Below, piece by piece: positions 1 to 64,000 of a DNA stretch of 64,000 nucleotides (the first letter of the stretch is position 1; each line of letters opens with the position of its first letter). Source of the stretch: Pseudomonadales bacterium. GTDB taxonomy: Bacteria > Pseudomonadota > Gammaproteobacteria > Pseudomonadales > JAHRWD01. Location of the stretch: positions 1 through 64,000 of the forward strand of contig JAESUM010000059.1 in NCBI GenBank assembly GCA_016763075.1, in the 5' to 3' direction. Below the pieces are notes generated by a model. The model saw only the letters and a list, made by a program, of their open reading frames with translations. It was not told the origin of the DNA and ran no database searches. The position numbers were made by a program, and so were the translations under genes.

Positions 1-84
1 AGTCGTATCAGTCGTATCAGTCGTATCAGTCGTATCAGTCGTATCAGTCGTATCAGTCGTATCAGTCGTATCAGTCGTATCAGT
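1..84 (-). repeat. Perfect 9-bp tandem repeat (agtcgtatc)x9 plus partial copy; reads as (Asp-Thr-Thr)n on the minus strand
   Basis: Direct reading of bases 1-84; the tract continues beyond the window edge; in frame with the CDS starting at 2865. Confidence 0.97.
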
Positions 85-2865
85 GTTTATCGTCACACCA
101 GCTCTTAACTGCTGGCTCAATTGGTTAAAATAAAGCTCAGCCCCATCAAAGTTAGTTTGGGCTAATTCAGCTAACTGTTGTTTTTTCTGCTGCGACAGTG
201 GCGCAACTTGACCATTGTTTAACTTGTTATTAACAGTACTTTGAAGAACCTCAAACAGGTTAGGGTCGTCATAATTTATTGGGGCATCCCCAGCCATCAA
301 TTCCATCACCCCATGTAATTTTGGCGTATTGCTGTTCAACAGAACATAAGGCGTATCTAACATGGCCGCCGCAAGGGTATGGTGAAAGCGCCCAGAAACC
401 AGTAATTTTGCGTTGGCTAAGCATTGCAGCCATTGCTGTAAAGAAGAGGCTACCAATACCGTAACGTTCCCTTCTAGCTGTGCATACAGGTCATTCACGA
501 AGGTCACATCATCCGATGCAATGTTATCCCGCGCGCCAATTAACACCGTTACTTCATAAGCTTGTTTTTGTAAGTATTTAACTAGTTCAGATAACGCACC
601 CAAGGATTCTTTCAGCCAACTGACTGAGCCGGCCAGCACAACCCCTTCGCGGTCCGTAATAGTGAGCTGGTCACGATAGCGCTCAACATATAAAGGCATG
701 CAGTCAAAGCTCAACGCACTGGTAATGCCGCCATCAGCTAGTAGCCGACGACTTACCGGCTCGCGAATTGCAACATAATCCAACACAGAATAAACCTGTT
801 TATAAAGCGCGAACTCAACAGAATCCTGCCACAGAGCTGATTCTGCCGGGTAGCAAGAATGGTTAATAATTTGAACGTTTTTACCAAAGCGTTGCTTGGC
901 AATGTACGCAATGTACAGCAATGAAAGCGAGGTAATACTGGTTCCATGCAAAGAACCTTCACCATTAATCACAATAAGATCGTGGGATGCCAACTGGTCC
1001 ATAAGCTCTCTGTTATCTACCACAAAGCGCTCAAAGAATGAGTCGGAATCCAGGTCTTCAACCTGCTCTACGCAGGGCTGAATATTGGTAACTTGTTGAA
1101 TGCCAACGGCGTCTACCGCATAGCCAATTTCTTTTAACTTCCCGCGAATAACGCAGCTGGTTGCAGTACAACCCCAGTGATACCAGTTACTGGTATCGTT
1201 TACAAAAAGCGCAGTTGGCGCGCACTGAGGCAAGCTATTTTGGGATGTTTGTTTGAGCTGCGCAGTCACCTGGCTTATTACGTCGTTCCAATCACCCGCA
1301 CTGGACTGCCGAAATAGCGTAATGCTGGCATACCATGGCGAGTCATCTCGCTCAAGAAACCAACGCCAATCTGGCACTAGGGGCAGCATCACCCATGTTT
1401 CAACACCCAAAGCCGCCGCTAAATGAACGGTAGAGTTATCGATAGAAATAACTAAGTCTAAAGCGGCTACCTTGGCTGCGAAGTCGTCCATTTCAGATAG
1501 ACCATTGGTATCGGCCCAGTCCATCACTTTAACGCCGGTTTCCATTTCTAGCGCTTTAAGCTCTTGCGTGTGATCACCGTATTGGATGTTAATAAATTGA
1601 ACATTGGCGGTATCTAACAAGCCAATCCAACCGGTAAGCGGTATTGACCGGCCGCGCTGTAGCGCAGCAGATTTACCACCAACCCACGATACTCCAACCT
1701 TAAGGCTGGCCCCCAGTTCTTCATAACGTTGATGCCATTTAGCCATCAATGCCGGTTCGGGTATTAGGTAGGGTTGTGGGTTTTTGAAATCAGATAATTG
1801 CTTACGGTTGTGAATAAGGATGTCACCCATCGGGCAACAAAGGTCAATTTCGTAGGTTTCAATATATTGGTTTAACCCCTCTAACGTATAACCCGGGAGT
1901 ATGGTGGCGTGAGGGAATGAGCGCTTAAAGAGCTGCGCCAAACGTGGCTCACATGCTATGTATGTGTTTGAAGGTTGGTCAAGTAGCTCTGCAAAACACG
2001 AGGCGAACATGATTTCATCGCCTATACCTTGCTCGCCGTAAATTAAGAAGCTACGCCCAACCAATGATTGCCCGTGCCACCGCTCAATGGCTAAGTCAAA
2101 AATTACTCTGCTTGCGCCTGTTGAATAAGGCTCCCATTCGTAGCCCTTCCAACCGTCTTCAAGGTCACCAATAAGCCTTAGCAATATGCCGCGAAAGTTA
2201 TGCAAATCAGCATCTTCAGGGTATAGCGATACCGCACGGTCAAATAAATCTACCGCATCAAAAAACTGCCCCAAACCTTTGAGGGCTCTTCCCCAGTTCG
2301 AAAGCACAATGGGTGGCTCTATATTTCGTACCGACAATTTACTGCATAGTTCGACTACTTCGGGGTAACGCTCAAGTTCCAGCAATGCAGAGCTCATATT
2401 CACTTGTGCTTCGGCATACCCCGGCTGAATAGCAAGTGCTTGCTCGAAATAGGTCATGGCGTGTTCGGGGTTGCTTGCGGCCAAATAAATGGTACCCAAA
2501 TTGCTAATAGCCGCCACTGCTTTTGGGTCTAGTTCAACGGCGCGGCGGTAGCATTCTTCTGCGTTTTTAAGTGCTCCGTTCGCCTTAAAAACATTGCCAA
2601 TATTATTGTGATAATTGGGTTCATCGGGCTTGATGAAAATGGCCTTTTTAATCCAGATTTCTGCACCTTCAAGCTGTCCGGTGTTCAGTGCCACTACGCC
2701 CTTAAGGTGGTTTAAGTCAGGGTTGTGTGCATATTCTTCAAGCTGAGCATCAAGTACTTGATCGGCCTCTATATATTCTTCAGATTGGATCAAACTGATA
2801 ATTTTCTTGATCGATAACAGGACAGGATGCTGATCTTTAGAGGAATTTATTTGCGGGGTTGTCAT
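1..2865 (-). CDS. TPR repeat + GT9/GT41-like glycosyltransferase + polysaccharide pyruvyl transferase fusion (3'-truncated by window edge)
   Basis: Manual reverse translation from ATG at 2865 to base 1 finds no stop (>=955 codons; absent from ORF track because it has no stop in the window). N-term TPR-like helices (..HNNIGNVFKANGALKNAEECYRRAVELDPKAVAAISNLGTIYLAASNPEHAMTYFEQALAIQPGYAEA..), middle GVSWVGGK.../DLVISIDNSTVHLAAALG, C-term VINGEGSLHG.../LLVSGRFHHTLAAAMLDTPYV typical of pyruvyl transferases. Confidence 0.8.
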   Translation of the reverse strand, partial: MTTPQINSSKDQHPVLLSIKKIISLIQSEEYIEADQVLDAQLEEYAHNPDLNHLKGVVALNTGQLEGAEIWIKKAIFIKPDEPNYHNNIGNVFKANGALKNAEECYRRAVELDPKAVAAISNLGTIYLAASNPEHAMTYFEQALAIQPGYAEAQVNMSSALLELERYPEVVELCSKLSVRNIEPPIVLSNWGRALKGLGQFFDAVDLFDRAVSLYPEDADLHNFRGILLRLIGDLEDGWKGYEWEPYSTGASRVIFDLAIERWHGQSLVGRSFLIYGEQGIGDEIMFASCFAELLDQPSNTYIACEPRLAQLFKRSFPHATILPGYTLEGLNQYIETYEIDLCCPMGDILIHNRKQLSDFKNPQPYLIPEPALMAKWHQRYEELGASLKVGVSWVGGKSAALQRGRSIPLTGWIGLLDTANVQFINIQYGDHTQELKALEMETGVKVMDWADTNGLSEMDDFAAKVAALDLVISIDNSTVHLAAALGVETWVMLPLVPDWRWFLERDDSPWYASITLFRQSSAGDWNDVISQVTAQLKQTSQNSLPQCAPTALFVNDTSNWYHWGCTATSCVIRGKLKEIGYAVDAVGIQQVTNIQPCVEQVEDLDSDSFFERFVVDNRELMDQLASHDLIVINGEGSLHGTSITSLSLLYIAYIAKQRFGKNVQIINHSCYPAESALWQDSVEFALYKQVYSVLDYVAIREPVSRRLLADGGITSALSFDCMPLYVERYRDQLTITDREGVVLAGSVSWLKESLGALSELVKYLQKQAYEVTVLIGARDNIASDDVTFVNDLYAQLEGNVTVLVASSLQQWLQCLANAKLLVSGRFHHTLAAAMLDTPYVLLNSNTPKLHGVMELMAGDAPINYDDPNLFEVLQSTVNNKLNNGQVAPLSQQKKQQLAELAQTNFDGAELYFNQLSQQLRAGVTINTDTTDTTDTTDTTDTTDTTDTTDTTDTT

Positions 2866-3116
2866 ATAAACCAAGCCCTCTGGGCACACGTATGTTTTTT
2901 ATTCATGCCTACAATTGTAGGCCAATTTTTATTTTAATAACGCTCGTCCAAACCAGACGCCTGATATAAGCAACCTGAAAACAGCTAACACTGAACGAAA
3001 ATTATCTGAACCGTTAAGCCAAAAGCATGTGTACGAAGTACATAAGAAGGGAATATTGCTGGGTCTTCCAAAAACAATAGGCGCTGCAATTGGGTTATGT
3101 GCGCCTAACAAACAAA

Positions 3117-3422
3117 CTAACGAACTAACGACACTGACTGATAACTACCTACTGCCTTTTTGTTTTTTTGCCTGCCATTTATCTCTTGCTGCAAGCTATT
3201 TTTTTGCTCAGTAAACGAAGCCACCGCTTCACCATACCATTTGAGCAACTCTTTAAGTTGGTCAATTTGTTCGGGCTGGGAAGCTAATTGCTCCAAATTC
3301 AGCTTAAGTAATTGGTTATGGAACTGCTTGTCCAACCGAGCGATTAACTCTAGGTCATTGCTATCTTGCGCGGCTTGCATTTGCGCGCGGACCCCATCAA
3401 ATTGTCCGTTCACTACAGACAT
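3117..3422 (-). CDS. fliT: FliT-like flagellar chaperone
   Basis: Small helical protein directly downstream of fliS, start overlapping the fliS stop. Confidence 0.6.
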   Translation of the reverse strand: MSVVNGQFDGVRAQMQAAQDSNDLELIARLDKQFHNQLLKLNLEQLASQPEQIDQLKELLKWYGEAVASFTEQKNSLQQEINGRQKNKKAVGSYQSVSLVR

Positions 3423-3814
3423 TAGGTGGTCGCCTGTTCTTTAATACCCTGCCAACTTTCACGAATCTCATTCAACAAAGTAGAAACCTCATCGAGAATA
3501 GTCACATCGTTCTCTGCACCTGCACTAAATAAGCGCTCGCTCATATAGGTATAGAGTGCATTCAAGTTTCCTGCTATTTCACCGCCTTTCTCCAGGTCTA
3601 GCGAACCTTGTAAACCACCAATAATTGATATTGCTGCGCTTAGGGCGCGGCCTTTTTCTTCGTGGTTAGCGCGCTCCATAAACCCTTTGGCTAACGCCAA
3701 ACGCCCTAACGCACCGTCCAGCAACATTTGAATTAACAGATGTGGGCTAGCGTTTTCTAAGCCGCTTTGAACGCCGACTGACTTGTACTGATTCATTGCA
3801 TTGGTTGACTGCAT
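3422..3814 (-). CDS. fliS: Flagellar export chaperone FliS
   Basis: MNQYKSVGVQSGLENASPHLLIQMLLDGALGRLALAKG family signature. Confidence 0.95.
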   Translation of the reverse strand: MQSTNAMNQYKSVGVQSGLENASPHLLIQMLLDGALGRLALAKGFMERANHEEKGRALSAAISIIGGLQGSLDLEKGGEIAGNLNALYTYMSERLFSAGAENDVTILDEVSTLLNEIRESWQGIKEQATT

Positions 3815-3842
3815 GACGATATAGCCCTACTAAAATAAGAAG

Positions 3843-5621
3843 TTAGTTTCTCTTACGGTTGAACAAGCTGTTTAGCGAATCTAGTTGAGATGTTAAAAAT
3901 GTTCCTGTGGCACTTAACTGTGCCAATAAGCCATCTAAAGCAGAAAACTTTGCGGTGAGTTGAGCTTCAAACTTCGCCAAATAATCGGATAATTGAATTC
4001 GGTCTTCGGTAATACTTTTTAGTTGCACAGCTAAAGAATCGGTTTTTTCTGTGAGTATTCCCTGGAACCCAAGGTAGCTATCAGTCAAGTCACCAATATT
4101 TGAAGCAATACCCGTAACACCGGTACGGGTCGATGCTTGTAACTCAGTGATATTAGTAATAGATGATTCAGTATCATAAATAAGCTGCGAAAGCCCTAAA
4201 GAATCGGTTTGATTACCGTCACCGTCGTTTGCCACCGTGATGGTCAGCGCCGAATCTGCACCTGCTTTGTCCGAGCCTAGCAACAACTGGTAGCCGCCGG
4301 TTACGGCTACCACGGATGCAGTAACGCCCGTGTTATCCCCAGCGTTATTAATAGCATCTGCTATTTGCTGAACGGTGTCGTTTACGCCATTGGTAATGTT
4401 TACCGTAAAGCTAGAGGTACCTACGGCTATGGTTAAATCACCATCACCTATAACCGTTGAGGTTGCCGCAAAAGTTGCGGAGCCAAGGGTATGTTGCTGT
4501 GCAATTGCTTTGCCAGTGCCAGCAAAAAACAGGCCTATATCGTTAAAGTTATCCGCCAGTGCCGTGTTAAATATATCGCTATCAAGAACTAAATCACCGT
4601 TATCAGCAAAGCCAACGCCAATTTCGGTCAGGGTATCAGCATCTTGTGACACTCCTGAAATTCTACTCGTGAGTAAATTATAAATTTGGGAGCTAACGCC
4701 ACGCACCAACGAATCACCTAACAGTGGCCCAGCTGACCCAGTGGCTGCATTAAAAGCAGTAGAGTCCGAAATGCTTTGCCGTAAAGCGTTGTAGGACTCT
4801 ATAAAATCATTAACTCTATTTGTTACTGCGCTTGTGTCTAGCGCAACAGTTAACGTCTCCGAGCTGGTGGTAACTTCTACCGCACTAATGGTGACGCCTT
4901 CAAGCACATCACTGTAGGTGTTGCCAGAGGTATTGGTGACCAGTTGACCGTTAACATTAATTTTACCGTTTATCGCAGCGGTAGATGTCATATTGGTTAA
5001 GCGTGACAAACCACTGGTATTGGTGTCATCGCCATCATCATCATCTGTGGTAACGGTTATAGACTCTGCTGTGCCCAAACTGTTTGAAGTTAAAATAAGC
5101 TGCGCTCCGGCATCGGTATTAATAACCGATGCTGTAACACCAACGTTATCTTCATCGCCATTAATAGCATCTCTTATGTCATTAAGCGTGCTGGCACCGG
5201 AGGCAATATCAAGAGTGAAGCTATCTGCGCCCAGCGCAATGGTTAAGGATCCACCGCCAATATGTACGTTTGTGCTGGTTTCTTGCAAACTGGTTAATGT
5301 ATGGGCGGTTGCTAATGCAACAACATCAATACTTACCGATGTTGGGGCTGCGGTGATTGATGCTGAAACCGTGAAGGAAGACGTACTGGAAGAGGTGGCT
5401 TTACGAGCCTGAAATTTATCAATATCTGCTAGAGCAGCAATAGAGCTTTGAAATTCTGACAGCGCGCTTTTGAAGTTACCGTATGCAGAAATATCGGTTT
5501 GAACGCGGAATTCGCGTTGATCAAGAATAGCATTTTTACCGTAGCCTTCGGCGCCTACTAAGCCAGTGACCAACTCGGCTAACTGTAATCCTGAACCTGC
5601 ACCTAGTGCTGAAATGGGCAT
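3843..5621 (-). CDS. fliD: Flagellar filament capping protein FliD
   Basis: N-term and C-term FliD signatures; genomic context. Confidence 0.95.
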   Translation of the reverse strand: MPISALGAGSGLQLAELVTGLVGAEGYGKNAILDQREFRVQTDISAYGNFKSALSEFQSSIAALADIDKFQARKATSSSTSSFTVSASITAAPTSVSIDVVALATAHTLTSLQETSTNVHIGGGSLTIALGADSFTLDIASGASTLNDIRDAINGDEDNVGVTASVINTDAGAQLILTSNSLGTAESITVTTDDDDGDDTNTSGLSRLTNMTSTAAINGKINVNGQLVTNTSGNTYSDVLEGVTISAVEVTTSSETLTVALDTSAVTNRVNDFIESYNALRQSISDSTAFNAATGSAGPLLGDSLVRGVSSQIYNLLTSRISGVSQDADTLTEIGVGFADNGDLVLDSDIFNTALADNFNDIGLFFAGTGKAIAQQHTLGSATFAATSTVIGDGDLTIAVGTSSFTVNITNGVNDTVQQIADAINNAGDNTGVTASVVAVTGGYQLLLGSDKAGADSALTITVANDGDGNQTDSLGLSQLIYDTESSITNITELQASTRTGVTGIASNIGDLTDSYLGFQGILTEKTDSLAVQLKSITEDRIQLSDYLAKFEAQLTAKFSALDGLLAQLSATGTFLTSQLDSLNSLFNRKRN

Positions 5622-5649
5622 AAAAATACTCTTTAATCTAAGGCTTTCA

Positions 5650-6162
5650 CTATACAGTAATGTTTAGCAACGCTCCGGTTGCTGCATCTGTTTTGGTATC
5701 GCCACCACTTGTTGGGACGGCATGTACCAATGACTGCAATTTTTTAGCCAACTCGACAATTTCCTCAGAAGGAATTTGCCTAATTACCTCTTGGGTAGCG
5801 GTATCAATGACCGTAATTATGCTTTGGCCGGTATCCTCATCTACTTTGAAGTTGAGGTCTCTGTGTAGGCTCACCGCTACTTTGTTAAGGTCTTCTACGG
5901 CTTTTCCTGCTTCTGCCCGGTCAATTTTTTTCGTTTCGCGTTGCTCTACAGGCGTTGTCTTTACACGCGTGTTTGCGTCGGTATTTTCAGCTACTGATTT
6001 TATCGACGTCGGCAATGCATTGCCGCTTGGTATTGCCTGGGCTTGCTTTGGCGGCAACTCTTGCGATCCAGCAGCCGGTGACGTTGCGTTTGAGGAATAA
6101 TTGTCTGCCGACACTTTGGGCCGGTAGGCAGAACCTATGTTTAAATCATTCACGATGATCAC
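5650..6162 (-). CDS. flaG: FlaG family protein
   Basis: C-term LNFKVDEDTGQSIITVIDTATQEVIRQIPSEEIVELAKKL. Confidence 0.93.
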   Translation of the reverse strand: MIIVNDLNIGSAYRPKVSADNYSSNATSPAAGSQELPPKQAQAIPSGNALPTSIKSVAENTDANTRVKTTPVEQRETKKIDRAEAGKAVEDLNKVAVSLHRDLNFKVDEDTGQSIITVIDTATQEVIRQIPSEEIVELAKKLQSLVHAVPTSGGDTKTDAATGALLNITV

Positions 6163-6224
6163 CTGCAGTTAACGTTTTGTTCATTGTAGATATTTTATTA
6201 TAAAGGTATCAACTAAAAAACCAC

Positions 6225-6252
6225 AAAAGGCCGGGGTAAAAACCCCAGCCTT
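6225..6252 (-). terminator. Rho-independent terminator of fliC
   Basis: Stem aaggctgggg/ccccggcctt followed on the minus strand by TTTTGTGGTTTTTT, just downstream of the fliC stop. Confidence 0.8.
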
Positions 6253-6280
6253 CCATGGCGTTTAGCCAGATAACGAGCCG

Positions 6281-7813
6281 TTACTGAAGTAACGACAATA
6301 CTTGTTGTGGCGCCGCATTGGCTTGACCTAATACAGAAATACCTGCTTGTTGCAGAATTTGCGCTTTAGTCAACGCTGCGGTTTCTGCTGCAAAGTCAGC
6401 ATCCAGAATACGTGAGCGAGAAGCCGCTACGTTCTCAGCAACACTGGAAAGGTTAGCAATGGTAGATTGCATCCGGTTCTGAACCGCACCAAGTGAGGCT
6501 CGTGTAGAGTCAATTGCTTTGATCGCTGAATCAATCAATCCCAATGCAGTATTGGAGCCACTAACGGTTGATATATCAACATCTTTAATTCGTGCAGTTT
6601 CTTCAGTGATGGTACCCGCGTTAGCAGTTGTGCCAGTCATGAAGTTACCTGCACCAGCAGACGTATGCAGCGTCAAAGTAGTTGTCGATGCTAGCGCCGT
6701 AGTGAATTTGATATCACCCGTGATTTTCACACTATCAGTACCGCCTTGTGTCAGCGTAGTAGCACCATCTGTTGCATCAATGGTAGTACCATCATAGTTA
6801 AGCGCACTTACTGTAACCGTAGAATCACCACCACCACCCGTCGACGTATAAGTAACGGTTATGTTGTCACCCGTATTGTCCAGAACATCCACAGTACCAT
6901 CGGCGTTATCTACGACAGTAAAACCAGAAAGGTTAGAAGTGCCTTGAATGGCCGCTGTCAATGCAGCACCTTGAGCCGCCGCGTTACCACTCAAGTCAAC
7001 TGCGCCGAGGGATACGCCATTGATGGCTAATGTCGCGGTATCACCAGCAGAAGTACCCGCACCAAGCGTAATTCGGGCACCTGATTTAGCATCCGCTGTG
7101 ACACCACCAACCGCTCCGTTAATCGAATCAGCGATGGTACCCATTGAATCGCCAGCAGTTACTGAAACGGTAGTTGTTTGCGCTGCTACGTTAAAGGTTA
7201 AGGTTTGTGCTGCGATATTGTTAGTACCGGCAAGGTTAGCTAAGGTAACCGCAGCAGAATCAGTTGAGTTAACCTGAGTTGCATACGCAACTGAGTTAAT
7301 TTGACCCAAATCTGCAGTTCGCGCTGAATTGATACTGACTCGAATTACCTCGTTCGCTTCAGCACCAACGTGGAAGGATTTAGAAGTAAAGGTGCCACTC
7401 AACAATTTTTCGCTACCAAACCGAGTTGTGGTCGCAATACGATCAAGCTCTGATTTTAGCTGTGTTACTTCATCGTTTAGCGCTTTTCGCTCAGTTGCGC
7501 CGTTTGTTGCGTTAGCAGACTGAATTGACAGTGTCCGCATACGTTGCAAAATATTGGTAGATTCTTGAAGCGCGCCCTCAGCGGTTTGCGCCAGTGAAAT
7601 ACCGTCGTTAGCGTTTCGTACTGCCTGGTTAAGGCCGTTGATCTGTGAGGTTAACCGGTTAGAAATCGCAAGGCCCGCAGCATCGTCCCGCGCGCTGTTG
7701 ATTCGTAGACCAGATGATAAGCGCGCTAGCGCTTGGTTTTGCATGTTGCCAGACATCGTTAAGTTACGCTGAGCGGTTAACGACGCGACGTTGGTATTAA
7801 TGGATAAAGCCAT
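6281..7813 (-). CDS. fliC: Flagellin
   Basis: [18 protein letters not shown]...and C-term [47 protein letters not shown] track starts at 7822, start chosen at MALSINTN. Confidence 0.96.
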
Positions 7814-7903
7814 GATAGACACCTATATAGCAGCCTGTTAAAAAACAGGACTTTGATATTCAGCGGATATATCAACAAGTGATATTTACCGCTCCCAACT
7901 AAT

Positions 7904-7930
7904 GTATCGGCGGTCTATCGAGAATGTTTA
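7904..7930 (-). promoter_or_regulatory. Sigma28 (FliA) promoter of fliC
   Basis: Minus strand TAAA-N15-GCCGATAC, against consensus TAAA-N15-GCCGATAA. Confidence 0.8.
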
Positions 7931-8225
7931 ACTTTTATTTGAAGAAAAACCTGGAGGAATAAAAACAGAGAATTCAGAGGATTAGGGAGAAGAGTCAGTC
8001 ATAAAACTGGCATGCAACACAAGAATATGCGTCATTAAATGCTCGTAGATGACTCATAAATTTACACGCCTCCATCACTACGAATGCTAATTGGTATCAA
8101 TGCTTACGCTAATTCTACGGCTGTTGTTAATGACAACAATAAACAACTCGATACTAATAACTAGCACTCGGCATTTATCGGCGGCAAGGCATGCAAATAT
8201 AAGAAAGGTATTCAGTTGAACATGT

Positions 8226-9476
8226 TTAAAGAAACTGAAATAAATTCAATGAGCTAATACGCGCATAACTTTGTTGCGCGGCTTGTAATGCAACCGTTTC
8301 TAGCGAAAAGCGGCTGATGACTTCGGTGTAGTCAACGTCTTCTAGCTCTGAAAGCGTGGTTTGATTAAGAAGCTTCCAGTCTTCGTTGCTGCGTTGCGCG
8401 GTTTCTATCACGTTTAAGCGCGCACCAAGCTGCCCATGGGCTAGGCTCAATGACTCGCTTGCGGCATCTAAGGATACCAACGCATCTGCTAGCATTTCGT
8501 CCAATTGGTACTGCTCGCCTGACGTGTCACCAATACTGTTAAGTCCGGTTAAAAATGCATCTACCCCGTTTAATAAGCCTTGGGTCACGATGGGGTCTGA
8601 CTCTACAAAAAAATCATCGCCGGCTTGGGGTGCGCCACTAAGTTCAATGCGAACACCTTCGAACTCTATGGCTTGGCCTGCAACGTAATCAACTGCATTA
8701 CCCAGCGTATAGCCATCTTGCGCTCCGCTGATCACACCCACATCAACACCCGAGGGTGTGAGCTTTACCGTGTAGGTGGTAGCGGTTACAAATTCTATTT
8801 GTATGTCTTGAGGATGAAAGCTGCTGAAGTCTTCTTGGTTGATAACATGGCCAACATTAATGGCACCGGTGCCTGCATTACCTGCCGCTGCGCGGGTAGA
8901 GAAGTTTTCTGGCTCAGGGATATCTGCAAATATTTTTTTGCCTGAGTCGCGGACAATAACGCCAAGCTCAGAGGAAATTTGTAATGAGCGTAAACCTTCA
9001 TCACCCTGAAACTGGTAACCACCGGTTGGGTCTGTTGTGAAGGGTTTAATTTGGCCTTGGTGGCCGGAAAACATGTATTCGCCGTTTGCGCCTTTGGAGT
9101 TTAAATAGTTGAGCATTTCTGCCAAGCGTTGCTCTACTTCTAACGCTACGCCTTTTCTTTCGGTAAAGCTGTACGCGCCATTACCTGCGGTAATCACTAG
9201 TTCACGTACACGCAAAATGCTGCTTTCGAGGCTTTGGAAAATGCTTTCTTCTAGCTGTAGCTCACCTTCAGCCAATGTGCTGTTTCGAATATAGTGCTCG
9301 GTAGTGGCTATTTGGTTTCTGAGCAAGTAAATAGATGCCGTCGCTGCCGGGTCGTCGGATGCTTTATTAACCCGCTTACCGGTAGAGATTTGTTCTTGGG
9401 TGTCCGCCACTTTTGACTGGGCGTTGAGTATCCCCGTTAACGAACGTTGAAATACTTGATGGGTAGATACTCTCAT
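8226..9476 (-). CDS. flgL: Flagellar hook-associated protein 3 FlgL
   Basis: MRVSTHQVFQRSLTGILNAQSKVADTQEQISTGKRVNKASDDPAA. Confidence 0.96.
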   Translation of the reverse strand: MRVSTHQVFQRSLTGILNAQSKVADTQEQISTGKRVNKASDDPAATASIYLLRNQIATTEHYIRNSTLAEGELQLEESIFQSLESSILRVRELVITAGNGAYSFTERKGVALEVEQRLAEMLNYLNSKGANGEYMFSGHQGQIKPFTTDPTGGYQFQGDEGLRSLQISSELGVIVRDSGKKIFADIPEPENFSTRAAAGNAGTGAINVGHVINQEDFSSFHPQDIQIEFVTATTYTVKLTPSGVDVGVISGAQDGYTLGNAVDYVAGQAIEFEGVRIELSGAPQAGDDFFVESDPIVTQGLLNGVDAFLTGLNSIGDTSGEQYQLDEMLADALVSLDAASESLSLAHGQLGARLNVIETAQRSNEDWKLLNQTTLSELEDVDYTEVISRFSLETVALQAAQQSYARISSLNLFQFL

Positions 9477-9580
9477 CTCAAGTTACTCTCATTTCAAGCT
9501 GCTCTGGTCTCACGTTGTTTACATATCAAGTGGCTATCACTTAAAACTAATTGCGCTACTGTGCGTTGTAGAAACATGTT

Positions 9581-11578
9581 TTATATGGCGTTTATCAGTG
9601 TGTCAAACAAGCTACGAGCAACGGCTATCACTTGCGCCGATGCCTGGTACATTTGTTCATATTGAATAAGCAGTGCGGCTTCTTCGTCTAGGTTAACACC
9701 AGAAACTGACTCTCGGTTATTTTGACTTTGCACCATGATCACTTGGCTGGCTTCGCGGTTGATATCCGCAATGCTGGTTTTCACCCCTACCAATGCAATG
9801 AGATGCTGGTAACTACCTTCAAATGTAATGGTCGAATTTTCTAATATCGGCTTGCTGTTTAGCGCAGACAAAGCCGCTAGGTTTCGGTTATCAGAAACAC
9901 CATTACTATTATAGTCAACGGTAAAACTGTCACCGGCGACCGGCACTCCTTGAATCTCGATTTGATACCCCAAACTGGTAGGCAAGGTTTGACCCGGCAC
10001 TGTTGGCGGCAACGGCAAATTGGTAAAGGCTGCACCCATTGCAGCCGGAGCCGCCGGATTGGTGTTATCCAGCACATCAAAACTAGTGGCTGAATTAAAC
10101 CGAATTAAAATAGGCGGAGCCAAAGCACCTGCCGTTGTAGTAAATGCAGCGGTTGTGGTGTCTACCGCCGTGCCTTGGGATATAGAACCACTGCCTTGGT
10201 TATTAGAGGCATGTGTTGTACGAATAGGTGCAGCAATGGCTAATTCATGGGGCCGAGGGATTTCTACGGCAATGTGTTGCGCACCGGCGTAGGTTGGTTT
10301 GATTACAAACCTATCGCCTGCTTGAAACGAACCTGAAGTGAGGTTTATTGAAAAACCATCTGCGGTAACCGCCGCGGGGATACCTGCAACGGGCCCGGTA
10401 CTTACCACTGCGTTATCTTCAAGTCTTATGAGTAGATAGTCGTTGGCGGTGGGGCCGTCAAAACGTAGCTCGTAGTCGCTGGTGGTAAGCTGCGTAACAT
10501 CTGCAATGGTTACGTCTAATACACGATCTGTGGGTAACGCGTTACTCAAATCGTGTACGACGCGTTCAGTACTGACTATAGAGTCGTTAATATCGGTAAA
10601 GAATCGTCCGCCGAGCTTGCCTTCTAAATCTATTCCAAGCTGATGCTGGGCATTCACTTGGTCGGCAATTGCCATGGCGGTTCGGCCCAATGAATTCACC
10701 ACAGTGCCAACAATATTGTTGCGAAAGCTCACCAAACCACCCAGCTTACTGCCCAATGATTCTTGGTTCATTCGCTGAATGCTGCCGTTAATATTCAGCG
10801 CCACTTCTTTTTTGCCGGGATCAGGGACGCCGTCAATGACGACCAAACCACTTGCGGTGGCGCCAATCACCAGTACTTGGCCAGTTCCGACATACAGGTT
10901 GACGCTGCCGTTTGCTTGGGGCAATACGGATAACTCAACGTTTTCAGATAACTCGCGAATTAACTGATCACGGCGATCCAATAAATCATTCGGAGTAGGC
11001 CCTGAACCCGCCGCACTGTTATTAACAATCTCGCGGTTTATTTCAGCAATACCCTGGGCCAACACGGTTATGTCGCCGGTTGTACCTATGAGCTCTCGGT
11101 TAACGCCATCTTCTAATTGGACTTGCCGTGACAAAAGATCATGAAAGCGCTCAGCCAATGCATTGGCGTTATCTAATACCATTTGCCGGCCAGTAAGGGA
11201 TGTTGGGTCATCCGAAGCTACTTGCAATGCAGCAAAATAGTTTTGCATCTGCAAAGAAATACTGGTGCTTTCACCTGCCAATAAATTATCTACCTGAACA
11301 ATATTTCTGTAATAGGTATCCATTTGATGGAAGGTGGATATATCGACACGCAGTTTTTCGTTAACAAAATCGTCAACGATGCGGCCAATAGCAACGGCGT
11401 CAATACCTGTACCAAAGAATTGCCCACCCAGAAACTGCGCTCCGCGTGTTGCCAGCTCAACCCGTTGCCGGCTGTAACCCGGCACTTCAGCGTTGGTTAT
11501 GTTGTGTCCGGTTGTCGAGATACCCGCCTGGTATGCACGCAGCCCAGAGATCGCAATATTTAAAAGATCAGCACCCAT
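9581..11578 (-). CDS. flgK: Flagellar hook-associated protein 1 FlgK
   Basis: MGADLLNIAISGLRAYQAGISTTGHNITNAEVPGYSRQRVEL. Confidence 0.96.
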   Translation of the reverse strand: MGADLLNIAISGLRAYQAGISTTGHNITNAEVPGYSRQRVELATRGAQFLGGQFFGTGIDAVAIGRIVDDFVNEKLRVDISTFHQMDTYYRNIVQVDNLLAGESTSISLQMQNYFAALQVASDDPTSLTGRQMVLDNANALAERFHDLLSRQVQLEDGVNRELIGTTGDITVLAQGIAEINREIVNNSAAGSGPTPNDLLDRRDQLIRELSENVELSVLPQANGSVNLYVGTGQVLVIGATASGLVVIDGVPDPGKKEVALNINGSIQRMNQESLGSKLGGLVSFRNNIVGTVVNSLGRTAMAIADQVNAQHQLGIDLEGKLGGRFFTDINDSIVSTERVVHDLSNALPTDRVLDVTIADVTQLTTSDYELRFDGPTANDYLLIRLEDNAVVSTGPVAGIPAAVTADGFSINLTSGSFQAGDRFVIKPTYAGAQHIAVEIPRPHELAIAAPIRTTHASNNQGSGSISQGTAVDTTTAAFTTTAGALAPPILIRFNSATSFDVLDNTNPAAPAAMGAAFTNLPLPPTVPGQTLPTSLGYQIEIQGVPVAGDSFTVDYNSNGVSDNRNLAALSALNSKPILENSTITFEGSYQHLIALVGVKTSIADINREASQVIMVQSQNNRESVSGVNLDEEAALLIQYEQMYQASAQVIAVARSLFDTLINAI

Positions 11579-12675
11579 TATTTAATACCCTCAATAACTC
11601 GATTGAGAAGCTTGCCATCGAAAATACCCATGATTTTTTCAGCGTATTTTGGATCTGTTGCGTAACCTGCATCCATTAATGAATGCGTAAATTCAGAAGG
11701 ATCACCGGCTTTTTCTAGCGCATGCTGATACCGTGGGCTTTGTTTTAGAAACTGCGCGTAGTCTTTCAAACTATCTTTAATCGATTCATACACTCTAAAA
11801 CTAGCCTGCTCTTTTTTAGCAATACCACTGCGGTATTCCAGTGTGCCTACCGTTGCTTTTTCTCCAGACCATCGTTGGTCTGCTTTAATGCCAAACAAGT
11901 TATGGCTGTTTTTACCTTCAGCGGTCAAAATTGGTTTTTGCCCCCAACCAGTTTCTAACGCCGACTGTGCCACCAGCACTTTGGGTGAAACACCCAGTTC
12001 TTTCGCCACCTCTACAGCGGCAGGGTAAACCCACTGAATAAATTCATCCGGCGTTGTGGGAATAAAGAGTATTTGCGTTACTGGTTTTACTGAATTTTTA
12101 GCCGTTACATTGGCATCTACAAGAGCTTCAGTCGTGGTGCTGGCTAGTGTCTTTTCTTGTGTATTCGTTTCAAGTGGAAAAAAAGAGCTTGTTCTTTCAG
12201 TTGTTTTTATCTCCGCTGTTTTAAGCGGGATAGGGCCCAGCGGTAGCGATGCAAGCGGTTGCTCTTGCAACTCAATTTTTATCGGTTTGTTAACTTTAGG
12301 GGCCATATCAATAGGGAAACTATGAGCCAGCGGTATGCCATTTTCTGATGGTTTTTCTGGGACTTTTTTTCCTGCTTGCAATTGTTCAACAATGGTATTG
12401 GCTAAGCCAATGCCACGCCCCCTTGTCATACTAAGGCTCAGTTGATTGTCAAACATTTGTTCGTAGGTTTTGGTTTCGTCGCTGCGTAAGTAGCTACCTT
12501 CTGCAAACATTTCGTTGGCTTGTCGCATTGATTTTAATAACTGATTAATAAACAACGATTCAAACTGACGTGCGACTTCGTGGATAGCTCCGTCATCGCC
12601 TTCTTTGCCTTTTAGCTTTAAGCTATTAAGGCCAGAAAGATCTGTGTAAGAATCTACTGCTCCAAGGTAATCCAT
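11578..12675 (-). CDS. flgJ: Flagellar rod assembly protein / muramidase FlgJ
   Basis: Rod-binding N-term plus glucosaminidase domain (AQSALETGWGQK...NLFGIKA). Confidence 0.96.
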   Translation of the reverse strand: MDYLGAVDSYTDLSGLNSLKLKGKEGDDGAIHEVARQFESLFINQLLKSMRQANEMFAEGSYLRSDETKTYEQMFDNQLSLSMTRGRGIGLANTIVEQLQAGKKVPEKPSENGIPLAHSFPIDMAPKVNKPIKIELQEQPLASLPLGPIPLKTAEIKTTERTSSFFPLETNTQEKTLASTTTEALVDANVTAKNSVKPVTQILFIPTTPDEFIQWVYPAAVEVAKELGVSPKVLVAQSALETGWGQKPILTAEGKNSHNLFGIKADQRWSGEKATVGTLEYRSGIAKKEQASFRVYESIKDSLKDYAQFLKQSPRYQHALEKAGDPSEFTHSLMDAGYATDPKYAEKIMGIFDGKLLNRVIEGIK

Positions 12676-12686
12676 TTAACTATTCC

Positions 12687-13829
12687 TCAAATCACGATCA
12701 AATCAGCCTTTAAAGCACCTGCTTGCTTTAAAGCTTCAAGAATCGCCATTAGATCACTGGGGGATGCGCCAACTTGGTTGACCGCTTGCACAATGGTGCT
12801 AAGCGAAACTCCAGGGCCAAACAAAAACATGTGCCCGTCGCCCTGTTCTACTTGAATATTGGTACGCGGCACAATCGCCGTGATACCACCTTCGGAGAAC
12901 GCTTCAGGCTGATTAACTTCGGGCTGTTCGGTTATGGTCACGGTTAAACTACCGTGAGTAATCGCTGCGGGTGCTACCTTCACGTGCTGACCAATTACAA
13001 TGGTTCCAGTACGCGAGTTAATAATGACACGAGCAGCAGGTTCGCCGGGGTTGACGGTAAGGTTTTCCAATACGGATAAAAACATAACCCGCTGATTTGG
13101 GTCTTTTGGCGCACTGACCTTTATAGAAGTGCTATCCATCGCCTGCGCAATACCTGGCCCAAGGTAACTGTTAATTTGATCGGTCACTCGTTTTGCCGTG
13201 GTGAAATCTGACCTATCAAGATTAAAAATAATATTTTCGCTGGTATAAAACGGCGTGGGCACAACACGCTCTACCATTGCACCGTTGGGTATACGGCCGG
13301 TACTAGGAATATTTACCGTAATACGCGAGCCGTCTGCACCACCGGCATCAAAACCACCCACGATTAAATTACCCTGAGACAAGGCATACACTTTTCCGTC
13401 AACGCCTTTAAGCGGAGTCAGCAATAAACTACCACCACGTAAACTTTTGGCGTTACCAATAGAAGAGACGGTTACGTCAATGGTTTGACCCGGTTTTGCA
13501 AAAGCCGGTAGCTTGGCGTGAAGAGAAACCGCTGCAATATTTTTTAATTTTGGATCTATTCCAGCAGGAATGGTGATGCCTAATTTATGCATCATGTTAA
13601 TGAAGGTTTGGTTGGTAAAAGGCGTTTTATCACCGGTACCACTTAATCCAACCACTAACCCGTAGCCAACCAATGGGTTGCTTCGCACACCAGCAACACT
13701 GGTAATATCTTTAAGGCGCTCGGCTTTAACAGGAAGCGAATACGTTGTTGAAAGTACGCTTAATGCAAGCACTGAAAGAAGCAGTACTGCGCGTGTATTA
13801 ACAGAAAATAATTTATGGAAATTCATCAT
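12687..13829 (-). CDS. flgI: Flagellar P-ring protein FlgI
   Basis: [39 protein letters not shown]. Confidence 0.97.
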
Positions 13830-13836
13830 GAGTTAC

Positions 13837-14532
13837 CTAAAATGGCCACCAGCGACTATTAAAAAATTGGCTTAGCACGCCTTGCCGGTTTGAATCTGCC
13901 AGTGATCCAACACCCCCGTAGGAGATTCTTGCATCAGCAATTCGGGTGGATGAAACTTGGTTATCTGCAGAAATATCTTCTGACCGGACTAATCCGCTTA
14001 CACGAATAAACTCTTCGCCTTGGTTTAAAGTGATCCATTTTTCTCCGCGTATTTTTAAAATTCCATTGGGCAGTACATCGATGATGGTTACGGTAATACT
14101 ACCGGTCAAACTATTACGTTGGTCGCTTAGGCTACTACCTGTGAAATCATTCTCTGACGAGACACCAAGACCCAAGGTATACCCACTTCCACTGACTGTA
14201 CGGCCGAATAAAGTAGGGTTCGCCATGCTGATATCGCTATCTTTTGATACGGTAGTATCGGCAGATTTTGATGACTCAGTGCTTTCATTTAATGTAACGG
14301 TAATAATGTCGCCAATGCGATACGCCTTATGGTCATCAAATAACGTAACGCCAAAGTTTTCTTGATATAACGAGCCACCGCGTGCTGGTGGCGGTATTAA
14401 TTTATCAATGGCTACCGGTGCATAATTTGGGTCATTGGGTTTTTCATCAAGAGTGCTGCAGGCAGAAACAAGTACCGTTACCAAAATGACGATGCTCGTA
14501 TAACTATTTCTATACATGCTGTTTATCTTCAT
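13837..14532 (-). CDS. flgH: Flagellar L-ring protein FlgH
   Basis: Lipoprotein signal, HKAYRIGDIITVTLNEST, C-term QGVLSQFFNSRWWPF. Confidence 0.96.
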   Translation of the reverse strand: MKINSMYRNSYTSIVILVTVLVSACSTLDEKPNDPNYAPVAIDKLIPPPARGGSLYQENFGVTLFDDHKAYRIGDIITVTLNESTESSKSADTTVSKDSDISMANPTLFGRTVSGSGYTLGLGVSSENDFTGSSLSDQRNSLTGSITVTIIDVLPNGILKIRGEKWITLNQGEEFIRVSGLVRSEDISADNQVSSTRIADARISYGGVGSLADSNRQGVLSQFFNSRWWPF

Positions 14533-14562
14533 AACATCACCCCAACTTTTCTTACTACTTTT

Positions 14563-15348
14563 CTATAAATTCTGATTAACGTATTGCAACATTTGGTCTG
14601 CTGTTGAAATCACTTTTGAATTAATCTCATAGGCTCGTTGTGTTGATATCATGCTGACCAATTCTTCAACAACATTTACATTGGAGTTTTCCAACGCCCC
14701 CTGTTTCAGGCTGCCTAAGCCTGCAAGACCTGGGCTACCCACCGTTGCTGAACCGCTTGAAGCGGTTTCAACATATAAGTTTTGGCCCCGTGCTTCTAAA
14801 CCACCGGGGTTTACAAAGTCCGCAATTTGGATGGTGCCAATTTGAGTCGGTGCAGTGGTTCCCACTTGGGTAACACTGACTATTCCGTCGTCACTGATAC
14901 TGATTGTTTGGGTGTTCGCTGGAATCGTAATAGCAGGTTCCAAAGCGTAACCATTGGCTGTAACCAGCTGACCGTTTGGGTCTAAATGAAACTGACCATC
15001 ACGGCTGTAATTAAGCGAGCCATCGGGAGATAACACTTGAAAGAACCCACGGCCATTAATAGCAACATCGGTTGGCTGCGATGTAATTTGCAGCGTACCG
15101 TTGGTAAATTGTTTTTGAGTACCTACGGTTTTTACACCGGTTCCCAATTGTAAACCTGACGACAACTGAGTGGTTTGCGAAGACTGCGCACCGGGCTGAC
15201 GATCAATTTGATAAAAAAGATCTTGAAATACCGCACGGTCTTTTTTAAAGCCAACCGTCGATACGTTCGCCAAGTTGTTAGAAATCGTTCGCAGCGCGGC
15301 ATCCTGCGCGGTTAACCCTGTTTTTGCTACCCACAATGCACCATTCAT
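14563..15348 (-). CDS. flgG: Distal rod protein FlgG
   Basis: MNGALWVAKTGLTAQDAALRTISNNLANVSTVGFKKDRAVFQDL. Confidence 0.96.
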   Translation of the reverse strand: MNGALWVAKTGLTAQDAALRTISNNLANVSTVGFKKDRAVFQDLFYQIDRQPGAQSSQTTQLSSGLQLGTGVKTVGTQKQFTNGTLQITSQPTDVAINGRGFFQVLSPDGSLNYSRDGQFHLDPNGQLVTANGYALEPAITIPANTQTISISDDGIVSVTQVGTTAPTQIGTIQIADFVNPGGLEARGQNLYVETASSGSATVGSPGLAGLGSLKQGALENSNVNVVEELVSMISTQRAYEINSKVISTADQMLQYVNQNL

Positions 15349-15465
15349 AACACCTACCCTCTTTCACTCTTTAATTCTTGATGGACTGAATGCTTAATTT
15401 GTTCGTATTCAGTTCTATTTACTTGTCACTATTGCTGACGATTTATTGACGCTTCCAGCCCATTA

Positions 15466-16212
15466 CTAAGACAGTTGCATAATCCGGGCCGAAGATTCAG
15501 AATTTTCCTGAACTGTTTGCATCGTCTTTACTTGCATCTCGAATTGACGCGCCGTTGTGATGATTTTGGTGAGCATATCTACTGCACTCACGTTACTGCG
15601 CTCAACATAGCCAGAACGTAGCGTGACCTCTGGATCAGCTCGTTCGCGCTTGCCGTTTTCGGTTCGAAATAAGCCATCACCGCCTTTAATCAGCGATTTA
15701 ACATCCGGATTAACTAATTTAATACGATCAATTTGGGCCAACGTTGCGGCGCTTTGGCCCAAAATTTGAACGGATATCGCTCCATCAATACCGATCGAAA
15801 TTTTCTCGGCCGGTGGAATTGAAATAGGCCCGCCGTTACCCAATACCAAATCACCTCGGCTAGTCGTCAATAATCCGTTGCTATCGAGCTGTAAATCACC
15901 AGCCCGGGTATAGGCTTCTTTACCATCAGCGGCTTGCACGGCTATAAACCCGCTGCTGGCGAGCGCAACATCCAACACTTGGCCGGTTTGCTCGACTTGG
16001 CCAATGGTGAAATCACTTTTGGTGCTGATATCGTTCCCAGTGCCTTTGTGAACCTCTGCCAACGCTGCTTCTTCAATCACTATTTTGCGTGCATCTACCA
16101 AGTCGCCACGAAACCCAACCGTGCTTATATTCGCAAGGTTATTTGCGAATACCGCTTGGGCTTGGAGGCTACGGTTAGCGCCGACCATTAATGTATAAAG
16201 TGCTCTGTCCAT
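15466..16212 (-). CDS. flgF: Flagellar rod protein FlgF
   Basis: MDRALYTLMVGANRSLQAQAVFANNLANISTVGFRGD. Confidence 0.95.
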   Translation of the reverse strand: MDRALYTLMVGANRSLQAQAVFANNLANISTVGFRGDLVDARKIVIEEAALAEVHKGTGNDISTKSDFTIGQVEQTGQVLDVALASSGFIAVQAADGKEAYTRAGDLQLDSNGLLTTSRGDLVLGNGGPISIPPAEKISIGIDGAISVQILGQSAATLAQIDRIKLVNPDVKSLIKGGDGLFRTENGKRERADPEVTLRSGYVERSNVSAVDMLTKIITTARQFEMQVKTMQTVQENSESSARIMQLS

Positions 16213-16296
16213 TGCTCTAAATCCGGATTAACTCTTTGTGTTGAAGAAGCATGACTGTTTTAACCAACGTGGTACTTTCCACCAACGCGGCTATGG

Positions 16297-17529
16297 CTAT
16301 CTCAGGTTCAAGATCGCTTGAGTCACGGCATTTTCAGCTTCAATGGTTTTGGCGTTGGCTTGGTAGTTTCTTTGGGCAATGATTAGCCGAACCAATTCTT
16401 CAGAGATCTCTACGTTGGAATCTTCCAACGCACCAGATTGAACCACCCCCAGCGATGAAGTCCCCGGTGCACCTACAATGGCAGGGCCAGAGTCAAAGGT
16501 TTCTCTCCAAGCCGTGCCGCCAGACTGTGACAAACCCTGCGGGTTGTTAAAGTTGGCTAAGCCGATTACCGCAAGTACAGTTGATTGACCATTGGTGTAC
16601 CGTGCAAACAACGAGCCGCCATCGGCTACATCAAGACCTACAAGCCGGCCCGTAGTGAAACCATCTTGAGACAAATCATTGACCGAGAAAGGGCTACCAA
16701 ACTGCGAGGTACCTTGCAGGTTTACAGTAAAGGAAGAAGGCGTAAGCGCACCGGTGCCCGGCGCCCAATTGCCAAGAGTGACTGGCGTTAAAGGCCCTTG
16801 GATAGTGCCATCAGTATTGAATGTAATATTGACGATCTCTTCAGCACCCGCTGCGCCAATGTCCGCACCGTCAATTTGAATAATCATGTCCCAATCATTT
16901 TGGGCACGCTTAACAAAGTATTCGGTCAATACATGCGAATTACCCAAGCTGTCGTATACCGCTAAAGAAGTAGCAGAGTGATAGGTTGACTGATCCGTTG
17001 CATCAAAAGGCCTCACGGCCTGAAGGATAGCGGTCGCCGTTGCATCCAGATTCACCTGACTGGTAAGTCCGGCAGATGCTTGCGGAGCCTGGTTTGCTGT
17101 AGAGATCTGAATATCAGAAAGGCTACCGCTAACATCGCCGGATGCGTTGACTGTAAATCCTTGCAGCTTTGCGCTCACGTCATTGACAATAAAGCCGTTT
17201 TTATCCTGCCCTAGCGCACCCGAACGTGAATAGCTAACGGCGCCGGCATTGCTGAATACAAAGAAACCATTGCCGTTCACCGCTAAATCGAGCGCGTTAC
17301 CGGTAAAGTTAACGGAACCCTGAGTGAACTGCTGGGCAACATCTGCCACAACAACACCACTACCAATCGCGTTTGAGCCAGAGCCAATTTGGCTGTTTGC
17401 GTATACATCGGCAAACTCCGCTCGTGAGCTTTTAAAACCCACTGTACTGGCGTTTGCAATATTGTTACCAACGACACTCAAGTCGCTGGATGCGGCGCGA
17501 AGGCCACTCAATGCTGAGTTAAATGACAT
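16297..17529 (-). CDS. flgE: Flagellar hook protein FlgE
   Basis: MSFNSALSGLRAASSDLSVVGNNIANASTVGFKSSRAEFADVYA. Confidence 0.96.
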   Translation of the reverse strand: MSFNSALSGLRAASSDLSVVGNNIANASTVGFKSSRAEFADVYANSQIGSGSNAIGSGVVVADVAQQFTQGSVNFTGNALDLAVNGNGFFVFSNAGAVSYSRSGALGQDKNGFIVNDVSAKLQGFTVNASGDVSGSLSDIQISTANQAPQASAGLTSQVNLDATATAILQAVRPFDATDQSTYHSATSLAVYDSLGNSHVLTEYFVKRAQNDWDMIIQIDGADIGAAGAEEIVNITFNTDGTIQGPLTPVTLGNWAPGTGALTPSSFTVNLQGTSQFGSPFSVNDLSQDGFTTGRLVGLDVADGGSLFARYTNGQSTVLAVIGLANFNNPQGLSQSGGTAWRETFDSGPAIVGAPGTSSLGVVQSGALEDSNVEISEELVRLIIAQRNYQANAKTIEAENAVTQAILNLR

Positions 17530-17549
17530 TATTTATTCCTCTTAACTGA

Positions 17550-18218
17550 CTATTTGATTTCTCTAATTTGATCAATTGCTACCGTACCCACACCGCCAAT
17601 ATTCAGCGCAAGTACATTTCCTTGCATTGAAACACTGTCAACATTGCCGTCCATATACGTGGTTAACGCAATGCTTTGGCCGCCAATTTCGGCATTTACA
17701 TCAAATTCATAAAGGCCTACAGGAACGGCGTTGCCATCTTCGTCTTTACCATCCCATTCAAAAGCAAGCGCGCCTTTTGATTGCGGTCCAATGTAGATTT
17801 GTCGAACTAACTGGCCGCTGCTATCGCGTATATCAATATTCACTTTCTGGCTATCTAGCGGCAGGTCATAACTACCTGCCAACACACCAGAGCTATTGAG
17901 AACACCGGCATTGGTTTCAACCTGAACGGTTCGGCCAATCATCGATGTGGCTTGTAGGGTTTGGCTTGACTGAAAAGAATTCACCATCGTCGTCACGGTG
18001 TTATTCAAGTTTTCAATACCCTCGACCGAGCTGAACTGCGCAAGCTGCGCAATAAATTCACCACCTTTTTGCGGGTTAAGCGGGTCTTGATGTTCAAGCT
18101 GCGCGATCATCAATTCCAAAAATTCGTTTTTTCCAAGCTCTTTGCTTTGATCCGCCTTTGAAGCGGTAAGCTCCGCTATGGATCGAACTGCGCTTGTATC
18201 GTTAATTGCATCAACCAT
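17550..18218 (-). CDS. flgD: Flagellar hook cap protein FlgD
   Basis: [41 protein letters not shown]. Confidence 0.95.
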
Positions 18219-18250
18219 CTTCTTCTCCCCTTTATCTATAACGCGTCAAT

Positions 18251-18670
18251 TCAACCCTGACCTAACGTCAGAACCTTTTGAATCAGCTGCTTTGCGGTAT
18301 TCATTGCATCGCCGTTCATCTGAAAATTACGTGATGAAGCGATCATCTCGGCCATCTCTTCCATTACGTTTACGTTGGAGGTATAGATGTGGCCGGTGTC
18401 GTCTGCCAACGGATGACCTGGCTCATAGCGCCGGATAATAGGTGCTTGGCTTTCTACGATCTCGCTGGTAACTGCGCCTTTTCTGTTTGAGCCGTCGCCA
18501 TCAAACCCTTGCAACACCGATTTAAATACCGAGCGCTGTGCGCGGTATGCGCCTTCTTCTGTACCGCTTATGGTTTCGGCATTGGCCATGTTGCTTGCAA
18601 TGGCGTTTAATCGGCTGGTTTGAGCCGTCATTGCTGAACCGCTGGTATCAAAAATATTGACTAATGACAT
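18251..18670 (-). CDS. flgC: Proximal rod protein FlgC
   Basis: MSLVNIFDTSGSAMTAQTSRLNAIASNMANAETISG. Confidence 0.95.
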   Translation of the reverse strand: MSLVNIFDTSGSAMTAQTSRLNAIASNMANAETISGTEEGAYRAQRSVFKSVLQGFDGDGSNRKGAVTSEIVESQAPIIRRYEPGHPLADDTGHIYTSNVNVMEEMAEMIASSRNFQMNGDAMNTAKQLIQKVLTLGQG

Positions 18671-18672
18671 GC

Positions 18673-19074
18673 TTATTCTCCTCGAATCGCGTTAATCAGA
18701 CCGCGGACTCGGCCGTTCAAAAAAGTAAATTCCGACTGAAAGCGCAGCGCGTTTTTTGCATATTCGGAATGCTCAACATGCTCTTCAACGGTATTGCCGT
18801 CGACGCCGGGCTCATTGGGAACGCGGTATAAAACATCTTGGTCAACGCCAAATTTAGGGGTTGAGATGTGCCCGCTGTGGGTTTGAGTCATTTTGAAAGT
18901 ACTGCTGCGTCCTTGAGACTCAGCGTTTAGTACGGCTTTGAAATCAATATCTCTAGATTTGAAATCAGGAGTTTCTACATTGGCGAGGTTTTTAGAAATC
19001 ACCTCCGCGCGGCGGCTACTTAGCAGCAGTGCGGAATCATGTATTCCAAATGCGTTATTAAAGTTAATTGCCAT
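18673..19074 (-). CDS. flgB: Proximal rod protein FlgB
   Basis: FGIHDSALLLSSRRAEVISKNLANVETPDFKSRDIDFKA. Confidence 0.95.
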   Translation of the reverse strand: MAINFNNAFGIHDSALLLSSRRAEVISKNLANVETPDFKSRDIDFKAVLNAESQGRSSTFKMTQTHSGHISTPKFGVDQDVLYRVPNEPGVDGNTVEEHVEHSEYAKNALRFQSEFTFLNGRVRGLINAIRGE

Positions 19075-19137
19075 TGCCGTTCTCGTTGTTTGCCGTATTA
19101 ATTTTTTACACTGATTTGGCGCTTACACAACAAGTAA

Positions 19138-19153
19138 AGCAAAGCCCGTGCCA
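19138..19153 (-). promoter_or_regulatory. Sigma54 promoter of the flgB operon
   Basis: Minus strand TGGCACG-N4-TTGCT, exact match to the consensus core. Confidence 0.85.
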
Positions 19154-19288
19154 TAATATTTTATTGTTTATTATCAATAGTTTAGATTAGATAGGAACAG
19201 AAATTACGCGAAATAAGGCAAGCCAATTCCGGCAAGCGGCAAACAACGGCAAGACAAAGTGTGGGCTCAACGTACGGCAGGAATTAAG

Positions 19289-19327
19289 ACTAAAGAAGAA
19301 AACTAAAGAGGAAAACTAAAGAAGAAA
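19289..19327. repeat. Three 13-bp tandem repeats (actaaagaagaaa)
   Basis: actaaagaagaaa / actaaagaggaaa / actaaagaagaaa read directly. Confidence 0.95.
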
Positions 19328-19590
19328 AAGTAGCGCAGAACGGTTGAGGCAATTTCGAAGGGTTAAGAGCAATCAGAGAATATTAGAGAAACCAACAGTA
19401 ATGATGCTTTTTGCGAATATGACTACGCGGCAAACAACCCAGGTATACACAAACGATGGCGGGTGATTTCAGTCCAATCTGTAGGTAGGGAGCGCTGAGC
19501 ACACGTATGAAAGATGCTGGACACTAGCACACTACATATAAGTCGCTGTGAAAGGCGCTGCGTAATCAACAACGCCAATATAAACGAAAG

Positions 19591-20415
19591 TTAAATTTTG
19601 CGGTAGATGATCCCTAATGGACAGGTGATCATTTTGAAATGAGTACCTAGGCTGGACAAGCCTTCGGAAGCGCCCACTAATAAATACCCGCCGGGTACCA
19701 AGGAATCGTAAATTTTTTCAAGGATAGCGCGCTTAATTTCACTGGGAAAATAAATTAATACATTGCGACAAAACACTACGTCGAATTCCCCCAAATCATT
19801 AAAACTATCCAACAGGTTTTTTGCGCCGAAGCTCACGTGATGTCGCACGTCATCTTCTATGCGAAAGCTGCCATCGGCTTCATGTTCAAAATAGCGTTTT
19901 TTGAAAGCATCGGGTAACCCGCGGCCTAATGCATATTCGTCATACCGGCCTTCTCGACAAGCGCTTAAAACAGATTCAGAAACATCCGTTGCTGTAATAC
20001 TGTAATCCAACCGCAAGGATGAGTTTTGCTTTAGAAACTCTTCAAGGCACATGGCAATTGAGTACGGCTCTTGCCCAGTAGAACATGCAGCAGACCATAT
20101 TTTTATTGCCGATTTGGTGTTCGCAAGTTCTGGCAGGATAGTTTCAGTTAGATTGGTAAAGGGGTGTTGGTCACGAAACCAAAGGGTTTCGTTGGTGGTC
20201 ATTGCATCGATAACCTCAGCTTTTACTTTATCTGCAGTACCTGAACGGATTTTTTCAACCAATTCAGACCAGGACTCCAACTCATAGGTGTCCATTAGCT
20301 GGCCCAACCGGCTTTCAACTAAATATTCTTTATCGCTTGCCAGTTCAATCCCGCTGGTTTCAAGTAAAAACCCACGGAAAAGATCAAAGTCATCGGTGTT
20401 ATGTTGAGTATTCAT
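19591..20415 (-). CDS. cheR: CheR-type protein-glutamate methyltransferase
   Basis: TTNETLWFRDQHPF...IWSAACSTGQEPYSIAM...VVFCRNVLIYF. Confidence 0.96.
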   Translation of the reverse strand: MNTQHNTDDFDLFRGFLLETSGIELASDKEYLVESRLGQLMDTYELESWSELVEKIRSGTADKVKAEVIDAMTTNETLWFRDQHPFTNLTETILPELANTKSAIKIWSAACSTGQEPYSIAMCLEEFLKQNSSLRLDYSITATDVSESVLSACREGRYDEYALGRGLPDAFKKRYFEHEADGSFRIEDDVRHHVSFGAKNLLDSFNDLGEFDVVFCRNVLIYFPSEIKRAILEKIYDSLVPGGYLLVGASEGLSSLGTHFKMITCPLGIIYRKI

Positions 20416-20562
20416 TTACTAGGTATTGCCTTACGGCTACAGCCATTCTTATTATATTTTTAGTGTTTTAACCCCAAAATTAGCCGTAATATATTGGCGA
20501 TCCTACCGTGGTTATACCAAACTAAAAATACAACTAAAAAAATGGGCACTGCACGCAGCTTG

Positions 20563-21525
20563 CTACCCTTCGCCGCCCTGAATTCCTTCTACCACTTCTA
20601 TTTGATTAAAAACCGTTTTTGCAAGTTCGTCGGGTTGGAATTTGGCAATAAAGTTATTCGCGCCCACCTTTTCGACCATTGATTGGTTAAACACACCACT
20701 CAGAGAGGTGTGCAATACCACGTGCATATCAGAGAGCTCGGAATGCCCGCGTATGTTTGAAGTCAGAGTGTATCCGTCCATCTCCGGCATTTCGATATCG
20801 GAAATCAACATCAAATACTCGTCGTTCAGGTGTATGCCTGCTTCAACTTGCTCCAGCAGAAAATCCCATGTTTGACGCCCATCATTAAATGAAACCACTT
20901 CTAAGCCGATGGTTTCAAGACAACGAATCAGCTGTTTTCTGGCCACTAAGGAATCATCAGCAATAATGACGCGACGCCCCTTCTCCGGCTCTTCACCTTC
21001 TGGTGGAGCCTCGGGTACAAATTCTTCACTGACTTCGCAGTCTAAGTCGACCACTTCTGAAAGAACTTTTTCAACATCGATTATTTCAACTAGCCTGCCT
21101 TCGATTTCGGTAACTGCCGTGAGGTAGTTTTCATCGCCTACTCCACGTGGTGGCGGATGAATGCTTTCCCAGTTCATGTTGACGATACGTTCAACACTTC
21201 GTACCAAGAACCCCTGCGTAAGGCGGTTGTATTCGGTAATGATTACAAAACAGTCTCTGCGCTCTTCTTCCGGGATAGCGGCACTACCAACAGCAAATGC
21301 TAAATCTACGATCGATATTGTCTGGCCACGGATGTTCGCGACGCCGCTTACTACCGGGTCACTTTTTGGCAATTGAGTGAGTGCTGGGCATTGCAGTACT
21401 TCTTTAACTTTAAATACGTTGATCCCAAAAGTTTGCTTAGTACCCAAGCGGAACAACAGCAACTCCAAGCGGTTTTTACCCACAAGTTGTGTACGCTGAT
21501 TAACGGTTTCTAGCACACCGGCCAT
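20563..21525 (-). CDS. cheV: Chemotaxis protein CheV (CheW + receiver)
   Basis: CheW-like N-term followed by receiver domain (VIIADDSLVARKQL...LISDIEMPEMDG). Confidence 0.95.
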   Translation of the reverse strand: MAGVLETVNQRTQLVGKNRLELLLFRLGTKQTFGINVFKVKEVLQCPALTQLPKSDPVVSGVANIRGQTISIVDLAFAVGSAAIPEEERRDCFVIITEYNRLTQGFLVRSVERIVNMNWESIHPPPRGVGDENYLTAVTEIEGRLVEIIDVEKVLSEVVDLDCEVSEEFVPEAPPEGEEPEKGRRVIIADDSLVARKQLIRCLETIGLEVVSFNDGRQTWDFLLEQVEAGIHLNDEYLMLISDIEMPEMDGYTLTSNIRGHSELSDMHVVLHTSLSGVFNQSMVEKVGANNFIAKFQPDELAKTVFNQIEVVEGIQGGEG

Positions 21526-21615
21526 TTAATACCTCCCACCTTACCTTTCACTCAAATTTAGTTTTCTTCCCAGCGACATTCACAACCCCAATAAGCACAA
21601 CGGCAAACTTATTTC

Positions 21616-21631
21616 GGGCACGACATTTGCT
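21616..21631 (+). promoter_or_regulatory. Sigma54 promoter of flgA
   Basis: GGGCACG-N4-TTGCT about 100 bp upstream of flgA. Confidence 0.8.
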
Positions 21632-21730
21632 TTATGTATCGTTAAATAGATCGTTTCGTCAATTTCCCGTCGTTCCAATTGGTATTCCAATAGGGATGTA
21701 TTCACAGAGAAGATATTGTAAGCATAGAAG

Positions 21731-22465
21731 ATGAAAACCTATCCTGCTCAACTATTAGCCGCAGTATTACTGGTGACCACACTAGGCCTCCCGACGTCTG
21801 CGAGCGCTAACCAAACCGCCAAGCAAATTCGCGCAGCGGTAGAATCCTATGTGAACCAGCGCCTGCAAAGCATGGCGGAGCACCCCCAGTTTAAAAACAA
21901 CTCCGATATCCGTATAAAAATCGGCCGGCTTGATTCAAGGCTCAAACTCGCTTTATGCACAGACGACGATCTTATGATCGAAGATCACAGTGGCTCTCCT
22001 CTAGCGGGACGTTACTTACTCAAAGCTTCTTGTACCGGCGACAATATATGGTCGCTGTTCATACCTGTGACCCTGACGGTTATCAAACCGGTGGTGGTTG
22101 CCATGCATTCGGTGCCTCGTGGGGCGTTGCTGCAAGCAGACCAGCTTCAACTGGTTGATTGGGATGTTAATCGTCTTAAATACGGTTATTTCAGCTCAAT
22201 AAAACAGGTGGTTAACCGGCAAGTAAGAAAGCCGCTTCGCGGTGGAAAGCCGGTACTACCGGAACAACTCGGTATTACCCAAGTGGTAAGAAAAGGCGAT
22301 GAAGTATTGATTGAAGCTACAAAGGGTCAAATTTCGGTGCGATCACCAGGCATTGCGCTTTCTGATGGCGGTGCAGGCCAGCAAATCAACGTGCGCAATC
22401 GTCGCTCTAAAAAGGTGATCCGTGCAACCGTTGTTGCCCCCGGAAAAGTATCGGTGCCCATGTGA
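21731..22465 (+). CDS. flgA: Flagella basal body P-ring formation protein FlgA
   Basis: Signal peptide, SAF-like domain, C-term GQQINVRNRRSKKVIRATVVAPGKVSV. Confidence 0.94.
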   Translation: MKTYPAQLLAAVLLVTTLGLPTSASANQTAKQIRAAVESYVNQRLQSMAEHPQFKNNSDIRIKIGRLDSRLKLALCTDDDLMIEDHSGSPLAGRYLLKASCTGDNIWSLFIPVTLTVIKPVVVAMHSVPRGALLQADQLQLVDWDVNRLKYGYFSSIKQVVNRQVRKPLRGGKPVLPEQLGITQVVRKGDEVLIEATKGQISVRSPGIALSDGGAGQQINVRNRRSKKVIRATVVAPGKVSVPM

Positions 22466-22555
22466 GTATTTTTGAGCGGCAAGCTAGCGCAGATATAAGG
22501 TTAAGACCCCACATATTCGATTGCGTAGTGACGCTGGGCTATTCTAGAACAGGGC

Positions 22556-22582
22556 TAAAGTTTTTCATTGATCTGCCGTTAA
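22556..22582 (+). promoter_or_regulatory. Sigma28 promoter of flgM-flgN
   Basis: TAAA-N15-GCCGTTAA, 7/8 match in the -10. Confidence 0.75.
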
Positions 22583-22630
22583 TGATGAGTGACGAACCCC
22601 TTAATAGACTAACCACTCAGGACTAAGTGA

Positions 22631-22981
22631 ATGGCTATCGACTTTAACAAGCCTTCTACTAAAAATAGCACCAGCATTGGAACGCGCCCTACAGCCCGCG
22701 CCAATGCAAATAAAAGCGCGTCACCAGAGGCCGTGGCACCAGAAAAGGCCGCCTCATCTGGTGCTGCTGCTTCTGGAGAGCAAGTCGCCATTAGCAGTGG
22801 TGCTCAACGTATTCAGTCGCTCGAGGCGCAGATACAGCAATTACCAGAGGTCGATGCGGCCCGCGTTGAGGCTATCAAGCAATCCATTGCTGACGGTGAA
22901 TACAAAGTCGATGCACAATCTACTGCCGATAAAATGATCGCTTTTGAAGAATCCATGAATAGGTTATCTAATAAGGAATAA
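22631..22981 (+). CDS. flgM: Anti-sigma28 factor FlgM
   Basis: C-term VDAARVEAIKQSIADGEYKVDAQSTADKMIAFE. Confidence 0.94.
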   Translation: MAIDFNKPSTKNSTSIGTRPTARANANKSASPEAVAPEKAASSGAAASGEQVAISSGAQRIQSLEAQIQQLPEVDAARVEAIKQSIADGEYKVDAQSTADKMIAFEESMNRLSNKE

Positions 22982-22986
22982 TCACT

Positions 22987-23487
22987 ATGAACGCACCTGA
23001 CCCAGATTTTATTAAGCAATTGATGAACGGTATTCATCAGGAATTACAGTTGTTTCAACAGCTAGAACAGCTGTTGTCGGCGGAACGTTCGGCACTTGAG
23101 CAACGCGACGTGCAAACACTGACGGACTTGGTGAAACTCAAAGAATCGGCCCTTAGCCAAGTAGAAGCACAGGTCAGGTTTCGTCTTCAACTGTTTACCG
23201 AGCGCGGAATGCCTACTGATGAGGCAACGCTTTTGGACACCATGCAGCAGCTGCCCACCAAACAGAAAAAACTTGCTTTAAAATTGTGGGACAACGTCTC
23301 GAAAAGCCTTGAAGCTTGCCATAAAAGCAATGAAATCAACGCCCGCGTGACTCATAGAAGCCAGCAGAAAAACCAAGATATGATGGCTATTTTACGTGGT
23401 GGCGGCGAAAAAACTGGCCTGTACAGCCCAACCGGTAAGCGTAGTCAGCAACACAATGAGCCAACGCGACCCGCAGCCACTGCGTAA
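22987..23487 (+). CDS. flgN: FlgN family flagellar chaperone
   Basis: Helical protein immediately following flgM; LEQRDVQTLTDLVKLKESAL. Confidence 0.88.
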   Translation: MNAPDPDFIKQLMNGIHQELQLFQQLEQLLSAERSALEQRDVQTLTDLVKLKESALSQVEAQVRFRLQLFTERGMPTDEATLLDTMQQLPTKQKKLALKLWDNVSKSLEACHKSNEINARVTHRSQQKNQDMMAILRGGGEKTGLYSPTGKRSQQHNEPTRPAATA

Positions 23488-23517
23488 GTAACGCTGGCTC
23501 ATTAAACTGGGCCTTGT

Positions 23518-24288
23518 TTACAGCTCCTGATTCCTGCAAAACACCACTTCTGTTTGGGTAGATAGTTCTGGGTCAAACGCGTACCCCTGCCAATTGAATG
23601 CCTGTAGCTGATCTGGCTCTTCCAGCCGGTTTTCAATGATGTACCGAGCCATGGCTCCCCGGGCCTTTTTGGCGTAAAAGCTGATCACTTTATACCGGCC
23701 GTTTTTATAGTCTTTAAATACTGGGGTAATGACATCTGCTTCGATATGACGAACTTTAACCGCTTTGAAATATTCATTTGAAGCCAGGTTAACCAGCGTT
23801 TTCTCTTCTTTGAGAATTTCATTCAAATTTTCAGCCAGCATTGTGCCCCAAAATTCATAGAGATTTTTACCTCTTTTATTACCAAAACTGCGACCCATTT
23901 CTAATCGATACGGCTGCATTAAATCCAATGGCCGCAGCAGCCCATAAAGACCCGATAATATTCTCAAGTGGTCTTGGGCGTAGTCTAAATCAGCTTCAGA
24001 TAGCGTTTCGGCCTGCAGCCCAGAATAAACATCGCCTTTAAATGCCAGCACGGCTTGGCGGCTATTTTTGCTAGAAAACTTTGGACTCCAGCTGTTGAAG
24101 CGATCAACGTTTAAATCCGCAAGTTTGGCGCTAATAGACATCAAACCTGCAACCTCATTTGCATCCAATTTAACTAAACCTTCAATCAGCTCCGTCGCAT
24201 CCGGAACGTATTGCGGCAAACTATGGTTGCTGATTTCAACCGGCGTCTCGTAATCTAAGGTTTTGGCAGGGGATAGTACGATCAGCAT
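23518..24288 (-). CDS. yaaA: Peroxide stress protein YaaA
   Basis: MLIVLSPAKTLDYETP...LSGLYGLLRPLDLMQPYRLEMG. Confidence 0.97.
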   Translation of the reverse strand: MLIVLSPAKTLDYETPVEISNHSLPQYVPDATELIEGLVKLDANEVAGLMSISAKLADLNVDRFNSWSPKFSSKNSRQAVLAFKGDVYSGLQAETLSEADLDYAQDHLRILSGLYGLLRPLDLMQPYRLEMGRSFGNKRGKNLYEFWGTMLAENLNEILKEEKTLVNLASNEYFKAVKVRHIEADVITPVFKDYKNGRYKVISFYAKKARGAMARYIIENRLEEPDQLQAFNWQGYAFDPELSTQTEVVFCRNQEL

Positions 24289-24386
24289 AGAGGTCTCGCA
24301 TTGATGAAAATAATAGCGTTTTTGTATTTTAAGCCCAGCAGTGTATTAAAATAGTGGAAAAACATACACATCTAACTACACCGACT

Positions 24387-24890
24387 ATGCAAACTATAGA
24401 AATACGTACGGCTTGTTTACATTTATTGTTGTTTAGCGTGATTGGGCTGAGCGCCTGGGGTTGCTCCAACTCTGAGCAAAACAACTCTGCCGGTACCGCT
24501 CAAGATAACAGTGCATCAACAAAACAATCGCTGGCCACACCCGTCAAACCAACCACACCCACTGAACCTGGGACGGCTAATCTGCATCCGCAAAATGTGC
24601 TGCCTATCCGAGTTACGCCGCTGGATATGCATATCGCTCAGCCTGTATTTTATGAGCCGCTATCCAGTCATTCATCGTTAACGCAGCTACCCCCCACACC
24701 GGCTCAACGAGCACAAAAAAATCCATCTGAAATAGCTCTTGAGCACAACTTGCTCCCCAATCTGTTTGAGGAACAAAACAAAAATGCTTCGGTAGAACTC
24801 GGTGGCAGGTTAATTACCGATGACAAAATAGAAAACTTTGTAAAGTCGGTAGAAGGCGTTGAGGTTTCTATCGATATTCCGATACCGTAA
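24387..24890 (+). CDS. Hypothetical lipoprotein
   Basis: ORF 24354..24890; internal ATG gives signal peptide with lipobox LSAWGC. Confidence 0.6.
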   Translation: MQTIEIRTACLHLLLFSVIGLSAWGCSNSEQNNSAGTAQDNSASTKQSLATPVKPTTPTEPGTANLHPQNVLPIRVTPLDMHIAQPVFYEPLSSHSSLTQLPPTPAQRAQKNPSEIALEHNLLPNLFEEQNKNASVELGGRLITDDKIENFVKSVEGVEVSIDIPIP

Positions 24891-24970
24891 AAGGGACAGG
24901 GCGGAAAAGAGAAGATATAGATAAGGAAAAGGGAAAGGGAAAGGGAAAGGAAGAGAAACGCAGCTGCGTA

Positions 24971-26017
24971 CTATGCGCGGCCTATTGGAAAAGCTAAAAC
25001 ATCGTTGATGTTAGTGGTGCCGATCAAGCTCATGGCTAAACGATCTACCCCTAACGCAACACCCGAGCAAAACGGTAACCCATGCTGCTGAGCCGCTAAT
25101 AACCGATGGTCTATCGGCATGGTGGCTTTACCCAGCGTTTGGCGCTGCGTGTTCCACTGCTCAAACCTTCTCTGAAGTTCTGTTGCGTCTGTTAATTCTT
25201 GGTAACCATTGGCCAGCTCAATGCCTTTAATATAAAGCTCAAAACGCTTGGCAATAGGGTTACCGTGCGGATCTACGCCTGTTTCAGCTAGCTCGGCCTG
25301 CCCTTTTGGAAAATCGAAAACCGATAAGCAACGCTCGCTGGTTTTTGGCAGTATGTACCCAGAGTAAATAAGCTCAAGCCATTGATCCCTGCTTTGGCCG
25401 CCACTGATTGCATCCAAAGATTCTGACTGCTGATAACCTAAGGTGTTGCTTGCGCACTGTATGAGTTGGCTCAGGTCTGCCTGATGTGGGTCAAGTTGAG
25501 TGTATTCAAGAAATAAATCACGGTAGCTTAGCTGCTCTATGTTTGCTTCACCCAAGACATCTGCCTCGGCCAATATGCTGAGCACTAATTGCTCGACTTC
25601 ATCCATTAATTGAACGTAGTGCCATTCGGGCCGGTACCATTCCAACATGGTAAATTCAGGGTTTTGGCGTGGGCTAACTTCGGCTTGGCGAAACGACGGC
25701 CCTATTCTGTAGATGGGGCCACTGCCGCTACATAGCAGTCGTTTCATAAAAAATTCGGGGGAGGTTTGAAGGAAGTGTCTGTTGTTTTGTGCATCTGCTT
25801 GATGATCTAACGTAGGTGTAGGCACAGGTGTATGTGTAGGCGCAGCCACTGAAATGCTATCTAAATGTGCAGCGGGCGAAGCCGCTGACGAGATGCAAGG
25901 TACTGATACTTCGAGAATACCCCAGTGTTGAAACTGAGCCCGAATATTTTGTAGCATTCGGGCAACTATTTGGAGGTTTTCAATGCTGGCCGCTGGCCGC
26001 CAGTCTGAGGTATTCAC
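24971..26017 (-). CDS. epmA: EF-P lysine aminoacylase EpmA (PoxA/GenX)
   Basis: Class II LysRS-like FFMKRLLCSG...FRQAEVSPRQNPEFTMLEWYR; adjacent to efp. Confidence 0.96.
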   Translation of the reverse strand: MNTSDWRPAASIENLQIVARMLQNIRAQFQHWGILEVSVPCISSAASPAAHLDSISVAAPTHTPVPTPTLDHQADAQNNRHFLQTSPEFFMKRLLCSGSGPIYRIGPSFRQAEVSPRQNPEFTMLEWYRPEWHYVQLMDEVEQLVLSILAEADVLGEANIEQLSYRDLFLEYTQLDPHQADLSQLIQCASNTLGYQQSESLDAISGGQSRDQWLELIYSGYILPKTSERCLSVFDFPKGQAELAETGVDPHGNPIAKRFELYIKGIELANGYQELTDATELQRRFEQWNTQRQTLGKATMPIDHRLLAAQQHGLPFCSGVALGVDRLAMSLIGTTNINDVLAFPIGRA

Positions 26018-26033
26018 GCTTTAAGCTGGATAA

Positions 26034-26603
26034 TCAGCTTTTTGCTCGGCCCTGATACTCACCGGTTCGGGTGTCGATTCGGATGATCTCACCTTCACAA
26101 AGGAACAGTGGCACTTTGACCACAGCGCCAGTACTAAGCGTGGCGGGTTTGCTGCCACCAGAAGCGGTATCGCCTTTTAGGCCAGGGTCTGTTTGAGTGA
26201 TTTCTAGATCAACAAAATTAGCTACTGCTACCGATAATGGCGAACCATCCCAAAAGGTCACAATGCAGGTATCGAGCTCTTTTAACCATTTGGCGGTTTC
26301 ATCCACCACGGTTTGACCGGCGGCGTATTGCTCGAAGCTATCTGGGTCCATGAAGTGCCATTCTTCACCATCGGTGTAGAGGTACTGCATATCTTGTTCG
26401 TGAACTTCTGCGGCTTCGATGCTTTCACCGGACTTAAACGTACGCTCCCATACTCGGCCTGTTCGCAGGTTACGTAATTTAACTCGGTTGAACGCCTGCC
26501 CTTTGCCAGGTTTGACCAATTCGTTGCCGACGATAGAACAAGGGTCCCCTTCGAGCATTACTTTTAGGCCATTTTTGAATTCACTGGTTGAGTAGTTCGC
26601 CAT
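26034..26603 (-). CDS. efp: Elongation factor P
   Basis: [46 protein letters not shown]. Confidence 0.97.
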
Positions 26604-26669
26604 TGATATTCCTTTTTATAATTCGGTTAGAATAGGTATCTGTTCACCTAGCTCAAGCTAGATAACATG

Positions 26670-26693
26670 TATAAGAGTATAAGAGTATAAGAG
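26670..26693. repeat. Three 8-bp tandem repeats (tataagag)
   Basis: Direct reading, efp/epmB divergent intergenic region. Confidence 0.93.
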
Positions 26694-26822
26694 TATTAAT
26701 ATCTGCAGTATAACATCGGACAGGCAAATGCTTGTATACCTTCTATCCAGTTCTATATCAGCCAGCCGGCTTCACAGAACCACTCAAATAGACTCGATGA
26801 CAACGGCGCAAGCGACCTATCC

Positions 26823-27875
26823 ATGAGCACCTCAAGCATTATAAAAACAGTAAATAGACCTGCAGATTCCTGGCAGCGCCAGTTGTCTGGAGCGCGGCGC
26901 AGTTTCAGCGACCTCTGCACCCTGCTCAACCTTCCGGCAAGCAGCTTTGACGCAATATCAGAGCTCGATAAACAGTTCCCGCTCATCGTTCCCGAGCCCT
27001 ATTTATCACGCATAATAAAAGGCGACCAACGGGACCCTCTTTTATTGCAGGTATTACCTCAAGCCGAAGAGCTTGTGAGTACGCCAGGCTTCAGTGTTGA
27101 CCCGCTCGAAGAAGCGGATGCATCGCCTGTTGCCGGGTTAATTCACAAATACCATGGCCGTGTTTTATTGGTGGCTTCTAGCACATGCGCCATTCATTGC
27201 CGTTACTGTTTCCGCCGGCATTTCCCCTATCAAGAAAACCGGCTACAGCGTAATCAGCATCAACAAGCATTGGATTACATCAAATCCAAACCTGATATTC
27301 ATGAGGTTATTCTCAGCGGCGGTGACCCGTTAACGCTGTCCAACGCCTACCTACAGTGGCTGGTAAATGCTATTAAAGAACTCCCACAAATAACTACGCT
27401 ACGTATTCACACACGCTTGCCAATTGTGATCCCCAATAGAGTAGATGCTGAGCTCCTCGAAATACTGCGACCCTGCACGCCGCGTACAGTCAACTCAGAT
27501 CATTTGAATGTTGTGATGGTGGTTCATTGCAATCACCCCAACGAAATTGACGATGATGTTGAACACGCTCTACTACAGCTTAAAGATGCTGGAATCACAC
27601 TATTAAACCAAAGCGTATTGCTTAAAGAGATTAACGATCAAGCCGACACATTGACGACTCTTAGCCACCGAATATTTAAAGCCGGCGTTCTGCCCTATTA
27701 CCTTCATGTGTTGGATGCAGTACAGGGAGCCGCTCATTTCGATGTGCCAGAATCAGTGGGTATACACATCATCGCTGAAATGACGCAAAAACTACCTGGG
27801 TATTTGGTGCCTCGACTTGTGCGAGAAAACCCAGGTGCCACTTCAAAAACCACGGTCACCCTCATTACTGACTGA
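26823..27875 (+). CDS. epmB: EF-P beta-lysylation protein EpmB (radical SAM 2,3-aminomutase)
   Basis: CAIHCRYCFRRHFPY radical SAM motif; divergent from efp/epmA. Confidence 0.96.
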   Translation: MSTSSIIKTVNRPADSWQRQLSGARRSFSDLCTLLNLPASSFDAISELDKQFPLIVPEPYLSRIIKGDQRDPLLLQVLPQAEELVSTPGFSVDPLEEADASPVAGLIHKYHGRVLLVASSTCAIHCRYCFRRHFPYQENRLQRNQHQQALDYIKSKPDIHEVILSGGDPLTLSNAYLQWLVNAIKELPQITTLRIHTRLPIVIPNRVDAELLEILRPCTPRTVNSDHLNVVMVVHCNHPNEIDDDVEHALLQLKDAGITLLNQSVLLKEINDQADTLTTLSHRIFKAGVLPYYLHVLDAVQGAAHFDVPESVGIHIIAEMTQKLPGYLVPRLVRENPGATSKTTVTLITD

Positions 27876-28070
27876 TCAAACGTAAACACGATGACTGCAC
27901 CGAGAAAACAAACCAAATTACAGTTCAAGTCTCATCGCCACACTCAACGCTATGTGAGGCAAGTATCATTTTCATGACATAACCATTGACCAACTCGGCG
28001 CACCGAGTACGCAGTTTATTGGTTCTCCTCTATACTTTCCCATTATATGTAAAATCCGGAAAGTTCAGAA

Positions 28071-29873
28071 ATGTCCAGTATTAACCAACACGTACGGCTT
28101 GAGCCCAAGGAAGCGCTCAATCCAAATCTCAGTTTTTGCACCGCAAAACCAAAAGCGCTACGCGTATGGGTGGAAGAACTACCTATAACCAACATTCCAA
28201 AAGCTTCGAAGTTATTGCACGATGCAATTATCGAAGTACATCTATTGATAACTCCACCCGAGAACCGTTTTCAGCTATTAGAAGTTCTCGCCGAACCGAT
28301 TCGGGCTATTTGTATAGTACTGACCAAAAATTACCTTGGTCAGACCCTTGTGCTGACACAAAAAACCATGAATGCGGCGCAGCTGAGCCAAGCACTGCAA
28401 TCCGAACTAGCATCCGCTTACGAACGTGTGATTGTCGATACAAAAGACACCCGCACCGGTATCACCCGAAAACCGCCTGCGTATACCGCGACGGCAATAT
28501 ACCGCTGTATTGCTGAGCTACTGCAACTGCAACTGCGCTGCCACCTTTTGTATTCTGCACTACCGGATTATTATTGGCTCAAATTGAACACGCTGTATTT
28601 ATACGCAGAGCAACTGAATTATTTATCCATCACACAGCAGACTCCAGGTTTCGAGCATTTCTCATCATTAACACCTGCTGATTTATATAAAGTTTCGATA
28701 TTGCTAGAAGTGGCTAAGCCGGAACAACTACGTCAGCAAGAGATCACTCACCTTAAAGAAGTGCTACCACTCTGGGCAAAAAAGGTGAAATTGTCCCCTT
28801 ATAGCCCCGAGGTTGCACAGTCCTTTATTGTTGATATTCACAGCAATCAACCGCCGCAATATAACAAAGTACCGAATGATGAAGATGTGCATCATGTACG
28901 TGTTTTAGACACTAGCGAGCTAGTAACTGCATTAAGGGATTATATTTATTCACGCAGCTCTGATACCGATATAGCAAATAACCCTGACCCAGACTTTGCA
29001 GTCCCCGAACAGTTTGGGCCCGACCTGATGACCAAATTATGCAATGCTTGGGGCGAACGGGGAAAAAGGTTGCTTCAAAGATCCGACGTTAATATGCACG
29101 TGCAAGCATGCACCGGTCTAACGTCTATTCATTACTTTGCATCAGGTTGTGTCGATTTTGCTACTGCACCAAAAAACACCCACGTTATTTATACCGAAAA
29201 AGGTGACTTCAAAAGCGACCCAGGCACCAGCTACAGCACTGAACTTGCTATTGAAGAGATGGATGTATGGAGTAACACGTTTAACTCAGAGCCTACTGAA
29301 ACCGAAGAAAAATCATTTCAGGCTGAAATCAACAATACCAAAGAATTCAAACTCGAAACCATTAATGCCAGTGCAGGTGGTTATTGCTTGCGATGGGATC
29401 CAGAAATAACCGAAAAAATTCAGGCTGGCGATCTTATTGGTTTGCAAACCGGTAGCTCTAAACCTTGGGGGCTTGGCGTTGTTCGTTGGATCCGCCAAGA
29501 TCAGTCAGCGTTATTCAATATCGGCGTTGAGTTTCTATCCGCGATGATACGTTGTTGCGCCATTCAAGCAGTCGGTGCAAGCGATATTGGCACCGATCCG
29601 CTTCGGGCTCTACTTATCCCTGGATCAAAGAAATCTGGCCGGCCACCGACCATCATTACTTATCACAGACCTTTTAATTCAGGCAGCAAAGCAAAAATTA
29701 TCATTGGTGATAAAAGTACTCAGGTGCGCCTAAAACAAAGTATCAACTCAAGCTATGCCTTTAATCAGTTCACCTATATGGTATTGGCAGAAAACAAACC
29801 CGCAATGGGAGCCTCGTCAGAGCAGGTGGATGGGCAACAATCCAATATAGACGCGCTGTATGAGAATTTATAG
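28071..29873 (+). CDS. PilZ-like domain-containing protein of unknown function
   Basis: C-term NASAGGYCLRWDPEITEKIQAGDLIGLQTGSSKPWGLGVVRWIRQ resembles PilZ-type segments; large N-term without recognised domain. Confidence 0.6.
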   Translation: MSSINQHVRLEPKEALNPNLSFCTAKPKALRVWVEELPITNIPKASKLLHDAIIEVHLLITPPENRFQLLEVLAEPIRAICIVLTKNYLGQTLVLTQKTMNAAQLSQALQSELASAYERVIVDTKDTRTGITRKPPAYTATAIYRCIAELLQLQLRCHLLYSALPDYYWLKLNTLYLYAEQLNYLSITQQTPGFEHFSSLTPADLYKVSILLEVAKPEQLRQQEITHLKEVLPLWAKKVKLSPYSPEVAQSFIVDIHSNQPPQYNKVPNDEDVHHVRVLDTSELVTALRDYIYSRSSDTDIANNPDPDFAVPEQFGPDLMTKLCNAWGERGKRLLQRSDVNMHVQACTGLTSIHYFASGCVDFATAPKNTHVIYTEKGDFKSDPGTSYSTELAIEEMDVWSNTFNSEPTETEEKSFQAEINNTKEFKLETINASAGGYCLRWDPEITEKIQAGDLIGLQTGSSKPWGLGVVRWIRQDQSALFNIGVEFLSAMIRCCAIQAVGASDIGTDPLRALLIPGSKKSGRPPTIITYHRPFNSGSKAKIIIGDKSTQVRLKQSINSSYAFNQFTYMVLAENKPAMGASSEQVDGQQSNIDALYENL

Positions 29874-29951
29874 CGTAATAAAGAACCCACTGCGCTGAGC
29901 TTTTTTAAGCGTCGCTCAGCGCAATAGTCAGTCAAGCTATCAAACAAACAA

Positions 29952-31940
29952 TCACTCTTCTTCGTCTGAATCAATCTCAACCAGTAGTTGGCGAATTTTA
30001 ACCTGATCGCCATCGCTGATCGAAACTGCCGTCACCGTACCCGACACATCTGAACGAAGCTGATGCTCCATTTTCATAGCATCAAGCAATACCATTACGT
30101 CACCATTCTCGACTCTGTCACCCACTTTGACGTTAACCGTCATTACACTGCCATCCAGCGGCGCGGTTACCCTGCCCTGGCCTGCAGAGTCCTCAGATGC
30201 TGGCGGTGCTAACGTGATGTCGGTGATCGCAATATTGCCACGCGCGCCGTCTAAATAAACAACATCATCCGCTCGTACAAAAGTGATCGCGCTATTCACA
30301 CGGCTCAATAAATATTGGCAACGGTTACCCGAAATACTTACATCTGCAAACACAGCACTTTCATCACCAACCGTTACGGTGTAGACCAAACCATTAGGGC
30401 GCTGCTCGTGTGTGGTCAGCACCACCTGATACGCTTCTTCCGCTACAGAGAACGTGTAATGAGATGGCTGACGGTTGGCTGTACGCCACCCCATATATTG
30501 GTCCGCGTGGGCGACTTCTGTACCCGATTCAATGTAAGTAATAATTGCCGCTAAACCCAGCTCAAATACACCAGGAGCCACCACCGATAACGACAGATCA
30601 TCAGCAAAATCTTTTTCGATAAACGCAGTACTTGCTGTTCCAGCCGCAAATACGGGGTGGCCCAAAATAGCCGCCAAAAATGATTTATTGGTATTCACGC
30701 CAAGCAGGTTGGTATCTTCTACCGCTGCGATCAAACGTCGCCGTGCGTCATCGCGGTTACTACCGTAACTGATCACTTTGGCTACCATTGGGTCGTAAAA
30801 CGGGCTAATCGCGTTACCCTGAACAATACCGTGATCAAAGCGAACGCCTTCTTGATCCGGGGTATTCCAATACAAAACTGGACCAGTTTGCGGCATAAAG
30901 TTTTGCGCGGGGTCTTCTGCGTAGATTCGTACTTCAATCGAGTGACCGTTAAATTCGATCTCTTCTTGTTTCAGCGGAAGCGTTTCACCTGCTGCAACAC
31001 GAATTTGCCAGTCAACCAAATCTAGCCCTGTCACCATTTCGGTAACCGGATGCTCAACTTGAAGCCGAGTATTCATTTCAAGGAAGTAGTAATCGCCGTT
31101 TTTATCGACCAAAAATTCTACCGTACCTGCACCCACGTAGTTGCACGATTGAGCCGCAGCAACGGCAGTGCTACCCATTTTTTCGCGCAATACTTCGTTA
31201 ACCACTGGCGACGGGCTTTCTTCGACTACTTTTTGGTGGCGACGCTGTACTGAGCAATCTCGTTCGCCCAAATGCACGCAGTTGCCGTGTTTATCGGCAA
31301 ATACTTGAATCTCAACATGATGAGGTTCAATGACTGCTTTTTCGATAATCAGCTCGCCGCTTCCGAAGGAGTTTTCTGCTTCAGTTCGCGCGGAAACAAT
31401 TTGCGTAGCTAGCTCGGATTCTTCAAACACCAAACGCATTCCGCGCCCACCGCCACCGGCAGAGGCTTTCACCATGACCGGAAAACCAATTTTCTTAGCT
31501 TCTTCAATCAGCACGTTGTCGGACTGGTCGGCCCCTTCGTAGCCTGGGATGGTTGGAACACCCGCTTCTTGCATAGCAATTTTCGATAAACGCTTACTAC
31601 CCATCAACTCAACCGCGCCTGCCGGTGGTCCAATAAAGGTAATATTTTCTTTTTCGCAGGCCGCAACAAAGTCAGTATTTTCTGAAAGAAAACCGTAACC
31701 CGGGTGAACCGCATCTGCACCTGATAATTTGCAGGCTTCGATAATTTTATCAATCAATAAATAAGACTGACCGACTGGCGCTGGGCCAATACAAACCGAT
31801 TGATCGGCTTCAATAACATGGCGTGCGCCGGCATCGGCTTCGCTGTATACGGCTACGGTACGGTAGCCTAATTTCTTCGCTGTTTTAATGACTCGAACCG
31901 CGATTTCACCACGGTTAGCGATAAGTATTTTTGAAAACAT
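29952..31940 (-). CDS. Acyl-CoA carboxylase biotin-containing alpha subunit (AtuF/LiuD-like)
   Basis: MFSKILIANRGEIAVRVIKTAKKLG and biotinyl motif LLDAMKMEHQ. Confidence 0.9.
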   Translation of the reverse strand: MFSKILIANRGEIAVRVIKTAKKLGYRTVAVYSEADAGARHVIEADQSVCIGPAPVGQSYLLIDKIIEACKLSGADAVHPGYGFLSENTDFVAACEKENITFIGPPAGAVELMGSKRLSKIAMQEAGVPTIPGYEGADQSDNVLIEEAKKIGFPVMVKASAGGGGRGMRLVFEESELATQIVSARTEAENSFGSGELIIEKAVIEPHHVEIQVFADKHGNCVHLGERDCSVQRRHQKVVEESPSPVVNEVLREKMGSTAVAAAQSCNYVGAGTVEFLVDKNGDYYFLEMNTRLQVEHPVTEMVTGLDLVDWQIRVAAGETLPLKQEEIEFNGHSIEVRIYAEDPAQNFMPQTGPVLYWNTPDQEGVRFDHGIVQGNAISPFYDPMVAKVISYGSNRDDARRRLIAAVEDTNLLGVNTNKSFLAAILGHPVFAAGTASTAFIEKDFADDLSLSVVAPGVFELGLAAIITYIESGTEVAHADQYMGWRTANRQPSHYTFSVAEEAYQVVLTTHEQRPNGLVYTVTVGDESAVFADVSISGNRCQYLLSRVNSAITFVRADDVVYLDGARGNIAITDITLAPPASEDSAGQGRVTAPLDGSVMTVNVKVGDRVENGDVMVLLDAMKMEHQLRSDVSGTVTAVSISDGDQVKIRQLLVEIDSDEEE

Positions 31941-32089
31941 CAGATAACTCCGAATGCTGTTAATTCCATTTCGCGCTTATTTGCGCCCTTCTACAGTGCT
32001 TCTAAAACGTGCTTTAAATGCGCGCTGTAGTGAATCTATATGTTGTGTAGTACCTAAGGTTTTACCGGCTTGTGCCAGTGAAAGCCCTT

Positions 32090-33703
32090 CTACATACGCG
32101 CCACGCCAAAAGTATTTGGCTGTAGTTCACGGCGATCAGCATCCCAACAAATATCAAGACACATACCTAAAACCTTACGGGTATCACGCGGGTCAATAAT
32201 GCCGTCGTCCCATAATCTGGCGGAACCAAATACGGTTTCTGAACCTTTATCCAGCGCATCTTTGGTGGCTTTTTCAATCATAGAAATTTTTGCTTCGTCG
32301 GGCTCAACTCCAAGTCGCGCAGCTTTGGCTTCGCTGATAATACGCATCACCATGCCCGCTTGGGTGCCGCCCATGACTGCTGTTCGCGCCACTGGCCATG
32401 CAAATACGAAACGCGGGTCTAAACCACGGCCACACATTGCATAGTTACCTGCACCGTAAGATGCACCAACAATTACCGTGAGTTTTGGCACACGGCAATT
32501 AGCCACTGCTTGCAACATTTTTGATCCGTGTTTGATAATGCCGTTTTGCTCATACTCCGTACCCACGTTAAAACCGGTGGTGTTGTGGAAGAACAAAATA
32601 GGCGTTTGCGACTGATCACATAACTGAATAAATTGAGCGGCTTTCGCAGAACCATAATGAGTGATTGGGCCATTGTTGCCAATCAAACCAACCTTATGTC
32701 CTTGAATGCTCAGATGTCCGCAAACTGTGTGGGAATCCCATTCGTTTTTAAATTCAAGAAAACGCGAGCCATCGGCGATACGCGCAATGATTTCTTTTAC
32801 ATCATACGGGTGGCGAGATTCTTTTGGCACAACCCCCATGATCGATTCCATCTCGTAGACTGGTTCGTCATATTTATAGTTTGGAGCGCCTGGGCCGGTT
32901 TCATTCCACGGGATTTGCGCCATGATTTCTCGCGCATAACGGATACCGTCGCGGTCATCTTCTGCCAAATATTCTGCACAACCAGAAACTTGCGTGTGCA
33001 TTTCTGCACCGCCGAGTTCTTCATCACTGGCTACCTCGCCAGTAGCGGCTTTTAGTAATGGCGGGCCAGCCAAAAACATTTTAGATTGGCCTTTAATCAT
33101 CACCATGTAATCCGACAAACCCGGTTGATAAGCACCACCGGCGGTTGCGTTACCATGCACGACAGTCACTTGCGGTATGCCCATTGCAGACATTACAGAT
33201 TGGTTATAGAAAGTACGCCCGCCATCTACAAAGCCATCAGCGGCCTGTGTTAAACGTGCACCGCCGCTTTCACCCATAGAAACCACTGGCAGCTTGTTAG
33301 CCATCGCGATTTCCTGCATACGGAAACCTTTTTTGCCCGTTGCTGGCCCACCGGTTCCGCCTTTATAAGCAGAGTTACTGGCATTTACGATACAGCGAAT
33401 ACCGCTTACGTACCCAATACCAATAATATTGCCGCCACCGCCACCGTCTTTGTCTTCGGGGTCCATTTGGTAACCGGCAAGAGTACCAATTTCAAGAAAA
33501 GGTGATCCTGCATCTAGCATTAGGTTAACCCGCTCCCGAGGCATCAGCATTCCGCGATCACGGAATTTTGGAATAGCCTTGTTGGCGGTATCAATCATTT
33601 TTTGTTCGATAGAACGAAAGGCATCTATTTGCCCTTGCATAAACTCGACATTCTCCGCATAGCTTGGGCTATTGGTGTCGATCTTCGTTTCAATAACAGG
33701 CAT
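32090..33703 (-). CDS. Acyl-CoA carboxylase beta (carboxyltransferase) subunit (AtuC/LiuB-like)
   Basis: Carboxyltransferase signatures GESGGARL, GNATAGGAYQPG, GASYGAGNYAMCGRGLDPRFVFAWP. Confidence 0.9.
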   Translation of the reverse strand: MPVIETKIDTNSPSYAENVEFMQGQIDAFRSIEQKMIDTANKAIPKFRDRGMLMPRERVNLMLDAGSPFLEIGTLAGYQMDPEDKDGGGGGNIIGIGYVSGIRCIVNASNSAYKGGTGGPATGKKGFRMQEIAMANKLPVVSMGESGGARLTQAADGFVDGGRTFYNQSVMSAMGIPQVTVVHGNATAGGAYQPGLSDYMVMIKGQSKMFLAGPPLLKAATGEVASDEELGGAEMHTQVSGCAEYLAEDDRDGIRYAREIMAQIPWNETGPGAPNYKYDEPVYEMESIMGVVPKESRHPYDVKEIIARIADGSRFLEFKNEWDSHTVCGHLSIQGHKVGLIGNNGPITHYGSAKAAQFIQLCDQSQTPILFFHNTTGFNVGTEYEQNGIIKHGSKMLQAVANCRVPKLTVIVGASYGAGNYAMCGRGLDPRFVFAWPVARTAVMGGTQAGMVMRIISEAKAARLGVEPDEAKISMIEKATKDALDKGSETVFGSARLWDDGIIDPRDTRKVLGMCLDICWDADRRELQPNTFGVARM

Positions 33704-33918
33704 GGTATTTCCCTATTTATTTACAACAAGTTTGTGAATGTTTGATTCGGTTAAACGCTGGAGGTTGTAATAAAAATTAAATTATTCAAAAAATTTCAGC
33801 CAAGCTCATTCCCCAGAATAAATATTAAGGTGAATGAACTTGGCTGTATATTTTAAAAAAAGAAATTATTTATCTAGCAGAATTACCAGCTCGAATTTTA
33901 TTAACTGTGATGCGAAAG

Positions 33919-34725
33919 TTATCGGCCTTTCCAAACCGGCTCACGTTTTTCAAAAAATGCGGTGATCCCTTCTTTTACATCTTCCGTTTGTTTGGTTTTT
34001 TCGAGCATCCCTTTTAAGTAAGGGATAGCATCATCAAACTCCATACTTTCCTGGTGATAAAATGCTTCCAACCCGAGCTTAATAGTTGCTGGTGAATAAC
34101 TAGCGATTTCAGCCGCTAACTCATCTACGCGTTGATCAAGTTGGTCTGCTGGCACTACGTCTGTTGCCAACCCAAGCTCCAATGCTTTTTGAGCATCAAT
34201 ACGAAACACGCGCATGGCAAAATCCAAACCTTGGCGCCGCGGCATTACGCGAAACAGCCCAGCCATTACCATAAATGGCCACAGCGCTCGTTTAATTTCT
34301 GGCGCGCTGAAGTAAATGTGATCTGCTGCAACCACGTGGGTTGCGTTACAGGTCATCAACAAGCCACCCGCCAACACAGGCCCTTGGGCTTTAACAATTA
34401 CGGGTTTGCAAATATCCCGCAGTAACATGCCGAGTTCTTTGCCATCGTTAACTTCGGGCACTGTACTGGAGCTTGGTGGGGCACCGTCTCGCATGGCGCC
34501 AAGATCACCACCGGCACAAAAAATATCCCCTTTCGCAGCTAATACAACCACTCTGACTTCTGAGTCTTGTCCGGCTACACGTATTGCGTAGGCTAATTCT
34601 TTGCCTAGCGTTGGACTAATTGAGTTTTTCTTCTCTGGACGGTTCAGGGTAATTGTCATGACATTGTTTGCCATTTCGACAATCACACATTCAAAAACCA
34701 ATCCTTCTAGTGAATATGTTTCCAC
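33919..34725 (-). CDS. Enoyl-CoA hydratase/isomerase family protein (AtuE-like)
   Basis: ITLNRPEKKNSIS...FCAGGDLGAMRDG crotonase motifs. Confidence 0.88.
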   Translation of the reverse strand: METYSLEGLVFECVIVEMANNVMTITLNRPEKKNSISPTLGKELAYAIRVAGQDSEVRVVVLAAKGDIFCAGGDLGAMRDGAPPSSSTVPEVNDGKELGMLLRDICKPVIVKAQGPVLAGGLLMTCNATHVVAADHIYFSAPEIKRALWPFMVMAGLFRVMPRRQGLDFAMRVFRIDAQKALELGLATDVVPADQLDQRVDELAAEIASYSPATIKLGLEAFYHQESMEFDDAIPYLKGMLEKTKQTEDVKEGITAFFEKREPVWKGR

Positions 34726-34880
34726 GGTGATTCCCTCTTACGTTTTATTGTTTTTATATGCTATTTGCTGATTATTATTTTCAATAACATTTGATCGAAT
34801 TTAGGCTTATTGAGATCTCAAAAAAAAGCCTCTACCTCAGACCAAAAATTGGCAAAAGGTAAAGGCCTTTTAATTATGAA

Positions 34881-36659
34881 CTAGCAGACTCGTTTAATAG
34901 ATACTGGAATATCCACGACTTTTGCTCGTAGGTATTCGCCCAGTGTTTTGGCTTGTGGGTCCATTCGAGTTGAAGAAGACACACCGTCTTGCAAAAGGCC
35001 ATGAACGTAAAAGTTCAGTCCCAACAAGTTAGCGAATTTATAACGCTCTACTTCAAATTCAGCCATATCAGGCAATAGTTCTTTGAATTTTTCTACGGTC
35101 AAAAATGACTCTAAGAACGAATAAGCTTCTGGTGTTGTACCCCAGATACCAACGTTAGCAGACCCGCCCTTATCTCCCGACCGCGCAGCATACAAACGAC
35201 CCAGCGCAGTTTTTTCTGTTGGGCCAGTCGGTACTGGAGGCATATTTGGTTGCGGTGTTTCAACGCTAACGACTGGAAGACCCAACTGGTTGGTTGGCGT
35301 AATGACTTTTTCAACGCCATCCATGATTACGTTTTCTTGGATGTGTTTACTATCAACCAGTGCAGGCCAGTAACGAATAAACGCCTGACCTTTACCTATT
35401 GGGCTCATCACTGAAAAACCAGGCACGTTAGCTAGGCCCATTTCGGTCATTTTTCTACCTAGATGTGGGCCGCTAATGCTTGCGTCTTTCGCCACCATAT
35501 TAATTCTAAACAAAGAAAAGTTTTCTTCGTTGGTAGGTGGGTTTTCTTTTCCGGTAGGGATAAATTCAGTGGTGATTTTATCGAAGCTTTCTCTACCGCC
35601 TGCCATTTCGAAGAAGGCATCGGTGAAGGTTTCTGCTTTAGCTTCCGCATCTAAACCATGAATAGCCAGTGTCATGCTGTTTTTGTGGCCGCCGGAAACA
35701 TTGATACATACTTTGTGAGTATCGGTTGGGGTTGCGCCCTTTACTTCGCTAACCAGTACCCGGTCTTTACCCACTTGCTCAATTTTCATGGTATCGAAAT
35801 GACCGATAACATCAGGGTTCAAGTATTCAGGTTTACGAATTTCGTACATCATTTGTGCAGTAACTGTACCGACCGATACCAGTCCGCCAGTACCTTCGTG
35901 TTTGCCCACAACAAAAGAGCCGTCGTTGTGAATTTCTGCGTAGGGGTAGCCTACGTTTACAAAACTAGGTACTTCTTTAAAGAACGAGTAGTTTCCGCCT
36001 GTAGCCTGGCAGCCACATTCAATAATGTGACCAGCAGCCAATGCGCCAGCAAGTTGATCGTAGTCATCACGTTTCCAGCCGTATTTCCATGCCGCTGGGC
36101 CCATTACGACAGCAGCATCCGTAACTCGCGGTGCAATTACAATGTCTGCGCCTTGGTTCATTGCTTCGACAATACCCCAGCAACCCAGATAGGCGTTGGC
36201 GGTAACGGCGGGGAAAGGTGCTTCGCTAAGCGGTATGCCTTTATCCATATTAATGAAGGGTTCGCCTTGCTCTTGCAGGCCGGCTAGACGAGGGATTAAA
36301 TCGTCGCCATCGATATAAGCAATTTTGGGGCTAAGACCTAGTTTGGTCGCCACTTCATGCATGGCTTCGGCGCAGGCTTTCGGGTTTAACCCGCCAGCAT
36401 TGGTCACCACTTTGATACCCTTATCCATACAAGCACCCATCACCTGTTCCATCTGGGTAATGATGGTATTCACGAATCCCCGCTTGGGGTCTTTTAACAT
36501 TTGCCGATACAAGATCACCATCGTCAGTTCGGCGAGGTAATCTCCCGTCAATACATCGATTCGGCCGCCTTCGACCAGGTCTCTTGCTGCGGTGACTTTA
36601 TCACCATAAAAGCCACTACAGTTGGCTACAATTAGCTTTTCACGTTCCTGAGACGACAT
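34881..36659 (-). CDS. Acyclic terpene utilization AtuA family protein
   Basis: ANCSGFYGDKVTAARDLVEGGRIDVLTGDYLAELTM and VIAPRVTDAAVVMGPAAW typical of AtuA/DUF1446. Confidence 0.9.
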   Translation of the reverse strand: MSSQEREKLIVANCSGFYGDKVTAARDLVEGGRIDVLTGDYLAELTMVILYRQMLKDPKRGFVNTIITQMEQVMGACMDKGIKVVTNAGGLNPKACAEAMHEVATKLGLSPKIAYIDGDDLIPRLAGLQEQGEPFINMDKGIPLSEAPFPAVTANAYLGCWGIVEAMNQGADIVIAPRVTDAAVVMGPAAWKYGWKRDDYDQLAGALAAGHIIECGCQATGGNYSFFKEVPSFVNVGYPYAEIHNDGSFVVGKHEGTGGLVSVGTVTAQMMYEIRKPEYLNPDVIGHFDTMKIEQVGKDRVLVSEVKGATPTDTHKVCINVSGGHKNSMTLAIHGLDAEAKAETFTDAFFEMAGGRESFDKITTEFIPTGKENPPTNEENFSLFRINMVAKDASISGPHLGRKMTEMGLANVPGFSVMSPIGKGQAFIRYWPALVDSKHIQENVIMDGVEKVITPTNQLGLPVVSVETPQPNMPPVPTGPTEKTALGRLYAARSGDKGGSANVGIWGTTPEAYSFLESFLTVEKFKELLPDMAEFEVERYKFANLLGLNFYVHGLLQDGVSSSTRMDPQAKTLGEYLRAKVVDIPVSIKRVC

Positions 36660-36948
36660 AAAAGATACTCCTATCCATGATATAAACTTGACATAAAAAC
36701 AGAATGAACCGCAATTTCGGCTCTAATAACAAAAGTCCAAAATCAACCGGTGTTACGTAGGTATGTTGCGAATATCGTTGTTATTATTTATAGCCAGTTA
36801 GAGTAAACGCTTGGGGGCTAAATTGGCAAGTGTTGCGGGCAATTGTTTACCTACGATAGGATAATTCGTCCCTGCGGCGGCTTGGTTGATATACTTGCCG
36901 CACTGAGCATACCAACCAACACACGCCACTGAGCAAAAAGGAGCACAC

Positions 36949-37230
36949 ATGCCACAAGCAGAATGGGAGCAACATAAAGACCGAATCATCAATCACATGA
37001 ACGATGACCACGTAGAACACATGATTGACATGATTCACCACTTTTTTGGTACCAAACCCGATACCGCCAAATTGGTAGATCTAAGCTCAGAAGGGTTCAA
37101 TATTCAAACCAACGAACAAACCCACTACTTAGCGTTTGAACAGCCCTGCACCACTCCACGTGAAATAGCCAAAGAAGCCGCACGGCTGGCCAACTTCGCC
37201 CGGGAAGAACTCGACAAAGCAGGCAAATAA
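36949..37230 (+). CDS. DUF2470 (HugZ C-terminal-like) protein
   Basis: HMNDDHVEHMIDMIHHFFGTKPDTAKLVDLSSEGF. Confidence 0.8.
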   Translation: MPQAEWEQHKDRIINHMNDDHVEHMIDMIHHFFGTKPDTAKLVDLSSEGFNIQTNEQTHYLAFEQPCTTPREIAKEAARLANFAREELDKAGK

Positions 37231-37238
37231 ACCCGTCC

Positions 37239-37853
37239 ATGGCAAAACGCCCTACATGCGAGCGGTGCCAACGCCCGCAATCCGTATGCTTGTGCCCGCA
37301 TATTAAAGCCATCAACAACCAGTGGCCAGTGCATATATTGCAGCACCCCCACGAAACCAAGCATGCCATTGGCACCGCCAAAATTGCCCAGCTTAGCTTA
37401 AAGCACTGCCAAACCACGGTCTGCGAAACCATATTACCTGGCAGTGCATTTGAAGCCTGGTTAAAGCAGCACAATCCAATACTGGTTTACCCCGGCGAAC
37501 AAGCCAATACACCCCGTAATTTAATCGACCAGCCCGAGCGTACATTACTATTAGTCGATGCCAGCTGGCGCAAAAGCCGGCGCATGCTGTTTGAATCGCC
37601 GATGTTACAAAACTTACAACGTGTATGCCTGCAACCTAGCGAGCCATCGCGTTACAAAATCCGCAAAACACCTAGCCTAGATAGCCTTTCTACACTAGAG
37701 GCCATCGTCGAATTATTAGCTACCCTAGAAAACAGCCAAGAAAAGTACCAACCTATGCTCAACGCAATGGACTGGATGATAGAAAAGCAAATTGAGAAAA
37801 TTGGACCTGAACAGTTCAAAAAAAACTATACCGATAAACTGGAGAACCCATGA
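37239..37853 (+). CDS. DTW-domain tRNA-uridine aminocarboxypropyltransferase-like protein
   Basis: RPTCERCQRPQSVCLCPHI ... VLVDASWRKSRRM-type motif (LLLVDASWRKSRRM). Confidence 0.85.
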   Translation: MAKRPTCERCQRPQSVCLCPHIKAINNQWPVHILQHPHETKHAIGTAKIAQLSLKHCQTTVCETILPGSAFEAWLKQHNPILVYPGEQANTPRNLIDQPERTLLLVDASWRKSRRMLFESPMLQNLQRVCLQPSEPSRYKIRKTPSLDSLSTLEAIVELLATLENSQEKYQPMLNAMDWMIEKQIEKIGPEQFKKNYTDKLENP

Positions 37854-38161
37854 GCCTTACCGGAAAATTACTCGGCGACTGCGCGCCCTACATCTACAAC
37901 CTAATTTACGATATTGATGTACGCATGTTATTTATAGAATGTATTGACGAGCCCGACACCAAACAACCTGACCTCCGCATTGTTTTCCCAGAAATACTAA
38001 GCTACAGCGAGACCAACGAACAAAGCAAACCCGATGATGAATACATTGACGATTTAGTGCTTATTGATGAAATAGAAAAGGGTAGAATTGCGATACATAC
38101 CTATAAGAAAAAGATAGAAATAACACTTACAGGCAAGCCTTTTACGGAAGATATTGATTAA
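37850..38161 (+). CDS. Hypothetical protein (103 aa)
   Basis: Start overlaps the DTW gene stop (ATGA), implying translational coupling. Confidence 0.65.
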   Translation: MSLTGKLLGDCAPYIYNLIYDIDVRMLFIECIDEPDTKQPDLRIVFPEILSYSETNEQSKPDDEYIDDLVLIDEIEKGRIAIHTYKKKIEITLTGKPFTEDID

Positions 38162-38439
38162 TCGATAACACCGCAATAGTTTCGCCAGCCAGAGCGAATA
38201 AGCCCAAAAACGCCCTACGTTCCCAGCCAATTATTTGCCGTTTTAGCTCGTTACTAAACGGTTACTTGCAGTCTTTCTTTCACTTCAATATTAACTCGAT
38301 AAATATAAAAACTTACACTTAGTAGTTAAAAATCACTAAATGTGTAGTACGTGTACATGGTGGCAAAATTATATACACGGACGAGGCTTGAAGAAACACA
38401 GCCCATCGACGGTAAAATACCGCTGACGGAATTTAAAGC

Positions 38440-38487
38440 AAAAAAACGGGCTTTTTAACCAGGAAAATAATCCCGGTTAAAAAGCCC
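38440..38487 (-). terminator. Rho-independent terminator of the 40.6-42.2 kb carboxylase operon
   Basis: 16-bp near-perfect stem gggctttttaaccagg/cccggttaaaaagccc followed on the minus strand by GTTTTTTT. Confidence 0.85.
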
Positions 38488-38591
38488 AATTCAAGCATTA
38501 CGTAGCTATGGTTTAAGCACGTTTACCAGCCTCATAATTTTAAGACTGATAAACCTACACTTACAACTACGCTGAACTTAGACGACGAAAA

Positions 38592-40559
38592 TTATTCCTC
38601 GTCTTCCTCTTCAAGTGCAATCAATAGCTCACCGTTAGCAGCTTGGTCACCAACAGCCACTCTGACTTCGGCAATCACACCATCACGCGGTGCTGAAATC
38701 TGATGCTCCATTTTCATGGCTTCAAGTATCAGCAGGGTTTGACCTTTTTCAACTGCATCACCTGGCTTGACGTTAACGACCAGTACAGCACCTGGCATAG
38801 GTGCAACCAAACCACCGCCGGCATCTTCGAGGCTTTTGAGTGGGAATCTTGGCAGCTCCTGGAATTCACAATCCCCATCGGGGCCATGAACAAACCAGTT
38901 GTCGTCGCCTGAATTCACTTCATAGTGAAGCCGTAGGCCGCCAATATTAATATCGACGGAACCTGCACCGGCATCAAGAATTTCAACATTGTACTTACGA
39001 TCAGCAATGCTTACATCCAGTGAACCACCACGTTTAAGGGCGTAGAGCACTTTGATCTCTTCGCCTTTGATAACTAATGGTGTGGACTCTGGTGGCATGT
39101 GCGAGTTACGCCAACCGCCTGGAATAGTCGGCAACATTTTTGCTTTTGCGCGACGTTTTGCACGGGATTCAACAATCACCGCTATCGCCGCTTTGTCGAT
39201 TTGATCGTTGGTAAGCGTACGAGTACGGGCCGGGTTTACACGTTCAATAAAGTCCGTGGTGGTATCGCCTTCTAAAAACTCTGGCGTTCTTAGTGCTGCT
39301 ACCAAAAAGTCACGGTTGGTGGTGAGACCTTGTATACGGGTCTGCTCCAATACTCGTGCTAAACGTGCGACGGCTTCACGGCGAGTTGGCGCGTGTACAA
39401 TCACTTTGGCAATCATCGGGTCAAAATCGATACCGATCTCACTTCCCGATTCAATGCCTGAATCGAATCGCGCATTGCCAGTGGTGGCCGGAACCCATAC
39501 ATGTACAGTGCCCGGTGAAGGCAGGAAATCCTGCTCGGGATCTTCGGCGTAGATACGCGCTTCAATCGCGTGGCCATTGATCGACAGGTCTTCCTGCGAA
39601 TAACCCAGCTCAGCGCCTTCGGCGATTCTGATCTGCTCGCGCACCAAATCAAGACCAGTAATCTCTTCAGTAATCGGGTGTTCAACTTGTAGCCGCGTAT
39701 TGACTTCAAGGAACCAAAACTCATCACCAGAGAGCAAAAACTCTACGGTCCCAGCCGATGAGTAACCAATGGTTTTAGCAGCGGCTACCGCTGCTGCGCC
39801 CATACGCTCCCGAATATCTTCGGTTACCGCAGGGGATGGTGCTTCTTCAATCACTTTTTGGTGACGTCGCTGGATGGAGCATTCACGCTCAAAGCAGTGC
39901 ACGATATTGCCGTGGGTATCACCAAGAATCTGGATCTCAACATGACGAGATGAGGTTAACCAGCGCTCCAAAAATACCGTGTCGTCGCCAAAGGATGAAG
40001 CGGCTTCGCGCCGTGCGGATGAAATAGCTTCTTCTAGATCTGCTTCAGTTTCAACAATTCGCATACCTCGGCCGCCGCCGCCAGCGGATGCCTTAACCAG
40101 TACCGGATAACCAATTTCTTTGGCGGCTGCCTTGAAGTCGTCGCCTGCGTTAAGTTCTGCCGCTGGCAGTGTAGGCACTTTGGCTTTCTGCATCAGTGCC
40201 TTAGCCGAAAGCTTGTCACCCATTTGGTCGATCGCTTCTGGCGATGGCCCAATCCAGGTAATACCTGCTTCGGTGATGGCTCGCGCAAAAGCCGTGTTCT
40301 CAGACAGGAAACCGTAACCGGGGTGTACCGCGTCGGCACCGGATGCCTTACAGGCGGCCAGTACTTTGTCGACATCAAGATAGGTTTCTGCAGAGGTTCT
40401 GCCATCCAGCGAGATTGCAATATCCGCTTCTTTGACAAAGGGTGCATTAACGTCAGCATCGGCATAAATAGCGACGGTGCCAATACCCATATCCCGAGCA
40501 GTACGCATAATACGGCGTGCAATTTCGCCACGGTTAGCGATCAATATTTTGGTGATCAT
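38592..40559 (-). CDS. Second acyl-CoA carboxylase biotin-containing alpha subunit
   Basis: MITKILIANRGEIARRIMRTARDMG and LILEAMKMEHQ; ORF track start 40574, start chosen at MITK. Confidence 0.9.
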   Translation of the reverse strand: MITKILIANRGEIARRIMRTARDMGIGTVAIYADADVNAPFVKEADIAISLDGRTSAETYLDVDKVLAACKASGADAVHPGYGFLSENTAFARAITEAGITWIGPSPEAIDQMGDKLSAKALMQKAKVPTLPAAELNAGDDFKAAAKEIGYPVLVKASAGGGGRGMRIVETEADLEEAISSARREAASSFGDDTVFLERWLTSSRHVEIQILGDTHGNIVHCFERECSIQRRHQKVIEEAPSPAVTEDIRERMGAAAVAAAKTIGYSSAGTVEFLLSGDEFWFLEVNTRLQVEHPITEEITGLDLVREQIRIAEGAELGYSQEDLSINGHAIEARIYAEDPEQDFLPSPGTVHVWVPATTGNARFDSGIESGSEIGIDFDPMIAKVIVHAPTRREAVARLARVLEQTRIQGLTTNRDFLVAALRTPEFLEGDTTTDFIERVNPARTRTLTNDQIDKAAIAVIVESRAKRRAKAKMLPTIPGGWRNSHMPPESTPLVIKGEEIKVLYALKRGGSLDVSIADRKYNVEILDAGAGSVDINIGGLRLHYEVNSGDDNWFVHGPDGDCEFQELPRFPLKSLEDAGGGLVAPMPGAVLVVNVKPGDAVEKGQTLLILEAMKMEHQISAPRDGVIAEVRVAVGDQAANGELLIALEEEDEE

Positions 40560-40561
40560 CT

Positions 40562-42193
40562 TTACATTCTCCATGTGCCGTACTCCTTGGTGCCTTTAAT
40601 AGGCCCGTTGTGACACGCCGACAGTGCAAATGCGATCACGGTTCGTGTATCCCTTGGATCAATAATGCCGTCGTCGGCAACCCTTGATGTAGCGTAAAGA
40701 CCTTTTGATCTTTCCTCTGCCCAGTGTTCGGCAACTGCTGCACGTTCATTGTTGGCTTCTTCATCGAAGGGAATACCTCGTCGCTCCATGGCTGCGCGTT
40801 GAACAATGGTCATTACACCGGCCATCTGTTTGGGGCCCATTACAGCGATTTTTGCGGTTGGCCACAGGAATGTGAAACGTGTTCCGAATGCACGACCACT
40901 CATACCGTAGTTGCCCGCACCGTAGGAGGCGCCAACAATAATGGTGATGTGAGGCACAGTAGAGTTAGAAACTGCGTTGACCAGTTTTGAACCGTTTTTG
41001 GTAATACCACCCTGCTCAAAATCGGTGCCGACAATAAAGCCGGTTATGTTGTGCAAAAATATAATCGGCACATCAACCTGGTTACAAAGCTGGATGAACT
41101 GAGCGCCTTTTTCTGAAGATTCTGAAAACAATGCGCCGTTATTACCGATAAAGGCGACGGGATATCCGTGGATTGAACCCCAGCCGCAAACCAGAGTAGG
41201 GCCATAAAGCGCCTTGAACTCTTCAAAATTGGAACCATCGGTTATACGAGAGATCACCTCACGTATGTCGAAGGGTGTTTTAAGATCTTTTGATACCAGA
41301 CCAAGAAGATCTTCAGGATCGTTTACAGGCTCCTCTATTTCCATAGTTGGGCCAGGGCCCTGTTTACGCCAGTTCAAATGCGCTACGACTTCGCGGCATA
41401 TACGAATACCATCCATCTCGTCATCGGCGAGATAGTCGCCAAGACCAGAAATAGTGGTGTGCATATCTGCGCCACCGAGGCTTTCAGGATCGGCATCTTC
41501 GCCGGTTGCCATCTTAACCAGGGGTGGGCCACCGAGGAAAACCTTGGACTGGTTTTTGATGAAAATGTTGTAATCACTCATGCCGGGCTGGTATGCACCA
41601 CCGGCTGTGGATGCACCAAATACCACTGAAATGGTTGGGATACACATTTTTGACAGTTCGGTGATTTCGTAAAACAGACGACCGGATTCAGAAAAGTGAA
41701 ACATTTCACGTCTGATGGCTGCTTCTGGATCGCCGCCGGCTTCACCCCGAAGGTCAGCACCTGCCGACTCTACAAACTGCACATAGGGCAGTCTGTTGAT
41801 ACGGGCAATTTCAAGGCCACGCATCAGTTTTTTGGAGTTGAAGGGGTTAAAAGCACCCGCTCGTACGGATGGATCGTGCCCAAGAATCAGGCATTCGACA
41901 CCTTCAATTACACCAATACCAACGATAAAACCTGAACCTACATTGTAGTCAGATCGCCATCCGGCTAATGGGCTGATCTCCAGAAAGGGGGAGTCCTTAT
42001 CCAGAACATTTGCGATTCGTTCTCTAAGGGGCATCTTGTCTCGCTTGCGCAGCCGTGCGATGGCTTCTTCGCCTCCGCCCTGTGCGGCTTCTTCATACAA
42101 CCCTTCCAGGGTTTCCATCAATTCAAACATATCGGTTTGATTTTTCTGGAACGATTCTGAGCGGGTGTCTAACTTGGATTCTAATAGGGACAT
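40562..42193 (-). CDS. Second acyl-CoA carboxylase carboxyltransferase subunit
   Basis: GASTAGGAYQPGMSDYNIFIKNQSKVFLGGPPLV, GASYGAGNYGMSGRAFGTRFTFLWP. Confidence 0.9.
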   Translation of the reverse strand: MSLLESKLDTRSESFQKNQTDMFELMETLEGLYEEAAQGGGEEAIARLRKRDKMPLRERIANVLDKDSPFLEISPLAGWRSDYNVGSGFIVGIGVIEGVECLILGHDPSVRAGAFNPFNSKKLMRGLEIARINRLPYVQFVESAGADLRGEAGGDPEAAIRREMFHFSESGRLFYEITELSKMCIPTISVVFGASTAGGAYQPGMSDYNIFIKNQSKVFLGGPPLVKMATGEDADPESLGGADMHTTISGLGDYLADDEMDGIRICREVVAHLNWRKQGPGPTMEIEEPVNDPEDLLGLVSKDLKTPFDIREVISRITDGSNFEEFKALYGPTLVCGWGSIHGYPVAFIGNNGALFSESSEKGAQFIQLCNQVDVPIIFLHNITGFIVGTDFEQGGITKNGSKLVNAVSNSTVPHITIIVGASYGAGNYGMSGRAFGTRFTFLWPTAKIAVMGPKQMAGVMTIVQRAAMERRGIPFDEEANNERAAVAEHWAEERSKGLYATSRVADDGIIDPRDTRTVIAFALSACHNGPIKGTKEYGTWRM

Positions 42194-42638
42194 CTATTCC
42201 TCCATCCGTGAGCACATGGTATGGGCACATCCTAGAAATACTGTTTCCGTGAATAGCAGCCGCTAGCTCGAAAATTGCGCCGAGCTAAACTTCGCTAAGA
42301 TTCACAATGGCGGAAACGGTTTTTTTTGGATCTGCTCTTATTATTGGTAATTATGAAGAATATCAAATTCATCTACTGTTGTGGCGATATTTGTATCGGG
42401 CAATCAAAAGTTCCGGTTTTGAACCCATTTCAGGCAACATCTTTCACACTATTATACAGCTATCCATACGCCATCGTACGCCTGCCAAACCAGGTTCTAT
42501 GTATTCAATCGTCGGTTAAAAATTAGAACCACTTGGCTAAACAAGAAATTACCGGTTCAGCTGAAACGAACTCATTGATGTTCAACAAATCCCGTCTAGA
42601 ATTAATGATTCTCCAATAAAGGAGAATGGAGCGTTTTT

Positions 42639-43265
42639 ATGGGTATGAATTACCGTTTTTTGACGACTGTTCTATTTCTCGTTATTTCTCAAGCTACCTT
42701 CGCAAACTCCTACCACTCAGCTCCTAAAGGCAATGTGACCATAGGGATTGATGTGATATCTGATTCTGTAACCCGGACACTTCACGCCCATTCAGATTCG
42801 GTAGGCTCGAAAAAAGCGGGCTTTTGAGGCGATGCCAACGGCCTTCGCTTACGCTTATTAACCGACATCAATACTAGCGATTCACTTGAATTTTATTTGA
42901 CCAGTTTTGAAACCGACAGCAGCTTTACCGCTCAAGGCGGTAAAGCATATGAGTTTGGAGTTAATCTGGTGATCTCGCGACAACATGGCACTTTCAGGCC
43001 CTTTATAAAATTGGGTGCCGGCATTGGTAACGCACCCGCAAGCTTCATTAATTCAGATCAAGACACCCTTACAAGCGTTCACGTCAGTGGTGCCTTCGGG
43101 CTCAAATTTGCGCTTACCCAAAAGTTATCCTTTGTCGGGAGTATAGAGGCTGTATACCGAGCCTGGCATACCGTCGACCTTGCCCCTATTGAGGCTCCTT
43201 AAACCAACGCAGATGTTATCGACGACGTGATGCGTTCAAGCTTAGGCCTTGAATATTCGTTCTAA
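42639..43265 (+). pseudogene. Beta-barrel-like outer membrane protein with two internal in-frame stops (TGA 42825-42827, TAA 43200-43202)
   Basis: One continuous frame MGMNYRFLTTVLFLVISQATFANSYHSAPKGNVTIGIDVISDSVTRTL...GF*GDANGLRLRLL...IEAP*TNADVIDDVMRSSLGLEYSF*; C-term aromatic F. Confidence 0.75.
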
Positions 43266-43488
43266 ATTTCTTAGCTGATTTTCTTTAAGTTAGGTTGCAG
43301 CGCGACTGCAGCCTAAAATATACCGATACGAAAATCCCGCACGGCTCGCTTCGCACGAACTCGCCCGCACCCTTCGTTGTTTTGATATACATTGTCAATA
43401 ATGCGTAATAGCATGTAATTCGAATGCTACCGTTTCAGTAAACACCCCACTTAAACCGAATATAAATTCGTTCTTTTCTGAGTCTACA

Positions 43489-45891
43489 ATGTTAAAAAAA
43501 ATCTTGGTTATTCTATCTTGTGCGCTGATGGTTATTTTTATCGTTGGCTATATATATCTCGAATCAAAATCACCAACACGCGATGGCGAGCTAAAACTAC
43601 CCGGCCTACAAGAGCCGGTTACGGTATTGTACGACCACTACGGAATCCCCCACATTACCGCGAAAAATGACCACGATTTATACATGGCGTTTGGTTATGT
43701 GCACGCCCAAGACCGACTATTTCAAATGGAAATTATTCGCAGGTTATCCCAGGGCAAACTGTCAGAAATATTAGGCGATAAACTTGTTGGGGTGGATAAA
43801 CTTTATCGCACTCTAGGCCTGCAACAGTTTGGAAAAAAGTGGCTTACCGCAATTGAAAAAAGAGCCGACCCAAAACTCATTGCATTGCTTCAAAATTACC
43901 TCGCGGGCGTAAATCAATTCGTCGCCAGCGGCCCCAACCCCATCGAGTTTGATCTTTTAGGTATTCCTGCACACCAGTACAGCATGGTCGATATTGCTTC
44001 TATTGCCGGGTTTATCTCTTTTTCTTTTGCTCAAGGTTTGCAAGACGACGCCCTCACGCATCAACTATCGCAAAAACTCGGGGCGCAATACATGAAAGAC
44101 TTAGGCGTTCTTTACACTCCAGGATTCAAACAAATACCCGTTGACCCGCTGGTAACGCAATCGCTTGCAACGAGCGTTAAGCAAGTGATGAATAGCCTGC
44201 AACCCTACGGTTTATTCCATGGCAGTAACGGTTGGTTAATATCCCCCAAACGCAGCGCCTCTGGACATGCCATATTGGTCAACGACCCGCACATCGGATA
44301 TGCCCAACCCTCTGTTTGGTATGAAGCGCAACTCACCTCTGATTCAACCGATTTATACGGCCATTTCATGGGACTGATACCAATGCCGTTACTTGGCATG
44401 AGCCAGCATCATGCATGGGGCCTCACCATGTTTGAAAATGACGATATGGATCTCTACGCAGAAAAAACAAACCCAGAAAACAAAAACCAATATTGGGCTG
44501 TGGACCACTGGGAAACTTTCGGACAGCGCACCGAAATCATTAAAGTAAAAGACGCGGATGAGATTCAGCTAATCGTGCGCAGCACCCGTCACGGGCCTGT
44601 GGTGAACAACGTATTTGATGAAATTGAGGGCTCAAAACATGGGCTAGACCAACCGCAACAACCCATCGCCATGTGGTGGGCCTTCCTAAATACCAACAAC
44701 CAAATGATAGAGGGGTTTTACCAGCTCGGCTCAGCCTACAAAGTAGAACAAGCCAAAGCTGCCGCCGCGAAAATACATGCGCCGGGGCTCAACATTATGT
44801 ACGCCAATTCAAAGGGTGATATTGCATGGTGGGCCGCAGCAAAATTACCCATACGCCCCAAACACGTCAATCCAAAACTAATATTGGATGGTGCATCGGG
44901 TAAAGATGACCAGTTAGGCAGCTATGACTTCTCTCATAACCCACAACAAATAAACCCACCTTCCGGCGTTATTTACACCGCTAATAATCAACCCGCCGAT
45001 ATGGGCGATGGCCTAGTGCCCGGCTATTACGCACCCACTGATAGACCCAGCCGTATTATCGAATTACTTTCACAAAAACAGAAATTCAACCCTGACGATA
45101 TGAAATCCATGTTGATGGACAACACTACCCCGACTGCTCAATTGTTCCAAAAAATGATTATTCCAATTTTGGAAAACCCACAAGTTCAGTTAAGTGAACT
45201 TGAAACTGAAGCACTGGAACATTTAAAAAACTGGAAAGCCAATCACGCCTCTGATGAAGTAGGCGCAACCATTTATAACCGATTCCGGCTCAAGTTTATG
45301 GAGCTGGCTATGGCAGATGAAATAGGTGAAGAGCTATATCCAAGTTTCAAATTTGGCTTTTTGATGGACCGCTCGATTTGGAAAATACTTAACAACGAAA
45401 ACTCAGTTTGGTGGGACAATATCAACACCACAGAAATAGAAACACGACAACAATTAGTACGTGAAGCATGGCAGCAGACCATCACGCTTTTATCAGGCCG
45501 GTTCGGCAACAACTCCAACAACTGGACCTGGGGAAACGACACCCAATTGGTTCACGAGCATCCACTTGGTGCTGTCCCAGCTCTTGCCAAACTATTTAAC
45601 GTAGGCCCGCTAAATAACGAAGCGGGACAAGAAGCCATCAACAACCTTGCCTTCAAAATAAAAGATGACGAACTCATTATTGTGATGGGCCCATCAACCC
45701 GAAGAATTATAGATTTTGGTGATATAACCAATAGCTGGGGCATAAATCCCACCGGCCAATCAGGTTTGTTTACAGACCCGCATTACGATGACCAAGCATT
45801 AGATTATGTAAACGGAAAATTCAGACACCATTACATTACGCCAGAACAAGTCCGCGATAACTTGGAAGGCGAATTAACGTTGGTTCCATAA
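43489..45891 (+). CDS. Penicillin acylase family protein (Ntn hydrolase)
   Basis: GIPHITAKNDHDLYMAFGYVHAQDRLFQMEIIRRLSQGKLSEILG, predicted maturation site HG|SNGWLISPKRSASGHAILVNDPH. Confidence 0.92.
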   Translation: MLKKILVILSCALMVIFIVGYIYLESKSPTRDGELKLPGLQEPVTVLYDHYGIPHITAKNDHDLYMAFGYVHAQDRLFQMEIIRRLSQGKLSEILGDKLVGVDKLYRTLGLQQFGKKWLTAIEKRADPKLIALLQNYLAGVNQFVASGPNPIEFDLLGIPAHQYSMVDIASIAGFISFSFAQGLQDDALTHQLSQKLGAQYMKDLGVLYTPGFKQIPVDPLVTQSLATSVKQVMNSLQPYGLFHGSNGWLISPKRSASGHAILVNDPHIGYAQPSVWYEAQLTSDSTDLYGHFMGLIPMPLLGMSQHHAWGLTMFENDDMDLYAEKTNPENKNQYWAVDHWETFGQRTEIIKVKDADEIQLIVRSTRHGPVVNNVFDEIEGSKHGLDQPQQPIAMWWAFLNTNNQMIEGFYQLGSAYKVEQAKAAAAKIHAPGLNIMYANSKGDIAWWAAAKLPIRPKHVNPKLILDGASGKDDQLGSYDFSHNPQQINPPSGVIYTANNQPADMGDGLVPGYYAPTDRPSRIIELLSQKQKFNPDDMKSMLMDNTTPTAQLFQKMIIPILENPQVQLSELETEALEHLKNWKANHASDEVGATIYNRFRLKFMELAMADEIGEELYPSFKFGFLMDRSIWKILNNENSVWWDNINTTEIETRQQLVREAWQQTITLLSGRFGNNSNNWTWGNDTQLVHEHPLGAVPALAKLFNVGPLNNEAGQEAINNLAFKIKDDELIIVMGPSTRRIIDFGDITNSWGINPTGQSGLFTDPHYDDQALDYVNGKFRHHYITPEQVRDNLEGELTLVP

Positions 45892-45985
45892 TTTCGAGTT
45901 CGATACTCCATAGCAACCTTAACGCATAGCCAAGCTGCGCATACTATCCGCGCTCTTTTTAAAAAATGGATATAGGAATACAAGG

Positions 45986-46552
45986 ATGCGTAACTTTCGA
46001 TGAACACTTCTTCTAGCTTTGACCTGCGTTTCACCAACGGTATTTGGTAGCTCATTTTGGATTGATATTATTTCAGATTCAGCTACCCGAACATTTTCAG
46101 CCATCAATGAAGTAGACGCCTCGGCAGACGCGACCGGTATTCGCTTACGCTTCACACTAGACACCGGCGACAACCGTGCCATTGAGCGTTATTTTTCTAG
46201 CTACGATATTGATAGCGCCACAGATATCGACACCATTGAAGATAACGAAATCGAACTCGGCGCTAACCTGCTTATTTTAGGTGCTCCTTCCACGTTTACA
46301 CCATTTGCTGAATTCGGCGCAGGTTACGGCATAGTCCCTATTGACCCTACCGTGTTTTCGGACGACAGCATCTTAAACGTGCATTTGAATGTTGGCGCGG
46401 GCCTAAAATTGATGGTGTCTGAGAACTTCCATTTGGTGGGTAACATTGAAGTGATCTACTGAATATGGCAATCGGTAGAAGTCTTTTCAACCACTGTAGA
46501 CATCAGCGATACAGTAGTTAGAGCTAGCCTTGGGGCAGAGTTCTCTTTTTGA
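45986..46552 (+). pseudogene. Paralogue of the 42639 barrel gene, also with two internal in-frame stops (TGA 46001-46003, TGA 46460-46462)
   Basis: One frame MRNFR*TLLLALTCVSPTVFGSSFWIDIISDSATRTF...HLVGNIEVIY*IWQSVEVFSTTVDISDTVVRASLGAEFSF*. Confidence 0.75.
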
Positions 46553-46673
46553 GGTTTAGCTGGTTTTAACCGCAACAAATGTAACAACGAACACGGCAAG
46601 TGCTGAGCTACTGGCAACGCTCAGCACTTGCCATACTTGAGCACTAAGGCTTCTCACCCGTAGCCAAAGACAG

Positions 46674-49600
46674 CTATAACTCATGAACCTGAGCTGGCCG
46701 CAACAGGCTGCGCGCTTGATCTACCACACGCCGGTGGTGGGTAAACACAATAACCTGCGTTTTCTCAGCGAATTCTGACAGTGTATTTAGCGCAGCTTCC
46801 GAACGTTTATCGTCAAAATCCACCAGAATATCGTCAACAATAAATGGCATAGGTTCGGCGTTGTTCATATATTTTTCTAGTGACGCCAACCGTAATGCCA
46901 AATAAAGCTGGTCGCGACTACCGGTGCTCATACCCTCAACCGAAACACGTTCACCCTCTGTTTTACTGGCTGAACCACGAATACCTTCAATCACTGGCTC
47001 ATCTTTATCGTTAAAGCAGGTCGTTAATGCTGAAAATGAATGTTGGGTTAATTGTGAAAAATGCTCGCTAGCGCGCCGAATTAACGGACCCTGATTTTCT
47101 TGCCGGTAGCGTTCAATTTCATCGCGTAATATTTTAGCTGCCAGCTTAACCCGTACATAGCTCTCTGAATCGGCTCTAATGGTTGCCAGCATTGCTTGAG
47201 CTTGGTCCGCCAATTCTGCCGCTTGGTTTGTGCCGCCCATCAGGTTTAATTGCGTTTCTTTACTGCCTTTAACTTGCGCCAGCTCAGCTACGCTAGGCTC
47301 CATGTTTTGTTCAATATCCTGTGTGAGTCTTTCGATATTTTCCGCTAATTGGTCGGGGTCATATTGCCCAGCTTCTTTTTCAAGGGTTACCATATCGGCA
47401 CCCTCGCCGGCATCCAAAATATCCGAAATGTTTTGCTCTATGTGGCTACGAGTCTCACGCAATAATGCATCCTTTATCAAAGCGTTGTGCAACTCCTTCG
47501 GTGTAGTTACATCAGCTTCTACGCACAACTTATCCAACTCAATGTGGCTTTGCTTGGTAGCTAATTCAGAAACTGAGATTTCTTGTGTTAGCTCTTTAAG
47601 TTGTTGGCTTACCTGTTGGTACTTCTCTTTTTCAGCACGATTATAAGATAACAACTGCTGCAGCTCAGTAACCAGTTGGTCCGGTGCTTCAGCGGTAGTG
47701 TTTGGAATCATTGTTTCGCGTAGGCGCAGGGTTTTATCACTAAAATTTGAAATACTTTGTTGGATCGTTACAAGCCGAAGATCTAAGTTATCGATCTGTC
47801 TTTTATTGTCAAACAATGTACGCAATAGCTCAATGCGCTGGTTTATTTCATCTGGCATGGCTTTATTCTTAATACCAAACTGTTTAAGCAGTTCATCCCA
47901 TTGTTGTTGCCAGTCATCAAGTTTTCCACAAGCGGCGGTGTAATTTGTGTTGAGAGTATTTTGTTCTTGGGTTAGCTGCTGAATCTGTTTTTCAGCATCT
48001 TCTTGCTGTTTCTTAATATTAGATAATTGGTTCGCTACAGCCTCGCAGCTTGCCAGCATCCATTCTAAAGAGTTTGTATCGTTCAGTTCTTTTATAGCAT
48101 TGGCAACAAAACCAAGCGATGCATCCGGTTGTGAAAAGTCCCGCAATAATTTTATTACTTTTTCCAGGTGCCGCAACCTACCCTCGCCGGCTAAACTTAA
48201 GAGTTGCTGCGTTTTCTGAAGCTGCTCCACTTTGGAGCGAAGCTGCTCAAACACCTCTAACCATGCGCGCATTTCTCGTGGTGTACCGGGCTGTACTTGG
48301 CAAATTACCCATAATGACTTCCACTGTGCATCAAGCTGTACTTGCAGAGTCGAAAATTCTTTTTCCTTACTAATCGCTATTTCTAGCTGGGCCTGGACTG
48401 AACTTAACTCGCCCTGCAAGGCTGCTAAGGTGGCTACACGGCCTGACTCACGGCGTAGTCGGTCGGATACTTCGTCGGCAGTTATCAACTCCTTATCAAA
48501 GCTTGCAGGAAGCGACGCTTGTAATTTTAATTGCGCAACTTCTGACGAGACATCTTCTGCACCGACCCATTGCCTGCGTAAAATATGCCATAGCGTATTT
48601 CTATATGCACGAGCGGACTGCAAGTCTTTTTCTGAAGGTACACTGCCCTGACGATGAATCGCTTCTTCTCGTACTTTTAATGTAAGAATCTCTTGTTCGA
48701 GACTATGTTTAGTTTCAATATTCCGGTTAGTTTGTTGTTTGAATTGTGCGTACTTATCTTCAAAATATTGAATGTTTTCTTTGCTCGGTGTGGCCAAACC
48801 CAGTACATCGGTTAACTCGCCAGACCACAATGTTAGTCTGGATAACGCATCTTTTGACCACTGCTGTAAGTTCGAACATTCAGCCTGCTGTTCTTCAATA
48901 CGAAGATCTACATTGCCTTCTTTACGGGCAGCGGCTATGGCTCTCGTCAGGAAATCGATATTGCCAATATTGGGAATACTGTTTGCCTGGGTTAGAGCAG
49001 CCTTCATTTTCTGGTCAGCGTCGGCAAGCTCCTTATCTAGCCGGTCGCGTTGTGAAATTAGTAATATTCTTTGGCTGCCTAAATCGCTCGCGGCAGTTTT
49101 TTTCAACAACATGGGGCGAAGGGTTTCTATGTCATTCAGCTTTGAATACACACCCATCTCTTTTAGTAAGTGCTCGGACTCTGTTTGTAATAGCTGGTAG
49201 CTTGCGCGTAGTTCAGGCTGATCTGTTAACGCCTGACGATAGCCGCCTAACCCCGTATAAAGGTCGTTTATTTGACCGGCGTTACGCAATACTTCGTCGT
49301 TAATAACCAATGCATTTAGTTGAGTTTCAAGCTGCGCATAGCGTGGTTTTTTCTCATTCAACATGCCTTCAGCAAGTGCCAATTTCTGAATGACTTTCTG
49401 GTGTCTATTTGAAAAATCAGGCTTTAGCTCTACCACTTCCTTCATCGTATTGAGCTGCTCCAACAACAACGTACGGCGGGCAAACTTGGGCAATACCCGT
49501 TGGGCGCGTTTTAAACGGTTTAACCCTAACCGACTGGCGGATAACTCTTGCTGAGCTGCGGCTAACTCTTGTGCAGTTTTAGTCAATAATTGCTGCGCGT

Positions 49601-50212
49601 CTTGCCACTTTTTTGATGATAGAGAGCATTCTTTTATTTGCCTATTAAGCTCTTTAAGTTTTTTGAGGTTTGCATTTATTTTTGGGTCAGATGCCGAAGC
49701 AAGAAACAGTTCTTTAGCTTCGCTATCTAACTGATCTAATACTGAGCGCAGTGCATGGCCACCCAAAGCCGCCGAAAAAAGTGCCTGCCCTACTTCACCC
49801 TGTTGCGCTAATATTTGCTGACCGCCTTTTAATAAAGACTGATGATCTATTGCAAAAAGTGTTTCGAAAACCTCAAGGCTACGCCATTTAAAAATGGAGC
49901 TAAAGCTTGGTTATCCAGTGGCTGTTCATCCATCGATAAAAGTGTATTTTTATTGCCTTTGCGCCTTACAAACTCAAGGCGCTTGCCGGCATTACTAATG
50001 GTAGCACCCACTCTTAACTTATTATTAGCGTGGATAAAGTTGTCTCTGCTACGGTTATCGATACCGTAAAAAAGCGCTTTTAGCGCTCTTAGTGACGAGC
50101 TTTTACCGGCTTCATTAGGGCCGTACACAATGTGCAAACCGGGTGCGTCAAAACTCAATACTCTTTCGGTGAACGGCCCAAAAGCTAAAAGGTTTAAGGT
50201 TTCTAATTTCAC
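46674..50212 (-). pseudogene. SbcC/YhaN-like AAA ATPase split by a 1-nt frameshift near 49871-49880
   Basis: ORF 49847..50212 has Walker A GPNEAGKSSSLRAL; ORF 46674..49766 carries coiled coils and Walker B MPFIVDDILVDFD; reading across the break gives ...NGVALEVFETLFAIDHQSLLKGGQQILAQQGEVGQALFSAALGGHALR. Confidence 0.82.
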
Positions 50213-51477
50213 GACTGGCCATCCTTTGCAGCTTCTGTTGATAGCAACCTTGCGGACAGCAACTGCCTTACATCATTAAGTGCATGCTTCACTTGGTTTT
50301 GGTCAGTGGGTGCTTCGTTCCTTAGAATATCTGGCGGTAATTTTGAGCGTAGCGGCGCAACTTCTTCAGTTAGTTTTGCCAGTGCATCGTCGTCAAGTTC
50401 GATCTGCTCGATGGCTTGCAATAGGCCACTTAGGGCATCGCCCCGAGCCAACAAGTCATCATTAGAAATCTCTGGCTTGGTGCTAAACGCAACCTTCTCT
50501 AGCCATAAACCAGCGCCACCCAAGCCGGTAGCGAGTGCCCGGTATTCTTGCAACCAGTGCGCGGTATTGTCTTGCAGGGTTGAATGTAGGCTGCTTGCGC
50601 CGTGCAGCTCTAGCCTTGCTGCTACCGCTAGGCCATCGGCTTGGTCTAGCTCGTTTTGAAGCACTTCGCTGATGTGTGAATAGAGCTGGTCGGTGGTCTC
50701 CCAAATACTGACATCAACTTTGCATCGGGCCCAGCGTAATACATCTAAATTTTTATGTTGTACGGCACAAACTTCGGCCTCTTCGACGCTCACTAACGTG
50801 CAACCCTTTGGGCCTGTTTCTCGGATATGGCGTCCTTGAATATTACCGGGAAATATTATCCACGGTTCTTCGCTGATCACTTCGCGGTTATGCACGTGGC
50901 CTAACGCCCAGTATTGGTAACCTTTGGCGCGCAGCCCATCTACGCTGCATGGTGCATAGGGTGCATGACCGGGCTTGCCGTCTAGGCAGGTGTGTAACAA
51001 GCCAATGGTAAATAGCCCCGGCTCAGCCATCGGATAGCCTTCAGAGATATCTGCGGTAACCGCTTGAGTAGCAAACCCCTGGCCCACAATGGCAACGTTG
51101 AGGGCTTCAATCTTTACCGTTTGCGGTTTTTTGGTATCAAATAAAATGGTATTTTCGGGTAGCCGAAGCGCACGCGTAATTTGGCTTGCAGCATCATGAT
51201 TGCCCGCAATAACGTAGGCGTTTATGTTGGCCTTAGCAAGCCGTGCCATCCGTTCAACAAAATACAGGCCGGTGTTGTAATCTTTCCAGTCTCCGTCGTA
51301 TAAATCACCAGCAATCAGAACAAATGCCACTTGTTCGCTGATGGCTAGATCAATCAGGTTATCGAAGGCTCGTCTCGTTGCACTGCGAATCTCATCAACC
51401 GGAGCGCCTTCATAGCGCTGTAAGCCAGTCAGCGGGCTATCGAGATGAATATCGGCGGCGTGAATAAATTTAAACAT
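50209..51477 (-). CDS. SbcD/YhaO-like metallophosphoesterase (DNA repair exonuclease)
   Basis: MFKFIHAADIHLDSPL...LIAGDLYDGDW...VIAGNHDAAS...ALGHVHNRE; overlaps start of the ATPase gene. Confidence 0.92.
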   Translation of the reverse strand: MFKFIHAADIHLDSPLTGLQRYEGAPVDEIRSATRRAFDNLIDLAISEQVAFVLIAGDLYDGDWKDYNTGLYFVERMARLAKANINAYVIAGNHDAASQITRALRLPENTILFDTKKPQTVKIEALNVAIVGQGFATQAVTADISEGYPMAEPGLFTIGLLHTCLDGKPGHAPYAPCSVDGLRAKGYQYWALGHVHNREVISEEPWIIFPGNIQGRHIRETGPKGCTLVSVEEAEVCAVQHKNLDVLRWARCKVDVSIWETTDQLYSHISEVLQNELDQADGLAVAARLELHGASSLHSTLQDNTAHWLQEYRALATGLGGAGLWLEKVAFSTKPEISNDDLLARGDALSGLLQAIEQIELDDDALAKLTEEVAPLRSKLPPDILRNEAPTDQNQVKHALNDVRQLLSARLLSTEAAKDGQS

Positions 51478-51711
51478 TAAGGTCCAGGGGTCTACCCGAT
51501 AAAACGTAGCCGCCATTGTAAGTGGCTTGATCTTTGGAGTCTTCTACAACCTGATATAACTATCGCCGTAAACGCTTTTGACGAGCTGTTATGGTGTACC
51601 GAGACCGCATTTTTACAAATACTTCCACGAGTAAAAGGCAACCAATTTTGAAGCACATACGTTTGGCGCTACACTCAAAGTTATTTATTGGATTACCAGC
51701 TGATTGAGGAA

Positions 51712-54447
51712 ATGGATATGTCTCAACCTGTAGCAAGCACTAACAATCACGCCCCGCTACGAAATGATATTCGGCTACTCGGCGACATGCTGGGCGAAAC
51801 CATTCTCAATCAATGCGGCCAGCAAACTTTCAATTTAGTAGAAGAGATTCGCCAAGCGTCCAAAACCGCTGCGCAGGGTAATGATGCGTCGTCCGCTCAA
51901 CTAGAAACCTTTCTCAGCCAACTAGAAGACAAGCAAATGCTACCGGTAGTGCGGGCTTTTGGGCTGATGCTCAACCTGATGAACATCGCCGAAGAATATC
52001 CCCGTGTCCGGCGCTTACGAGCCACTCAACTCAGCGGTGGTGCGGTGGGGCATCGTAAATCGCTACCGCAGTTATTACGCCATTTAAATGGCTGCGGAAT
52101 ACCACAAGCCGAAATTAGCCGCACAATAGAAAACCTACGCATTGAGCTGGTGTTGACCGCGCACCCAACCGAGGTTTCTCGGCGTACGGTGAGCCAAAAA
52201 TATGACCGCATCGCTAACCATCTTGAAAGCCTCGACCAGCAGAATATAAACGCATACGACCGTAAGTTAATTGAAGCAGACCTCCAAAGAGAGATCGACA
52301 GCCTATGGGCCACCGATGAAATACGGCGCAATAAACCCACACCAATCGACGAAGCAAAATGGGGCATCACCACCATTGAACAAACCCTGTGGGCCACCGT
52401 ACCGAAGCTACTTAGGCAGATGGATTACACATTGCTCAAAGAGCTCGGTGAAGGGTTAAGCATTGATGCCGCGCCCATTCGTTTTGCTTCGTGGATGGGG
52501 GGAGACCGCGACGGCAACCCAAACGTAACGGCTCAAACAACCGATGAAGTCTGCTGGCTATCGCGCTGGCAAGCCGCGCAATTGTTACAACAAGATATCG
52601 AGCAGTTGCGTTCCGAGCTTTCGATGTCACATTGTAGTGCCGAATTACGTAAGGTGACAGGCGACCATCCCGAGCCATACCGGCATTTGTTACGTGGGGT
52701 TCGTGACCGATTAATACTGACTCGCGACACCCTAAAACAAAAATTAAACGGCGAACTCACCATTAACGACGCCGAAATTTATTCTGATACAAATGACCTT
52801 AAACAGCCGTTAATGCTCTGCTACAACTCGCTGTTAGACCAAGGCATGAACACCATTGCCAACGGCCGGCTTACCGATATTATCCGTTGTATTAATTCTT
52901 TTGGGTTAAATTTAACCCCGTTAGATATTCGCCAAGAGTCATCGAGGCACGCCGAAGTCTTCGATGCCATCACCCGATACATTGGCCAAGGTAGTTACTT
53001 ACAATGGAGTGAAGCGGAAAAAATAGCTTTCTTGAATGCCGAATTAAACCAACAAAGGCCGCTAATACCTAGCCAGTTTTTAACTCAAACAGTTGATAAC
53101 GAATGGATAAATACCCTACAGCAGAAGGTAGATTATTCGATAGAAAATGTCTATGAGGTTATAAAAACCTGTCAAATAATTTCTAATCATCCCCGCAGTA
53201 GTTTTGCCAATTATATAATTTCAATGGCGCACTGCAGCTCAGATGTTCTAGCCGTAATGTTACTACAACGCGAGGCTGGTGTTGCGCAACCTTTACCGGT
53301 AATGCCTTTATTTGAAACGTTGATCGATCTTGAAAATGCACCTGAAATCATCGAGCAATTATTCAAGCTTGATGGGTATGTCGAATCAATACAACACAAC
53401 CAGCAAGTGATGATCGGTTATTCAGATTCTGCCAAAGATGCTGGGTTTCTGGCGGCGTCTTGGGGGCAATATCAGGCACAACAAAAACTAGTAACTCTCT
53501 GCAAAAGCCACCACGTACAGCTGCGCTTATTTCATGGCCGTGGTGGCTCGATGAGCCGCGGCGGAGGTTCTGCCCACGATGCATTATTATCCCAACCACC
53601 CGGCGCAGTAGAAGGCTACGTACGCATTACCGAACAAGGCGAAATGATTCGTTTTAAGTTTGGGTTGCCCGGTATCGCGCTTCGCACATTAGAGTTGTAC
53701 ACCTGCGCAACGCTTGAAGCGACATTACTGCCACCTCCTGCGCCATCTAAAAAGTGGTGCGCACTGATGGAGGACCTGACCCAATGTTCACTTGCAAGTT
53801 ATCGAAATGAAATTAGCCAACCAAACTTTTTGGAATATTTCCATGAGGCTACGCCAGAACAAGAGCTTCAGCGGCTCTCATTAGGGAGCCGTCCTGCTAA
53901 ACGAAAGTCCAGTGGTGGTATCGAAAGCCTACGTGCCATTCCATGGGTGTTTGCTTGGACTCAAACCCGCCTATTAATTCCTGCGTGGCTCGGCTCCGAC
54001 AGCGCATTCGAAAAAGCTATTGCGGATCAACAGCTAAATTTAATCCAAGAGATGACGCAAAACTGGCCCTATTTTACATCTATTATCGACATGCTAGAGA
54101 TGGTACTCGCCAAAACATTACCAATGGTATCGAGCTATTACGAGAAACGGTTGGTAGATGAGAACATGCAAGAAGTAGGCACTAAACTTAGACTACGTTT
54201 GAACTCGGTGGTGCGATCGGTAAATGAAATCCGCAACTCAGAAATATTGCTTGAACAAAGCCCCGTGATACGAAATTCCATTAGGGTGAGAAACCCCTAT
54301 GTAATGCCGCTGCATTTTCTGCAGGCAGAAATCATGCGCAGGCTTCGTATGAAAGGTAAAAATACGTCTGAATCAAAGCATATTTACGAACAGGTATTGA
54401 AAATAACCATCACCAGTATTGCCGCAGGCATGCGAAATACCGGCTAG
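51712..54447 (+). CDS. ppc: Phosphoenolpyruvate carboxylase
   Basis: VLTAHPTEVSRRTV, FHGRGGSMSRGGG, C-term ITSIAAGMRNTG; ORF track starts upstream at TTG 51688. Confidence 0.97.
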   Translation: MDMSQPVASTNNHAPLRNDIRLLGDMLGETILNQCGQQTFNLVEEIRQASKTAAQGNDASSAQLETFLSQLEDKQMLPVVRAFGLMLNLMNIAEEYPRVRRLRATQLSGGAVGHRKSLPQLLRHLNGCGIPQAEISRTIENLRIELVLTAHPTEVSRRTVSQKYDRIANHLESLDQQNINAYDRKLIEADLQREIDSLWATDEIRRNKPTPIDEAKWGITTIEQTLWATVPKLLRQMDYTLLKELGEGLSIDAAPIRFASWMGGDRDGNPNVTAQTTDEVCWLSRWQAAQLLQQDIEQLRSELSMSHCSAELRKVTGDHPEPYRHLLRGVRDRLILTRDTLKQKLNGELTINDAEIYSDTNDLKQPLMLCYNSLLDQGMNTIANGRLTDIIRCINSFGLNLTPLDIRQESSRHAEVFDAITRYIGQGSYLQWSEAEKIAFLNAELNQQRPLIPSQFLTQTVDNEWINTLQQKVDYSIENVYEVIKTCQIISNHPRSSFANYIISMAHCSSDVLAVMLLQREAGVAQPLPVMPLFETLIDLENAPEIIEQLFKLDGYVESIQHNQQVMIGYSDSAKDAGFLAASWGQYQAQQKLVTLCKSHHVQLRLFHGRGGSMSRGGGSAHDALLSQPPGAVEGYVRITEQGEMIRFKFGLPGIALRTLELYTCATLEATLLPPPAPSKKWCALMEDLTQCSLASYRNEISQPNFLEYFHEATPEQELQRLSLGSRPAKRKSSGGIESLRAIPWVFAWTQTRLLIPAWLGSDSAFEKAIADQQLNLIQEMTQNWPYFTSIIDMLEMVLAKTLPMVSSYYEKRLVDENMQEVGTKLRLRLNSVVRSVNEIRNSEILLEQSPVIRNSIRVRNPYVMPLHFLQAEIMRRLRMKGKNTSESKHIYEQVLKITITSIAAGMRNTG

Positions 54448-54457
54448 AATTTCAATA

Positions 54458-55081
54458 CTATTCAGCAACAATTTCGTCGATAATTTGATGTACTTCGGGA
54501 GAAATAACCAATACTAAATCTGAAATAGTTTGCTCAAAATTACCATCGAACATTAATTGACGCTCGTCATTCATTTCTACAGCGCCAGTAGATTTTAAGG
54601 TTTTTATAAAACCTTTAATGAGAGCTCGGTCAGAATGATCTGCATCGCCATTTCCTAGCAACTGAAGAATACCCTTAAGTACTTTAAAATAGTGTTTTTC
54701 AAGCCCGGCTTGTTTTAACTCACCACTACCGGCTTTAAACAAAATCTGACTTAACATTGCGTATCTTTCTAAACTTGGCAGCACAACGCTTGAAAACGAA
54801 TCCAGTGCCAAGGCATCTGGATTATCCGCGCTAATGCTCCACTGGCTTTCTTCATACTGAATAAACCCGCAATCAGAAAATGTATTCAAACACTGACCAA
54901 TATAAGAGTTTAACTGGTCTTCATCCCAATGAAGAATTAGATCTTCTTTTAGAAACGGGTATATAACAGCGACGGCATCTGACAAGCATTGCTGACTAAT
55001 TTTCCCATGCAGGGAAATTAATTTTATAAGTAACGCAGGAATAACAAACAAGTGAATAATGTTATTTCGATAGTAACCCAT
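54458..55081 (-). CDS. plsB: C-terminal part of glycerol-3-phosphate acyltransferase PlsB (split)
   Basis: MGYYRNNIIHLFVIPALL matches the conserved PlsB C-terminal segment. Confidence 0.82.
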   Translation of the reverse strand: MGYYRNNIIHLFVIPALLIKLISLHGKISQQCLSDAVAVIYPFLKEDLILHWDEDQLNSYIGQCLNTFSDCGFIQYEESQWSISADNPDALALDSFSSVVLPSLERYAMLSQILFKAGSGELKQAGLEKHYFKVLKGILQLLGNGDADHSDRALIKGFIKTLKSTGAVEMNDERQLMFDGNFEQTISDLVLVISPEVHQIIDEIVAE

Positions 55082-56877
55082 TACCGGTGCTGAGGCTTTA
55101 ACAACCCAACAACCGAATCAGTACGCTCTAGTAAGCCAAGCTCTTCAACATATGAAACAATACCCTTTTCATTCAAATCAGTTACAGAAATACTGCTGCT
55201 ATAAGGCGCTGCCTCGCATATCATCAGGCAAATTCTTAGCTCGGCTTCAAGCTGAGAAACCAATGCTTTACGCTGCGATGAACAAAGCAATAACAACGAT
55301 ACCAAGTTCACTGGGTTCACTGCAGCCGCGCTGTTAATTCGCGTGACTACCTGTTCGCCTATCTGATTTACCGCTTGGGTTAACCAACCTTGACGTTCAT
55401 CAGCTCCCAATGTGCTTTTCCAGTCCGGTTTGTAGTCGTCCAGAAACTGACTCATCACAATCGGCTCAGCAAAGTTAACCGATACTTTACCAAAAGGGCC
55501 TTTCAGACTCTTGAGCGTAGAAAAAACCCCGAAAACGGATTCTTTCTTTTTCTCTGCGCCTTCTAATTCTTTTTGATAGGTAGTGACTTCAATTATTTTC
55601 TCATAACCAATATATACGGGGACAAATACCAACGGCTTTTGTTCACGCAGGTAGGTTCGTGCGGTCATTGAGATCAAACCGGTTTTTGCAGGTAGTGTAC
55701 GGCCAGATCTGCTTCGTCCACCTTCAACAAAATATTCCATCGAATGACCACGGGAATACACCATCCCCATGTATTCGTTAAAAACCGCGGTGTAAAGACG
55801 CTGACTTTTAAATGAGCGGCGCATATAAAAAGCACCTACTTTTCTTAGTAATAGTCCAATAACAGGCATGTTTAAATTCACACCCGCCGCAATATGTGGG
55901 ATGGCTAAACCTTGATGATAGAGCAAATAGGAAAGTAGTAGATAGTCAACGTGACTACGATGACAGGGCACGTAAACAATCGCATGACCGCTCGCAACTT
56001 CTTTTACTCTGTCAATGTTGTTAACTTCCAAACCGCTATACATGCGATTCCATAACACGCTCAAACCTTTCTCAAAGATTTTCACCATTGGGTATGTAAG
56101 ATCAGAACATATCTCGAGCGCATTTTTCTTGGCTTGTTTACGTATCTCAGCAAGGTGTTTGTTTTGATCTTTTGCTTCAAGTTCAATGGCCTGACGCACC
56201 AATGGAGCATCAATCAAGGTGTTGATCATGGTTTTACGGTGAGATAGTTCCGGCCCAAGAATAGAGGTACGAACTTGTCTAAAATGCACCCGCAGAACAC
56301 GAAATAGTTTTCGCTGTACTCGCTCTGCGTTCATTTCGGCGTTTAATAATGCCCGTACTGAAACCGGTTGGCTAAATTGCACAAATACGTTGCGGCCATT
56401 AATCAGAATAATCAAAAATTTTCTGAATGGGCCCACTAATGTTCCGCCACTGCCAAACAATAATGATTTCAGGCTGCGTTGTTTATCTGGGTGATAACCC
56501 CAATAAACCGAAACAGGTATAAGCTGGACATCTTGCAATTGATCGTTGCAAATAAGTTGAGATAATTCGACTGCGGAATCTGAATATTGCCGACTACTGC
56601 TACGTTTTATCACCCGCCCTTCATTACGTTTAATAACAAAAAAACCACGCTTATGAGCGAGCTGTTCTATTTTTGAATGCAAATAAGGGCTTGGTAAACT
56701 GTTGTCTTTACAAATTTGATCGACAACAAGCAGATCTGAATAGGAACGGTATTCCAATACATAGAAGGCTGGAATGTCATCACGTAGTTCACTTTTGAGC
56801 TGGCTACTGCCATGAACTTTTGTTTTCACCCAACTGTTAAGTAACGTTCTGTAGGTGTTATAGACGAATGCTCGCAT
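55081..56877 (-). CDS. plsB: N-terminal and catalytic part of PlsB (split)
   Basis: VYVPCHRSHVDYLLLSYLLYHQGL (HX4D), FVEGGRSRSGRTLPAKTGL, GYEKIIE. Confidence 0.9.
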   Translation of the reverse strand: MRAFVYNTYRTLLNSWVKTKVHGSSQLKSELRDDIPAFYVLEYRSYSDLLVVDQICKDNSLPSPYLHSKIEQLAHKRGFFVIKRNEGRVIKRSSSRQYSDSAVELSQLICNDQLQDVQLIPVSVYWGYHPDKQRSLKSLLFGSGGTLVGPFRKFLIILINGRNVFVQFSQPVSVRALLNAEMNAERVQRKLFRVLRVHFRQVRTSILGPELSHRKTMINTLIDAPLVRQAIELEAKDQNKHLAEIRKQAKKNALEICSDLTYPMVKIFEKGLSVLWNRMYSGLEVNNIDRVKEVASGHAIVYVPCHRSHVDYLLLSYLLYHQGLAIPHIAAGVNLNMPVIGLLLRKVGAFYMRRSFKSQRLYTAVFNEYMGMVYSRGHSMEYFVEGGRSRSGRTLPAKTGLISMTARTYLREQKPLVFVPVYIGYEKIIEVTTYQKELEGAEKKKESVFGVFSTLKSLKGPFGKVSVNFAEPIVMSQFLDDYKPDWKSTLGADERQGWLTQAVNQIGEQVVTRINSAAAVNPVNLVSLLLLCSSQRKALVSQLEAELRICLMICEAAPYSSSISVTDLNEKGIVSYVEELGLLERTDSVVGLLKPQHR

Positions 56878-56925
56878 AGCCGGTCACAACTTTTTTGAAA
56901 TTTTCAGAGAAGGTACAGCGGAAAC

Positions 56926-57369
56926 TCAGAGTCCTTTTACAAACCGTCGCAGCAATGGCAACTGTTTGTACATATCAAAACCTGCATCTTCGGCGAGCTT
57001 GAGATATTTTCCAGAGTGCTGCAAGTCTTGTCGAATTGAAAGAATCGACCACAGAATTGTGCAGCGGTTACCGGTTCTACAAAATGAAAATACCGGCGCG
57101 TCACTAGCATCTAATGCCAGCTGCATAGCATCTACTTCAGCATCAGAAATGGTATTTAAATTAATCGGTATAAAATAGTAAGCGAGGCCTAAATCAGAGG
57201 CTGCCTTAGAGAACTCGGCATTCGAAGGTTGATCATCTGCTTCATGATCAGGCCGATTGTTAATCACAGCATTAAAACCAAGCGCTTTAATCTGAACTAA
57301 GTCAGAGACTGCAATTTGCATACTTGAACTGAATTTATCGGTTAGTTGTGCAGGTTTTAACATTCCCAT
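56926..57369 (-). CDS. TIGR01244-like beta-lactamase-hydrolase-domain / phosphatase-fold protein
   Basis: LGFNAVINNRPDHEADDQPSNAEF...FSFCRTGNRCTILW; start moved inside ORF 56926..57534. Confidence 0.75.
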   Translation of the reverse strand: MGMLKPAQLTDKFSSSMQIAVSDLVQIKALGFNAVINNRPDHEADDQPSNAEFSKAASDLGLAYYFIPINLNTISDAEVDAMQLALDASDAPVFSFCRTGNRCTILWSILSIRQDLQHSGKYLKLAEDAGFDMYKQLPLLRRFVKGL

Positions 57370-57408
57370 ACCCCAATAATATGTGCAAATATTTCTAGCT
57401 AGATATAA

Positions 57409-57438
57409 CGAAACAAGCCCGCAACGGCGGGCTTGTTT
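57409..57438 (-). terminator. Hairpin terminator downstream of rplS
   Basis: aaacaagcccgc-aacg-gcgggcttgttt perfect 12-bp stem. Confidence 0.75.
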
Positions 57439-57451
57439 CTTAAAAAATGGG

Positions 57452-57805
57452 TTAGCCCAATTTTTCTTTGATTCGAGCTGCTTTACCTGAAAGCTCACGT
57501 AGGTAATACAGTTTTGCCTGGCGTACATCACCACGACGTTTTACTTTGATCTCGGCGATCAACGGACTGTGTGTTTGGAACGTACGCTCAACACCAACAC
57601 CATGGGAAATTTTACGTACAGTAAAAGAAGAGTTAATAGCTCGGTTTTTCTTAGCCAGAACAACGCCTTCAAAGGCTTGAAGTCGCTCGCGTGTGCCTTC
57701 TTTAACTTTAACCTGAACGATTACGGTATCGCCGGGGCTAAATTCTGGAAGATCAGACTTCATTTGTGCCGCTTCAATTTCAGAAATAATCTTATTGGTG
57801 CTCAT
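57452..57805 (-). CDS. rplS: 50S ribosomal protein L19
   Basis: [46 protein letters not shown]. Confidence 0.98.
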
Positions 57806-57869
57806 AACGCGCTCTTTATAGTTCAGGTTATTGTTCAAATATTAGTGCTTGGTTTTGCTCAAATCCCCA

Positions 57870-58625
57870 TTATGTAGGGTCTTCTGAACGCTGCCATTGT
57901 GTTACAAATTCTTCCAGAAGCATTGTTTGCTCTGAGTTTAATTCTTTGCTTTCCAGTAGGTCTGGTCTTTTAAGCCAGGTTGCTCCTAAGGATTGCTTGA
58001 GCCGCCAACTACGGATTCGCTCGTGATTACCACTGAGCAAAACTTCCGGTACTGGTACGCCTTCAAATACTTCAGGTCTCGTATAATGCGGAAAATCCAG
58101 CAAGCCTTCCGAAAAAGAGTCGCTTTGAGCCGACGCATCGTGTCCAAGGACTCCGGGGATTAAACGCGTTGCCGCATCGATCACTACCATGGCAGCAAGC
58201 TCACCACCTGATAGTACAAAATCACCGAGAGACCATTGCTGATCTACTTCCATATTAATCAGCCTTTCGTCGATACCTTCGTATCGGCCAGAGATCAAAA
58301 GCAATTTCTTTTGATCTACCAGTGCTTCCAGTTTTGCCTGGTTTAATCGCTCGCCCTGCGGCGAAAGATAGACGGTTAGTACATCAGCACCCAATTTTTC
58401 TCTAGCAGCAGAGATTGCATCTCGCAACGGCTCTACTTTCATCAACATGCCCGGGCCACCACCGTAGGGGCGGTCATCAACGGTTCTATGTTGATCCTGA
58501 GTATAGTCTCTTGGATTCCAACATTGCAGGGACAGCAAATCGCGTTTGACTGCTCTGCCAGTAACACCATACTCCGTTACTGTTTGAACCATTTCGGGAA
58601 AAAGTGTAATCACCCCAATCTGCAT
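57870..58625 (-). CDS. trmD: tRNA (guanine37-N1)-methyltransferase TrmD
   Basis: [31 protein letters not shown]. Confidence 0.97.
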
Positions 58626-58647
58626 TGAGTTTCCCCGAGTCTGTTTT

Positions 58648-59184
58648 CTAAAAATCTTCGTCCCAATCAACCGTGATCATTGCTGACTCTAGGTTGACCT
58701 CTTTGACGACTCTATCGGGCAAGTACGGGATTAACCGCTCTCGCTTGTCGATGCTGTCTTTACTGGCTTTCACAACTAAAACGTCGTTCGCGCCAGTTTC
58801 TAGCATCGAGTCGACTCGACCTAAAATTCGTTGTTGCGTACTTTGAACACTCAGCCCAATCAGCTGGCTCCAGTAATAGTCGCCTGGCTCAAGCTTCGCC
58901 AATACGGCTTTTGGAACACTGAACTGCATACCACGATACAGTTCAGCTTGTGTTCGGGTATCGCAGTCTTTTAAGTACGCTACGAAACCTTTGCCATGAG
59001 GTTTCCATTCTTCAATGGTAACCCCTTGGTCTTTCTGGCTCGGCCCTTCAAGTCGAATACCAGAATACTGAAAGAAGTTCTCTTCAGGCTCTGTATACGA
59101 ATGAATCCGTACCCAACCGTGCACACCAAAAGCTGCGGTAACTCTCCCTACAACAACCATTTCGGTTTTTTCGGAATTACTCAA
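58648..59184 (-). CDS. rimM: Ribosome maturation factor RimM
   Basis: [31 protein letters not shown]; operon context. Confidence 0.97.
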
Positions 59185-59207
59185 CGCAGCAAATCAGTAG
59201 AGCGATC

Positions 59208-59465
59208 TTAAGCTGCTTTAGCTTCAGCTGAGTTTTTCTTCAGCAAGCTTGCAACACGTTCACTAGGCTGTGCGCCTTGACCAATCCAATAATCAATACG
59301 TGCTTGATCTAATCGAAGTGTTTCTTCTTGACCGCGAGCCAATGGGTTAAAAAAACCTACGCGCTCAATAAACGCGCCATTACGGGCGCGGCGACTATCC
59401 GCTACAGTCAAGTGATAAAAAGGGCGCTTCTTAGAGCCCCCGCGAGCTAGACGAATAGTGACCAT
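59208..59465 (-). CDS. rpsP: 30S ribosomal protein S16
   Basis: [41 protein letters not shown]. Confidence 0.98.
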
Positions 59466-59644
59466 CCAGTCATTCTCCTAAAATTTTAAAATATTTCAAT
59501 GGAACACCCTCTCAAAATTAGCTGTTTCGAGCTAAACCAAGAAGATATCCGTAACAAAAAAAGGTGCGGCATTCTACGTGTTCCAGGAAAAATTTGAAAT
59601 GCCTATCGGTAAAAAAACCAACATTTGCGTGGCTAATTGTAGCA

Positions 59645-61759
59645 TCAGGTGCTTTTTCGGCCTGAAATAAGGTAAATCAGCACAATAACGATCGCTGTAA
59701 CGCCTGTAATCCAGTAATTTCCGTGAGGCCAAAGCATCAATACCGCAACGACCACTAGGATAAATCTCAACGAATAAGACAACGCTGACTTCATATAACC
59801 CTGAAATGCCGCGGCCATCGCGTATAGCCCTATTGAGGCCAATACAAATACCAAACTTTTTTCTAGCAGCGTACCGGTGACAAGTGGTGAGTAAGCGAAC
59901 AGCAAGGGTATTAAATACAACCCTTTTGCCATTTTCCAGGCGGTAAAACCTGTGGCCATTGGAGGACTGCCGGCAATGGCAGCTGCCGAGAATGCACACA
60001 TGCACACCGGCGGCGTTACGTTGCTGTCCTGCGATAACCAAAAAATGATGAGGTGAGCGCTCAGCAGGACCATTGAAATGGTCGCAGGGTCGATTAACTG
60101 CGGCTGAATCAAAGCTAAGAAATCAGCCGGCACCGCCGTTAGCAACTGCTCAGCTTGCAACAGGGTTAAGTCTTGAGTGATATCTAACCCCAAACCACCC
60201 GCAAACACGCCGAGTATAGCGGTTACTTCTTGTGGCAAGCCTCCGACTGCTATGGCTTCAATCAGCTGTTGTTGCATCATTAAATCGAACAGCAGTGGCG
60301 CACAAAGCGTTGCCATTACAATATATGAGGCTGTCACGGGCAACCCTGCACCAAGAATCAATGATGCTGCTGCAATCAGTGCAATAGCAAACAACAGACT
60401 GCCTCCGGACCACTGAACAATCATCAATGAGAAGGTATTACCAAACCCAGTAGTTGTGACCACATTTACGATTAAACCAATGGCAATCAACAGACTGGCG
60501 GTTGGGATCATATTGGTTGTGCCATCAACCAAAGCCTGCTGAATATCCTTTAATCTCATTGGTTTAGCCGACAACCACGAAGCCGCAATGACTGCAGCTA
60601 TAGCCATCACCGCTGAATAGCTGGCGCTATAACCCATAGCCAAAAAGGTTACCAATAAGCCCAACGGAATTAAGAAATGCCAGCCTTGCTTAAGCACTTG
60701 CATGACCGAAGGGCTCTGTTCATCGGTTTGATTCAGGCCAAGCCGCTTTGCTTCAATGCGCACATAAAATGCGACCGACAAAAAATACAGTAGCGCTGGT
60801 AACACCGACACCGCCACAATAGTCATATAGGAAAGCTGGGTATAACTGGCCATCACAAAGGCTCCAGCGCCCATGACCGGCGGCATTAGCTGCCCGCCTG
60901 TTGAAGCAGCAGCCTCAACCCCTGCAGCAAAGCGTGGAGTAAAACCAAACCGCTTCATCATTGGAATAGTAATAACACCGGTAGACGCGGTATTGGCCAC
61001 CGCAGAACCCGACACCGACCCCATCAACCCAGAGCCCACAACTGCCACTAACCCAGGGCCACCGACTGTACGCCCTGCCAGGCAACGGGCCAAACTGATC
61101 AAAAAATCCCCGGCGCCGGAAACCAACAAAAACGAGCCGAACAATATAAAGGGGTACACATAGGCAGCAGAAATAATGGTAATGCTGCCCAGCACCCCTT
61201 CTCCTCCAAAGAAACTGCGAAACAGCATGGTCTCGAGGCTCAGCCCAGGAAACGAAAAAACGTTGTCTAGCCAACTACCCCATAACACCGAGTAGCTAAC
61301 TGCAATCACCACTAAAACCGGGATAATCCAGCCGGAGCTACGCCGGCATATTTCAACCGCTAGCAATACTGCTGCACCGGAAACCAGCCAGTCCCACTGG
61401 TCAAAATCGGTACCCCTTTGATAGAGGTTTTCTTCAAACAACATGAGATAAATTGCACAATTTACTGCAATCAAGCCCAATGAAAAATCGGTGATCAGAG
61501 CAAAGTAGCCACTCCCAGCATCATTGTTCGCAGCAGGCTTTATTAAGGGAAAACCTAATGCTGCGAGCATACCAAAGCAACCAAAATGAATAGCCGCAAA
61601 CCAAAGCTCTGAAAGCGTCCCTACGGTATTGAGGTATAAGTGCGTGAGCGCCACGGGCAGCGCAATGAGGTGAATCATGACTGCTCTTAGTCGGCTTGCA
61701 CTCACCACGCTGGCCCACGCAACGTTATGGGCCGGATTAAACTCCACATCGCACTGCAC
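59645..61759 (-). CDS. TRAP transporter fused permease subunit (TAXI type)
   Basis: Multiple TM helices; GLMGSVSGSAVANTASTGVITIPMMKRFGFTPRFAAGVEAAASTGGQLMPPVMGAGAFVMA. Confidence 0.94.
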   Translation of the reverse strand: MQCDVEFNPAHNVAWASVVSASRLRAVMIHLIALPVALTHLYLNTVGTLSELWFAAIHFGCFGMLAALGFPLIKPAANNDAGSGYFALITDFSLGLIAVNCAIYLMLFEENLYQRGTDFDQWDWLVSGAAVLLAVEICRRSSGWIIPVLVVIAVSYSVLWGSWLDNVFSFPGLSLETMLFRSFFGGEGVLGSITIISAAYVYPFILFGSFLLVSGAGDFLISLARCLAGRTVGGPGLVAVVGSGLMGSVSGSAVANTASTGVITIPMMKRFGFTPRFAAGVEAAASTGGQLMPPVMGAGAFVMASYTQLSYMTIVAVSVLPALLYFLSVAFYVRIEAKRLGLNQTDEQSPSVMQVLKQGWHFLIPLGLLVTFLAMGYSASYSAVMAIAAVIAASWLSAKPMRLKDIQQALVDGTTNMIPTASLLIAIGLIVNVVTTTGFGNTFSLMIVQWSGGSLLFAIALIAAASLILGAGLPVTASYIVMATLCAPLLFDLMMQQQLIEAIAVGGLPQEVTAILGVFAGGLGLDITQDLTLLQAEQLLTAVPADFLALIQPQLIDPATISMVLLSAHLIIFWLSQDSNVTPPVCMCAFSAAAIAGSPPMATGFTAWKMAKGLYLIPLLFAYSPLVTGTLLEKSLVFVLASIGLYAMAAAFQGYMKSALSYSLRFILVVVAVLMLWPHGNYWITGVTAIVIVLIYLISGRKST

Positions 61760-61765
61760 ATCATA

Positions 61766-62833
61766 TTACTTGCTCACTGATGAGATCAGATGTTCAGGAA
61801 TGGTTTTACCCGCTTCACGGTAGAACTTTATTGCCCCGGGATGCAGCGGCAAGGGCAAACCTGCTACTGCATTTTTAAGCGAAATCGCTTTGGTCGCTTT
61901 GTGGATATTCCCTAAAAACCCTAGGTTTTCATATATCACTCGGGTAATTTCATAAACAGACTGCTCATCAACATCGGCTCGCACCACCAATAAGGTTGGC
62001 TGCGCCGCGGTGTTAACGGCGTTAGGTTGGTTTGGATAAGTATTGGCCGCAATGACATACTGACTCCAAAGTGGATAACGTGCATTGATGCTTTGCAACT
62101 GTTGCGGGCTTACATCAAGTATTTGCAGGCGCTTACCTTTGGCCGCAAAAGCGCGAGTGACTGCGCTCACCGGCGGCCCCGCGGCGATATTCATACCATC
62201 GATAACACCGTTTTGTAGTGCCTGCGCACTTGCGCCATAACCCATATAAACCACTTTATAGTGCTGATCTTTAACGATATTTAACGCGCCCAAAATATGA
62301 AAGCCCGACCCAGCGGTGCCTGAATTACGTTTACCGATCGAAAACTTTCGAGGCCCAAACCCAGCTAAATCTGACAATGAACCCGTTTTAACATGTGATG
62401 TATTCACCACAAAGTGCTCTACGTTTTGCCACAACATGGTCACTGCACGTAGCTGGGTTTGCGCCCCTTGCTGGCTAAATGGCCCGTCGCCATTCCAAGC
62501 CCAAGCCGCATACAAACCCTGAAGTATCGCGAATTGAACCTCGTTTTTACGCATCATTTTTATGTTTTCAGCGGAGCCTGCCGAACTCACCGCCGAGAGC
62601 GAAATACCCGTGGCCGGCATCAACCTAAGCTTTGTCAACGTAGCCAAAGCCACTCCAACTGGGTAGAATGTGCCCGCTGTTGTAGCGGTAGCAAGGATGT
62701 GACCCCTAGTTTGTTGCTGATCGTTTTTCGGTGTTGCAAGCACATGAGGGCTAACCCCAAGCGCAACGACCAAAACTATAAAAAACGTTGCCCATACGGC
62801 ACCGGATCGATTCCAGAAATAAAAATTCAACAT
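61766..62833 (-). CDS. TAXI family TRAP transporter solute-binding protein
   Basis: ATATTAGTFYPVGVALATL, RNEVQFAILQGLYAAWAWNG; ORF track start 62926, start chosen at MLNFYF. Confidence 0.9.
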   Translation of the reverse strand: MLNFYFWNRSGAVWATFFIVLVVALGVSPHVLATPKNDQQQTRGHILATATTAGTFYPVGVALATLTKLRLMPATGISLSAVSSAGSAENIKMMRKNEVQFAILQGLYAAWAWNGDGPFSQQGAQTQLRAVTMLWQNVEHFVVNTSHVKTGSLSDLAGFGPRKFSIGKRNSGTAGSGFHILGALNIVKDQHYKVVYMGYGASAQALQNGVIDGMNIAAGPPVSAVTRAFAAKGKRLQILDVSPQQLQSINARYPLWSQYVIAANTYPNQPNAVNTAAQPTLLVVRADVDEQSVYEITRVIYENLGFLGNIHKATKAISLKNAVAGLPLPLHPGAIKFYREAGKTIPEHLISSVSK

Positions 62834-62972
62834 TTCGCAAGCACCTTGTATCTTCGAAAACGGCCACATTGTATTCGAGTAACGATTGCCGGGTAAAAGT
62901 TGCGAACAACTTATTTTCCGTAACAACCCTTACTTTCGAGTAAACCGCAGTAATAACTGCGGATGACACATT

Positions 62973-64000
62973 ATGCTAAAAAAAACTGTAGTCCATTCAT
63001 TTTTTGTAACGCTAGCCTCTTGTTTAATCATTCCTGCCGCATTGGGCCATGAAGGCCAACACGGCACGCTTGATCATCCATTGGAGCATCGCATTTGGCA
63101 CCTTGAGCAAAAAATTGAAAAGCTTACCAAACATCTTGATAAAGAAGAGCAGCACGGCGCTTACTCTAAGTACGAACCTGTAGAAATTGAGCTAAGCGGT
63201 GGCTTAAAGGTACGGACACCCGACAAAAAGCGCGACTTTCAAGTCGGCGGGCAAGTCGCTATCAATCACGAATGGATACGCGGCGCATATAACGCCGACG
63301 TTCAAAGCGGCACCGTCGCTGCTACTAACCGTGGTGATACCGCACAAAGAACCGAAATGCGCAGCTTCTGGTTCAGGTTTTCCGGAACGGTCGATTACGA
63401 CTGGAAATACCAAATGATGTTCGATATGAACAGCGGCCGGCCATTCATGGGCTATATTCGCTATCAAGGTTTTGAGGCTGGGAAAATCACTTTTGGCAGA
63501 CAGCGCGAAAGTTTCGGGTTATCGCGCTTTAGCTCAGGCCTTGCTGCTGAGGCATCTGCCGTTTCACTACGTATGGCACCGTTACTCAGCATGGGTATTG
63601 CCTTTAATGGCTTCTACGACAAAATCACCTACGCCGCAGGTATCTTCCACGAAGATGAAAGCGATCCATCATTAGACACTGACAACAGTGAAGAATATGC
63701 GTTTTCCGCCCGTGGCACCTGGGACCCCATTCGTGAACCCGGTAATATTCTGCATTTGGGGCTGTCGCTGTCAAAACGTGATTTTGGTGGTGGGCCATTC
63801 CAGATGAAAAGCCGTATGGGCGCGCACACTATCGGTAGTTTTTACCCGGCCCAATCTGCCTCTTTTAACGCTAAATCGGGTGATTACATCGGCCTTGAAT
63901 TTGCCGTAGTTAAAGGCCCCTGGACAATATCTAGCGAGCTGGTGAATGCTCGAGTCGATGAATTCAACAGCCCAACCACCTTTGATTTCACCGGTTACTT
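62973..64000 (+). CDS. Phosphate-selective porin O/P-like outer membrane porin (truncated by window edge)
   Basis: Manual translation MLKKTVVHSFFVTLASCLIIPAALGHEGQHG...QVGGQVAINHEWIRG...RTEMRSFWFRFSGTVDYDWKYQMMFD...ITFGRQRESFGL, open to window end. Confidence 0.8.
   Translation, partial: MLKKTVVHSFFVTLASCLIIPAALGHEGQHGTLDHPLEHRIWHLEQKIEKLTKHLDKEEQHGAYSKYEPVEIELSGGLKVRTPDKKRDFQVGGQVAINHEWIRGAYNADVQSGTVAATNRGDTAQRTEMRSFWFRFSGTVDYDWKYQMMFDMNSGRPFMGYIRYQGFEAGKITFGRQRESFGLSRFSSGLAAEASAVSLRMAPLLSMGIAFNGFYDKITYAAGIFHEDESDPSLDTDNSEEYAFSARGTWDPIREPGNILHLGLSLSKRDFGGGPFQMKSRMGAHTIGSFYPAQSASFNAKSGDYIGLEFAVVKGPWTISSELVNARVDEFNSPTTFDFTGY

Follow-up and report, generated by a model that had tools for sequence, protein, structure and literature searches.

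The best-known flagellin glycosylation uses nonulosonic acids. FlmG of Caulobacter crescentus, a flagellin O-glycosyltransferase that joins TPR and glycosyltransferase (GT) regions, uses its TPR domain to bind flagellin and requires NeuB-made pseudaminic acid (PMC7591256). Pyruvyl transfer has been described for other acceptors: lipid-linked precursors of cell-wall polymers in the case of CsaB, and N-glycans of yeast in that of Pvg1p (PMC10435577, PMC6801904). In CsaB, residues R148, R306, H308 and K328 are implicated in binding phosphoenolpyruvate (PEP), and R217, R337, H339 and K361 are their equivalents in Pvg1p (PMC10435577). The enterobacterial flag-2 VR1 loci encode PF04230 proteins together with methyltransferases, and pyruvyl and methyl decoration of the flagellin glycan has been proposed there from sequence; these are distinct proteins, the pyruvyl transferase occurring in fourteen Citrobacter strains, and the accessible part of that report describes no fusion to a TPR-GT (PMC6993521).

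The window analysed here, a 64,000-nucleotide stretch of DNA from a Pseudomonadales bacterium, encodes a protein likened to FlmG by architecture, in that both carry an N-terminal TPR region and a GT-B-type glycosyltransferase in one soluble protein with a flagellar role, presumed in the present case. FlmG, however, has 596 residues, lacks both a polysaccharide pyruvyl transferase (PPT) and a methyltransferase (MT) domain and depends on pseudaminic acid (PMC7591256), whereas carriers of the fused gene lack NeuB. CsaB and Pvg1p resemble the PPT part of the window protein in belonging to PF04230 and in the R, R, H and K residues reported for PEP binding (PMC10435577, PMC6801904), but both lack a TPR-GT in the same chain, and neither has a known action on flagellin. 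The GT41 O-GlcNAc transferases (OGT, SPINDLY) likewise place a TPR superhelix before a GT-B domain; a GT41 identity was nevertheless rejected, because the window protein has no match to the GT41 profile of Pfam at E<=1 and its GT part is GT9-like. Separate pyruvyl transferases and methyltransferases in flagellin-modification regions have been published for the flag-2 loci (PMC6993521), and the fusion is apparently unreported. Full-text literature searches, with few subscription journals in their reach, turned up neither a TPR-GT-PPT fusion nor a flagellin shown to be pyruvylated, and in a review of pyruvate substitution (PMC6801904) no flagellin case came up under the word stem 'flagell'.

The reading frame and its modules

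An earlier note on this DNA described an uninterrupted minus-strand frame of at least 955 codons that was absent from the ORF track, and this proved correct: from ATG 2865 the frame (2865..1) stays open for 955 codons to base 1 of the window, which is also base 1 of contig C45. Ordinary ORF lists omit the gene because it runs off the end of the contig. An alternative minus-strand start, GTG 2889, would give 963 open codons to base 1; ATG 2865 is the likely start codon, because the predicted N-terminus MTTPQ aligns with MTTSN of the congener protein. If each codon has a stop probability of 0.055, as for this base composition, an open stretch of 955-963 codons would arise by chance with a probability of about 2e-24. 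About 40 bases ahead of ATG 2865 lies a perfect 16-base palindrome, GCCTACAATTGTAGGC (2907-2922), with no T run after it, which is possibly an operator or attenuator. The features of the locus are as follows.

1..2865, minus strand: 5' 955 codons of the TPR-GT-PPT-(MT) gene, open to the contig end; 3' part on contig C63, gene intact in the congener
2131..2823, minus strand: TPR superhelix, aa 15-245, presumed to bind flagellin by analogy to FlmG (PMC7591256); Pfam TPR families, AlphaFold helices
1231..2118, minus strand: GT9-like GT-B glycosyltransferase domain, aa 250-545; Glyco_transf_9 at cut-off, fold matches to family-9 transferases
2017-2019, minus strand: D283 in EQGIGDE, invariant in alignments; candidate catalytic base, a role we assume from HepI
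226..1221, minus strand: PPT domain, aa 549-880; PS_pyruv_trans 51.4 bits, CsaB model
763-765, 388-390, 382-384 and 319-321, minus strand: PEP-site-like residues R701, R826, H828 and K849, matching CsaB R148, R306, H308 and K328
1..84, minus strand: 9-bp minisatellite, a perfect tandem repeat that encodes (Asp-Thr-Thr)n as a linker ahead of the methyltransferase-like domain; the same array ends contig C63
3117..7822, minus strand: fliT-like gene, fliS, fliD, flaG and fliC (flagellin, 6281-7822), the presumed substrate and its neighbours, upstream; ORFs named by sequence and order, in the same order in the congener

The reading of the frame as TPR, GT and pyruvyl transferase regions is borne out by Pfam, NCBIfam, the relatives and AlphaFold models. 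The TPR region matches TPR_2 (E 6e-23), and the PPT domain matches PS_pyruv_trans (PF04230) at E 2e-13 and 51.4 bits, more than twice the cut-off of 25.3; in a search of the window's own genome (54.5 bits) this is the only PF04230 protein. Glyco_transf_9 (PF01075) reaches 21.8 bits over the whole protein (E 1e-4) against a cut-off of 22, and the CsaB equivalog model TIGR03609 scores 55.1 bits (E 7e-15), well below its cut-off of 213.1. The TPR, GT and PPT folds are modelled confidently, with a mean pLDDT of 76.0 for the full congener protein and 84.5 for the GT and PPT parts of the window protein. Fold searches with the full model are dominated by TPR and OGT matches and those with GT plus PPT return mixed GT-B folds, GT-B enzymes ranking first and Pvg1p absent from the 50 matches listed. 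A viral-library fold search returned GT9 (family-9 glycosyltransferase) and WcaK-like PPT models. Searches of PDB sequences with the PPT profile, the GT domain and the MT domain yielded nothing informative.

The supposition of a tri-modular whole protein, on the other hand, does not stand, since the frame is truncated at the contig end and a fourth, methyltransferase-like module follows on contig C63. A 24-base probe of the repeat array has a single other site in the genome, at the end of that contig and in the same orientation (G000 contig C63 17628-17723, L029), where the same frame continues through the DTT repeats into about 200 methyltransferase-like residues containing the glycine-rich, SAM-binding-type motif EFGSGIG and 70% identical to the C-terminus of the congener protein. 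Downstream of this part lie fleQ, fleS, fleR, fliE, fliF, fliG and more flagellar genes, named by sequence and order. In the congener, a Pseudomonadales MAG (G001, also L041), TPR, GT, PPT and MT form one intact frame of 1139 aa between fliT and fleQ, and the (DTT)n array is absent. Because the repeat is shared, the reading frame is kept and the congener gene is intact, we infer the C45-C63 join; the predicted window protein is thus composed of TPR, GT, PPT, a variable linker and a methyltransferase-like domain, and the 9-bp array breaks the assembly. Through the copy number of (DTT)n, linker length may differ among strains. Phase variation by this repeat was considered and rejected, because a unit of three codons changes the length of the linker and keeps the frame. 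The C-terminal domain of this genus is a putative class I SAM methyltransferase with weak profile scores (TRM5-TYW2_MTfase, 21.4 bits against a cut-off of 28, E 3e-4, run on the 70% identical congener domain), and it is poorly modelled by AlphaFold.

Relatives and genomic settings

Relatives were sought with a profile of the PPT part in 84,980 species genomes and in genomes of the order. One-frame TPR-GT-PPT proteins occur in several species of Zhongshania, in Spongiibacter thalassae, in gammaproteobacterial and other MAGs and in one Micavibrio, isolate genomes included; they are 29-37% identical to the congener protein over its full length and 30-41% identical to the window protein over GT and PPT. 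Judged by sequence, the fusion is real and conserved over several proteobacterial lineages. The earlier note had singled out a pyruvyl transferase fused to a TPR-GT in a flagellar locus as the unusual part: the protein is fused and does lie in such a locus, but it is not unique to this genome, belonging instead to a small, dispersed family of which some members lie outside flagellar clusters. In the window and in its congener the frame adjoins the flagellar filament genes as had been stated, with the fliT-like gene to fliC upstream in the same order in both. Elsewhere in the window, a plus-strand ORF of 600 aa (28071-29873) has no Pfam match at E<=0.01.

Flagellar neighbours are found in 8 of 14 carriers, counting a pair of adjacent genes in G069, where TPR-GT and PPT are separate and stand beside flgL, plausibly the unfused state. 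Besides the window, the congener and this pair, the gene lies between fleQ and fliS (L044), between flgL and fliC (L048, L049), between hook and flagellin-like genes (L051) and next to fliC (G142). The isolate Spongiibacter thalassae KMU-166 is among those with the flgL-fliC placement. It is placed away from flagellar genes in three Zhongshania genomes (L042, L043, G171) and in L045, L046 and L047, all six of which encode flagellin except L046, an incomplete genome in which none was seen; in L045 the gene takes the form of two overlapping ORFs. Behind the same TPR-GT-PPT core, L044 carries another C-terminal methyltransferase (7069-7656, Methyltransf_23, E 3e-6), and its difference from that of the window's genus suggests that methylation modules were gained independently. 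Quick domain trees resolve the family too weakly to tell a single fusion from several. Long TPR-GT frames in two further members of the order (G094, G170) were rejected as other fusions, being overlong open frames.

Proposed function and alternatives

The reading preferred here, to which we give a probability of about 0.5, is that the protein would be a FlmG-like multifunctional cytoplasmic enzyme of flagellin modification that carries its own modules for pyruvylation and, in this genus, probably for methylation of the glycan. The N-terminal TPR superhelix would hold flagellin before export, and the GT9-like domain would pass a sugar from an activated donor to flagellin Ser/Thr or extend a first sugar. 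The PPT domain would then place a ketal-linked pyruvate from PEP on the sugar that the GT added, after which the C-terminal MT-like domain, tethered behind a flexible Asp/Thr linker, would probably methylate the glycan. The sequence itself establishes the structure of the gene, its domains, their conservation and the genomic context; from these we infer the order of TPR binding, GT, PPT, MT and export, as we do every catalytic step, donor and acceptor in it. The earlier suggestion that a single polypeptide could transfer and pyruvylate a flagellin glycan gains support, as a prediction, from the retention of the fusion over large distances and of residues that match the PEP site. In its favour were counted the profiles, the models, the intact congener gene, the conserved fusion, the PEP residues, the flagellar neighbours, the sole genomic PF04230 protein and the FlmG precedent. 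Counted against it were a GT9 match only at cut-off, CsaB equivalog and MT scores below theirs, the six non-flagellar loci listed above, the lack of flagellin in L046 and the degenerate PPT of G142.

The most serious alternative, which we consider unlikely, is that in an otherwise ordinary TPR-GT the PPT-fold domain has lost pyruvyl transfer and serves as a second transfer module or as a glycan- or protein-binding one. The member in G142 would fit such a case, as its PPT is degenerate and has lost the PEP-site motifs while the architecture is retained, so that one lineage at least seems able to do without the pyruvate cap; the CsaB equivalog score below cut-off and a GT-B-like fold that brings up other GT-B enzymes first point the same way. 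Yet the PF04230 score is far above its cut-off, and, in window numbering, R701, R826, H828 and K849 do not vary among the ten aligned family members, a correspondence to CsaB and Pvg1p drawn by motif, order and spacing rather than by direct alignment. The R-x-H spacing is exact, and H and K lie 21 residues apart in the family against 20 and 22 in CsaB and Pvg1p. The PPT part also has more invariant columns, 64 of about 360, than the GT part with 29 of about 300.

Slightly less probable again is a substrate other than flagellin, whether another protein or a polysaccharide, lipid-linked or of the surface, with the flagellar position incidental. Known PPTs act on polysaccharides (PMC6801904) and six carriers hold the gene away from flagellar genes, but its repeated insertion next to flagellin, in varying arrangements across several lineages, a TPR module like that of FlmG and the presence of flagellin genes in nearly all carriers argue for the flagellin-modifying enzyme. 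That the frame is a misassembly chimera of separate genes, as its end inside a tandem repeat at the contig edge might hint, is largely refuted by the intact 1139-aa congener gene, by fusions in independent isolate genomes and by an even G+C (0.46-0.48) over the TPR, GT and PPT domains.

Nonulosonic acids and a possible pyruvate cap

None of the 14 carriers (eight in the order sample and six further named genomes, several of them incomplete MAGs) has NeuB, which serves nonulosonic acid synthesis and is present in 126 of 392 genomes of the order. Its absence from the window's genome argues against a nonulosonic acid donor. When the lists are joined, 44 genomes of the order have this GT domain, and NeuB occurs in 15 of the 36 without the PPT against none of the 8 with it; the one-sided P is 0.024, or 0.018 at a stricter GT cut-off, in a comparison made after the first result was seen and in which the eight carriers represent four families rather than independent lineages. 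An avoidance of NeuB by PPT carriers among these GT genomes is suggestive only.

Only a few kilobases separate a PPT-less TPR-GT from NeuB and further sugar genes in two other genomes (G029, G021). G006 has no NeuB; there, a 1119-aa frame of two tandem TPR-GT units stands between fliD and fliS (L070, contig C15, 3058-6414) and adjoins genes that by eye resemble GDP-mannose pathway enzymes. Together, these settings suggest that donors probably vary in the wider TPR-GT family. In G142 (L066, contig C35, 8698-14901), the fused protein with the degenerate PPT is preceded by genes that by eye are KdsB-like, SDR, AroB-like and cytidylyltransferase-like, a gene set hinting that the donor sugar there may be Kdo-like.

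In Schizosaccharomyces pombe it is a pyruvylated sugar, and neither sialic acid nor phosphate, that gives the surface its negative charge (PMC6801904). From this precedent and the NeuB contrast comes a reading in which pyruvate replaces the nonulosonic acid carboxylate. In lineages that do without nonulosonic acid synthesis, a pyruvate ketal added by the flagellin GT's own chain would have replaced the sialic-acid-like acidic cap, giving a one-chain line that binds, glycosylates, pyruvylates and methylates, with MT modules gained independently in two lineages; this extension is tentative and less probable than the enzymatic reading itself.

Protein pyruvylation has been proposed as a mimic of sialylation, and a one-gene system would for that reason be of practical use. 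If the proposed function is true, flagellin would join the pyruvylated acceptors as a new kind, a single chain would tether transfer to capping, and whether the filament needs a carboxylate could be tested directly by point mutation in one domain. The NeuB contrast further suggests that pyruvate may replace nonulosonic acid in these bacteria rather than merely decorate the glycan.
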